A stretch of 64,000 bases of DNA from Tetradesmus obliquus (lineage: Eukaryota; Chlorophyta; Chlorophyceae; Sphaeropleales; Scenedesmaceae). Numbering within the stretch: position 1 is the first letter of the stretch; each line of letters starts with the position of its first letter. Under the pieces are notes generated by a model. That model was not told the origin of the DNA and ran no database searches. It was given only the letters and a program-made list of their open reading frames with translations. Location: the NCBI GenBank assembly GCA_030272155.1, contig CP126193.1, forward strand, positions 62,001 through 126,000, read 5' to 3'. Positions 1-64,000 of the stretch are shown piece by piece. A program made the translations under genes and the position numbers.

Positions 1-678
1 CAGAGCACTGACAGGTCTAGCGGGCTAGCTCCTGGTCCAGTGTCTCCAACTGTTAACATGGAGGTAGCAGAGTTTTTCAGCCACTGTGTTTCACCTGGCC
101 CCAGCATGCAGTGACCGCCGCTCTCATACTATGGTTGTATGGCAACGTTGCTGTGGCTCACTAAGCCGCTGAGTAACAGACATAGTATGTCTTTGACCTC
201 GCCACACTCTTGCTTCTGTCAAAGGTAATGCGTTGAGTGTCTGGTTTGGTTTGAGGCTGCATGTACTGTTGAGAGCATGCTGTCACTGCGGCTGGCTGTG
301 GAGAAGCACCAGCCACGTGCAGCAGCTGGGCGCATGCGCAGGCTTGCCCGCGTCTGACAGAGTCTCATGCTTGGCGCTAGCCCGGCTAGCATCAGGGGCC
401 CTGATGGCGCCTGCGCATCGGTAAGCAGGCTCTTCTAAAGTCATGTCAAACTGCACAGTGGCTGCTGCACCATGGACTTCATTTGAGACAGGTATATATA
501 CCGTCCGTTGTCACCTGTTACCTGAGTGTGACAATGCTGTCACTCAGTGGTGGGTGACATGTACAAGGGTACCTGTTTCTCAAGCGCTCAAGGACCAGCA
601 CCGTTCCTGACACCCGGTTTTCAAAAGTCTTCAGTTGTAAAGTAAATCTGTTGTCTCTCTGCTGGTGTAATAGCTGCA
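1..678. other. Left-edge intergenic stretch, no gene seen
   Basis: No reading frame here has recognisable protein features or splice-compatible partners. The part nearest 678 presumably holds the promoter and 5' UTR of the DAR GTPase gene that starts at 679. A 5' UTR exon cannot be excluded. Confidence 0.4.
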
Positions 679-1117
679 ATGCAGCAAGCCAGGCAGCTGC
701 ATCCTCTGCACACGACACAACATCAACTCTTACCAGCACACGCTAGGCACATTCACCGCTCACTTGTGAGATTAAATGCAACACGGGGAAGCAATGGCAG
801 CCGTCAGAGTGGCGCAGAGGCATCACGGGCGATGCAGCAGGCAACCCTACAGGACCAGGAGGCAGTAGGCCGTGCTCAGGTAGCAGACGCATCGTTTCAA
901 GTCCACACGGTACAATGGTATCCTGGTCACATAGCGAAAGCGGAACGCCAGCTGAAGGAGCAGCTGAAGATGGTGGACGTGGTGCTGGAAGTCCGAGACG
1001 CCAGAATCCCGCACTCCACATGTCATCCACAGGTGCGACCCAGCTGCTGCCAAAGAGCTTTTAGATGCCGATACGAAGGCGTGTGAATGGCAGCAGCAGC
1101 GGTAGCACTATCCCATG

Positions 1118-1148
<31 letters not shown>

Positions 1149-2924
1149 GTTGTTGTTGGCTGCGCACAGCTGTAGAAATGTCATGCCTGTTCCTGAGCTC
1201 TTGTACAGTGCACCATGCCCTAACCTGTCAGCCTAAGGCAGCCTAGGCCCGCCTACCTGAAGATGCTACCGGCACCAGCGATACACAAAATATGCACAAG
1301 GGCGACAGGGATTGGCCATGCATCAAAAAGGCCTTCACTTTACACTGCTGCCCTTCACCTGCATCTCTGCTTTACACTGCTGCTTTGAAACTGGTGGGTG
1401 CTGCACCTCGCCTCGCTGCAGGTGCCATTGTGGATTGGCTCCAAGCCGCGGCTGGTGGTGATGAACAGGCAGGACATGATCGCACGCGCAGACAGGGCAG
1501 CGTGGGACAAGCACTTGACGGCAGAGGCAGCAGCAGCGCAGGCAGCAGCAGACGCCAAAGCAGCCGCAAAACGCAAAGCAGCAGCAGCGCGCGCTGCCGC
1601 AGCCGCAGATAGCGAGCAGCAGCATGCAGCGCAAGTGCAGCAGCAAGAGGAGGAGCAGCAGCAGCAGCAAGCCCAGCATGAGCCAGAGGATGCTGGGCCG
1701 CCGCCGCTGCCGCAGCAGGTGTTCTGGACTGACGGCAAGACCGGCTCAGGCGTGCACTCGCTGCGCCGCGCAGCGCTCAAGCTGAGCGACCACATCAACG
1801 CCAAGCGCGCGAAGCGCGGCCTGGCGCCCCGCCCGGTGCGCGCGGTCGTGATCGGCTTCCCCAACATTGGCAAGTCCGCACTCATCAACCGGCTGCTGGG
1901 GCGGCGCGTGGTAGAGAGCGCGGCGCGGCCCGGCGTGACGCGCGTGCTGAGGTGCGCTGACATGGCAGCGTGCTGCTGGAGGTGCCCTTGCGCTGCTGCC
2001 TTCTGTGCTGTGAGGCTGGCTGGCTGGCTCGCTGGCTGGCTGTAGAGCTGCACTCTGCATGAGCAGCAGCAGTCAAGGGCTCACTGCATGCCACGGCCAA
2101 CGTTTGACCTGTGTGCCCCTGTTGTTGCTGCCTGCATTGCTGCAGGTGGGTGCGGCTGGGCGGCGAGCTGGACCTGCTGGACGCGCCCGGCATCATCCCT
2201 GCAGCCTTCAACGACCAGGCTGCAGCACAGGCGCTGGCCATCTGCAACGACATCGGCGAGGCTTCGTATGTGGACAGCCTCATCGCGGCAGCCATGATAA
2301 TACGCATCAAAACGCTGCCGCGCAACAGGTGCGTGCAGAGGGCAGGGCATGCAGCGGGGGTGCGGGCGTGTGTGGCACATGTTTGCTGGCATTGTGTGCG
2401 CAGCTGCAGCCTACTGCTGACGCGTGTGTCACTGGGTAGCGTCTGCCGTGCGTGGCTGTGGGTCATCTGCAGCTGCGACAAGGCGCACAACAGTGAATAC
2501 TGCACAGCACGGGCTGGGATTGGGCATGCAGGTGGGGCTTTGGGCTGCGGCGTGTAAGCCTGCTAGAAATCATGTTCGTGCCTGCAGTCTGCTGTTGGTG
2601 CTGTGTCACTGGGCATGTGACGTGGTGCGTAACAGCGTATCGTGAAGCTGTGGCAACTGTGCGGTTGCCGCCAGCTGAACTTCACTTTGAAACAACAATT
2701 GACGCCCTTGTATTCCCCCTTCCCTGCGCAGGCCCATCCTGGCTGCGCTGCAGCGGCGCTACCGCGCCGACCCGCTGTCCATGAGCGCGGAGGACTTTGT
2801 GCTGCACGTGGCGGGCGAGGTGTTTGGCGGCGACGCGGAGAAGGCGGGCGTGCGGCTGCTGGGCGACTACCGCAACGGCGCGCTGGGCGAGTTTGCGCTG
2901 GAGCTGCCCGGCATGCAGCACTAG
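679..2924 (+). CDS. DAR3: Chloroplast DAR GTPase (RbgA/YlqF-type, circularly permuted GTPase)
   Basis: Four exons (679-1032, 1422-1951, 2146-2328, 2732-2924) join in phase at GT-AG sites to give 419 residues. The GTPase motifs come in permuted order: G4 NRQD at residues 133-136, G1 GFPNIGKS at 263-270, G2 PGVT at 288-291 and G3 DAPG at 307-310. The family signature [11 protein letters not shown] and the DAR motif in VRDARIP lie before G4. This order defines the YlqF/RbgA family, which helps mature the large ribosomal subunit. About 80 residues precede the conserved part and are rich in Ser, Arg and Ala with few acids at the start, suggesting an organelle transit peptide; similarity to plant DAR GTPase 3 makes the chloroplast most likely. 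An Ala/Gln/Glu-rich insert of about 60 residues (about 150-210) separates G4 from G1. The start is the first ATG of the frame. DAR3 rather than another DAR paralogue is a judgement from memory. Confidence 0.85.
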
Positions 2925-3408
2925 CTGGGTTCGGTGTAAGGCTGGTGGACTCAATACGCTACGTTAGCGGTGCCTTGCCGTGGTGGTTTCTGTATAGCAG
3001 TGGCATAAGACGGGTGGGGGGAGCATTGAATGACTGTGCTGCTGTGGAAGCAGCCACTGTACATTAGAGAATGTGCGCAATGTTTGGGGCTTAGTGCTAC
3101 ATGGAAGTTACCACACGAGATGTGGGTGTTGGTGGCCAACTGCAGGCTTGGCTGCAGGCTCGCAACCCCGCCATGGCTGCCGCGGCGGTTGCGGTCGCCA
3201 CCCGCACCCTCAGCTGCGCGGATGCCGTGTACACAGCACATGTCCAGCACAATGTTGTGTTGCTCTGGCCAGAGGCACTGCCTGAATAGTATTCAGTCCT
3301 GGGCTGTCACATGTTGAGGGTGCTGTGGTGTTAATAATATTGCTGCATCAGCGCAGGTGTGTGGCACTCCTGCCAGAAGTTCAATGCCTAGGTCAGTGGC
3401 GTCAACAC

Positions 3409-3515
3409 ATGCATGTGTTCATGTACACGTCAGCTGATGAGTAGTGATGACGATGAGTAACATGATGAGTAACATGATGATGATGATGATGCATGTGTTC
3501 ATGTACACGTCAGCT
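3409..3515. repeat. 27-bp direct repeat flanking ATG-rich simple sequence
   Basis: The same 27 bases occur at 3409-3435 and 3489-3515, exactly 80 bases apart. Between them lie two copies of ATGAGTAACATG followed by a run of ATG triplets. The arrangement suggests local duplication by slippage rather than a mobile element. Confidence 0.7.
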
Positions 3516-3893
3516 CTTGTACTTGCATGCTTGAGGCATATGCTTGTAGCGGCTGCAGATTTACACGCGTACAGGATTTTTACCGTCCAATCTGCCTGGT
3601 TGCAGTGCCACTGCCGGGCATTCCAGCATCTGTGGCACCCACATGCATGTGAGAGCACTACACAACGCCGTAGCCCAAGGAAGCCTGCAAGGTCGTGCAG
3701 TCTCTGATTGCGGCCGCGGTACCGCGGACGGGTGGCCGGTAGTCCAGCTTGGCGAGGATGGCGCAGGGCACTGAGTGCCATCCCACAGCCAGCCGCCAAG
3801 GCCACATGATGCGTTCAACGCAGCGCTTACGGCTTCTTCAGCATGCCGCAACATTTATTGTAACCAGATGGCACCTCGCACCCAACCTCAGGT

Positions 3894-3898
3894 TTACA
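3894..3898 (-). terminator. Likely TGTAA poly(A) signal of the MYB gene
   Basis: TTACA on the plus strand reads TGTAA on the minus strand, 72 bases downstream of the MYB stop codon at 3970. TGTAA is the usual green-algal nuclear poly(A) signal. Confidence 0.4.
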
Positions 3899-3969
3899 CG
3901 TGTTCCGTCAGCAGCCCAGCCAGCAAAGCATGCCGCTCACACTGCTGCACAACTAGCCGCTCTAACATC

Positions 3970-6900
3970 TCAGCTTGGCAGCACAGCAGCCGCAGTGGCC
4001 TGCCCACCCACCAGGCCCAGCTGCTGCCCGTGCTGCTGCACCCGGTTTGCCATACCAATCATGTCCCACAGGTTCAGCTGTAACGCTGCCGCCTGCGGCT
4101 GCAGCAGCTGCTGCTGCTGCAGAGCTTGAAGTATGGGCAGCTGCAGGTAAACCTGGAATTGCGACTGCTGCCGCTGCTGTGCTTGCGTGCCGGCTTGAGC
4201 CGCTGCCACTCCCGGCCTCATCCCTGAGGCCGCCGCTGGTGCGGAAGCAGGCGCTGCTGCTGCTGCTGCTGCAGGTGGCGGTGCAAGCTGCTGGTGCTGC
4301 TGCACCGCCCTGGTCCAGGCAGGAGGCATGAGCGCTGCTGCTCCCGCAGGGCGCTGCTGGGCTGTCTGCTTGGCCTGCACAGCAGCATGTCAAGGTGTTG
4401 GCTTGGTTGGTTACATGATGATGAACAAATTGCAGTTAATGCTTAGTTGTGGTTGCTGGCAGTGTTGACCCTACTCAACTTGTTCACGCCCTTGCTGCGG
4501 CAGCATGTCAAGTGGTGGGGCCAGCCGCGCCACACAGTGGCACTGCATGCACATAGCAGCATAGTCATGTGTGTGCACGCAACCTGAGCGGGCAGGCCAA
4601 ACACTCCGCATCAGCGTACACATGCTTGAGCGGAGGCGCGCTGTAGCCACGCACAGCACAATTCCTACCTGCTGGCTGCGCAGCCACTGCAGCGCCTGCT
4701 CCTGTGGTGTGGCAGCACCAGCAGCGCCCGTGCTGCCGCTGGCAGCTGCTGCAGCACTAGGCACAGGCGCACCGCCAGCCACTGATGCGGCAGCACTGCC
4801 CTCCAGTGCTGGGTGCACAGCTGGCTGAGGCACTGCGCAGGATGCTGCCAATGCCGCTGCCGCAACAGCAGCTGCAGTGTTGCTTGTGCTGCTGCCAGCA
4901 CCACCAGCAGCAAGACTGTTCAAAGCTGCAATGATGCTTGCTGCGTTGACAGCTGTCCGGTTGTCTCCGTCAATGCCCGCAGGCGCCGCAGCCAGCCCTG
5001 CTGAGCCCAGCAGGGCAGCCACTTGCGAAGCCGCCGCTGCTGCTGCAGTGGATGCAGCAGCAGGTCCGATGCCAGCGCCAGCCTTGGCAGCAGCGCAGCC
5101 CACGCCAGAGGCAGCGTCAGGTGCAGGCTGCTGCTGCTCCACCTCTGGGCTGCAGCTGCCCCTCACGCTGCTCCTGCAAGCTGCAGCTGCTGGCTGCGCT
5201 GCAGCCTCCCAGGTGGCGCGGGCAGCTGAGGGCATGCTGCCGGCCCTGGCTGCGGCTGCAGCGTGTGCTGCTGTCGGCTGGTGCTCTGCTGGAGCTGGGG
5301 AGGCCGTGCACCTGCCCCACGGTGCTCCTGCCACTGGCAGGGCCTTCAGCTCCGCCTCCAGGTTTGCCTGCAGCAGCAGCAGCAGCAGGAGCAGGAGCAG
5401 CAGCAGCAGCAGCGCCACCACACCTCAGCACATGCAGCAGCACTGGACAAGAGAGCGTCACAAGCACATATGCATGTAGACAGGCATTGCATGCCATGCT
5501 GGCATAGTTGACACAGACTACAGCGGCAGGGCATGACAGCACAGACCAGCCTGCCGTCATCTGCCACTTTGATAACAGTTGAGGTGACAGCTATCGAGCA
5601 AGACGGCCAGCTGTTGCTGGCCACGCACCGCGTGCTGCTTCATGGCGTCCAGGCTGGTGGGGCTGGGGCTGGCAGCAGCCAGCGCCCCACTGCAGCCGCC
5701 ACTGCTGCGCGCGGAGCACACCAGTGACACAGCGCCTGCAGAGGCTCCCGTGTACAGTCCGCCTGCTGCTGCTGCTGCTACACCAAACTCCGTCAGGGCT
5801 ATGTGGCTGCTGCTGCAGCTCTTGCTGCTGGTGGTGCTGCTGCCGCGCCGCCAGCCACTGTGGTTATGGCCAGCTGCCTTACTGTCCTGACCCACAGGGC
5901 CCTGCAGGCCCACCTGCAGCTGCCGCACAGGCTGCTGCAGCGCTGACGTGCCTGAACCAACTGCTGCTGCAGCAGCATCGGCAGGCTGGATTGGCTGCAC
6001 CACCCCTGCAGTGACATCATGTGTGCTGCCCTGCACAGCTGGCGCTTGCTGCGCCTGCATCCACTGCCACAGCTGCTGCTGCTGCTGCTGCTTCAGCCAC
6101 CCTTGAGCGCCCACGTGGTGCTGCTCAGCAGGTGCGGAGCTGCCGCCTGCAGCGTGCCCAGATGCTGCCGCTGCAGCGCCTGCGTCGCGCTGGAATGATG
6201 TCAGCAGTGCTGCAGCCTCCTCGGCATCGTCACTGGCTTCACCATCACCGCAGCCCTTACCACAGTCATAGCCCATTTCATGCTGCTGCTGCTGCTCATA
6301 GTCATAGCTCATGTCATGCTGCTGCTGCTCCTCGTCCTGGTCCTCCTCATCATCGTCATCATAGTCATCTTCGCCTTCCCAGGCCTGCGCGACAGCAGCA
6401 GCAGCAGCAGCAGTAGTCAGCACACACCAGCACAACAGGCGGCAGCGGTGTCTGTCTGGTGTGCTCTAGTCATCAATCATGGCACCCCAGACTAAGCAGC
6501 CACACACCGACACAATGTCGTCATCAGGTCCGCCGCTACCAGTTGAGCACGTGATCAGCGCTGGTGTACTGCTGCATGCTCTCCTGCCCGCCACTGGTGC
6601 CGCGTGACCAGCTCAGTGCTCACCCACTGTCCGCGTGAATACATCAATGCTGCACATGCAGCTTGCAGGCTCATTGAAGCTGCGCAGTTGCTCTACTGCA
6701 ACCTTTTCGCTGCGCCGAAACCACCATTCCTTGCACCGCACAGTTCCACTCACCGGGCGCTGCTTCTTGTGCCGCGCGTGCACAGGGCTGCTGGCGCCGT
6801 TGCCGGCGCTGCCCGCACGCTTGCGCTGGCGGCCCAGCGGCAGCGGCCGTAAGTTGCCGGGTAAGCTGCCGCCTCCGCCACCACCACCGCGTGCCAGTAT

Positions 6901-8435
6901 GTTGAATCGGCTCCTGCACTGGTGCGGGATGCGGACCTTGAGGCACTTGGCGATGCGCGACCAGTTGGAGCCGTGCGACGCGTACAGCGCCAGCAGCTGG
7001 GCGTCCTCCTCAGCCGTCCAAAAGCCCTGCAGGGTGTGTGGGTGGGTGGGTGTGATTGAGGGAGGGCCCACAGTGCGCCAGAGCAGCAGAAGTGAGTGAC
7101 GATAGAGACCAGCTGTGTGTGCCGCTGATGCTGCTATCAGCTGCCCTCAATGTCCAAGGCGTGTGGTGACGCATGCGGCCATGTTGGTGTGCTGGTTGTG
7201 CAGCAGCAGCAGCAGCAGCAGCAGCGCCGCTCACCCTGTTAATGGCTGGGTCCAGGTGGCGCGTCCAGCGGGCAAGGCACTGCTGGTCTGTGCGGCCCTG
7301 CATGTGGCGCGCAATCTCAGCCCTGCACACCACGGTGCAGCAGCAGTGGCGGTTGGAACCTGAGTACACCAGCAGGCGGCTGGATGGGCCAAAGAGATTG
7401 TAGCCGATGATTGGTTGCAGAAGCGCTGTTCAACTCCAGCATGCAATCAAGCCGCTGCATGTGTCAGCAAGGACACTCAAGGTGATGCGCTGGATCTGAA
7501 GCTGAAACTGAGAGCGTGGAGCATACGCTTTAGCATGCAGCCCTGCCGCAGCACCATCTAGGTAAGGGCGGTGCAGCCATCACTAAGTGCTGGCAGCCGG
7601 CATAACCCCCTCACAGCATGCCGCCGCCAACAGCACGCGCCTGCCCTGCCCTGCACACACCTGCCCTGGTGTGTGCCAGCCCCCCACGCACCCCTGCCCA
7701 CGTGCACCCATGTTTCCGCCATCCGCTCACCATCGCCCCACGCCGCAGCTGTCCACCAGCTGGCCCAGCAGCTCGTCTTCCTGTGGCGTCCACTTGCCCT
7801 TGCTGATGGAGGGGTTCTGCAGCAGCAGCAGCACCAGCAGCAGCAGCAGGGCAGGGCAGGAAAAGCAGCAGGCAGGCGATGTTCTTACTGCTGTCCAGTG
7901 GATGACTTTGTGACAATGACAGCAGCAGGGATGCATAGTGGAGCGCGAGCTGCCCCACTGCAGCTGTGTTACAACAGCCAGCTCCTGGCGCGGCGACAAC
8001 CGCGCAGCACAGCACACGGCGTCAACAGTGGCAGTGCTGCCTGAGGCAGTGCTGCCTGAGGCAGTGCTGTGAGCGCTGTGCTGCATGCGCGTCACTCACG
8101 GTGTGCCGCCAGCGCTGTGCGCACTGCTGCCCCGTGCGGCCTGGGATGTGGCGCGCCACCTCAGCCCACTTGTTGCCCAGCTGGCCCTGCAGCAGCAGAC
8201 AGGCACACCAGCAACAGTCAGCCCAATGACCACAAGAGAGTGCAGACACAATGAGTGTGCAGGCAGACGTTTAAAACCCCTTTTTACGCACTCGTTACAT
8301 GTGTGTTCACGGCAATGTCTTCTGCGCCGCGTCTGGTCAGCAGCACATCAGGCCGCCGCGGCCACGCCGCCCCACCTGCCAGTGCGCCAGCAGCCGGTCC
8401 TCCTCAGGCTCCCAGCGCTGGCCGCCACCTCCACC
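3970..8435 (-). CDS. Three-repeat MYB-family DNA-binding protein (5' end unresolved)
   Basis: Eight exons on the minus strand (8376-8435, 8100-8186, 7731-7816, 7235-7322, 6754-7026, 5629-6384, 4669-5367, 3970-4374) join in phase to at least 817 residues. Three MYB repeats follow one another. Repeat 1 contains RWEPEEDRLLAHW and NKWAEVARHIPGRTGQQC; repeat 2 contains GKWTPQEDELLGQLV and WAEIARHMQGRTDQQC; repeat 3 contains GFWTAEEDAQLLALY and NWSRIAKCL. The spaced tryptophans of helix-turn-helix MYB repeats are kept. The order and the PGRT/QGRT-QQC wording resemble animal c-Myb and SNAPC4-like multi-repeat MYBs more than plant R2R3 proteins. Repeats 1 and 2 are each cut by an intron. The long tail begins with an acidic stretch of Asp, Glu and Tyr and continues as low-complexity Gln/Ala-rich sequence, typical of an activation domain. 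The first exon listed has no ATG in frame, so at least one upstream exon is missing; the final acceptor at 8435 is uncertain. Probably a nuclear transcription factor; target unknown. Confidence 0.75.
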
Positions 8436-9969
8436 CTGGCGCAGGCCACCAGCAGCATGGCAGCAGCAGCAGCAGTGCACAGCAGTGCAGCAAGCGCATG
8501 TCGGTTGAAGTTTGAACAGCCGTGTGAACGTGCAGTGCCAGAGAGAAGGGTCAGCAGCGAGCACAACTGCTGCCGGTTATGGGGGGCTATCAAAGTCCTG
8601 TGTTCATGATAGGCATGATGCAGCAATTTTCCTGCAGCAGCTGTGCCTGCAGCCGTGCTTGAGCAAGGCTGCGTCCTGAACTGACGCTGGTTGGCATGTC
8701 GCTGTGGTTGACTTCAATGTTGTGCAGCTGTTGGGAGGTCAAATGGCAAAACATAACTCACCCTCATGTCAAGAGGCGCCTGTGAAGGATAGGACACCAA
8801 GCCAGCACGCGGTTGGGCTATAATGCAGCTGTTGCCAGGAGCGGTCAGCAGCAGGGCAGTGGCGTCCAGGTGCCTGAGTGTGCTGTTGGTGCTGGGAACC
8901 TCTTCCTGACGGTTGAACGGTGCGCCTCAGGGGTGTGGTTAGGTTCAGTGAAGCTTCGACAGAGTGTCAAGTGGTTGCTGCGATTGCCGTGCGTTCCACG
9001 AGGCTGGGCCACATCAACACAACAAGCTCCTGCTGCACTGGTGGTTGGAGCCCTTCGATCGCCGTTTGCTGCTGGTGCTGCTCTCAGTACTAGTACGAGA
9101 TCAATGATACTTTGTTCTTTCTTGTTGCAGGTGGGCTGCGAGGCTGAGATTGTTGACTGTTGCGCCTCCCGCAACACGAGGTGCAGGGTTCGTGCGTTGT
9201 TCAACAAATCTAAGAAAAGCTACTTGCAGTATCCGCTTGTTGGCTCTTCGCAGGCTGGGATGTCGCTGATAGGCGGTGGTTCGTGGCGTTTCTGGGAATG
9301 TTCATTGACTGGTCTCAGGGGTGACAACGGCTCCTTTTTAGCACAGCCAGAGCTTGCAGAGCGCAGGCGATAATTAGTTTCAATGTCAAAATCGAGATGT
9401 TATTAGCGAAGCGTACAACCTGACGCTCATGATGACGTGCCGGTGCTCGGTGTACTTCTCCCTGTACTGGACGCAATGCCCAGTGGGCATGTGCCATGAC
9501 GTGGGAGCAGCAGGATGTTGCAGCACCAGCAGGTGCACTGCAAGTTGATAGTAACCTATTATTTCTGCCCATTGCTAATCATCATGGGAAAGAATGGCCA
9601 AACCAGTGAGTCATGCTTGCTGTGGATCATCTGCAGCTGAGCCTCAGCTGGCGGCTGGCGGCCATGGTCATGTACAGCTGATGACCAGGCTGGATGTCAG
9701 AGCTCCAGTCAACCACTCTACAATATATAGCGCAGCAACAGCTGCTTCATCCGCGCTGTCAACATTGCTGGTTACATAAGTGACGTTGCAGGCAACCAAG
9801 CCACAGACTGTGGCGGCCGCATGCTGCTCTGCAAGGCAGCTGGCCATTTTTCAAAAGCAAGTTGCAGGTTGGCCCCTGCTAGAGCCTGCTTCCCAAGCGA
9901 GACTGCCCAGTACCCGCAACACCCACATGCCGCACATGCTGCCCCTGCTGCTTCAGCGCCACCAGGCCC
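8436..9969. other. Region upstream of MYB and downstream of NOC4; MYB 5' exon probably here
   Basis: No complete gene is seen. On the minus strand there is a possible 18-base exon at 8758-8775, between a TTCACAG acceptor and a GTGAGT donor, reading APLDMR in a phase compatible with the first MYB exon; this is only a candidate. A TTACA at 9772-9776 (TGTAA on the minus strand), 194 bases past the NOC4 stop, is a plausible NOC4 poly(A) signal. Confidence 0.35.
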
Positions 9970-12330
9970 TCATTGCTGCGCAGGCTCCTCTGCCCCCAGG
10001 CTCAGGTCCCAGCCCTGCAGCTCCTCCCCCAGCAGCGCCGCATCCCACAGCCCCTGCGGAGGCGCAGCGTAGAAGGCTGTCGCCACTCCCTTGCGCAGCT
10101 TGCGGCCCAGCTCCTGGCCCATCAGCGACACGTAGCTGGCGGGCAGCAGCGGCACCAGGTCCAGCTCGCTGCTGCGCACACGGTTGGCCAGGTCCTTGTC
10201 CAGCACACTGCACATGGACGCCACCTGCACATGGCAGCGCACAGCAGCAGCGCAACAGGCCACGTGGATTCAGTGTGACAACCAGGGAGCTGGTTACAGA
10301 GCAGCATCCCAGGGTGAAGCAGGTCCTTGGTGGCATCATCAGGCACGCTACCAAGCTAGACTTGACTGTGGGCATCGCCGTTGCTGCTGTTGGGCTGCTT
10401 GCTGCTTGAACATAGACCTAGAGCAGCACAGCATGCAGCCCTCAGCTGCATGCAGGCAGAGTAACACCTGACTGTTTACAGCCAGAACCCGTGTGTGCGC
10501 ACCTGCGGGCAGTAGTGGTTGCGCAGCGCTGCCAGCTCCCACAGGCTGCTCTCCACCGCCCTGCTCTTCGCGGGATCAGGCTGCGCCTCATCATACACGT
10601 CCCGCCCAGCAGCTGCTGCTGCCTCATCGCTGTCTTCATCCCCTCCGCCAGCAGCCGCCGCAGCCGGCTTGTGCAGCAGCACCATGCAGCTGGGGTGGCG
10701 GCGGATGATGTTGTGGATGAAGCCTACCGCCAGCATGGCGCCGGCAGGGGGGGCGCGCAGCGCCAGGCGGCCAAACTTCTTGGCAAAGGCTGCCGCTGTG
10801 TAGGCGGGTACCATGCTTGATGACAGGAAGATGTCCGCCAGCTGGAAGAACTGCACCCTGCAGGCCGGGCAGGGGTGGCGCAGCATGCAGCGTAGGCGAG
10901 GCGGGGTGAGGAGCAGCAGGTCAGCTATACAGGGCTGGTGCGCCGTCGATAACAGCTGGCAACCATGTTTGTGACCAGGCACACCGCACTAGCTGAATTG
11001 CTGTCTCCAGCCTCTCCTGCTGTGGTGCACCTGATGTTGCTTTCGCTGCTGGAAGTGCCAAGCGCCGCCCAGCACTCCACACGACACCACCTGTCAGGCC
11101 ACTAAAGCAGCACCCCAGCCCAGCATACACAACAAAACAGCCGCGCCAGCCGCGCACCTCTGCTTGTGCATGAAGGCGGCCGGCGTGAGCAGGCCGTACA
11201 GGCGCGCGTAGAAGGCCGGGTACTCCAGCCCGTGGCGCGTGACCAGCCTGAAGATGCCGTTGAGCGCCAGCATGCCCTCCAGCCCGCCACGGTCCAGGCT
11301 GTGGCTCAGGAAGTCGCTCAGCAGCAGCGGGTTCACCAGCGCAGGCAGCACCTCGCTGTGCAGCTTCAGCAGCACCTGACGCCGGCACAGGCAGACAGGC
11401 AGGCAGGCAGGCGGGCAGGCAGGCAGGCACGCAGGCACGCAGGCAGGGTGAAATAGGGCGCATGTCATTGCCGTTCCTGCCGCGTCACCAGCTGGAGGGC
11501 GCATGGGTTCTGACATGTTTAAGGGCAACTGCAGCACATGGGTGGTTGGCTGTAGCCCGCTGATGTCCAGCATGTAGGACGAAGCTGCACAGACGGTGCA
11601 TGCCAGTACTGCTTTGTGCTGCAACAGCGCTGGCTGCAGCATCACCGATGCCTGGCTGCTGCTGCACACCTTGCGGTAGATGTCATGCGGCAGGTCAGTG
11701 CGCAGGAAGGCCAGCCAGGCGTCGCCGTAGCAGCGCTGCTGCAGCTTCAGATTGGCCCAGGCAGCAGCGGCAGCAGCAGGCGCAGCAGCCGCGGCGCCAG
11801 GCTCCTCCTGCTGTTGCTGCTTGCGCTTGCGGCGCGCCTTGGCAGAGGCGTTGCTGTCTCCTGCTGCCTGCACCAGCCCAGCCTGTACCGCAGCGCAAGG
11901 TGTAAGCAGCAGCAGACAGCGTGTCAGCACACGACACTACCACAGCAGGCACGGCCTGCATGCTGCTTGCGGTTGGGTGCAGCTGTTACAATCCAAACTT
12001 TGCTTCTTCAGTTTGGCAGCAACAGCCAGCGGCTGACTACACGCTCTGAGTGGCCTGCGGGCAAGCGTGTGCTGCTGCATAGGCCAGCAGCAGGTGGCAG
12101 TATTGCTGCATGCAATGCACCTCCGCACCTCTGCAGCGCCACACCAGGATTGCAGGTCTGCAAGTGGCGACTGCTGCTGTTGCTGCTGGTCCTTCTGCTG
12201 CGGCTGCTTGGGCGGCACGATCGGCGCGATGTGGCTCAGCACATCAAACATGGTGCGGCTGACATCTGCACTGCCCCTGCTGCTGCCACCGCCCACTGAT
12301 GCCTCCTCATCTTCTGCGTCACTGTCACCA

Positions 12331-12363
<33 letters not shown>

Positions 12364-13712
12364 TCGCCGCGCACTGCGTGCTGCTGTGCCAGGCGTGTGA
12401 TGGCTGCCAGCGTGTAGAAGCGCACATCCAGGCAGTGCAGGTACTTGGTGAACAGCAGGGAGTACACCTGCAGCAGCGGCGGCAGCAAGTTCATTGCAGC
12501 TCGATACACCAGTGCCACATGCAGGGCTGTGCACGCCCCTCGTGAACACAACAGCAGATGCACTGCCACAATCATGCGGCATTGCTGCGTGTGCCTGCTG
12601 CCGATGTTCTTCCTGCAATACGACGTGCTGCGGCTGCATCCCGCCCTCCCTGCTGCTGTGCCGCCGCCTCAACCACACCCCCAGCACCGACAGCAGCATG
12701 CGCCGCACTGCCCTGCTGGGGCTGCCGGCCACAGGCTCACCTCTGGCTGCACGCCACTCCCGGTCAGCATGCAGCTGATGACCCGGCCAAACAGGCGGTT
12801 GCTGAAGGCAGCGGGGCCTGCCTCGTGCCGCACGCACTCCATTAATGCAGCCAGTGCTGAGACCTGCAGCGAGGGCGATGCCGATGCACTGCCCAGCAGC
12901 TGCAGCAGCGCGTGGATGTACGCAGCATACTGCCGCGACAGCCAGGCAGCATACAACTCCTCCGGCGTCTGCTGCTGCTGCTGCTCTGGTTGGCTGCTGT
13001 TGGCTGCCGCTGCTGCTGCTGCTGGGTTTGTCTGCAGCAGATCAGCATCAGCAGTCGCAGTCAGGCCGCCTAGCTCTGCATATGTGTTCGACGCCCAGGT
13101 AGCAGACACTGAAGCCGCATATAGTCCAGATTACATGCAGCCACATTGATGTTGTGTTGCAGCCTGGCCAGCTGCGCTGGGCTCAGCCGCTCACCTTGTG
13201 GCGCTTCGCTGCACTGCTGCTGCTGCTGTGGCTCTGTAGTTGGCCCTCGTCATGCTGCTCAACAAAAAACAACTTCAGGGCTTGCATTGCCCCTCGTGCA
13301 AGCGGCTGCACAGCAGTCAAAGCAGCGCAGGCACAGACAGTTGCAAGGACGGGGGTGTGCAGAAGGTGCCAGTCAAGGGCTTGCCCATGAGGCTGCTCAA
13401 GGACAGGCTTGGCTAGCACTCCCAGTGCAGGCAATTAGCACGAGTTGCTTTAATGTAGAAGTACATGGTGTGCCTTTATGTCAACTCAAGCAGCGTCATC
13501 AGGGTGCGCATATGTTGCGCTGCACTAGCACAGCAGCCACCAGGCGGCGCGTCAGCTGTACTGCTCACCTCTTGCAGCGGCTCCTGCAGGCACTGCAGCA
13601 GCACAACTGCAGTGTTTGCGTGGCGCATAGGGTCATGCTGCAGCTGCTCGCCGAACAGCTTAGCCTGCTTAGCAGTGAGCGCTGCTGGTGCTGCTGCTGC
13701 TGCTGTTGTCAT
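9970..13712 (-). CDS. NOC4: Nucleolar complex protein 4 (NOC4/NOC4L), 40S ribosome biogenesis
   Basis: Eight exons on the minus strand (13569-13712, 13195-13392, 12741-13031, 12129-12467, 11670-11882, 11158-11375, 10503-10857, 9970-10224) join in phase to 670 residues. The C-terminal half matches the CBF/Mak21 domain of NOC4L: ALNGIFRLVTRHGLEYPAFY, YARLYGLLTPAAF, FFQLADIFLSSSMVPAY, AAAFAKKFGRLAL, IRRHPSCMVLLHKP and SRAVESSLWELAALRNHY. In yeast and animals Noc4 pairs with Nop14 in the nucleolus and is needed for small-subunit maturation. The protein is longer than the human (about 516) or yeast (about 550) form because of Ala/Gln/Ser-rich inserts in exons 3 to 5. The start is an ATG at 13712 with no competing upstream ATG in frame. 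The acceptor of exon 2 was chosen by phase and is the least certain junction. It is divergent from the BTB gene. Confidence 0.9.
11395..11447. repeat. (AGGC)n tetranucleotide repeat in a NOC4 intron
   Basis: Interrupted GCAG/GGCA units lie about 20 bases upstream of the exon 6 acceptor. Read on the gene strand this is CCTG-rich, so it doubles as pyrimidine-tract sequence. Confidence 0.7.
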
Positions 13713-14132
13713 GACCCCCCAAGTGACTCGCAGGTTGAGATGAGTTGTTTAACCTACAAGTATGTTTGGATTAACTGCTTGCGCTACAGAAGCGTAGTGG
13801 AAAAGCCACAGCTGTCGGCCTGACGGGAGATGTCACCGCGCGCCTTTCCAGCAATTGCAGCAAGTCAGCTCAAAACACCACCTGAAGATCAAAGCACAGT
13901 GACGGAGGGGCTATCTGGCAGGATGGAACGCTTCATTCGCAACACAGCTGACAACAAAACCTAGTGTCGCGATTTCAGTGTGAACGCATCCTCAGGTTGC
14001 GACGAAAGTTTTGATACCTTGTGTTTACGTTTCTGTGACGTATTTGTTCTAGTGCGCTGCTCAAGTGACTTGTGAGTGGTGCAGTCCGTGCGAGGCGAAC
14101 TCGGTGCTGTAGCTGTCTCAGGACCGTGTAAG
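13713..14132. promoter_or_regulatory. Shared 420-bp intergenic region of divergent NOC4 and BTB genes
   Basis: The NOC4 start codon (13712, minus) and the proposed BTB start (14133, plus) are 420 bases apart. Both promoters must lie here if the starts are right. No clear TATA box or recognisable operator is seen. The stretch is less GC-rich than the flanking exons. Confidence 0.45.
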
Positions 14133-15934
14133 ATGGAAGAAAACTACGATCCTGCTCAGTGGTATTCTAAAGGTGAAGCATTGTCTGCATCAGCTCTCCT
14201 CACCGCATCTTCTCAGCAGGAACTGGTCAGAGCCAAAGTCCTGTTTCCGGGGGCAAATACTTGATGTGCTGCACATGCTGCAAGGTTTCACATTCAACGG
14301 CCAGTAACACGAAGCCCTGAAGCAGTGTAGCAATGAGCATGTGTGGTGACAGCAACAGACACCTGCGCCCAATGCACGCCCCATGCTGTAGTACTACAGG
14401 ACGACCAGCAGCACACCAGCAGTGCAATAGTTGCTGCATTCCATTTGACGCTGTATTCGTTGCACTCCACAGTGCCGGGCAGCAGCAGCACTCCCCACGT
14501 CACCATACTGTGAGCGCTGACTCTCAGCCTGATGCTCGCCCGTCATCTTGCTCTCACTTTCCTTGCGCTGCACACATGTGTCAAAGGCTGCGTGCCGGAT
14601 GCTGTGCTGGTGCTGCGTGACGGCAAGGGCAACACGCTCTGTCGGCTGCGTGCAGTGAAAGCCATCCTGTCAGCCTGGTCGCCTGTGCTGAGGGGAGCCC
14701 TGGAGCTCACATGCTCACAGGAACAGCAGCAGCAGCAGCGGGATGGCCACAGCAGCAGCATATCCAGCGCCACTGCCGGCATGCATTCGACACTGATACA
14801 CAGTGGCAGCAGCGGCTGCTTGGCCAGCTACGGCCACCAGGCTGCAGCAGCAGGCAGCAGCGGCACTGGCCTCAGCTGCGGCAGCAGCAGCGCGTATGTG
14901 ACTGGCACTGGCACCAGCAGCATGGGGGATGGCGGCGGTGACTTTGGTGCAGGTGCTGCTGGCGGCGGCACTGCTGCTGCCGGCTGCTGTGCTGGCGTGC
15001 TGCATGCAGGCATGGCTGAGCTGCCTGTGCTGGTGAGGTGCCTTATATGTTGACTGCATCCACAAGCGCTCAGCTGCTGCAGCACTGCCAGCAGCATATT
15101 CATTGCCACAGTGCTGGGCTGGGACATGCAGTTGCGGCCAGCTAGTTGTCGTAAGGTGGTGACAGCCTGCAACACAGAAATGCTGGATGAACAGCAGAGA
15201 GCTTACTCGTGGTCGTACGTGGGGCGCCCTGCTGTAGTGCATGCAGTGCAGTGGCCCCCACACCAGGGAGCTGGTGAGCTGCACCACAAAACTCAGGGCA
15301 GTCCAGCATGTGTCACAGGGCTGTTACATCACAGTCCAGCCATTGCAAACAGCATGAGCAGCTTGTTTATGGATGCAGTCAACATCTAAGCACTGTATTT
15401 GCAGCTACTAACATGGGCTGCCACCTCTCCACCTCCATCCCCCCTCCCACTACACTCACACACGCACCGCCACCACCTCACACTACCACACATGCCCCCC
15501 CCCCCCCCCCTGCCAGGTGGAGCACCACAAGGAGGTGGAGGCGTGGAAGGTGGCGCTGTGCCTGATGCACCCGCTGGACCCCACCTGCGGCCGCTCCCCC
15601 TCCAGCCTGGTCACCACATGCACCATACGGCCCCTGGTGGCGCTGGCTGACAAGTACAACCTGGCGGTGAGCGTGTGGGCGGCAGCAGCACGGCAGCGTG
15701 ACGCGGGAAACAGCCGCGCATTGAGCTCGCCTGAGAGCAGCTTATGGTTGTCACGCATCTGCTTGCCCCCTCGCTAGGCTCTGCCCTCCCGCCTGCAGGA
15801 TGTGCTTTGAACCAGGCTGCCGCGCACTGTGGCCATACTGCGCATGCGGACATCCGGTGTGACCAGCCCTGCCTTACCCTTTTCACACCATGGGCCTGAC
15901 CGGCTGCCATCTGCTGGCATGCTGTTGCTGCCTG

Positions 15935-15967
<33 letters not shown>

Positions 15968-17003
15968 GCCAGGGCCTGCTGCCGTACGCCAAAGACATGC
16001 TGCTGGACCCGCGCAGCAGCTACGGCGTGCCGGGCATCCACGACTGCTACAAGCTGGACGCGCTGGAGTGGATCGGCATCGCTGAGGGCGTGCCGGGCTT
16101 TGAGGCGGTGGTGGTGCGCTGCATCAGCCAGATCGTGGCCAGCGTGACCAGCGCGCGGGGGCGCAGCCAGCGCGTGGCGGGCGCGGCTGACCAGCCCAGG
16201 TGCGCGGCAGCCAGCAGCGCAGGCAGCACGCCGTGCATTGCCTGCCTGGGCCGGCTGATGGCGCAAGCGAGCCCTACGCAGATGCACTGCTGTTGGTGTT
16301 GTCTTGATTGGTGTGGGAGCGTGTCACAGCAGGTGCCCACGTCGGGGCACAGCATACGCAGTGGTGGAGTCCACGGTTGTTGCCTAGCAGCATCGCTGGG
16401 TGCGCTGTGCCCTGCGCACCTCTTCATTTGTCACCGCTGCTGCGTTCAGCTGCAGCTAACGCCTAGGTAACACGGCTGCGGCCATCACCTGTGGCGCTGC
16501 TGTGCGCTGCTGCTGCCAGGTACCGCGCGCACGAGGCGCTGATGAGCGCCATGTGTGGGCTGCGCCCCGAGACGTGTGCCAAGCTGGCGGCCAGCCTGGC
16601 CAGCTGCCTGGCGGTGGCCTGCGAGAACATGGCCAACCAGGACAGGTGCGGCGGCGACAGCTTGTCAATTTTTGGACTTGCACTCTTGCTTTGGCGACCC
16701 CACCGGCGCCTGCACGGCCGCCGGTAGACGTGCTCGCAGGAATGTTTTTTTTTAACCCGCCTGATGTTCTGTTTTGTCTGGTGTGTGCTGCACACCATCT
16801 GCGTGTGTAGTTGCGCTGTGGCGGCGATGGTGTGCCGTTCCATCACAGCTCTGTGCACTGTTGTTGCGCTGTCTGCAGAGCAGCTGCCCCTGCACTGCCC
16901 GTCACAGCTGCGTGTGTGCCCGTGCTGCAGGTACTCCATCAAGCCAGTGGGCGAGCACACACCCTGGGGCTGGGAGTACCAGTACGAGCCGCTGAGGAAG
17001 TGA
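14133..17003 (+). CDS. BTB/POZ domain protein with a large insert in the BTB fold
   Basis: Six exons (14133-14172, 14587-15032, 15517-15666, 15973-16199, 16520-16645, 16931-17003) give 353 residues in phase. The BTB start is recognisable in PDAVLVLRDGKGNTLCRLRA and KAILSAWSPVLRGALEL (strand and helix where partners dimerise). It resumes after the insert with WKVALCLMHPL and LVALADKYNLAGLLPYAKD, the usual BTB ending and start of a BACK-like helix. Between the two halves lies roughly 100 residues of Gln, Ser, Gly and Ala low-complexity sequence inside exon 2. The C-terminal part is helical (ALMSAMCGLRPETCAKLAAS) and ends in a short Trp/Tyr-rich tail. BTB proteins commonly act as cullin-3 substrate adaptors; no substrate domain (Kelch, MATH, ankyrin) is seen, so the partner is unknown. 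Exon 1 is short (13 residues) and the least certain. Confidence 0.7.
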
Positions 17004-17921
17004 GGCACATGCGCATGAGGTGCAGAGCTGAGGCCTGAATCCGAGCGGGCGGGAGCCCCTGCAGTGTGGCGTCACTGTGCGCACACGCGCTGCACGCGTC
17101 ACGCATGCAGCTGCCGGGAGCAGTGACGCCAGTGGTAACGCCTGTGACCGCTCTGGACTTGCCATGACAGCAGGCAATGCAAGGCGCTGGCTGGAAGGTG
17201 CTGCTGGCTGGAGGGTGCAGGGGCTGCTGAGCTGCCCAGCATCTGGTTGTGCTGGGGCTGGCCATTCCCGCACCAGCACACATGGTTGGCACACACCAGC
17301 AACCAGCTGTGGGCATGCAGGCTGCCGAGTTGCGGGCTCAAGGGCTGACTTGCGTGCATGTGCGGTGATGGTGCCACCTCGCGCTGTAGTGGCACTTGTA
17401 CAGGCCAGAGCCCGTGCACACTTCCCTTGGTGTTACCTTGGTTGTATTACTGCCCCTGCTGTACTATATGGCGGCCCCCTGCATTTGAGAGAGTTGAACA
17501 GGCTAGACATGCTGTTGAAACAGAGTTTGCATTGTACATGTAAGCAGTTGACCGCAGCGAGCGTCGAAATGCCGTGTTAGCGCTACTACTTGATGTCGAG
17601 TAAGTGGTGGGGTCACACTGATGAACTGTGGAGCACGGAGTCCTGTTGGTGTGCAGCCCCTGGCTGATGCCGCATCGCCTGCTCTTGCATCCCTGCCATG
17701 CTTGTGCCACCCTGTCTGTTTGGGGTGCTGCATCTTCAACATGTAGGCTGGCTGGCTGCCAGTATGGTGTGGTGCTGCTCATGGTGGTGGGGAGCTCACC
17801 GCTGCCATGCGAGCTGTGGTTGGTTGGATCCTATGCTGTACCATGCACATTCACTGTTGAGAAGCCTCTCAGATGTCGTCAGTTGCACAGCTCGTCAGTT
17901 GCACACACCAGCGTCCTTTGG

Positions 17922-17948
17922 ATCCTGGCTTTGTCTAGAATTCGTCAT
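17922..17948. repeat. Dispersed repeat, copy 1
   Basis: These 27 bases match 51948-51974 at 26 of 27 positions, and eight further bases (ACCAGCGT at 17907) are shared a little upstream of both copies. Both copies lie outside genes, which suggests pieces of one transposon family. Confidence 0.55.
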
Positions 17949-18046
17949 ATTACAGCTGCTTCTCCAGTCCAGTTCAACAAGTTGTTCCTGTCCTCTGGCT
18001 CTTGATGTTTGGCCTGCTGGGCTTGCTTCTGGGAAGCACTGCAGCA

Positions 18047-18084
18047 CTTTCCTGGTGCACTGCACCTTTCCTGGTGCACTGCAC
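18047..18084. repeat. 19-bp perfect tandem duplication
   Basis: The unit CTTTCCTGGTGCACTGCAC occurs twice head to tail, 18047-18065 and 18066-18084. Confidence 0.8.
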
Positions 18085-18689
18085 CACTTCTAAGAAGTCA
18101 TGCCTGCCTGTTCGTCTGCTCCAGTGGGGCGCAGAGCTGATGGAGTTTTCGCTATGGCTGAATGGTAAAGTGTTGATGATCAATGCCACCTGAGTACGCT
18201 TGCGCTGCGGCACGGTGCTGTACAAGGGTTCAGCTGTCCAACATAATGATATGACGTATGCATCAACACTTTGCAAGCGTTATGCTGCGACACGGCAGCT
18301 GCGTGGTAACTGTCATATTCTACACCAGGCACTGTCTGGTGGCAGGTTGCCACCGCGATCACGTCATGCACGACAATGGCAGCTGTCAGAAACTTGCTGT
18401 CAGTTCTGGCAGGGTCAAGAAAGAGGAGTGCAACAATTGCACAATCATTTGTGACATAGGATCGGTTCGGGAGACAGAACTAGCCGGACTTAGCTTGCAG
18501 TCAGGGACCTTGCACTTGCACTTGCCAATCACTGTGTTTGGCAAACGTGTTGCCACGACGTCGGACTTTAAGGTCGTAAGGATCAACGTCACAACCTCAG
18601 TCGAAGATCAAAACCACTCGAGCCATAGCTACTGAATCTGGCGTTTTGCAGAGCTGGGCTGCTGTTCTTTCTTGCCCCGCGTAACCGAA

Positions 18690-19437
18690 ATGGCGGGCTC
18701 GACGCGGGGAGCTGTACTAGCTGCAGGCGTGCTTGTAATGTATTTCCTACTCGCTATAAGCGTTTGTGAAGCGGCTGATAGCTCTGGTAGGCACAAAAAC
18801 GCGAGCTACAGAGCCTGGGGGAACAGATCTGTTGGTGCTGCAGCACCAGCTGCGACCTTGTGAAGCGCTGCGGTGCAGAGGGAAATTTGTTTCAAATTGT
18901 TCATGTCAAGAAACCGCTACTGGCTTATGTGTGTCTGCAGGGGCGCAGATGCTGAGCCGCAGGATGCTGCAGCTGAGGGGCGGCAACCTTCACAGCTACG
19001 TTGTGCGAAGCGCAGCAGCAACGTATGAGGTCAGTCTAGGCATGAGTTCAACATTGACGGGGCTATCTGTTCTGCATTTTCTGTTTGCTGCTGCTGAGTC
19101 AGCTTGCAACAGCTACTGCAAATGCTCACACACACTTGACCACAGCATGCCACGCTCTACAGTGCGTGGCTAAGTTGCAATCCACTTTCAAGTGCCAGCA
19201 GAGTAGCGCATGTGCTCAACCTGAAGTCACTACACGTAGAAGGTTATCACTTGGCAAGGAATGCTGCTGCTGATGCTGCAGGCCATCGATGAAGCTGCTC
19301 GCCATGGCGCATCCATTCCAGCAGTGCAGCGTGCAGCAATGGTCGGCTCCAGCACCAGCTGGGCGCTGGGCCAGGGAGACCCCAGCACCTTTGACATGGT
19401 GGAGTGGCAGTCCAGGCGTGGTGGGCACAAGCTGTGA
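18690..19437 (+). CDS. Small secreted protein, function unknown
   Basis: Three exons (18690-18786, 18941-19029, 19282-19437) join in phase with canonical splice sites to 113 residues. The start ATG is followed by an obvious signal peptide: a short polar N-region and the hydrophobic core AVLAAGVLVMYFLLAISV, with likely cleavage near CEAA around residue 29. The mature part is about 85 residues and carries SRRMLQ just after cleavage, then HSYVVRSAAATYEAIDEAAR and a C-terminus rich in Gly, Ser, His and Arg. It has no cysteines after the signal peptide and no further membrane segment. I recognise no family. An Arg-Arg-Leu/Met-Leu-Gln string soon after the signal peptide is, as I recall, common in chlorophyte extracellular proteins, which would support export, possibly with propeptide processing. 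Gene existence is supported by phase-consistent splicing and the signal peptide only. Confidence 0.6.
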
Positions 19438-21140
19438 GCTGCCCTTTGGGAGTGCTCAAGGCGCTGACCCAGCATCCAGTTACACATCGAGGTGCCAGCT
19501 GCACAACGTTGCGGCAACGGCTGTTTGCAGCAGCTACAAACGCAGCCCTGGCAGTGGTGGCGTAGCAGACACCAGGCAAACAGCACTGTGTGATGAATGG
19601 CACTGCTGCGCAGTGCAGGCAAAGCTGCTGCACGGCAGCGTGGCACACCATATCTTTGTTTTTGTTTTGAGAGAGGATAGTTACATGTGGGTCCTGGCAC
19701 CATCTTGGATGGTATGAGACACTGATTTCACTTCATCCTGTGAGCGTCGTCGCTGGCTGTGCCAGGCCCTCACGCCTCGCGCAGCCACCAGTGCAGCGGT
19801 TGGAAGACAGCAGCTCACTAGCCCAGCTTGTGCCTGCAGTAGGACTGGCCGCAGCATGCCACATCTTAGGGTTTGTGCGTTCTATAAGACATGCGCCGAG
19901 GCGTTGGACATGCATGCTGCATCTCCATGCCAGCTGGCGCACAGACGGAATGCTTGAGCCGCACTGACAATACTGCTGTGCACGGGCCCTTGCAGTCCAC
20001 TGGTGTGTCTTTGCTGTCTGGCGCTGTTGCTGTACACACATGAGGCAAGCAGCATGCTTCTGATGCCATGTATTTATCAATCAATGTGCCAGCGATGGTA
20101 TCAATGTGCCAGCGATGAAAACCCTGACCTGGTGCTCGTAAATTTCACTCACATCTGGCATCATAATCAATTTGAGGGTTGTGCATCTATAAAGATGTGA
20201 TGCATTGCACCCTCCCAAAGCCGCACAGCAGGTGGCTGCTGCTGCAACGACCACATATCACAGCACATTGGGCATTGTGCTTCAGCAGGAGCTGCTATGG
20301 TTCCTGACCATTTTATCACAAAAGTGGAAATGGTGCACTTTGGTGCAATTGTTGACACTGCTGTTGCATGATGCTGCAGTCAGCCAGCAGAGCGACACAG
20401 GCAGACTGCCTTGCGCCCATTATGCTGGACGTGGGGATGCCACATCAAAACGATTTGCCAGGTCCGCACATAATAACCGACATTCCCTTTTCACATTTGC
20501 GCATATCCTTGTTGTTTAACATCCACTTGCATTGAGACTGGGCGCACGTAATGCTGCGTGCCTTGTTGTTGTTAACCATGTTGTTGGCAACATGGACTGC
20601 ACCAGGCATGCTCAGCATGCTCAGGCTGAACTACAAGCTGCATGCGGCCACCGCAGTATGACAGTACCGTACTACATGATTGGTAACATGATGATGATGA
20701 TGTACTACATGACAGTGATTACATTGCCATTTGCCGCCAACTTCAACGCTTGCACTGCAAGCTGGCAGCAGTGGCTCTGCAAATAAGCCGCTTGCTGTGC
20801 ATATGCACCGCTTGCCAGGCAGTGTTGCTCAGTGTGCAATGGCTGTGTGCCACACTGTACACATGTGCTATGGCTACTCACGGCCTGTGTGATTGTTCAG
20901 TTGTCTGTGTTGGCACTGATGCTAGCCGGGAAAAGGCGTCATCATATGATTTACGTATTGTAACCGTAGGCACCAGCATCAACATCAGTGACATCAGGAC
21001 CAGCAAAGCTGTCAGTGACAGTGTTGTTGGACCGTTGTTGACCTTGGGTGACCTGGCGGTGAGAGCCATCAGTGCATACATGCGGCCCATGAGCACCACG
21101 TTGCTGCAGCAGTGACTTACATGCATCCAATGGTAACACA
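19438..21140. other. Intergenic stretch, no gene seen
   Basis: No recognisable coding region. It contains a 20-base-period tandem duplication at 20081-20117, a short direct repeat GTACTACATGA at 20669 and 20702 flanking ATG-rich sequence, and presumably the promoter of the F-box gene near 21141. Confidence 0.4.
20081..20117. repeat. Tandem duplication with 20-base period
   Basis: TCAATGTGCCAGCGATG begins at 20081 and again at 20101. Confidence 0.8.
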
Positions 21141-24100
21141 ATGAAGCTCAAAGACGCCAGCAAGGCGATCAATGCCAAGCAGCAGCAGCACAAAGGATCG
21201 AACATCAAAGCACAGGAGGTTGCAGCATCCAGCAATGATGTGGCAAACAAGCAAGACACAAATATCAAAGCTAAAACTGGCAGACTGCAACAGGAGCAGC
21301 CGCAACGGGGGAGCCAGCAGCTTGGACAGGAGCAGCAGCTCGGCACCATCGGCATGCAGCCCGATCCTCTTTTGTTGGTAGCACTACACGTAAGTGTGGG
21401 TGCTGGGCCCGTCTGGTGCTTCGGACTTTGTTGTGCAGCCTGCTTACGGGTGACTGAACGGGGGCATGGAGGCGCGTGCCTGCTAATTTTGACATGATCG
21501 ATTTAATTAAGGGCATATATGGCCATTAGCATGTGGAAACATGTGTACTCAGGTGACAGTGGCACTCCTGCCTGATTTCTGTCTGTGGCCTGGCCTCATT
21601 GCCGCCCTTGTTGCAGGCTTCCCGGCCTCGACTGCTCAGTATCGACGATCTACTGGCATGCCGATGCGTCTGCAAGCAGTGGAGGCAGCGTTTAGGCACA
21701 GCTTTCTGCCACAGCATCAGGGTACCACACAGCCTGTGGACTGAGGCCTCCACACCTCGCCTAGCAGCCTGCATCAGTGAAGCTGTGGCTGCATACCCGC
21801 ATGCCAGTGACCTGGTGCTGGATGCCGGCGGGTGCAGGCCAGGCCTGACGCCAGAGCTGTGGCAACCGCTGCTGCAGGCAATCAATCCATGGCTGACACA
21901 GCAGCCTGCGCCTCGCAGCAGCAGCAACAGCAGGATATGCAGCAGCCCAGCAGGGCCTGGAGCAAGCTGTGCGAAGAACAGTCGCAGCAATGCCAGGGGT
22001 GGGGCCCAGCACAGCAGCAACGGCGCTGCGCGGAGCAATGGTGCCGCCAAGTGCGTGCACCTGCACCTGCAGGCGCCGCCGTCGCCTCAGCGTCTGCTGG
22101 CGCTGACGCAGCTGCAGCAGCTGAGCTACCTACGGCTGCAGCACACCAGCCAGAGCCTGTACAGCCGGCACCTTGCTGCGCTGTCGTGCCTGGGCCAGCT
22201 GGAGAGCCTGGTGCTGCTGCTGAGCCACCCGCGGCTGGACCTGCGCAGCCTGGCACACCAGCGCGCTCGGCGGGTGCCGCTCAAGATGGACTGCCTGAGC
22301 AGCATGCAGCGGCTGACAGAGCTGCAGCTGAGCAGCCAGGGGCCTGCAGGTGAGCGCTGGCTGCTGCGAGCGCCTGGATGCGCTGACACGTGCATTACAG
22401 TTGTTGCTGGCTGGCTAGATGGAGAAGGACGTGCATGCGTCGACACATATGCATGTCTCTGTGCTTGCTGCCTGTCGCCTCTAGCATGTCCTGCAGCCGA
22501 TTTTGTGAAAAGTGCACAGCACATTGAATAAGCGCCTGCCGTGTTCAACTGATTTGATAGGTGTGCGGTTTTCTGCTGTTTTTGTGCTGGTGCCGAGCTA
22601 GCACAGTGCCTGTGTTGCAACCTATGTTGCTGAAGCCTGGCTTCTCTCTCTTTATGCTGCCGCGTGGCTCCTCATTGCAGGCGAGCTGCTGCCCGACACA
22701 GTTGCAGCCTTCAGCAGTCCTGCGAGCCTGGCAGCACTGTCCAACCTGCGCTGCCTGGGCATAAGCGAAGCAGCCTTGCCTGGTCCCACACCTGCCAGTG
22801 GATGGCTGGCGCCGCTGACCGCGCTGCAGCAGCTGCAGCTGGTGCAGCTGGATGAGCCAGGCAAGGCGCAGCGCAGGGCAGGCAGGAGCACAGCAGGCAC
22901 CAGCACGTGCGGCGCAGGAGGAGCTGCATCAGGCTCACCTGGCAGCGCAGGCAGCTTGGCCAACGGCCTGCTGTGTGCTGGAGGGTTTGGGGCGCTGGCT
23001 GCAGCTGCTGCAGCTGCAGGCCGCAGTGGTGGCAGCGCAGCTGAGCAGCTGCAGGTGTTGCAACAGCAGCAGCAGCAGCTGCAGGCCCTGCTGCCTGGGC
23101 TGCAAGGGCAGCTGGCTGCTCAGCAGCAGCAGCAGCAGCAGCACAGCGCTGGCTTTGGCAAGCGTACCAGCACTGGCAGCGGCGGGGCCCCCGCAGTGCC
23201 CAGTGGTGGCGGGGCAGGGCAGGGCCCGGTGCGCACCAGCAGCACAGGCAGCAGCACTGACGCTGACTCAGCCGTGTTGCCAGCAGGCGGTGCCAGCAGT
23301 GACACTGCAGCTGAGCTGCCGCCGCTGCCACCCCTGGACCTCAGTGGCGTGCTGCCGAACTTGAGCAGCCTGCATGTGTCCAACCTGGCAGGGGAGCGCC
23401 TGGTTGGCCTGCGCATCCCCAGCCACCTCACGCGGCTGTCCCTGCACCTAGCCAGCCCCTGCCCAGGCGCAGTGACTGGCGAGCAGCTGGCGTCAGTGGT
23501 CCTGCAAGCAGCGGCCAGCCTGGTGTCGCTGGAGCTGGGGCTGGGGCTGCGCTTCAGCCTGTCTGGCGGCGTCATGCGCAGCCTGAAGCGCGGGCTGAAG
23601 AGCCTGCGGGACCTGAGCCTGGTGGAGGGCACGCAGGACCACCTGGAGGGCCTGGGCTGCTGGTGCAACCTGCGGCGCCTGGAGCTGGTGGAAGGCCGCT
23701 GCAGCGTGCCGCTGCGGGGCCTGTACGAGCTCAGCATGCGCGCCGCCATGGGGCGCACGCCAGGCGTGCTGCGCTACTGCGGGCATGTGCGGCATGTGGA
23801 GGAGCTGGCTGGCAGGCTGGGCGGCGCGCTGCAGGAGCTGCGCCTGGACAGCCTGGCAGGGATCGGCGGGCTGGGCCGCACGCCGCTGCTTGCGGACAGC
23901 AGCGGTGATGGCAGCGACTCCATGGAGCAGCAGCAGCTGCCGCCCCTGCCGCAGCAGCAGGATGAGCCGACGCACTCGTCACCCCTGGCGCAGCTGGTGT
24001 CGCTGACACGGCTGGAGGTCCACGGCGAGCGGCTCGGGCTGCTTGACAGCAGGTCTGGTGCTGCCATCGGTAGCCTGCAGCAGTTGGTGGTGCTGGAGAT

Positions 24101-24563
24101 TGTCGGTCAGGAAGCCTGGCTTGCGCCTGAGCTGGGCGTCAAAGAGCAGCTGGGCTGGCTGCGGGGGCTGTCACAGTTGAGGCAGCTGCGACTTGCCGGC
24201 GTGATGCTAGGGCGCAGCAAACTTGCAGGAACCGGCAGCAACAGCAGCAGTGCAGACAGCAGTAGAGGCTTGCAGGACAGGGGTGCTGCAGCCGGCAAGA
24301 GCAGCAGCAGCAAGGCGGGCAGCGGCAGTCTGGTGCCTGCTGTCAAGGGGCTTGGCAACGGGCTTGCAAGTGCGGGCAGTGGCAGCAACTCTGGCGTCAG
24401 CAAGGCGGCAGTGGCAAATGCTGCTGTGCCTGTTGCTGCTGTTGGCGTTGTGTTGGACCCTGCAGCAGCAGCCGCACGAGACCTGCTGGTGTCCGTGTCC
24501 TTGGAGGAGCTGCGGCGCTGGCTCAGCCAGATGCTGCCTTACTGCAGAGTATGGCTGGACTGA
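21141..24563 (+). CDS. F-box / leucine-rich-repeat protein
   Basis: Three exons (21141-21389, 21617-22349, 22681-24563) join in phase to 954 residues. The F-box spans the first splice junction: DPLLLVALH at the end of exon 1, then SRPRLLSIDDLLACRCVCKQ and WRQRL in exon 2. The rest carries scattered LRR-like segments, for example LTQLQQLSYLRLQHT, LSSMQRLTELQLSSQG, LTALQQLQLVQLDEP, LKSLRDLSLVEG, WCNLRRLELVEGR, LQELRLDSLAGI and LSQLRQLRLAGVML. They are separated by Ser/Gly/Gln low-complexity inserts. F-box proteins recruit targets to SCF ubiquitin ligases, with the LRRs as substrate reader; the substrate cannot be inferred. The N-terminal 70 residues are Lys/Gln-rich and disordered. Many chlorophyte F-box/LRR paralogues show the same insert-riddled pattern. 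Confidence 0.75.
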
Positions 24564-25543
24564 GCGGCACCTTTCCTGTTGCGTGGTTGCCAGGCGCTGC
24601 TGTATTCGCTGGTATGCTGCTCATCCACGATATGCTGCTCATCCGCGATTTTTCTGTACAGTTGCTGGCTACCATATACGGCAAGACAGTGCTGTGTTCG
24701 GTGGTCTGTGCACGGCAGCAGGGGATGTGCTATGACATGCAGGACTTGAGAGCATGGCAAGCACCTCAGTGCTGGATGACGTGTTTTGTGTAGTTTGTAT
24801 GCGTTGACACTGTGTTGTGTAGCAGGCTTCATGTTAATTTCCTTTTGTCAGCAGTGTTGGAGTGTGGGTTCTGAAACTACGCCAGAGGAAGGCCAGCTAC
24901 CTGAAGGCCAGCGTAAGGCATCTGCTTTGCAGCAAATTCAAAGGTTCAGCCACCGTTGGTGATAGTAATGTGTAAGGCTGCAACATTTCATTCTGCAATT
25001 CTTTATACTGCGTTATGTATGTTTTGGGATGCAGGTCGGGCCTCCGAGCTCGAAAAGCAGCAGAGAAGGTGTTCTGTGCTGCTGTGTCAGAAACGAGACC
25101 GAATCGCGCGATTCGAATAGAATCAATATTACTTACAGTGTTTAAGTTGATGTTGATGCACGGTTTGTCGTATGTACAGAGCCCTGCTACAGTCAGAACA
25201 CCAGTGTATCTGTCACTGCGTTAAGCCCGCGTCATGCCCCCTGGCCTGGTCATCGTGTAAGCATTTACGCCGTTTGACGAGCTGCTGGTATACTGTGGAT
25301 GCTGGCTGTAGCACAGGACCGTTGCAAACCCTAGCATGCCTGCTTGCCCTAGGCGTTCGATGGCGACTGCTCTGCAGCTGGAAGCAGCCATCTCGTCCTG
25401 AATTTTGAATCACTAAGTCACAGCTAGAATGTTACTGGCGCCGTGCGCGTGTGATTCTATAGTACTGGCGTAAAGTGGTAGTGCCGGGTACTGCTGCTTT
25501 TCTTTCAGCGCCGACCAGCAAGCGTCCGCGCTAGCTCGCAAAT
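24564..25543. other. Intergenic stretch upstream of the GT2-GH9 gene
   Basis: No gene seen. A TGTAA near 24970 may end the F-box transcript. A perfect 16-bp palindrome lies at 25100-25115, about 430 bases ahead of the synthase start codon, in a region of lower GC content that probably includes its promoter. Confidence 0.4.
25100..25115. promoter_or_regulatory. Perfect 16-bp palindrome CGAATCGCGCGATTCG
   Basis: The sequence equals its own reverse complement. It sits between the F-box gene end and the synthase start, so it could be a protein-binding site for a dimer. No factor is assigned. Confidence 0.3.
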
Positions 25544-28500
25544 ATGGTACAAGACATGGACTCTGGTCCCACTTTGCGGCCCATCGCCACTCGGCCGCGT
25601 ATGCCATCTTCCACAGGAGATGCAGTACCTGCTGCTCTGCCAACATCACCAGCAGCAGACAGGACCCCAAAAGTTGGACACCTCAACCTTGATGACAGCC
25701 CAGCAGGCACAACAGCAGCAGCAGGCTCCAGCTCCAGCTCCTCTACACCATGGGGCCGGCTCTTCACCAGCACAAGCCACATGATGGGCTTCTCCCCTAG
25801 GCTCAGCGTTGGTGCTAGCAGCAGCAGTGAGGGCAGCAGGTGAATGCCGTGCTCCTGCAAGACACGGCTGCCGTGTCATGCCTTGCAGGCATCTGCTACC
25901 GTATGGCATGCTGCAGTACAGCACGTGAAGCAGAGGTACTTCAGCGGCTGCTTACCTGCGTGGAGCCTGCAGGCCAACTGCATTACCTTACAAATGTTGC
26001 TTCCACAGAAAATCCCCAAATTGACGCCCTGCACCCATTAACGACACGCACTAGCTTGCAGTGTGCATAGTAAGCTACGTTATTCGCTCAACGCTTTCTG
26101 CCCCGCCGCCGCACACTGCAACAGCAACATCAGCACTCCAGTCAGGCGCAAGAAGCACCACCACCAAGAAGCGCAACGTGGCAGCATCCTTGCGTATCCT
26201 GCAGGCTCAGCTGCTGCACGCGCGCGTGGTACATCAGCGGCAGGATTGGGGCCTGCAGGGGAGATGCTGGGCAAGCAGGGCCTGGCCCTGAAGCAGCCAC
26301 TGGTGAGCTGCGCTGTACCTCTTGCAGGACTGCAGTTAGGACCTGCTCTTCATAGTGGCTATGCCAACTGCTATGGCAGCCTGCTTGGTCAGGCTGACAC
26401 ACAGAGCAGTGTTCAACAAGTTTCCTGCACCATCCACCAACACAAACATAATGTGTTCATTCATCAGCAAATTGGCGTTGCTGGTAAGCAACTGTGCTGC
26501 TGTTGAATGCCATGCTGCTGTTTGCAGGAAACCAGCCAGGAAGAGTATGCAGATACAGGTGTCAAGGCGCGCATCCCCCGCGATGAGCGCCCTGTGACAA
26601 AGCACTGGAACCCAGTGGGCCTGGTCATCTGCCTGTTCTACATCGCTGCGGCCATCTACTACTTTGTGATACGTGCCACGCGCACACTGGACATGGGCTA
26701 TCCAGGGTGAGTGGCTTTCAAGCAGCAGCAACTAAGGCACCTGGTTGCAGGACGCCATGTCGTGGAATTGTCAGCACAGGCAATGGTTTCCTGCAAGCAG
26801 CGGCAGGGCCCTAATATAGCAAATTGGTACGAAACCATGGTAAGGCATCCAGAGTGCGCCACCTGGGCAGAACAGGGCTGACAATGCATTCGCCATGCAA
26901 AGTCAGTCCTGCAAGAAGGCTCTTCTTCTCCTGCAAGCATTGAACGAGTTGAACACAGATGTGGGCAAGCAAGTCACACAAGTCATTACTGCATGCACAG
27001 CTGCCCTATTCAGATGCATGCTGTGTACTCACCTTGAGCTGCTCGATGTGCCGATGTTGCCTGCTGCAGCTATGGTGGGTTGGTGCTGGCGATAGAGGTC
27101 ATTCTTTCCACAGCAACATTCGGCTATGCAGTACTGCTCATCAAGCACACTCGCTCAAAGCGAACCAAGGGCCTGCCCATCAGCAAGAAGGGCGCATTGC
27201 CGCCAAACTTGGAGCAGTTACAGTTTCATGTGCGCGTGCTGATCCCTTGCTACAAGGAAGCAACGGATCTTGTGAAGGAGACTGTGCTGGGTGCGCTGAA
27301 GGCGCCGCTACCCAAAGACACACTCCGCACGGTGTATCTTTGCGATGATGGCAAGGATCCCTCAAAAGAAGCAATGGTGCGTGAGCTGAACAAGGAGTGG
27401 GGCTGCCTGGAGTATGTCAGTGGCCGCACGCGCGATCCAAAAGGTGCGTTGTTCTACGGGGTTGATGTGTTGGGAAAGGCAGCGGCAGCTGCATGCACTT
27501 GCTTCAGTGGTCCAGGCTCCTCCCATTGCAGCACTGGCTGTGGTGGGTTGCTATGACAGCAGCAGGAGCAGCGGCAAGGGTAGGGGTGTCATCATGAGCT
27601 GCATAGTTTGACCTGCAGCACCCAGGATATGGCGATGGCAGTTGCTGCAGTAGCTCTACTGTCCTGTGACCGCAAAGTCTTTGTGTGCTGCCATGTTGCT
27701 TTTTTGACATAGGCGAAACCAACGGCAAGTCCAACAACCTGAACCACTGCCTGACGAAGTTTATCTACAAGGACTACCACCCCTGCAATCCGCAGGGACC
27801 TAAGATCCCCAAAACTGAGGTGGGTGTGCAGGTGTCTGCATCCTTCATAGCATGCTTCAACTTCTGCTGATGTGTAAAGAACAGCACTGCTGTTTGAATC
27901 CATGCTTGTGCACCCCGTGATACGTTGGCACTGTCAAACACCGGCTGCAATAACCATATCCTAACTGTGCTGTTCCTACTGCATACAAATGCAGGTGATG
28001 GTCGTGTTTGACGCTGACATGGTGGCCCGGCCCAACTTCTTCACCAAAATCCTGGAAGTCATGCAGGACGATGACTGCGCACTGTGCCTCACCCCCCAGG
28101 GCTTCAACAACGTAGATGCCCAGTGCGACATCTTCAACAATCTCAATTTATCGTTTTGGGAGTACATGTTGCCAGGTGAGCAGGCATACCCAATCTGTGA
28201 CTCAGCCGCAAGTGGGTTTTAAAATTGTCAGCACCATCAATTTCAAACAGAAGTTCTGCACATCCAGATATCTGCAGCACTAACCAGCTGGTGCTTGCTT
28301 CTGCAACAAGTCCTTTGCTGTGCTGCCTGGTCATTTCCACCTGAAGGTGGTTGTATGTGCGTCCTGGCACCATGTCAGACACAAATCCTCACCTGGTATG
28401 CCTGGTGCTGCAAATCTTGGCCTTGCAGGAACGGACGCATTGGGCTACATTGCGTGTACTGGAACCAACTTCTGCCTGCGGTGCTACCCTCTCGCTGATT

Positions 28501-31500
28501 GCGGTTGGTTCCCGACCTTCACCATCACTGAGGTAAGAAGAATGATGGGTTTAAGCACCAGGTGCCCAATGTTCCAAACACTCTGTGTCAGGCTGGTGTC
28601 TGTTGTTGCAGCTTATTGGTAATGGTCACCCAACACTGTTGCATCGCTCCAGCAATTTATTACATATCAGCTGCTTGTGCTCCTGATCATACTGGCAGGA
28701 CTACTGCCTGGGCATGCTCATGAAGGCCAAGGGCTACAAGGCAGGCTACCTGAACGAGTACCTGGCAGTTGGCGAGGCCCCAGAGGAAGTGCGCAACGTG
28801 TTCAGGCAGCGCTCACGCTGGTGCAAGGGCCAGATGCAAGTAAGTGTATCCGGCAGCGCAGTACAGAGTGATGAATGTTGTCCCACACACTGTGATGCAT
28901 GGTAGGCAACCAGCTGCGGCTGTCAGAACGTTCGTTGCCATGCTTCATGTTTGCACCAGGTGAGAGTAAGCCCTCGCAGTGCGTGAGACCCTGGGGAATT
29001 GCACTGCCATTGTTGTAAGGCCTGCATCTGCAGGGATGTGCCTTTCATGAGCTTCAAACGGCTTTGTGTGCTGCCAGCAAGATTGTCACTGCAGTAACTA
29101 TTATGTTATGTTTTGACCCACTGCAGGTTTTATTTTCCAAGCACTGTCCGCTGTTTAACACGGGCCTCACGCTGGGCATGCGCCTGCTGTACACCTCAGT
29201 CACCTGGAATTACATCACCAACAGCCTGGCGGTGCCTTGCTCAGTGCTGGTGCCCTTCATCGCCCTGTTCTTTGGCATCTACCCTTTGGTGCTCAACCGC
29301 GATTTTGCGCTCGCCAGCACTCTGTACTACGCGGCATCAACAATGGTCACCATGGTGCGGAGCGTTTGTTCAGCGCTGCAGATGCATGCTTTCCCCTTGC
29401 ATCATGTTCCTTCTTCAACCACCTTGTCCGTGTGGTGTCCACTGTGCTTTCACTGTGACAGCTGCCTGCCCCTGATGCACACTCTTGTCACAACATACAC
29501 CGTGTAAGGATAAAGACAGCTGCCAGGTAGCGCACATGATGTCTGACCACCTGGCGCTGACCATGTACATTGTTTACAGTTTGCTGCTCTGCCCTGCCGC
29601 CTGGTCTGTTCCTGCAGTACTGCACCGACCGCAAGCACCTCAAGCCGCTCTGGTTCTGCATCGTTTCCTGCCACCTGTTATGGTTCACCTTCACCAAAGC
29701 AGTGTTCAACGTGCTGTTCAAGAAGATGGTGGGCAGGGTAGTGGTGTTCAAGTCCACCAAGAAGAAGGGCGAGGACGATGGCAGGGGTGATGGCAAGCGA
29801 CGCTGGTTTGCGCCACCTCGGAACATTGGAGACATGGAAGGCACACTGGATGCCTGGGTGCTGCTGCTGAGCTTCAGCATCTCTGCGCTGACTGCAATCA
29901 TGGGTGTGTTTCAAATCATCGACCAGCCATACACAGCACAGGGGCAGTTCCGCTTCTTCCTGGCACTCTCCATCTTCTGGGCCCTCTACAACATGATCCC
30001 GCCTGCGCTGTTCATCTTCTACTGCTACAACAAGGGGCGGCTGTTTGAGGACTTCTGCTCCTTCTGTATCACAGCCTCATTCCTGCTGGGCATCGGAGGC
30101 ACAGTGTGTACATGGCTGGTACCAGGTAGGCACAGCAGGAAGTGTGGGGATGCTGTGGCTAACCTGCATGTTGCTAAGACCTTTCTTCTGGTGCGCGTCT
30201 TACAATGCTCTTGCAACATTGTGCACCTGCAGATGACTACAACATGGGCCAAGTGCTCAGTGTGTCCCTGCAGTTCTTTGAGGCACAGGTGAGCTGCTGG
30301 CAGGTGCATGCCTAAGCTTCCCAGCAGGCGGCTGCATCAACTCCCGTCAACATCGCAGCACACAAACAGCCGCATGCATGCAGCCATCAGAACGGTGATG
30401 CAAGACCGACAGTCCGGGATACAGCTGGGATGATCAACCAATTTAGCAGTCACACAGCCCGTGCTTGTACTTCGTCCTGATCTGGCTTTGTTTGTGCCTG
30501 CAGCGGTCTGGCAAGTTGCCCAGAATTTCAAACACCCCTTGGCGCGGTGATTCTGGCCTGTGGGATTCTGTGCTGCTGCCCAATGGCAAGAACTACTCTC
30601 TGATTGGTGGATGGTATGACGATGGTGAGTTGCACAGCAGCAGGCACTATGCCTGTGTCTGCGTCATGGGCGACTGTCATTGGCAAGTGGTACGTTGTTT
30701 ATCGCTGGGCAACAGAAGGCGCTATCTGGTTTAGAAGCAGCCTCAGAGAACTACTGCACAGCCTCTCAGTCAACAATGCTGGCCATGGAAAGCTTGTAAA
30801 AGCCGCCATTCTGCACTCCTCTGTGACAACATTGACCAACGCCAATCCGTATATGCGCCATGCTGCACCGCAGGGGGCATGCTCAAGCTGAGCTACAGCA
30901 CTGCCTTCACAGTATCCATGCTGAGCTGGGCATACTACGAGTTCAAGGGTGGTTACAAGGCTGCCAGCAGCGTGGACTTTGGTGCCAACACCATCCGCTG
31001 GGGTGCAGACTACCTCATGAAGGCGGCAGCGCTCAACGTCACCAGCGGCGGCGTTGCAGTGCCGCCCATCTTTGTCGCACAGGTGGGTCATATCAACCTT
31101 TCCATGTGTCACTGTGAACCGCGCCACAGTAAGCAAACATGCTCGTTTCTATGTTGTGCAGCATGCATCAACTGCTCAGTCATGACCCCGTGCAGGCACT
31201 CTTTGATGCCCATCCTGCTCTGCTTCTGCTTCTCCTGCAAACCTGTGTGCTGCTGCTTAGGTGGGCGACATGACCAAGGACACCGCCTACTGGGGCTCAC
31301 CAGAGCGCTGCATGCTTGCACGCCCTGCCACCTACCTCTCCTCCGCGCGCCCCGGCACGGATGTGATGGCCATGTCTGCGGCTGCACTGGCTGCAGCAGC
31401 CGTGGCGATCCAGGATGAGTCGATGGAGGTGGCTGACATGTACCTGGCTGAGGCCATGGGCATCTACAAGCTGGCATTGCAGTGGCCAAAAGGATACTAC

Positions 31501-32548
31501 GCCAATTATGTGGAGAGCGGCAAGCGCTACCCATCAGTGTCTATGTATGATGACCTGGCGTATGCTGCAGCCTGGCTGTACACAGCGACAGGTCAGCAGT
31601 CCTACTTGGACAGCGCAGTCAAGTTTTACAGCCAGCACACATCAGCAGAGCGTCACGTAAGCGCCAACCTATACATGTTCAACTACGAGAACGTGGTTCC
31701 AGCACTGGACCTGCTGTTATACAAGGCCACCGGAGACCAAGCGTACAAGCAGAATGTGCAGGGCTTTGTGAAGGAGTGGATGAACACACACTCAGCATCA
31801 GGTGATGTGTACTACACACCGCGCGGCCTGGCGAAGGCAGAGCCTGAAGGGCTGCTGCAGCACACTGCGAACGCAGCGTTCTACACGCTGCTGGCTGCCA
31901 AGGACGTGCTGGACAAGAAGAAGTTCATGCTCTATGCGTGCTGGGCGCGCGGCCAGATTGGCTACATGGTGGGAGATGCTGGGCGCTCTTATGTGACAGG
32001 TGAGCACTGGATGGCACGGGTCGTGGTGGCGTGCGCAACGTGATTGGTCCAGTCAGGTTCGACAGCATGTAACAACAGCATCTGTTGCGCCATCAATGTT
32101 GTGCATGCTTTTCGTCGCGATGGCCGCCTTCTTGTGCGCTGTGCTGATGCATCTGCTGCAATGTGCGCCGCGCTCTGCAGGTTATGGAGCCAGCCAGGCG
32201 CACAAGACCCCGCACAAGGCCGCCTCCTGCCCGCCTGCTGACGTGGCCGACTGCACCTGGGAGTCCGCCTACTACACCACAGACCCCAACTACCACACGC
32301 TGCGTGGCGGCCTGGTGGGCGGGCCCGATGACAGCGACATGTGGTCTGACGACCGTGACATGGGCAATGCAGCCAACACAGTTGGCTTGCTGAACAGTGC
32401 TGGCTTCTCTGCAGCAGTGGCGGGGCTGGTGCAGTTTGATATCAACATGGCCAAGTGCATGCAGGGCAATGGCTTGATCCAAACCCTGATGCTGAAGTCC
32501 ACGGGGCTGCCGCCTGCATCTGGTCAGCGCTGGTGGCAGGGCATGTGA
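25544..32548 (+). CDS. Fusion of GT2 cellulose-synthase-like enzyme with a GH9 (cellulase-family) domain
   Basis: Fifteen exons join in phase at GT-AG sites to 1262 residues: 25544-25839, 26125-26302, 26528-26706, 27070-27443, 27713-27819, 27995-28175, 28429-28532, 28699-28839, 29127-29354, 29618-30125, 30233-30288, 30504-30624, 30874-31082, 31261-31999, 32181-32548. Residues 1-185 are polar and disordered. Membrane helices lie near 188-206 and 221-242. The GT2 catalytic core has CDDG (309-312), NGKSNNLN, DAD (384-386), TED (472-474) and QRSRW (510-514), all the motifs of processive beta-glycan synthases. More helices follow near 541-595, 607-626, 676-697, 707-731 and 742-763. From 766 the sequence is GH9: FFEAQRSGKLP, WRGDSGL, GGWYDDGGMLKL, FTVSMLSW, IRWGADYLMKA, DDLAYAAAWLYTATG, QIGYMVG, GGPDDSDMWSDDR. 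The catalytic Asp and Glu of GH9 are replaced (see findings). It probably makes a cell-wall beta-glucan or mannan at the plasma membrane or Golgi; the product is not determined. Exon 2's acceptor is the least certain. Confidence 0.88.
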
Positions 32549-33170
32549 GCACAATCGGACGGGTCTGTTGATTTAGCGGGTGTGGGTGCAGTCAGCAGTG
32601 CAGCTGTGTGAGCTGGGAATGCTTCAGTTCCAGTGGGCTGTATGCATAGCGTGCACAGCACGTTGGCTGCATTAAGTGAGTGCATTGCTGGCCTGCATTG
32701 CAACAACTTGACTACCATTCTTTGATTGTTGGACTCTAGGGGGATGTCTGCTGCACCCCTGTCGTGGCTGCGGCATTGGTGGTTCTTGACACAGTTCTGG
32801 TTTCATAATATTGGTATGAGGGATGCTATCGAGCTTCATCCATGTGCATTCAATGCGTGCGTTAGAGGCCAGCCGTGCTTGTTTGTGCACCATGGCATGG
32901 TAGCACTGCAGGTTACATAATGTAACATGACGCAACATGCAGTGGCAGTTTGGCACCCTCATGTTCTCATGCATCTTGCATGGCAGGTGCGTACCCAAGA
33001 ACATCACTTTCACTTTAATCTGGTACCAACAGCACACATAACTCAACGTCAAGAAGGGAGGCCAACAAGCCCTGCTGGTGTGCTGCTGCTTCGTAACCTG
33101 TTTTGGTCGTAAATCAAAGCGACGGTTTCAAAGTAGGGGAAATATTGTGAAGTAGTCTTAACCTGCACAG
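32549..33170. other. Intergenic stretch between synthase and DIM1
   Basis: No gene seen. It holds the 3' UTR of the GT2-GH9 gene and, near its right end, the promoter and 5' UTR of DIM1. A TTACA/TGTAA palindrome lies at 32913-32925. Confidence 0.45.
32913..32925. terminator. Palindromic TTACATAATGTAA, likely poly(A) signal
   Basis: The plus-strand TGTAA at 32921-32925 is 373 bases after the synthase stop and is the likely poly(A) signal. The inverted TTACA just before it makes the site readable on both strands. Confidence 0.35.
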
Positions 33171-35993
<2,823 letters not shown>

Positions 35994-36912
35994 GGGCGGC
36001 AGCAGCGGCTGCGGTGTGGTGTGGTGTGCAGTGCTGGGGCTGCGGCTGGTGTGTGGGGCGCGCTGTTGTGGTGTGCGTTCTGTTGTGATTTGAGGGAACC
36101 TGCTGGCCTGTGTCAGTGTGGCAGCTGTTGCTGTGCTGCCGGCAGCGGGTGGTGGTAGCTGTGCGCTCTATGTTTGCGACATTGTTTCTTCTGTTGCTGC
36201 TTGTTGCTGATGCTGCCTGGCAGGCTGCTGCTTTTGCTTGGCCATTGCGTTGCGGCCAAGTACGTTGCCTGATGGCGCAGCGCTTGATCGGAAATTGTCC
36301 AGGGCGTGATGCTTGCTGGCTATCAGCTAGAGCAGGTTTGGTCATCGCTAGAGCAGGTTGCTGTAGCCAGCTGTCCGGGGTCGCCTCTGAGCTGCAGTGG
36401 GGGTTGCTGGCGAGCTGTCCTGCTGCAGGTCAAGTTTCCTGGCCATTCAATGGCCGTAGAGGTTTCATGGATTGCAGGCGGTGCTGCTTCTGGCAATGTA
36501 ACATCCCAGCTATGCTTGATGTAATACCCCAGCTATGCTTGGTTGCCGCTCACTCATGCAGAGATGATGAAGGATAGCAGTTACACTTCGAATGATGAAA
36601 GCGCTCGTGTATCATACACGAGCCTACGTAGGCATGTCAGCTGCAGCAATCCACAGACCTTTACAGGTGCAAGGCTGAGCTCCTGGCGCCCACCCAGTCA
36701 CTCGGCCTCAGTGAGGCACAACAGACGCAAACAGGGTGCAAGATCCTTTGCATGGCGTCTCGCACACTCATAGTGGCTGCAGCCCCAGCTGCACTGCCGC
36801 CGGCCCAGCCGCTGACTGACCCGCTGACTGTCAGCTGCCAGCTGCGCGACTGCAGCAGCACCATGCGCACACGCCCCCCCCCCCCCAGTGCTGCGCCTGA
36901 TGCGCCCGGCCG
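35994..36912. other. Convergent intergenic region between DIM1 and MAPR genes
   Basis: No gene seen. It holds both 3' UTRs. TGTAA for DIM1 occurs near 36496; TTACA (minus-strand TGTAA) at 36661-36665 is a plausible signal for the MAPR gene. A near-perfect hairpin lies at 36603-36623 between the two. Confidence 0.5.
36603..36623. repeat. 10-bp perfect inverted repeat with 1-base centre
   Basis: Arm GCTCGTGTAT at 36603-36612 is the reverse complement of ATACACGAGC at 36614-36623. It sits between the poly(A) signals of two convergent genes. Confidence 0.6.
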
Positions 36913-38802
36913 TCACTGCTGCACCAGCTTGCCCACGATGGGGTACTTGCTGTTGAACTTGGCCTCCCACTCCCGCAGCGCGTCCAGCTCCACAGGGCCC
37001 AGCCCAGCCAGGTCAGCGCAGCAGTCCTTCACGTCCGTGCTGATCAGCGCAAACGCGCGCGCCACCTCCTTGCCCGCAAACGGGTAGATGCCTGCGTGGT
37101 GAAACGGGGATGCGGTCAACAGCACGCGTGGTGCAGCAGGCAGGCATGTGTGGTCAGGAGGTGCCAGCTCCTCAGTGAGCGCGCTGGCAAAGGCGGTAGT
37201 GCTGAAACATGCAGCGCTCCTCAACATACTACCAGCGCAGGCAGTTGCAATTGCAACTGTGTTTTACTTCATCACTGGAGCAGCAGGGACAGTAGCAGCA
37301 GCAGGACAGTGTGGCTGCATTCCGCCGCTGACCCACCTGCCACTACCTGCTGCTGCACTCGCTGACAGTGGGCTGTCACACATGCAACTTGCCCCCGCTG
37401 CATTGCGCACGCATCCTCCTGCTACTTCATGCAGGTGCTGAGGGCATATGCTTGCCCAGCTCAGCAACTGCTCCACATGCTGTTGTGACGGCTGAGCAGC
37501 GCCGTGCTGCTGCTGCTGCTGCCTCAGCAGTGCAGCTGCAGAGCTGGGCTTACGCAGGCGGCACCAGCTGCTGCCACTGCGCTGCTGCTGCTGCTGCTGC
37601 TGCCCTGATGCAGCTCCCAGCTGCTCACCGTCTGGCCCGTAGAACTGCTTGCCGCTGGTGATGTCGTACACCACGCCACGGATGGACAGCAGCATGGGCA
37701 GCGAGGCGTCACTGCCGTCATGCTGTGCCAGCTGCTGCAGCGTCAGCTCGCGCATGGGCACCACCTGGCGCATGGAGCAAGCAGCAGCAGTATACGGCGG
37801 CAGCAGCAGCACCAGCAGCAGCAGCAGCAGCACCATGCCTTCGCTTCGTGGGGCAGCACTGGGAGCAACCTGACAAAGCATCGACTCCACATGTTTTAGC
37901 TGCAGGCAGCGCATCCTGGCCACGTGCAGCTGCCACCAGCGCCACCAACGCCACCGACACTGCAAGCACACGCTGGCCTCGCCCCTGTCTTAAGGCCTTG
38001 CATGCGGGTTGCACGAGTGCGTTGTCAACCAGGCCTCAGCAGTACGGCGTGCCCGAGTAGCATGCAGTGAGCATGCACAGCTGTGCAGGCCAGTGCTGCT
38101 GCCACTGCAACTGTATGCGCTGTGGCACAGCTGCGTCCATCTGCAACCAACCAGCCAGCCAGCCAGCAAGCCAGCCAGCCGGCAGCATCAGGCAGCCAGT
38201 GCAGCGCGCCGCACCTTGCCCACTTCATCGTACACCTCCCTGATGTGTGCCAGCTGCTGTTCTAGCCGCTGCAGCTCCTGCTCGCTGCAGCCATCCAGGT
38301 CATCTGTGCAGTCGTTGATGTCTAGGGAGTCCTTGGCCAGCGCCCTGGCGCACTCCCTGCCAGCATACAGGTTGTACTGCTTGCCTGCAGCACAACAGCG
38401 TCAGTTGGCAGCAGCAGTAGCAGCAGCAGCAGTAAGCTCAGCAGCTGCATTGCCATGACTCCAGAAACAAAGTGCAATTCCATAACAGCCCTTTTTTATT
38501 GCGAATGCATCCGTTCAATCGATCCTGATGCATCCAATGCCGCTTTTGCTCAACTCCCCGAGCTCACCTGGGCCATACTTGTCGTTGCTCTTGCTGACAT
38601 CGTACACGACGCCTTTGACTGCTATGAGGGTCGGCTTCGACCAGTCGTAGCCGCTGTGCGAGGCGAGCGTGAGCTCCGTGATGTCCCCCACCATCCACTT
38701 GGTGGGCTCTGGAGGGGGTGCCCTCGACTCCCTCCATGCCTTGTAGATGCTGTGCAGCAGGTACGCGATTATCAGCCCCCCGACAAGTGCTACCCAGTCC
38801 AT
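36913..38802 (-). CDS. Tandem two-domain MAPR (cytochrome b5-like heme/steroid-binding) membrane protein
   Basis: Four exons on the minus strand (38568-38802, 38215-38384, 37629-37764, 36913-37091) join in phase to 239 residues. An N-terminal membrane anchor (WVALVGGLIIAYLLHSIY) leads into domain 1: ITELTLASHSGYDWSKPTLI, AVKGVVYDVSKSNDKYGPG, YNLYAGRECARALAKDSLD. Domain 2 follows directly: VVPMRELTLQQLAQHDGSD, LSIRGVVYDITSGKQFYGPD, YPFAGKEVARAFALIS, FNSKYPIVGKL. Both match the MAPR fold (PGRMC1, plant MSBP), which binds heme through a Tyr. The Tyr of the GPY-type loop is present in both (QYNLYAG; IYPFAG, one residue shorter). The Lys-Tyr pair near the end is intact in domain 2 (SKYP) but reads Val-Tyr in domain 1. 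MAPR proteins sit in the ER and support cytochrome P450s and sterol metabolism. Alternatively these are two adjacent genes: reading through the donor at 38215 would end domain 1 at 38188. The in-phase splice into domain 2, with no ATG before its conserved part, favours one gene. Confidence 0.7.
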
Positions 38803-39107
38803 GAAGGCTGTTTTGTATGCCTTGAATCGACCAGTGTCTGTGCCTGTGTGTGCTAGCAAGCTTCTGGTGCTCTGAACAGACGCAGTCCAAGCCGCAGCAG
38901 TTGTTCGGCTAACACACAACACTTGTTTGCTGTCAGATCACTTCAACCTAGTGCTTGATAACTTGTGTTGCAACACCGCTGCTATGAACAGTCAAGCAAC
39001 TTGGCAACTTGTCATCAGACACGTGTTACATGTCACCCCATTCAAAACCCTGGAACACAAACAGCTCTGACTCTGCTGTGCTGCCAGGCTCCGCACTGAC
39101 AGTACTG
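38803..39107. other. Spacer between MAPR 5' end and ALG10 3' end
   Basis: Holds the MAPR promoter and ALG10 3' UTR; both genes are on the minus strand. No other gene seen. Confidence 0.5.
39026..39030 (-). terminator. Likely TGTAA poly(A) signal of ALG10
   Basis: TTACA on the plus strand, 78 bases past the ALG10 stop on the minus strand. Confidence 0.4.
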
Positions 39108-41622
39108 TCACCACATAAACCTAGCAAGTGATCCGTCGCCCCAGGTGTAAGGTCGCCGCGCAAACACCCACAGCGTGGCAGCGTTGACGCAGCAGTAGCC
39201 AGCAACCACCAGCAGCGACAGCCGCACAGGCGGCACTGGCATGTGCAGCACTGCCAGCGCAAAAGCAGTGGTGAAGTACCTGCAACACAGGCACCACAGC
39301 AGCCACATGCAGCAGCAGAGGAGTTCGACAAGTGAAACGATCAAGGCCAGAAGCACAGCGTCAAGCACCTGTCAAGTTTCATGGCCGCTCACTGACTGCC
39401 TGGCAGGCACAAGGGTCTGTTTGCACAGCCACGGCAGCAAGCTCGCCATGCACACAGCTGCCACTGAAATTTTGAATATGAATGGTACACCGCAGTGGCA
39501 AGCAGAGCAGCTCAGGCTGGCCAGCAGCTGCGCCATGTACAGTCAGCGCACGCCCTCACCCCGCGGCATTATGTCCCAAGCTGCCCACCCAGCCATCCAG
39601 CCACCCAGCCGCACCTGAACTCCAGCAGCCAGGCAGGCGCAAGGCTGAGCCAGCAGCAACACGCAAACGCGGCGCGCCACAGCCAGTGCTCGCCGCCAGC
39701 AGCCAGCGCCGCCAGCAGCAGACCCCAGCCGGCCACGTAGGCGGGCACCGCAGCCAGCCGCAGCACGCCACTCCTGGCGAACAGCTTGCGCCACAGGTAG
39801 AAGGTGTAGTGGCGGTTGTCTGCCAGCAAGTAAGGGTGCACCAGGCTGAAGCGCTGCACACACACGGCAGCTGCGGCACACGCACACACCGCGCACAGCA
39901 TGCACAGCAGGGGCGCATCAGACAGCGCGCTGCGCACGCGTGCCAGCACGGCTGGCTGCAGCAGCAGCGGGCCAGCGGCAGCCAGGCAGAACAGCGCAAA
40001 GTACAGCGGCTGCATCAGGTGCAGCGTGGGCGCATGTGCCTCCTTGTCACCGAGCGTGATGCCTCCGTTCCACACCACAAAGGCGACAAACGCCACCGGC
40101 AGCACCAGCAGCAAGCAGTAGGCCTGCAGTAGCGCTGCCCGCCGGTCCCAGGCACTGCGCAGCACCGCCTGCAGCTCAGCCAGCATGCCTAGCACGCCAC
40201 CCCGCTGCTGCTGCTGCTTCTGCTGCTTGGCTGGCTGTTGTTGCCGCTGCTGTTGGCGCTCCTTGCTTGCTGTGCTTGAGCCACTGGGCGCTGTGCTGGC
40301 TGGCGCTGCTGCTGCTGCTGGCTGTGGCAGCACCTCCCTCAGCATGGCTGCTCCTGTGAGGAAGGTGACCCACACTGCATTGGTCTGCCGCATGCCAATG
40401 GCTGCTGCGCCTGCTGCTGCCGCCGCATACGTGCTGCGCCTCAGCAGCAGCAGCTCCGTGAGCAGCACAAACAGAAGAGAAGGCACATCTGTGTAGAAGA
40501 GGAAGGCGAAGAAGAGCTGCGTGGGCAGCAACCCCACCACCAGCGCCACTGCTGCGGCTCCAAGGTGCACCTGCTGCACCCTGCTGCTGCTGCTGCTGCT
40601 GCGCTGCTGCCTCAGCTGCATACTGACGGCGTACGCCACCTGTATGGTTGCCACTGCCAGCAGCGCGTTGACACTCCTCAGGAAGGGTCCCGAGCATGTG
40701 ACGTCCTGCAGGCATGCACAAGCAGGCGAAGCACGTGTTGTGTAGTGACGCACTCAGCGTGTTGCCACCATGGTGTCAGCCAGCTAGCTGCCTGAAAGCA
40801 TAGCTGCAATTCCCTGATTGCCAACTAATTGCCAACTTATTGCCAACTGCAGCACCTCGGCGCGCCTGCAACAGGGGCTGCTGGGCTGAAGGGCCAAACC
40901 ACACAGCCAGCTGAGTGCAGCACAATAACAGCAGGCACTGATGGATGCTGCTGAGGCAGTGCAATTCCCTGGCAGTTCATGAGGCAGGAAAGGGCATGGC
41001 TCAGCCATCCCCAGCTGCTGCTTGAGGCAGCACCAGCTGCGGCCAGTGCTGTGCACGCTGCTGTGTGTTGCGCCGCCACTGCCTGCTGAGAGGTGCACAG
41101 CAGCTGAGGTGACGCACCAGGTCAGCGCCGGTCCAGCGCAGCAGCAGCTGCGCCGCCCATGCGTATGCGGCGCCGATCACGTAGAGGCCTGGGAAGGTTG
41201 TTATCTTTGCATCCCATGTGAGCAGCTCTCCCCTGCAGTACAGCTGCGCCATAGGCACGTGGAACGGCTCGTCCTGCAAGCATAGGGAGAGGGTTTGTAG
41301 AGTTCACACCAGATGCTGCACAGGTGACAAAGGCTGCGCTGCAGTTTTGCAGCAGACAAGTATGCAACGAGGATTGCTGCAGTGACAAGTGTGCACACGG
41401 GTGCTTGCTGGCTCGCGATGAGTACAGTCGGTGTGCACGTACGCACTGCCGCTGGCCTGCTGTGATCACACTACGGCAGCAACGCACCATGTAGCTCTCA
41501 GGTACATTGACAGCGATGAATGATGTGATCCCCAAGGCAATTGTCATCAGACATACTGTCCAGGTGACTGGCAGCCAGTGTATGGGCTGATGCTGCTGCA
41601 GTGCTGCACCTGCAACCGGCAT
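39108..41622 (-). CDS. ALG10: ALG10 alpha-1,2-glucosyltransferase (dolichyl-P-Glc dependent)
   Basis: Four exons on the minus strand (41488-41622, 41118-41273, 39615-40705, 39108-39279) join in phase to 517 residues, close to plant ALG10. The hallmark YMDEPFHVPMAQLYC spans the first splice junction, followed by WDAKITTFPGLYVI. Further family motifs are CSGPFLRSVNALL, FFAFLFYTDVPSLLFVLL, IGMRQTNAVWVTFL, LGDKEAHAPTLHLMQPLYF and RFSLVHPYLLADNRHYTFYL. The protein is a multi-pass ER membrane enzyme with many Leu/Ala-rich helices. It adds the last (third) glucose to the lipid-linked Glc2Man9GlcNAc2 donor for N-glycosylation. The central cytosolic or lumenal loop carries an Ala/Gln/Lys-rich insert. 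The start is the ATG at 41622 giving a short N-terminus before the first helix. It is divergent from the VMA22-like gene. Confidence 0.92.
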
Positions 41623-42056
41623 TTTGAGCAAGGGGAGACTGTGTACCGTTGCGGCGTATCAGAGTATCAAGGATCTTGGGTGTTGACCGGTTCCGGGTCT
41701 TTGTGCATGAGTGCCCCAGCAACCTCAGCAAGTGTACTGCTTCTGTTGTGATGGTTGTGCTGGTGATGCAGCTTCGGCTGCGAGCGATTCTATAATATGA
41801 CTGCATCCAATTTAACAAATGCATACATGTTTCAAATTGAAGGTGTCAACGCACCGTGAGCAGAGCTTTGACAGCTCTTTTCAGGACCGAGACCACGAGG
41901 GTTTGTGTCTTGTCTTGCCAGACTCGCCACAGCCTTGTGATAAAACATGTTGATGGCAACAGCAACATCGCATATTACTTTGATCGCGTTCTTTTGGATA
42001 ACCACAGGCCCGGCAATTTATTCGACTTGTCAGCAGCAGCAGCACCTCTGCACACC
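41623..42056. promoter_or_regulatory. Shared 434-bp region of divergent ALG10 and VMA22-like genes
   Basis: The two start codons face away from each other over 434 bases. An open frame runs upstream of the VMA22 ATG without another ATG, so the true 5' UTR may extend well into it. No clear core promoter motif is seen. Confidence 0.4.
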
Positions 42057-42653
42057 ATGGCACCTACAGAGCAGGAGTTCTTCTCAGCCCTGCAGTGCAT
42101 AGAGGATTACCTGAAGACACAAGATATGCTTGGAGGCGCCCTGAAGGATGGCTTGCTGAACTTAGCGCGTGGCAAGTACACTCTTGGCAGCAGCCTGGGG
42201 CAACAGCGGTACCCAGGCGACATGCGTGCGAGTGCACTGCTGCAGCCCTGCCCTGCTGGAGCTGAAGATGCCATTTATGAGGAGTTCAGTCTGCAGACTG
42301 TCACCGTGCAGCATGCAGGCCAGATGCACCACACCAACAGTACAGCAGAGCAGCACCAGCAGCATGGGCAGCACGAGCAACAGCCTGAGCAAGAGACTGC
42401 TGGACGCACCGCAGCAGGCGCTGCAGTTGCAGCAGCAGGCTCTGAGTCACTCAGCGGCAGGCATGCCTGCAGCAGCAATGACCCATTGGCGTGGTTCTCA
42501 GCGCTGCCGCCGCAGCCTGTGAGGCAGGCGCAGAGCGACTTCGCAGCGGCGCTGCAGCATGCCGTGGCCGCTGCCAACGCGCTGCAGCGGCTGCGGCAGC
42601 TAGCAGCAGACTTGGGCTTGCAGGAGGAGGATGCTGCGTCAGACGCAAGCTGA
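42057..42653 (+). CDS. VMA22: VMA22/CCDC115-like V-ATPase assembly factor
   Basis: A single exon encodes 198 residues, rare in this intron-rich region. The N-terminal helix pair FFSALQCIEDYLKTQDMLGG and ALKDGLLNLARGKYTLGS, and the C-terminal DPLAWFSALPPQPVRQAQ followed by FAAALQHAVAAANALQRL, match the two conserved ends of CCDC115/Vma22. In yeast Vma22 works with Vma12 and Vma21 in the ER to assemble the V0 sector of the vacuolar proton pump. The middle (about 95-145) is a His/Gln/Glu/Ala low-complexity linker. The C-terminal helices look coiled-coil. The start is the first ATG in the frame, just ahead of the conserved helix. Confidence 0.8.
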   Translation: MAPTEQEFFSALQCIEDYLKTQDMLGGALKDGLLNLARGKYTLGSSLGQQRYPGDMRASALLQPCPAGAEDAIYEEFSLQTVTVQHAGQMHHTNSTAEQHQQHGQHEQQPEQETAGRTAAGAAVAAAGSESLSGRHACSSNDPLAWFSALPPQPVRQAQSDFAAALQHAVAAANALQRLRQLAADLGLQEEDAASDAS

Positions 42654-43702
42654 ACTTCAGTGTGTTGGGGTATTGGTGATGGCATGCAGCAGTAGCAGGC
42701 GCTCGCACAGCGTGCTGCTGGCAGCACCGTGGATGTCAGCGGCAGCTGGCAGCAACACTGCACCAGCAATCGTGACCACTGGTTGCTGTGTTACAATCTT
42801 TGCAGGCACAGTCATAGTGTGTTTTGTCAACAGCAGCGACATTGCAGTTGCCGTGGTGTTGCCGGCAATTGCCGGATTGTAGTGCTTGGCATGCAGGCTT
42901 GTAAGGCTCTTCACACGCGGATCATTGGACGTGGCCAGTTTCTTGTACGCATGGCATGCATGGTGCCTTTTGTCTGCATGGCACGGGGTGCATCGGTGAC
43001 GCTTTCAAAGCATGTATAAAAATCTTGCAAGGCAGTGCATGTGCCGTGCCCGGTTGCCTGCCATGTTCGTTGCAACAGCAGAGTCTCGGAGTGCAGGCTG
43101 TGCAGGTGTGCTGCACTGTGTCACCTGGCCAAAGGCTCGCACAACATCATGTTGCACATGATGTGCACCAAGTCAGCATTGTTCCAGTGGTCACCGACTG
43201 CCACACCTCATTTCATGTTTGTCATGACAGCAGCGGCGTCTGGCTCGAGTGCTGCTCCCAAGGGTTGGTTGTGGGTCACATCGACAGCAGTACAGCCAGC
43301 CGCGGTGCTTTCATGATCAGGTGTGCAGCTTGCTGTGACCTCGTCTAATGTCTATCAATTTTAACTCCGGCTCGTCAAACTGGTGCTGCCCTCTTTGCTT
43401 TGGGGGCTTTGGGTCGCCGCTCCACCCTGGTGTGTTGGGCCATTGGAGACAACTGAGGTGCGCGGTCTTAGAGCACATGGCCACAGCACTGTGCATCGCA
43501 TGGTGATGAAGCATTGTGACGGTAGAATAAGGCTGTTACACAATGTAACTGCCAGTCAAAGGACCCTAATGATTCTGCCGCTGCACCAGCAGCAGTACGT
43601 GTGTATCAGCGCGCCCTAGTTTTTTTCCGCGCCAGTCAGTGCGTCAGCCGGCCACCCTACCCCCACCCATCCGCTGCTCCCCAAGCTGCTAGTCAGACCC
43701 GG
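42654..43702. other. Convergent intergenic region between VMA22-like and uL18 genes
   Basis: No gene seen. A plus-strand TGTAA at 42900-42904 may serve VMA22. A two-way TTACA/TGTAA site lies at 43536-43548. Confidence 0.45.
43536..43548. terminator. Two-way poly(A) signal TTACACAATGTAA
   Basis: TTACA (minus-strand TGTAA) and TGTAA face each other with three bases between, 163 bases past the uL18 stop. One short site could end transcripts from both convergent genes. Confidence 0.4.
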
Positions 43703-43746
43703 TCAGAACTGCAGGCCTGCCTCACGAGCTGCATCAGCCAGAGCCT

Positions 43747-43784
<38 letters not shown>

Positions 43785-44726
43785 GACAGGAGATAGAGTC
43801 AGTAACACGCCATCAAGGTGCACAGCAAGCGTACACCAAGTGTGCAACCAGTTCCAGCCAACATGATACAAATCAACAACAAAGCACTGCACTGGTCCGT
43901 CGCCAGCATCCTTGGCACGCCCGCCGGCAAGCTTGCGCCACATGCACAAGCACACAAGCACGCGGCACTAGCACTGTACAGGCACGTCCCCTGCCAGCAC
44001 CGTCCCCTGCTCACCAGCTATGTGGCTACGGCTGGCTGAGCGCTGGCTTACTGCTACTGCGCTCAGCACCAAGCTGATGTTTCAAACCCTGTTATATTGA
44101 CCAATAAGCCAGAGTGGTGTGTTACGATGTTTGTCCTGCAAATGCTGGCAAGCTCGCCAGCTGCCAGGCCCTCCTGTGCACTCTCTGTCCGTGCAACCGT
44201 GCTCGTGCCCGTGCTGACAGCTGCTTGCTGTGCTGTGCGCGCATCGCGGCCTTGCCTGCCCTGCCGTGCCTTGCTGACTTTCTGCTGCTGCACCCAAGCC
44301 TGCTGCCTGTCTTGCTGCCCCTCCCCAGCGTGCCCGCCCGCCACCCGCAACCCGCCGCACCTCGATCCTGCCGTGGTAGGCGAAGCCTCCCCTGTCAAAG
44401 CAGACCTTGCTGATCTGCTTCTCAGCGCACAGCTCAGCCACCTTCTTGCCCACAGCCTCGGCGGCAGTCTGCAGCAGGGGGCGGCAGCGACACATAAGCG
44501 TGAGTGCAGCCAGGCATGAGGGCAGCAGGCTTGGCTGCAGCCTCAAAACATGCAACCAGCACACACGTTGCACAGCAGCGCAGACAGCAGCGCAGCTGAC
44601 AGTAGCACTGAACGTTTGCTGCAGCACCGCTCTGCGCACCAGAAGGAGCGAGATGATGCCACCCAGAGGCACAAGCTGCACAAGCATCAGCACCACAGCA
44701 GACCATATGTACCTCGCTAGCCGCTA

Positions 44727-44784
<58 letters not shown>

Positions 44785-45378
44785 GGTATTGCTGCTATGA
44801 GGTGCCTGCTGCGGGCGCGCTGCTGCTCACGATGTTGGCGCCGTTGCCGTCTACGCTGCCCTTGACCTCTGCCGTGAGCGTGGAGGCTGCCACCAGAGTC
44901 CTGCCTGCAGCGTCGTCAATGACCTGCACAGCAGCAGCGGATGATGGCATGGCAGCGGTGAGACAAAGGCGCCAGCCGGTCGAGCAGCAGGCGTGACTGG
45001 TCTGCGCTGTTCCAGGTGCGCTGCGGTGGCGTGCAACTGTGCTGGCCTGCTGCTGTGCAGCCCTGTGCATCTGCGTCTGCAAGCTCGGCCCACATAGAGC
45101 CAAAATATTGGCATGCCAGCAAGGACCAAACACTGCATGGCACGCCACAGCGCGCCAGGAACAGCTTCCTGCAGCTACCACTACCGTGCACATCTGCTGC
45201 TGGTCTAGACAGCGCCGCTGTCAGCGCTGCTGACATCGCCTCTGCTGCCGGCTAGCTGTGGCGGCGACTGCTGACGACTGGTACTTCCGCTGTCAGCACT
45301 GCTGAAGTACCTGTGCATAGATGTGCTGGTTTGACTTGTGCACTGCCAGGCGGGGCCTCTCCGGGGTGCCGTTCAGCT

Positions 45379-45410
<32 letters not shown>

Positions 45411-45848
45411 TGGGGATGTCAGGAAAGCTGGCTGGCAACCAAAAGGATTGGCATTGTTACAGCCTGCTGTGACTGGCACACATTGCATGTCGTGACATTA
45501 AGCACTATACCAGCGTTAAATTGCGTTTAGCTCTGGCTGTGAACGGTGCTGGGGACCACAAGCCCTGCAGGGCAGCACAGGCCTGGCTGGCTGTCATCAG
45601 CCCACCTTCTTCCTAATGCGCAGGTGGCGCTTGCGTGTGCTCTCCTTGCGGCTTAGCTGCTTGCACTCCACTGCTGCCACGAATGTGCGGCCTGCATAAA
45701 AGCACACGCTCATCAGTGCACTGGCAGCCAGGCACCACGAGTGTCCCGAAAGCTGCTTCGCCAGACCGCTGGCCGTACCTGCGCGAGAAGGCGCAGTTGG
45801 AGCTGCCAGGAGTACAGAACTCCTGCTAGATGCCAATGAGCCCAGCAT
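43703..45848 (-). CDS. PRPL18: Chloroplast 50S ribosomal protein L18 (uL18c)
   Basis: Six exons on the minus strand (45779-45848, 45606-45691, 45311-45376, 44831-44923, 44361-44468, 43703-43744) join in phase to 154 residues, typical of bacterial-type uL18 plus a transit peptide. Family motifs in order are [79 protein letters not shown] and the ending [13 protein letters not shown]. uL18 binds 5S rRNA in the central protuberance of the large subunit. The first 30 or so residues ([20 protein letters not shown]) are rich in Ser, Ala and Leu without acids, so the product is imported, most likely into the chloroplast; a mitochondrial destination is not excluded. The last exon is only 42 bases and follows an 11-unit CTG run that acts as its pyrimidine tract. 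Confidence 0.93.
44729..44783. repeat. (GCT)18 run in a uL18 intron
   Basis: Eighteen uninterrupted trinucleotide units lie in the intron between the exons ending at 44831 and starting at 44468. On the gene strand it reads CAG, not CTG. Confidence 0.9.
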
Positions 45849-47149
45849 TGTGCCGGTGTGTGCTGCTGCAGAAATGCCCGGTCTGCGGCTGCCGCACCAA
45901 ACGCTAGTGGCTATGCAGAAACAAAAACTGAAACAAGAAAATACTCACTGCGTCTGTGCAGCTTCCGGGGCCTCGGCAGCAGGTTCGCTGGTGAGATGTT
46001 GTTTTGTGGTAAAAACGCGCCAGGCCAGCAACAGAGACGCACAGGCGGCTAGATGGCATGTTAAAAGGTATTCATATCATCTTATGATTAGACCGAGTGC
46101 GTCCGCTGTTGAACAGAGCTCTGTTGCTGCTGCTGTTGCCTCATAGAACAGCGCCGGTCAGACGGTCTCGCTGCGTAATGTTTGTTTTACTCTCTGATCC
46201 TTGAACGTCATTCTTGTCCGAATGGTCGTATTGCTTGCAAACGACATCGTCAGCAGCCCCAGCAGGGCTGGTGCAGCACACCACAGCTGCAGGAGGCAGT
46301 GACTGCTCCTTCAGCAGGCCCTGTGCCTCCGGACCAGCAGACGTTAATGCTGGATTGGATCCAAAGGCAACTTTTGATGTCGGTTTGTATCGTAAGGGCA
46401 GATTCATGCTGTAGGCATGCACCATGTCCATTGTGGTCATCATGGCGCTCTGTCAGCTGAGTCTGCTGCTGCAGCAAGTCACTTGATGCTGTATGTTACA
46501 TTTACCAACAGCTGCACAGCAGTTCAAGCTGCTGCTAACACGATAACAACCCCTGCACTCAATCAAGAGTGTGTGCATGAACCAGGTGTTGGCGTGTATT
46601 CATGCTCATGCACCCCAGCTGCTGGCAACAGTGCTTGTAGCGGAGAGGCGCAGCACCAGCCTGCATCACACCATGTCAAAAGGAAAGTGCAGCATCTGCA
46701 TCAGCGTGCATGCTGAGCTCGCGCTAGTGACAAAATTGCAAAGCGCAATCAAACAGCAGGCAGAGTGCATGCACATGATGCACAGCGCTAACAACAGTTG
46801 ACTGCTTGCCTCGCAAAAAAAATCATGGCAAAAAAGCACAGTAAAGGACTGAGACATGACGATTGCTGCTGAGCAGGACAGTCAATGTTGGATGTGCGCT
46901 TCAACAAAAAGGGTGCCTGGCCGAACTGCTCAGCTGAATGCCAGCGAGCAATTGCCCGAGCGCCTTCTGCTTAACTGTGAATGCATTGACAAATTGCACA
47001 GGAATCCTCTGCCACAGCAAGAAATTGCTAGGGCTACGCCAAACTCTGCCAGTAACACTGCTGCATGAGTCCATGGTTGGACTCGCTGCACAATCTCGGC
47101 ACCTGCTGCTGAGCCACAACTGCTGCTGGCCAGCAGCCCTACCTGCGTG
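45849..47149. other. Intergenic stretch, no gene seen
   Basis: Lies between the uL18 start and the PfkB stop, both minus strand, so it holds the uL18 promoter and PfkB 3' UTR. Short open frames here lack signatures or splice partners. Confidence 0.45.
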
Positions 47150-48450
47150 TCAGCTGCCTGCTTGTGTATCTGCCGGAACTCCTGCTGCTGCTGCTGCACT
47201 GCTGCTACTACTACCGCTAACCACACCCAGCCACTGCGCTAGCTGCTTCACCCATGCAGGCTGCACCAGCGTGCCCGTAGGCAGCGCAGCAGCTGCACGC
47301 GCCGCCAGTGGCTGCACCACGGGTTCGGCTGCTGCCGCCAGCGCCTGCAGCAGCGGCCGCAGCGCGATGCGCACCCGCTCCGCTTCACTGAGCGGCGCCA
47401 GGCCACCAGGCGCTGCCGTGATGAGGCGCGGCGCGCAGCGCGGCTTGCAGGTCTGCGGCTGCATCACTGCCCTGCTGGCGGCCCAGGCTGCAGTGTGCCC
47501 CGGGTTGGCATCGCCCCGCATGAGCGCAATCATGAAGGCGGTGGCAAAGGTGTCCCCAGCGCCGTTGGTGTCCACGGCTTGCGGTACCTGCAGCGGCAGC
47601 CATGAAAACAACAAGAGGACCAGCGAGTGGATGCGCAATGCGAGAATGCCAGCTGTGCGTCCCCAGCTGCTGAAAGCAAAGCTGCTCGTCCAATGTATGC
47701 CCTGGCATGACAGCACTGCGCAGCGTAGCAGCCAGCACTGACACAAGCCTGCTGCAGCCCATGCATATGCGGCTCCAGCAGACCAGCTGCGGCACGAGCA
47801 GCCCGCCATTGCTGCCCTGCTGACATCATCAGCCCTGCTGTGAGCAGTGCACAGCACGCAGCCGCAAAGGCACTTGATGCGATTGGCATGCAAACCGCAC
47901 ACACGCACACCAGCACACACTGTGTTGACTGTGAGCGTCTGGGCGTGCGTGCATACCTTCACAACAGGTATGTGCTGTGGCTGTGCTGCGCTGCGCGGCA
48001 CCAGCAGTGCGCCTTTCTCCCCGAGTGTTATGATGGTGCGCTCACACGCGCCAGCCACCGCCTCCAGCTGCTGCTGCGACCAGGTGTCAGTCTCCACATC
48101 AGACAGGAACAGCGACACACGGGGACCAAGGCCATCCTGCAAGGAGCAACAGTTCACCAAAGTGCTTGTTGACGTCGCTGTCGTTGCTGCTGTTGCTGGA
48201 AATTGCAGGACGTGCGGCACCAACAGGAACATGGCGTCATAACACAGACCTGACAACTGCTACCAAATACACAGAGCCGCATGCCGCAATGCTGACAGCT
48301 GCGGAACTGCATGCGTCATTTGGCTGCATTCGCACTTCTCGAAGAGCCGCCTGCGCCAAGGCGCGGGAGGGTGCAGCTGCACGCTGGCCTGCTGGGCTGA
48401 GCCTGCTGCCACGCAGCCTCGCAACCACTGGCTAGCTCCTGTGCACTGCC

Positions 48451-48499
<49 letters not shown>

Positions 48500-50526
48500 T
48501 GCATGTGCCGCGTCTCACCAGCAGCTGCTTGCTGGGTGCCGGCAGCGGCAGCACCTCGCCCGCACTGCCCAGGTCACGCTGGAAGCCCTGAGCCATCAGC
48601 CCTATCAGCTGGTTGCGGTTCAGCAGCCGGTCCCAGAACCCTGCAAGGCGGTGGCAGCAATGGCAGCAACATGGTTGAACAGTGATTGACGCGTGCACCT
48701 GCAGGCAGCTGTCAGTTGCTGTGAGGAACAAGGCCTGCCTCGCGCCCCTGTATGATTCAGCCTGTGGCTCTCTTGCAGGCGTGGGACCCACACCCCTCTG
48801 AATGTGTTGCCGCCAGACGCAGTTTTTTTGGCAAAAGGCTGTGCATGCGCTGCACTGCTGCTGACACGCCGCGCCTGCCAGCAGCGCTGGCTGCCCACCT
48901 GCGTAGCGCATGAAGGAGGCGGCGTCCACGTCATGCAGCGTGAGCGGCCCCAGCAGCACCACACGCGCCAGCTGGCACTTGAGCGGCACATGCGCCCTGC
49001 TGATGGTGATGTTGGGGTTGGCTGTCACGCGCAGCTTGCGGCTGTGCCCTGCGCCACGCCAGCAGCAACAGGTTACGAGTTAGACACTACGGTCCAACGT
49101 TTTCTTTAATGATTACCAAACTTCACCAAATTTCACCAACGCTGGTAATCCTGCAAGGCTGGTGATCCTGCAAACATATAATAAGGCTGCTACATGTCAC
49201 AGCTCTCCCTGTTGTTGTTTTTATCCTGGCTTGCAGTGTTGCATGCTGGTTGTTCAAGGCAGCTGCAAGCGTGTAAGCTGCTGCTGGTTCATTCGCCATT
49301 CCTCCTGCGCAGTAGCACGCATGCGTGCAGGCCAGCAGGCAGTCTGCTGCAGCAGGTGAGACACCTTGGGCACTGCAGCTGGCCAGCTGCTTGCGCCTCG
49401 CAGGATGGGCTGCGGCAAGCTGCACTGTCCAGCGACTCACCCCACCAGGCATAGCTGTGCTCGAAGGTCAGGGTCTCATTGGATCTTATGGCGTACAGCT
49501 CTGAGCCCTCAAACACAGCCAGGTCAGCCTCAGGGCCAGCAACTGCAGCAGCAGCAGCAGCAGCAGCAGAAGGTAGTACAATTGCTGCTGTCATATAAAT
49601 GGCTGCAGTGACAAGCTGACTCTTGCTACGCAAGGCCTGCAGCACCTCAACCTTCCTCAACGGCAGTCCTGCAGCAAAGCGTGCGCTTGCAGAAATGCGC
49701 CTGTGCGCGTACATGGCGCTAACATGCACTGCACAATGCCCTCCTAAGCAGGCACTGGGTGGGCTGCTGCCAGCTGTATTATGCACACCTGTCACAACAC
49801 AGGCGCGGGCCTTCAGTGCTTGTGCCACCACTGCTGCATATGACACCGCCCCTCCCTGCAGGCCAACACAAGTCTGGCTATGTGAGTACACGAAACTTGT
49901 GAGACAACATACAGCCAGTGCCTGATCATACACATCGTAGGTATGTCTGCTGCGGGTCATACGATGGCCACTACACAACTTTCAACAACACCACCTTACT
50001 CCAGCACAGCAAGGTTTCAATGCTGCTGCATCGTGACACGTGCATCACAATGCTGGCTTGCTGGCCCATGTTGCAGACAAACAGACGCATCCACCTAAAA
50101 ACAATTTCACTCCAGGTACCAGTGGCAGCACAAGTGCCTTAGGGTGGCGCTATGCACACTTACTGTAGGAGTAGTGCCGTCAACCAGATCCACAGTAATG
50201 TTGCCAACTATGAGTAAGTCAGGCCTGCAGCACCATGTTGAACAGTTCAAACATGAAAACTGAAATGGTCTGCCACAGCACAGGTCAGACGACCCCTGAC
50301 ACAATTCAGGACATATGTGCCGCTGCACTGTCTGCTGCTGTAGATGCTGTCGCCTTGATGCTGTCTGCGATCTGATAGCTTCGACGTGCACGTTCTGCCT
50401 TGACTATTACACTTCTTAGTGCATTACATACCTTGATACCTCAAAGGCCAGGAAGCAAGCGAAGGCAAAGAACAGAGGGGCGAGCAGCACGGTAGTCCGA
50501 TTGAGGCCTGGACGTTCTGCGTTCAT
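47150..50526 (-). CDS. PfkB-family sugar/inositol kinase with N-terminal hydrophobic segment
   Basis: Eight exons on the minus strand (50432-50526, 50164-50224, 49789-49855, 49441-49542, 48899-49048, 48519-48640, 47957-48136, 47150-47587) join in phase to 404 residues. The PfkB fold is shown by PDLLIVGNITVDLVDG, GGAVSYAAVVAQALKA, LTFEHSYAWWG, VTANPNITISRAHVP, VVLLGPLTLHDVD, LFLSDVETDTW, TIITLGEKGALL and the signature AVDTNGAGDTFATAFMIAL, whose Asp is the catalytic base and whose GAGD loop forms the anion hole. These kinases phosphorylate sugars, nucleosides or inositol with ATP. The layout recalls plant inositol 3-kinase-like PfkB proteins, but the substrate cannot be read from sequence. The first exon adds TTVLLAPLFFAFACFLAFEV, a strongly hydrophobic segment before the kinase fold and unusual for this normally soluble family. 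The tail after the kinase fold is Ala/Ser-rich. Confidence 0.82.
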
Positions 50527-51199
50527 GTTCCAGGGCAGATCTGCCTTACATCACGAGAAGTTCAGCGTTGCACGCGGGTTGCACGGCCTCCCCAGCTAGA
50601 GTGAGGCAGGCCAGGACAGTACCAAAATGGCTCAGGTGCGCAAGTTCGACAATAACCACACCATAGCGTAAACACAAGTGGCATCGAGCATGTGGTGTGA
50701 TGGTGTATGCAGCGTGCTGGGACACGCACGTGCTGTGGCAGCAGCATTGGGTCCTGACACCGAAAAACCCTGTTGCCGTTCTGTGGCCCCTAAATCCATT
50801 GCCTGCCTTTGCCATGGCCGGTTGTTGGGTGCGTCTAGTCACACCCAGATAAGGTCTTTTTGCAGCAAAAATCATGGTCAACCCCATGTGCAAAAAGCCA
50901 AACCAAGAATGAAGGGGAAGCTCAGCCTGAGCCATCCAGCAGCTGGAAGCTCGGCATGCCAGCACTGCGCAGCACTATCACACAATGTGGTTACTACAGA
51001 ATGCAGCACTCATAGGATGTACCATTTCTGTTCATCATGTTCCAAGTCATTGAGGACGGCTGCTAACAAAGCCTGTATCACATTTTCACATTTTGGAAGT
51101 TACAAGATTAACCTTGCCTGTTGGGGAGCCCATGACAGGCTCATTGGGCAGAGAGAAAAAACGGCACACTCCATCAGTCCTTTTTTGAAAGGAAAGACA

Positions 51200-51520
51200 C
51201 TACCAAATCTCATCCTGAAAATCGTCGCACATAAGATCACATAACGGTTCCTGGTGATGTTCATCAATCAAGTGCACCAAGTGTGCAACTGCACTTTGCT
51301 TCTCATGGTTCATCAGTCTGTGCATACACGCAGGGTTGTTGGGACCACCAGTGTCCTGATACAAGCGTCTGAATCGCTCACGTATATCATAATACCAATA
51401 GCATTCAAACATGACATGCTATCACTGTAATTGCTGAGCTTACATTGCAGCCATCATGGCTGAGACATGCATATGTTTGGTGTTGCGCATAATTGCACAT
51501 TGCTGCCAGAACAACAGGCA
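51200..51520 (-). pseudogene. Degraded C-terminal end of a LINE-type retrotransposon ORF
   Basis: On the minus strand, 51200-51412 reads FECYWYYDIRERFRRLYQDT followed by CMHRLMNHEKQSAVAHLVHL and a stop. This fits the end of non-LTR retrotransposon polyproteins, where a Cys/His cluster leads to a HxxFEC-x-Y-x(3)-R-x-RF pattern and then an MxxFM/LMN stretch. Just upstream, 51405-51500 in another frame reads YACLSHDGCNVSS and ACHV, the expected Cys/His part, so the two pieces appear joined by a one-base frameshift near 51410. No reverse transcriptase or endonuclease remains, as in 5'-truncated insertions. Assignment rests on pattern memory only. Confidence 0.4.
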
Positions 51521-51947
51521 GACTCGTAGTCAGGCCCACCCGATTGTTGCAAGGCCCGCATGCTGCTGCAGCCATGCCAAAGCCTGGCAGCAGCAATCAG
51601 TGCAGCATACCAGCAGTAAGCAACCCCCACAATCTCCTCGCCACATGCTAGTCAGCATGCTTGTGCTTGCAGGTCTGTGTTTGGTACTGCTCGGCGCAGA
51701 TGGGGAATGTGGTGGGCTGTAGCTACGACGGCTTTCTCAAAGATTGCTGGTGTAAACAGCTAGTCCCACTTACACTGACTCCCTGCCCTGTAACCTTCTC
51801 TGTGCCTACAGGTGAGAGCTTCGCATGATGCTATGGTGCCGAGCAGCCGTGCCTACATGAGCAGCCCACCAGGAGACTTTGGCGGGGGTCTTCTGGCTCA
51901 GCATTGCTTGAAGGTGCGCAGCTGTGCATGACCAGCGTGCTGCGGCA

Positions 51948-51974
51948 TCCTGGCTTTGTCTAAAATTCGTCATT
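51948..51974. repeat. Dispersed repeat, copy 2
   Basis: Matches 17922-17948 at 26 of 27 bases; the shared ACCAGCGT occurs upstream at 51932-51939. Confidence 0.55.
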
Positions 51975-52635
51975 TGACACTGACGAGATGGCTGTTGCTG
52001 TACGTGCCGCACCACAATTCCACATTTATACTTTTGGAGGTTTAAGATCATAATGTCATTGATGCGGCAGTGCCTAATCACACCAGATGGCGCCACCTAG
52101 CTATGGGTGCACCTGCATAACAAGCCGTTTATGGCCATAATAAGCCCCAGTGTAATAAGCCTCTTATCAAAAGTTATGGATATGCCAGATGAGGCCAGAC
52201 ACTTGAATTGACGATGTATATCGATCAACGTTAAACACCGCTAACACGTGCTGAACTAAATCATTTTAATTTCCAGCCTCTGCCACGGCGTGTTCGGACC
52301 TTGAGTCTGCCGTTGCTTTGAGGTCGTAATCAAAATCGGTGTGCCGTTGCTTTGAACGATGTGTCAGGCGCACGCACTGGTACACGCCACAACAGGAATG
52401 AAATTATCAAGTTTATTTTTTTGGCCTAGGTGCGTACAACAGGCACCTGGTGTATACCCGCGTCTGCCTGGTGAGGAACTTATGACTGTTACTGTTTGAG
52501 CGAGATAAAGCGGCCAAAGCAGCGTTGCTAGCTTACCGCCGCATTACTTAGCTGTTAATTACTGTTAGTTCAACGTGTTGTATTTTGCAGTTGCTTTAGC
52601 GCAAGGCAGGGATGCCAGGCTCTGAGAGTGTTTGA

Positions 52636-55013
52636 ATGGAGCAGTCAGCTGAGTGCAGTGGTGCACCTCGCAACACGGCCAACAATCAACAGCGACCTAA
52701 GAGTGACCTGAGAGGACTGAGCTGGGACCGCAAACATGAAGGGTATGTTCTACCGACGGTTTGCAGTCGCAGCAGTACTGTTCTGTCGCAGTGTGGCGTC
52801 GCAAACAAGCGCTATCACCAAATGACACTTTTTTACTTGATTGTACAGATGGAGAGTACGCATATACTATCAGGTGCGACAGCGTGGCCAGAGCGTCCTG
52901 CTTTGATCATCTACTGCCAGATGTATGGATGTGAGAGTAGATGTATGTGTATTCGATTGCCGATCATGACCACTCACAACCCTTGCTTGCTGTGCAGGGA
53001 AAACAGCGTCACATCGGTACGTGGAGATGGCAGGAGCTGGTGTACTTCTGCAAAGGGGCTGGGTGCTTGCATGCTTGCAATTGCGTGATGGGTACCCGCG
53101 TGACGACGGTTATGGCCTTGCGTAATGGTTGCAACAGGGGTGCAAAGTACGCAAGAGATCGAACCTGCCTGTTGACAACCTCTAATGCATTTCGGCGTCT
53201 TATTGTACCAGTCTCAGCATACTCAAGCATCCCCACAGACTGCATGAGCGCTTGGCGTGTCTTGCAGGGCGCTTCAGTGATGAGATCGAAGCTGCAAAAG
53301 CTTACGATGCAGCAGCCTACTACCTGTATGGCGACAGTGCCATCACCAACTTCGGCCTTGAAAGCTGCAGGGCCGGCAACATAGAGGTGGGTTAACCCAA
53401 CGTTGGGAGGTGGTTTAGACCATGTGTGCACCATGTGTGCACGTTTCACCAATCTTAACACGGCTGCAGGCAGCCAAAGGAGAGGAGCTGATGCAACCGA
53501 GTGAATGCAAGGAACAGCAGCATATACGGTCACCAAGTGGAGGAGACTTTGAGTCAGCAGGTCCTGCCAGCTCTGCTTGCAAGCCCTGCATGCCATTGCA
53601 TCACAACAGGGCATTGTGCAACTAGGGAGGTGAAAGCAGAGCCTGACACCTAGAGCATGCCAAGGCTTCAACTAAAGCCAAATGCATCTGCCACATGCAT
53701 GCATGGGCATCATGCTTGTGCAGCATGTTTCTACCCAACAAGTGCAGCCAGTGGGCAACCAGCAGTGCGCCCGCCCGCCTGACACACCGCACCTCCCTGC
53801 CTGCCTGCAGGTCAGCAGCTTCATCGTTCTGGCAAAGCAGCAGGCAGCAGCCTGCAGCCACCCTGGCAGCCTGAGACCCGGCAACAGGCAGGGGTATGCA
53901 GCGGCACCGCAGCTGCAGTATGACGGCAACGCCCTGGTGCATATGCTGCCGCAGCTGTACGCGCAGCCAGGAGGCAGCAGCAGTCACATGCAGCAGCAGC
54001 ATGGCCAGATCATCCTTAGCGCCGCATCTGGTGCATCCGCTGCAGCAGCTGTAGGTGAGGCCCGGCAGCTGCCAGCTGCTGCCAGCAGCGGCCTGCAGGA
54101 GCTGCCACTGCAGGGAGCAGGTGGGGCGCTGCAGCACGTCAGAACGCTGGCGGGCTCGCCTGCGCCAGCAGCAGCAGCAGCACAGATGTGGCTGGTGCCC
54201 TCACTGCTGGCAGCAGAATCGCCTTGCGTCAGCAGCGTCTCATCAGCCTCCCCGTGGCCGGCTAGCTGCGGGGATCACCTGCCTCCAACAAGCAGCATCA
54301 GCAGCACCAGCAGCAGCTTCATGCTGTACAACACACAGCCACTGCTGCTGGTGCAACAGCAGCAGCAGCAGCAGTATGTGGTGCCAGCAGCAGCAGCCAG
54401 CACTGGTTCTGCTGGCTTCTTAGCAGGGCATCAGCTGCCAACCACAGTGCTTCCAGCTCAGCAGCTTGCCCTGCAGCAGCAGCAGCAGCAGCAGCAGCAA
54501 CACCCTGTGTTTGCTGCTGCATTTCAACAGCAGCAGCAGCTGCAGCAGAACAGTGTGCTGTTCTTCAACCCCAGTGCACCCCTGCAGCTCTCAGTGCAGC
54601 CACAGATGATGACAGTAGCTGAGTACCTACAGACAAGCATGCCTGCAGCGGCAGCAGTAGCTACTCCCAGCCACATGACGCAGCAGCCGCAGCAGCTACT
54701 AGAGGAGCAGCTAGCCAGGATGTCTCTGTATGCACACCAGCAGGCAGCAGCAGCATGCCCCAGCCACATTGCACTGGACCCGCAAGTGGCAGCCCCAGCC
54801 ACAGGTGCCGTGCTGGTGCAGGGGCAGGTGCCTGGGCCGCCCTTCAGTGCATCGCCATGCTTTGCGCCAGCACAGCTGCAGCCAGGCGATGCGCCAGCCG
54901 CAGGCAGCGATGCAGGCACCATGCTGCTGATGCAGCAGATGCTGCAGGGCTTCCACAGCCACAGCAGCAGCGCCGGCTGCTCCTCAGCTGCTGCTGCCAG
55001 CAGCAGCGCCTGA
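52636..55013 (+). CDS. Single-AP2-domain transcription factor with Gln/Ala-rich tail
   Basis: Five exons (52636-52742, 52849-52873, 52998-53016, 53268-53386, 53811-55013) join in phase to 490 residues. The AP2 domain (about 26-84) is assembled from four of them: LRGLSWDRKHEG, WRVRIYYQ, GKQRHIG and RFSDEIEAAKAYDAAAYYLY followed by GDSAITNFGLE. This gives the YRG-like element, the WRVRI strand, the G-x-F turn and the AAxAYDxAA helix that contact DNA in plant AP2/ERF proteins. The remaining 400 residues are one long exon of Gln, Ala, Ser and Met-rich low complexity, likely an activation domain. Algal AP2 proteins regulate varied processes including stress and lipid metabolism; no target can be inferred here. 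Two exons of 25 and 19 bases lie inside the domain. Confidence 0.85.
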
Positions 55014-56125
55014 CGCGCCTGGCGATCTGCGGCGTGCAGCTCACAGGCTGCATCGCGACGCTCGCAAGCTGATGGCCACTGCAGTGAATGCGTTGTTAGC
55101 TGGCGATGCACGGCTAGTTGCATGGGCCAGCCCCACTGAAAATGGCCCAGCCAAGACCAGCGCAGCAAAGTCACAGTCTCGTGTGCCCGACTGCAGCCCC
55201 CAATGGCAACAGGGAGCTCAGAGAGCAGCTGCTGTGACATGCAGCAGCTGATCTTGTGTAGTTGGCGACTGGCAGTTCTGTAGTGATTTGGCAACAGAGT
55301 GCTGCTTTGGCACGCTGCACACACACATGCATTGTGGACCAGTTGTTATGTGCTGATGGTCAGCAACTTCGCAAGAGTGTATTTGCAGGCTGAACCTTGA
55401 TTGTTCTGTGTAGAGAGATTGTAGACTGGTTGTAGACAGGTTCCTTACAGACCACTTGTAGACCCCTTGCAGGCAACCCTTGTTCAGGGGTGCATGATTG
55501 TGCTGTTGCTGCGTCATCTCTTGCATCAAGTACTGCCCTGCTTTGCTCCTGCAATCAGAACAGACCAGCGTGACTGTTGGTAGTCTGCGGTTGTTGGTAG
55601 TATGTGGTGTCCTGGCTTGGTTGAAGGTGCTGCTGCACTGGCCCAAACTCAATCACAGGTGGGCGGCAGCAGCGCATTACAGGCTGGCATTGCCTAGCAT
55701 GATCAGGCGCAGTGCATTACAGTGCTGCTTTTGAGCTACGCTGCACACTCGTATCTTGAATGGCTGTTGGTGATAGTCAGCTCCAGGATATTTGACGTGC
55801 AAGAAACTCAGTCCTGCAGCTTCCAGCAACGAGGGTGGGGCCGCCAGATGTTGTGTGGTGTGCAACTCTTCAATGGCCCTTGTCACTATTGTGTTGGGCA
55901 CCCACATGGGCTTCATTCGTGCACATGAAGATGAGCAATGGCTCGCATGTGCCGTGGTCTGATGCAGCAGCTTGGTGCCAGCATCATGTGTCGTACATCA
56001 GACTTGAATTGTTTAGCGGAGGATTTTGAAGCAGAGCTTTGCATGGAGCATCCGCACTGCACAATGCATCTTAATACTGCATGCTTCGTTGTGTGGTTCG
56101 GTGAATCGTGAAGGATTTTGCAGCT

Positions 56126-56209
56126 GACTGGCAACTGCATGCTTAGACATGGATGGAAGGCATGGATGACTGGCAACTGCGTGCTGAGACATGGATGGTA
56201 GGCATGGAT
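56126..56209. repeat. 42-bp tandem duplication
   Basis: Two adjacent 42-base units (56126-56167 and 56168-56209) differ at only a few positions, each containing ACATGGATGG and GGCATGGAT. Confidence 0.8.
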
Positions 56210-58070
56210 GGAATACATTCTTTACCACGGCGGACTCTGGACTGCAGCCTTTTTGTGTCTTTGCTTCCAGTGCTAAACCATGGCATGATCGCGCATTGGC
56301 CCGTATAGCTGCTACTTTAACCATGATGGTGTTCACCAGTGCGCAACGGTGGTGGTGATTGAGTGTGGTCGCCTTGAACAGTATGGATTGCAGCCCAACA
56401 CTGGACTGGTGACATACTTGGGTGGAGCATGTAGGTCAGGTGTGTGCAAGCATGCAAATGCTTTTAGGTTTGATGTTGATGTTTCTGCAGGGGCACATTC
56501 TTTTATCAGTTGGTTGCTCTGACTGCAACCCTCATGTTGGTGTGTTGGCTTGAAAATATTAGCCCAGGAACGGTGACAGCTAGTGAGTACAGAGATGGCA
56601 ATGATTTGCACTGCATGGATGGCACCTCCAGGTGATTGCCTATCTTCTATTGCCATTCATTTGTTGGTGCTGAACGCCTACAAATTATGGCAACGCTCCC
56701 CTATGCGGTGCATGCTGTTTTGCTGCCCGCATGCGGGCAGGGCATCTGCGCTCTGAGTGGGCCTTGTTGTTACTCTACCCATTCTTGGGTTTGCCCTTTC
56801 ACTTGTGAGACGTGCCGCAGCTTCAACAACGGGCACTGAATTGATTCTGCACCACAGCCTGGAGGGTGATCCTGTTGTGCTGCAGGGGGCAGTGTACACT
56901 GCATATATTGATGTGGTGAACCGTGGTTGGGTGGTTCTAACAGCTGGTGTTGCTCTGGTGTTGCTCCCTGTAAGGGTTGCATCTGGTGGGCTGTTGGCCT
57001 GAGGAGCGCTTTGTGTCAAAGGTGGGCTCAGGCAGTTCACAAGGCGGAATTATCTTTCGCCGCAGCAGCAGCCAGGCCATAATGCATGCCTGGGGCCAGC
57101 TTCACAGCACAGTTCCAGGCTTGCCGTCGCCAGCTGCAAAAAGTGCTGGCTTGTTGGATAGTTTGCAGGACTGCTGCTCTGTTCCCTGAGCTGAGCTGCT
57201 TTGCCTACCTGATTTTGGGCTCGGCGCTGTTTGTTTTGTCTTGTTGGCATACTGGCTTTAAGTACGCAACGTTGACAGAGTATGTCTGCGGCTGCCTGCC
57301 TGCAAGGCTGGCAATGAACACAGCATCAACTGGGCATGTGCGGCTGGATCACAGAGTATGCTGCATTGCACGACAGCATGTGCTGACGCCTGGGTGCTGA
57401 AGCACATTATTTCATTGGGCCATGCAACTTGGTCCAAATCGTATTATATCTACTACACTACCACGTCCTTTGCAGACGGGTAAAGATGTCTGAGCTGCTG
57501 TTGTGGTTGAGGAGTGCATGCCATACCGCTGCTTGTCTCCACGTGCCCTGGTCCACTGCCCTGTTCGCTGCATTACTGGTGCATGGATTCATGGCTTGCC
57601 ATTCCGCCCCAGTGCCACATGCTATCGACAATAAAGCGGTGCTCCCTGTTGCACCACTTACTGTGGGGCGCGGAGCCGCTGGAATAATTGCTGCTGCGAT
57701 TGAGTAGGTAACATGATGACTCTTGTGCTGCAGGCCATGGCTGGTCACTGGAATGCGCTGGGTGGGCAGCGGCTTGGGTTGAATGCAGTGACTCCACACC
57801 ACTAGTCGTGCTGGCCAGATGCATATCTAGCAACTATGCGACACTCCCTACAAGCAGCAGCAGCAGCAGCCGCAGCAGTTTCAGGGTTGCTGCACAAGTG
57901 ACTGTTGTGGCTGCTCAGACTGAGTCTCCTGATTATTAGAACCAAACGTTGCCATGTGAACCGTGACAACCAACTGCTGAGTGTCAGATGAGCATGCTAC
58001 AGGCAAGCAGCTTCCTGCAAACTACCTGTTGGCGAGACTCGTTGAGTGCTAGTTCAAGGTGCAGCTTGAA

Positions 58071-58093
58071 CATGATCATGATCATGATCATGA
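58071..58093. repeat. (CATGAT)n self-complementary tandem repeat
   Basis: CATGAT is repeated almost four times. Because the unit contains TGATCA and CATG palindromes, the run can fold on itself. Confidence 0.8.
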
Positions 58094-58503
58094 GCACACA
58101 TGCTGGTCACCAACACATGTGCAAACGACCTGTGCCCCGAGCCTCGTAACAGCGATTACTTTTGTGGTCACAAGCGGGTCTGACGAGCATTGTCTTGCTG
58201 ACGCAAAGCACAGCATTCGGGCTCAATGGATGCCCAACTGTTTGAAACTGACACTGCTTGTCAGGCGGGTTCTAAACGCAGAGGTTTTTGAACTAGGCCC
58301 CGACTGGATGTGTATAAAACATTTCTGGGTTTTCAAGCGTTTCATGTCTATAGTTGTGTACATAATTGGTTTTGACAAGTTGCAAAGAGTTGAAGAACGA
58401 CAAGTTGCAACCCATCCTTGCATAGTTTGCTGTGCGACATCGCCGTTCATAAGAACCAGTAAATTTCCGTCTTCCGGTGCCATTAAAGCGCGAAACATCT
58501 CTC

Positions 58504-60463
58504 ATGGAGGACCCAGCACAAGGTACGGAGAAACAAACCAAACAACAGATAGCACATGCAGCAGAGGCAGGCCTCAACAAGAACACCGTATAAGAAGCTC
58601 GCATCACAGCTTAAAAACAGCATAGCAAAGTCAGTTGGGAACAGCGGGCGCATTGGATGCAAAAAGAGCGGGAGCGGGAACAAGCGTGCACGCTTCGCCT
58701 GCTCGTGTTCAGCAGCCTGCTTTCAGCCATGCGCAGTGACAACAGCTAAAGCTCTAAATGCCGTGTTGCATGCAGCGACGCAACCCTTCGAGACCGCCTG
58801 CTTAGCACTGGTGTTGATGTTGTCTGCACCTTGCAGTGTTGGGCTACTCTGAGCTGTTCCAGCGCGTTGTCCCTATCGAGCTGCGCAGTTTTCCTTCGTC
58901 AGCTCTTCTACAGCGACTTTTCACCAGCAGCAGCTGCCCCAGCGGCCTCAAGGAGCTCTACTCTGACCTGTCAGACTCTGCAGAGGGCACCTCAAACAGC
59001 ACATTGTCAGGATGCTCATCGCCCATGTCCAACACGAACAGCAGCGCAGGGGTGGAGATGATGAAAGTGCGGGTGCTATCACATGTGGTCGGCGGCATCA
59101 CTACATCTGTACGGGTGAGTGCGGTCATTCACCTCCACAGCATTCACATGGCAAGACTGCTGCTGCTCTCAAAGCAGTTCACCAGCACAGACCTTATTTG
59201 CGCACCAAACTATACAGCTGCCTGCATCTATTGCCAGCTTGTACGTGGGTTCCAGGTCAGCATGCCGCAGACCGATGTACAGCGCAGAAACACAGGATGC
59301 CGTGGCAGCGAATGACATTGTTTGTCACCGTACAATGGTGCAGCAGTTTGAATGCTCTGCCTTTGCTGCTGCTTTGCATGGCTCGTGTGCTTCCTGCAGG
59401 TTGAGCTCTCCTGTGATGCAAGCTTATTCTTCCACTACAGCGCAAACGTGTCTCCATCTGCGTACGAGGACATTAAGGTATGGCGCGCGTGCTGCATTGC
59501 TGGCCGTTGCTACATGCAGCAGCTCTTGCAGGAACACTGGCCACCTGCAGCTGGTCTGGCATATGCAATGGACCATACAGTCTGCATGCTTTGTGTTAGT
59601 TTTCGTCCTGCCAGCACAATGGGCAGCCGCGGCAAGTGCCTAGCATGGTGCTGCTGCAGCAGCCTCCTCGCCAGCTTTTCACTCCTAATCGTTCCTGCAA
59701 GCACTCTTGCAAACCAGTGTTCCCTCCTGCCCCTGATGCACTTGCAGGAGGACTGCGGACTGGTGGTGGACTTCGCCTCCTTCCCTGCTCTGCTGCTGAA
59801 GCTGCTCAACCTGCTGGTGGAGCAGCCGTCCACCTACCTGGGGCTGCTGGTGCTGCGCACAGACGGCAGCGCAGTGTGGGAGTTTGCGCAGAACCTGGAG
59901 TTCAAGGCCATGTCGCTGCTGTCCATGCGCGTGGAGGCGGTGCCGCAGGTGAGCTTGGGCAGGCTCCTGCAGTGCTTACATGGTCAGTAATGTGCATGCT
60001 GGCAGCGCCAAGGAGAGTTGGTCGCCATGTGTTTGTGATGCTGGCTCACGCGTAAAACTGATGCACATCCTGCAGGCCATGGTGCGCTGCTACGTGACAA
60101 TGCGGCACAACAGCGTACTGGAGCGCTGCGCTGAACTGGAGGCAGAGCTGTTTGAGCTGAGGTCGCTGGTGAGTTGCTGCTGTGGACTGTGTACAGCTGT
60201 GGCAGCATCCAATGGCAACGAGTGCAGCAGGTACAGCATAACACAACTGCTGATCTAAGCTCAGAACACTTTGTGATGCTGCTGTTGTCCTGCCACAATA
60301 ATGACCTCTTTTGCTGCTTCACGGCAACTCTGCTCCTGTACAGGTGCGCCAGCGCTGCCCCAACCTGCTGCAGCTGGGCAAGACTGCTCGCGCCAGCCCC
60401 ATGACCAGCCCAGCCAGCATGCGCAGCACACAGAGCCCAACACACAACAACTACGCAATGTAA
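58504..60463 (+). CDS. SAS6L: SAS-6-like centriolar protein, N-terminal head domain with short tail
   Basis: Six exons (58504-58522, 58837-59114, 59400-59477, 59748-59948, 60076-60168, 60344-60463) join in phase to 262 residues. The head domain of SAS-6 is visible: FQRVVPIELRSF (first strand of the PISA region), MKVRVLSH, then VELSCDASLFFHYSANVSPS, AYEDIKEDCGLVVDFASFP, LLKLLNLLVEQPSTYLGLLV, FAQNLEFKAMSLLSMRVEAV and AMVRCYVTMRHNSVLERCAE. SAS-6 heads pair to make the nine-fold cartwheel of centrioles and basal bodies. Normal SAS-6 continues with a long coiled coil; here only one helix (LERCAELEAELFELRSL) and a Ser/Thr/Pro-rich tail follow. That shape matches SAS6-like (SAS6L) proteins. An insert rich in Ser between strands 1 and 2 is unusual. 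Exon 1 encodes just six residues and part of a seventh, and is uncertain. SAS6L rather than a truncated true SAS-6 is inferred. Confidence 0.72.
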
Positions 60464-61496
60464 AGCAGGCTCAGCAGACAGCATTACTCTTCTTGGCAAA
60501 TACTACTGTCTCAGCGTTGACCAACAAGCATCGAGCGTATACATGAGATGTGGAACATGCACTGCCCGCCCTTCTGGCAACAGTGCGCAGGCAACGTCTT
60601 GTGGGCCACGGGTGCAGCAGCAATGCACTGGCATGGAACGTTGAATTTTGCAGAAAGCAGCATGTCATGTTTAGTCTTGTTACATGTATGTTCTGTTAGA
60701 AGCTCTTACAGCAGCAAGCGGCTGGTGAATCGGACGTGCATCCTTTCCAGGCAACTTAACCAGTCAACAACCTGCTTTGAAGTGACCTGTGATTTCCCAA
60801 GCGGCTTGGGTTTGTAGGCAGATGATTATATGTGAGCACTGTATTTGTGATGCTGGGCCGACATGCAATGTCGCTTTTGGCTGCATGGAACACGGTCACG
60901 CAACCAGGGAATTTGGCACAGCAGACCGGCTGACATTGTTAGTGACCATGCACGCAGCGGTTGGGCGTGTCAATTTGGCTCAGTTTGTTCCTGCCAGGGC
61001 CATGTGGTTGTGCGTATGATGTGTCTATGTTGTACACACCAGTTATCGCCATTGCAAGCACACCCATTCGAACCAGTCGACGTGATGCATTGGAGGCAGA
61101 TAGGCCAATCACAGTGTGCTGGGTGAATCCCAAATTTGCAAACGAACCCGATGCTGCTTTCTGTGTGTGGTTTGCAACTTTGTAACCAACTTCTGCAACT
61201 CTGGGCTCAATTGGCCGTGTTACCTGACACACCACTTGTGAAGTTTGACTTGGGAACGGCATGGACAATGAGAGCAGGCAGGGTCCAGCTGCCCCAAAAC
61301 CTGCAAGCTCTGCGAAGTGGCCCGATGCCGATCTTCAGCTGGTCTTGCAGGCACTATACTACCTTCTCGTATCACATATTATCTGATCAGCCGCTTTGCG
61401 TCGCATGGCCACGCGTAGGGCTTCAAGGTTCCGGGCATTGTTCTCTCCAAGTTGATCGATCAAGAAAACGTCGTTTGACAACGTTGTGCAGCAGTC
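60464..61496. other. Intergenic stretch, no gene seen
   Basis: Contains SAS-6-like 3' UTR and the promoter of the Tim17-family gene. A TGTAA overlaps the SAS-6-like stop codon itself (60459-60463) and another lies near 61182. Confidence 0.45.
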
Positions 61497-62679
61497 ATGC
61501 CTGCCAGCAACCGTAGACCGCTGTACAGCGATGAGGAGCTGCAAGCTGGTGCCTCAGCTGCTGCTGTTGCTGCTGCTGCAACCCCAGCCTTGGCAGCTGC
61601 TTCCTCTCCAGTGCAGCCTGCGCTGAACAGCACAGAACCCGCACTTGTACAGGCAGGGGATACTCCCTTTCGTCAACCATGCACCCTGAAGGGTGTGGCA
61701 TCGGCAGCATATGCTGGTGCGTGCTGGATGCTGCTGCCACTGCTGCTGGGCTAGGTGTTTGTCTGAGGTGACAGCTGCTTGCTTGTCTGGTCGCTGCACT
61801 GCATTACAACATGCATTTTGGCCGCCAAGGGCTGTCAGCTTCACGCTTGTCACGTGTGCGTGTTGCTGTGCAGGTGCGCTGGGCTACTTCCTGGGCTTTG
61901 TGCCTGCAGCCATCAAGTTCAAGGGCCGCCAGTGGGGCATGGTGCATGTGCAGGGCGTGGCGTCAGCCTCGCAGCTGGCCGTCATGAGCGGCATGTACAC
62001 CGCGGTGCACTGCATCTGCCAGCGCATCCGCAGCGTGGAGGACGGCTGGAACAGGGGCATCGCGGGCTGCAGCACAGGCCTGGTGCTGGGCTGGAAGGCA
62101 GGGCCCTGGTCAGCGCTGCAGTCCTGCGCCGGCATTGGCCTGCTGTCCGCGCTGATCGACCTGGGGGGAGGGGCAGCAGAGGCAGCAGAGGCGAGCATGC
62201 TGGGCCAACTGCAGCAGGCGCAGCAGCAGTGCCAGCTGCATGATACAACAGTAGCAGGTACTCCCCTTGATTTCCTGGCACCGCTGCTGGCGTCGATAGG
62301 TCGGCGGCAAACGCAGCAGCAGCGGCTTTTGCAGCAGCAGACTGTGCAGCTGCAGCAGGACACGGTTCAGCCTGGCAGCAGCAGCAGCAATCCTGCAGGC
62401 TGGCAGTTTGGGCAGCAGCATCTACAGCAGCAAGCACTTGCAGTGTTTCAGGCAAACGGCCTGCAGCCTGCTGTGCGGCAGCTCAACGCAGCAGCACAGC
62501 TGCTGGTGGCAGCTCCCCCGCTGGCATTTTTGAGTGCCTGCTGCAGCAGCCCAGCAACGCCAGACCAGCCGCTGTCACGAGCAGCGGCCGCAGCAGGAGG
62601 GCACGTGCACGCAGTGGATGCTTGTGCAGTAGCAGCTGCAGATGTGCTGGTTGGTAGGAGGAACGGCAGGCGGCACTGA
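61497..62679 (+). CDS. Tim17/Tim22/Tim23-family membrane protein
   Basis: Two exons (61497-61716, 61874-62679) join in phase to 341 residues. The core crosses the splice site: TLKGVASAAYAGALGYFLGF, QWGMVHVQGVASASQLAVMS, GMYTAVHCICQRIRSVEDGW, NRGIAGCSTGLVLGWKAGPW and ALQSCAGIGLLSALIDL. The four Gly/Ala-rich helices, the RxxxDxWN-like loop (IRSVEDGWNRGIAG) and the TG pair before the third helix are the Tim17 superfamily pattern. Members sit in mitochondrial inner membranes or chloroplast envelopes as protein or amino-acid pores (TIM22, OEP16, HP20/HP30). The C-terminal 170 residues are Gln-rich low complexity ending in a His/Ala/Arg stretch, far longer than in standard Tim22, and the N-terminal 60 residues are Ala-rich. 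The exact subfamily and compartment are unclear. Confidence 0.72.
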
Positions 62680-63890
62680 CATTGCACCAGGCAGCACAAC
62701 GGACGGCTGGGATGTCCTTTGGGTGCCCTCTGGCCACCGCCGCCAGTTTACTCTGGATTGCATGCATGAGGGCTCCAGACGCAAGAGACATGGTGCCCAA
62801 TCTTGCATCGTGTTCTATTGTGCGCCTCACTCTCTTTTTATTCATCACAGGCCGTGTGTTGCTTGAAAGTGTGGTGCATATTGTCTGCATATGCTGCGTG
62901 GACGCACGTGCATGTGTAACTGACTGTTTTTGAAACGGCTACGACGCGTATGTGCAGTGCTGTTGATCTCACATTCATGCCAGCAGCTTCTATGCATCAC
63001 TCAGATGCATGCGCAGCCCACGGGCTGAGCAGCATTGTGTTGGGAGAAGTTGAGTTGAAGCTTTATTGGTGGCAGCCTAGAAGTCAGATCCTCACAGGTG
63101 CTTGGCCAAATCCCAGAGCATACATCAGGTGTCTTGAAGATGGACGCAATACGGTTGTTGCGCACATACGTGCATGTACAGCTTGCTCTGTCCTGGCACA
63201 TGCCGCTGGTGCGGTCATTGTGGCTGTCTGAAGCCATCTGAGCTGACGACTGGACCCACTGGGCATGGCATGTGCAACTCTCTTCATGGCCTGGTGAAAG
63301 TTGTCTCAGCGGATTTCTTGCATGCAGCATGGTACCTATAGTTTCGCTGGCGCAGGTGTACAGACGTATGCAATGTAAAGTACCCTCCTTTTCAAGTCAC
63401 CAAGTTTTCAGCACCGTGGCTGTTAGATAACCTGTGTGATGGTTACATAACTCCGCCCATGCACGTTGAAACCCTTAACACCAATGGGCGACCAACATTG
63501 GCCAGCAAGCACAAAACAGCACACCATAGCTGTCAGCAGGTTCTTGACTCCGCTAGCCACTGCTGCTTGTCCCTATCTACTAGATAGGTGTTGAACACCC
63601 AATGCCGCCGTTACTACAGTGATCTTATAAAATGCATGAAGTCTACCCTCTGAAACATCTTGATTCAACACGCAGTTGTCAGTTCTTCCTTGTGTGCACA
63701 CACAAACATACCACCCCACAGTGTATGATTATTCCAGCCATATGCAGCCCTCCAGAAATTCGGCAAACACGGATTCCAGCACAGGCCAAGCCGCCAGGCT
63801 GGCTGGGCTTGGTGCAGCTGCAAGTGGTGTCACCACCTGCAGCGTGCATTGCAGCTTGCTAGCAGCAAGGCTGTGTGTGCTGGGCCTGGC
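62680..63890. other. Convergent intergenic region near the right edge
   Basis: No gene seen. Holds 3' UTRs of the Tim17-family gene and of the partial minus-strand gene. Plus-strand TGTAA occurs near 62913 and 63374. Confidence 0.45.
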
Positions 63891-64000
63891 TCAGTAGCCG
63901 GAGCCGTTATCCTCCAGGTCGTTGGTCTTCCTGGGGCGCAGCAGCTCGCCCCAGTCGCTGCTGTCATCCAGGTCACCTGCAGCAGCGGCAGCAGCAGTGG
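63891..64000 (-). CDS. Last exon of a minus-strand gene cut by the window edge
   Basis: On the minus strand a CTGCTGCAG acceptor ends at 63977 and is followed by an exon at 63976-63891 encoding DLDDSSDWGELLRPRKTNDL then EDNGSGY and a stop, entered in phase 1. The upstream bases to 64000 look like intron with CTG triplets. The tail is acidic and polar. I do not recognise the family from 27 residues. Confidence 0.45.
   Translation of the reverse strand, partial: TAAAAAAGDLDDSSDWGELLRPRKTNDLEDNGSGY

Follow-up and report, generated by a model that had tools for sequence, protein, structure and literature searches.

Does a single gene of the green alga Tetradesmus obliquus code for both a GT2 polysaccharide synthase and a GH9 cellulase-family domain, and what would such a domain do at the end of a synthase? 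The question is raised by a locus within a window of 64,000 nt (the whole stretch of DNA analyzed), which sits on contig C3 of a genome of 104.7 Mb and 17 contigs. An earlier note on this DNA had proposed one gene of 15 phase-compatible exons, the product of which might make and remodel a wall glycan.

One gene for a GT2 synthase and a GH9 domain

The exons were rebuilt from the sequence. The resulting gene (25544-32548, plus strand; Table 1) comprises 15 exons; all introns (14/14) are bounded by GT-AG and all phases are compatible. The coding sequence of 3,768 nt encodes 1,255 amino acids followed by TGA. At the junction of the two halves, one base is left over at the end of exon 10 (30125) and exon 11 continues from 30233, so that the exon structure described in the earlier note was reproduced to the base. 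Pfam profiles of GT2 (amino acids 265-563) and GH9 were found in the same frame. Together with the rebuilt exons, this bears out the claim of one gene, and a GT2 synthase joined to GH9 is confirmed at the level of the sequence.

That the end of a synthase gene and the start of a separate GH9 gene, near 29618-30504, have been wrongly joined is extremely improbable. The model of the gene rests on genomic sequence and homologues, which leaves some room for two genes. However, the paralogue on contig C6 encodes the last membrane helix and the start of GH9 in a single stop-free stretch, that is, in one open exon (L018, 5695-5450, minus strand). Fused open reading frames are also present on records that read as transcripts: the source names of the proteins P0001, P0002, and P0021 contain "ORF type:complete" on GHUV/GHRR records, prefixes which we take to denote transcript assemblies. 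P0001 (record GHUV01000347.1) shares 79% identity with the spliced product over the entire searched part (amino acids 160-1255) and continues through the junction (..CTWLVPDDYNLGQVLNVSLQFFEAQRSG..), as does P0002. In addition, past the last helix the hydropathy scan displayed no leader of hydrophobic residues ahead of GH9. The C6 junction and the fused reading frames led us to reject the separate-gene reading, which is largely refuted. The absence of a poly(A) signal, also claimed before, holds for the junction intron (30126-30232), which contains neither TGTAA, presumably the green-algal signal, nor AATAAA. It does not hold for the gene as a whole, since TGTAA occurs at 29503 (intron 9) and in further introns, as well as at 32921 past the stop codon.

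Table 1. Positions of the rebuilt gene, its parts, and further matches in the 64-kb window
Feature	Position	Strand	Basis
Exons 1-8	25544-25839, 26146-26302, 26528-26706, 27070-27443, 27713-27819, 27995-28175, 28429-28532, 28699-28839	+	rebuilt model
Exons 9-15	29127-29354, 29618-30125, 30233-30288, 30504-30624, 30874-31082, 31261-31999, 32181-32548	+	rebuilt model
Exons 1-3: low-complexity N-terminus and first membrane helix, amino acids 1-210	25544-26706	+	exon model; hydropathy peak at amino acids 176-203
Exons 4-8: membrane helix 2 and the catalytic GT2 domain (cytosolic)	27070-28839	+	Pfam PF13641 (amino acids 265-509), PF13632 (amino acids 374-563); motifs
Exon 9: channel helices C-terminal of the GT2 domain	29127-29354	+	hydropathy peak at amino acids 541-576; exon model
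Exon 10: hydrophobic residues 597-623, VFKSTKKK (resembling a gating loop), final three membrane helices to TVCTWLVP	29618-30125	+	exon model, hydropathy, motifs, helices of the P0003 model
Junction intron between synthase and GH9 halves, 107 bp, GT-AG, phase 1	30126-30232	+	exon model; C6 paralogue has no intron here
Exons 11-12: start of the GH9 fold; with exon 13 gives GGWYDDGG-MLKL vs DAGD of active GH9	30233-30624	+	exon model, alignment; C2 paralogue L017 alike
Exons 13-14: body of the GH9 (alpha/alpha)6 domain	30874-31999	+	PF00759 (amino acids 765-1194), 293 bits
Exon 15: end of GH9; Thr-1200 at the catalytic Glu position (NAANTVGLLNSAGF); TPHK in the HHR region	32181-32548	+	exon model, alignment
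Stop codon TGA of the GT2-GH9 gene	32546-32548	+	
ALG10 match	39572-40753	-	
Vma22/CCDC115 match	41841-42650	+	
Ribosomal L18 match	44085-44723	-	
pfkB kinase match	47153-48259	-	
SAS-6 match	59352-59987	+	
Tim17 match	61690-62676	+	

Elsewhere in the window, 20 open frames were scanned and six gave the individual matches listed in Table 1; none of these six is a sign of a wall gene cluster. The tRNA and Rfam scans of the 64 kb found nothing.

In the synthase half, the D, DxD, TED, and QxxRW motifs of processive GT2 enzymes are all kept (YLCDDGK, VFDADMV, TITEDYC, and RQRSRWC). Compared with FxVTxK, which we take to be the gating-loop motif, the corresponding region (VFKSTKKK) retains the F and the T-x-K, and the Val is replaced by Ser. 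The best relatives of solved structure by sequence are bacterial BcsA (E 2.6e-24, then 9e-16), followed by plant CesA; PF03552 matched amino acids 456-565 with 30 bits. The Pfam scan gave no PilZ match at E 0.001, and GH9 comes after the last membrane helix; the same scan found GH9 and no GH6. Hydropathy indicated two helices ahead of the GT2 domain and the stretches 541-576, 597-623, 664-692, 700-726, and 730-758 after it. The helices match in the model of the homologue P0003, in which six residues separate the last helix from the first helix of GH9. From hydropathy, the model of this relative, and analogy with CesA, we infer seven membrane crossings with a cytosolic GT2 domain and GH9 outside the cell, which agrees with the wall-side position of GH9 considered in the earlier note.

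The GT2 half most likely polymerizes a beta-1,4-linked glycan, judging from its motifs, and the product is probably a glucan. A mannan or glucomannan product, for which the GH9 fold would have been re-used, is unlikely, though it has points in its favor. Passages of two sources describe much mannose in the walls of Haematococcus and Scenedesmus (PMC9372998, PMC8618704); the glucose and mannose given for Scenedesmus walls in the former make a mannan synthase possible. Parts of a third source propose CslK and CslL as green-algal mannan synthases (PMC9915684). Against such a product, the sequence and the fold are closer to BcsA/CesA among solved structures, most rows of the motif table contain an FxVTxK-like motif, and the inner wall of S. 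obliquus is said to hold cellulose in a passage of PMC9372998 that cites others.

Loss of the catalytic residues in the GH9 domain

In the alignment with a solved GH9 structure (1ks8), GGYFDAGDFVKF is replaced by GGWYDDGGMLKL and DYVHNEVATDYNAGF by MGNAANTVGLLNSAGF. At the aligned positions, which we take to be the catalytic base and acid sites, the Asp has become Gly-819 and the Glu Thr-1200. Of the DAGD motif, the leading Asp (Asp-816) is kept, which gives the state D/G/T. The domain has the GH9 profile and the (alpha/alpha)6 fold but neither the base Asp (DAGD) nor the acid Glu (NE.....N). By its sequence, it would belong to family 9 by descent and not be a working enzyme. Both catalytic positions are also lost in the C2 and C6 paralogues. 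A splice error does not account for the loss, since the C2 paralogue (L017) contains GGWYDDGGMLKL within one stretch. The active-cellulase reading was rejected on these residues, and the remodeling of a glycan by GH9 cutting, as the earlier note had suggested, was not supported in view of the lost base and acid in the window, C2, and C6 proteins.

The genome contains six GT2-joined GH9 loci: the window gene and those on C2 (L017), C6 (L018/L019), C12 (L024), C8 at about 1.59 Mb (L026), and C14 (L031); the stretches of the last three held C-terminal GT2 parts only. The remaining fetched GH9 loci gave no GT2 match at E 1e-6 within stretches of 9.9 kb. None of the six fused loci retains the acid Glu (the acid segment of C14 being a weak alignment), compared with all eight resolved unfused GH9 genes; two more unfused genes could not be read at this position. 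L030, the alignment of which reached only 33 bits, was not counted as resolved. The base Asp is retained in the C12, C8, and C14 fusions (YMAADYVK, YMGADYVK). The C6 paralogue matches the T. obliquus protein P0005 at 1169 of 1178 residues. P0026, a public T. obliquus protein of 792 amino acids annotated as GT2 only, matches the C12 locus, where GH9 exons come next, and its annotation probably ends too early. Repeated exon-like stretches were observed in C6 (L018, about 7977-6983, with RLLYTSV at four exact places) and in C12 (L024, about 9287-8789, with YLLVPMLWALYNAL at four places); they could be alternative exons or assembly artifacts.

Among proteins outside the fusions, D/D/E was kept in 18 of 18 control GH9 domains, a manual choice among the non-fused hits; P0105 and P0118 among them carry a GT2 piece, and P0016, P0044, P0045, and P0046, which have lost catalytic residues, are not included. 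A wider first table had D/D/E in 32 of 38 non-fused rows, with losses in these four proteins and two rows (P0068, P0079) misaligned or cut. The catalytic loss is thus not unique to fusions. P0044, P0045 (from the tunicate Styela), P0046, and P0016 (also Styela) have no GT2 joined and lack the first active-site Asp and the Glu; P0044, P0045, and P0046 also bear PF00086. Of the 58 fused rows, which take in the window protein and partial proteins, the acid Glu is kept in 18 of the 53 with a readable acid column and the base Asp in 26 of the 55 with a readable base column. Six of these rows contain GT2 in part only (P0105, P0106, P0118, P0098, P0082, and P0083; P0105 and P0118 are counted as controls too), P0035 and P0042 end early within GH9, P0030 is partial with a misaligned acid column, and the end of P0017 looks frame-shifted. 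Several fusions carry the UniRef label "cellulase," which is probably wrong for those with a dead motif.

Hydrolysis by substitute residues, with GH9 editing the new chain as thought for KORRIGAN or BcsZ, is very improbable. The fold is kept in the predicted model of a relative, Asp-816 is retained, the domain is under purifying selection, and motif-intact fused relatives exist (see below), all of which would suit such an enzyme. On the other hand, base and acid are replaced by Gly and Thr, and further strongly conserved positions are altered (His-869, His-895, Arg-1087, and Trp-1029, compared with 14 intact fused proteins and 17/18 controls). Moreover, close relatives have T, I, S, R, or A at the acid position, a variability that does not resemble a catalytic residue that has moved. 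The four altered sites are presumably substrate contacts, and their changes also weaken a chain-binding role.

Spread and history of the fusion

Besides the window protein, 57 proteins with both domains were found, some only in part. Full-length fused homologues exist, and two separate genes in all close relatives, which the earlier note had named as evidence against a fusion, were not what was found. The named carriers are Tetradesmus, Raphidocelis, Monoraphidium, Haematococcus, Chlamydomonas sp. UWO 241, and C. eustigma, which we assign to the Chlorophyceae; Myrmecia, Symbiochloris, Elliptochloris, and Apatococcus, presumably Trebouxiophyceae; and Bryopsis, presumably Ulvophyceae. In the protein searches, scoring was confined to candidates with most words in common, and streptophytes, prasinophytes, Chlorella, and Chlamydomonas reinhardtii are not thereby excluded as carriers. 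As judged from these homologues, the GT2-GH9 fusion is no isolated oddity and forms a family of the core green algae.

The GH9 motifs are intact in proteins of the Bryopsis type and in a single type from trebouxiophytes (P0107 of Symbiochloris, P0197 of Elliptochloris). Symbiochloris and Elliptochloris also carry motif-dead copies (P0198; P0109, P0115). Every fusion from a named member of the Chlorophyceae is dead where its acid position can be read; the Haematococcus rows are unreadable there. P0197 (1963 amino acids) additionally has a kinesin domain (PF00225) joined to its motif-intact fusion, probably an annotation join. In the GH9 tree (10 of 68 rows left out), one change explains the intact and dead states, with inner forks at 75/45 and 32/4. 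In the GT2 tree, which was rooted on two distant proteins (14 of 64 rows left out; the outgroup P0081 fills 34% of the columns), the earliest branches are those of the intact forms, and the dead forms share one group (86/86) with some GH9-less proteins. There is moderate support in these trees for an active-type GH9 that fused first and a single catalytic loss later; long branches are present.

A mirror case was also observed. In P0085 of Bryopsis (EELGEFG, REHSTW) and its close relative P0084, the TED and QxxRW regions are broken and DxD is kept, and P0094, likewise of Bryopsis, keeps TED and has lost DxD and QxxRW. The GH9 catalytic residues are intact in all three. If real and not a mis-assembly, these proteins suggest that the family also gave rise to cut-only members. 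A different combination, a GT2 synthase with a GH8 domain in one protein by Pfam, was found in P0212 (884 amino acids), which we guess to be bacterial.

For the dead GH9 domain, dN/dS amounted to 0.19-0.25 over 457 and 475 codons, calculated from aligned stretches of at least 55% identity only, which lowers dN. These ratios indicate that the domain is under purifying selection. They also make it improbable that the dead domain is a passive remnant that contributes nothing itself, as does its retention at near full length across many lineages. The related algal proteins P0028, P0032, and P0034, which have no GH9, would fit a dispensable remnant, but their gene models are possibly cut short, as that of P0026 seems to be.

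Proposed role and known systems

We favor, with a probability of roughly 0.6, the reading that the protein is a beta-glycan synthase of the membrane, derived from a fused ancestor of the active type, and that its GH9 domain is a helper tethered where the chain leaves the channel and does not cut. The protein would be a processive GT2 synthase of the BcsA/CesA type, probably with seven helices, and its C-terminal GH9 domain would lie outside the cell a few residues past the last helix. The GT2 half would polymerize a beta-1,4-linked glycan, probably glucan, and export the chain through its own channel. With the cellulase fold kept and base and acid gone, GH9 would be incapable of hydrolysis in the known way. 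It may instead hold, align, or pass on the new chain, or link neighboring synthases. The ancestor would have been a fusion with catalytic residues, which were lost in one old paralogue, the sole type so far in the named Chlorophyceae.

A broader history is put forward tentatively, at slightly less than even odds: core green algae may have acquired a synthase with a tethered cellulase and then split its uses between a pseudo-cellulase that guides or gates the chain and, in Bryopsis, an intact GH9 on a broken GT2. If true, the family holds make-and-cut, make-only, and cut-only members and records the stepwise conversion of a hydrolase into a part of a polymerizing machine, paralleling the GH6-bearing CesA of tunicates.

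The earlier statement that no described GT2-GH9 fusion was known agrees with our search of the open-access literature, in which no description was found; subscription papers and preprint servers lay outside its scope. In known systems, KORRIGAN1 (KOR1) has an intact active site and stands apart from the synthase as its own protein, and BcsZ is a separate protein of GH8. Passages of PMC13181414 present the need for a cellulase in cellulose making as a long-standing puzzle, with KOR1 as the plant case, GH8 as the bacterial one, and GH6 as that of tunicates, and state that KOR1 and bacterial glucanases matter for synthesis. A conserved synthase with an attached, non-cutting GH9 would argue that chain handling or complex assembly, and not hydrolysis, is a part of the answer, and the members with an intact GH9 and those with a broken GT2 allow a direct comparison on why a cellulase is needed. 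Plant KORRIGAN1 resembles the window protein in being a GH9 protein with a role in cellulose synthesis, according to the same passages (PMC13181414), but the GH9 domain of the window protein is part of the synthase and has lost its catalytic residues. Bacterial BcsA shares the synthase core and fold, whereas the window protein has no PilZ match and has one more helix, which leads into GH9. The GT2 synthases of Chlorophyta, CslK among them, are likewise green-algal GT2 proteins, likened here by description only; the passages concerned mention no GH9 (PMC9915684).

The tunicate CesA is similar in combining GT2 with a cellulase-family domain at the C-terminus, which was kept despite the loss of its catalytic Asp, according to parts of PMC7464555, the authors of which suggest a possible gain of novel function for the GH6 domain. 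It differs in carrying GH6 instead of GH9 and in belonging to animals, presumably by independent origin. In the algal family, motif-intact fused relatives survive, in contrast to the tunicate CesA, which makes the step from a cutter to a non-cutter traceable. By this analogy, the algal GT2-GH9 protein looks like an independent parallel of the tunicate CesA with another hydrolase family.
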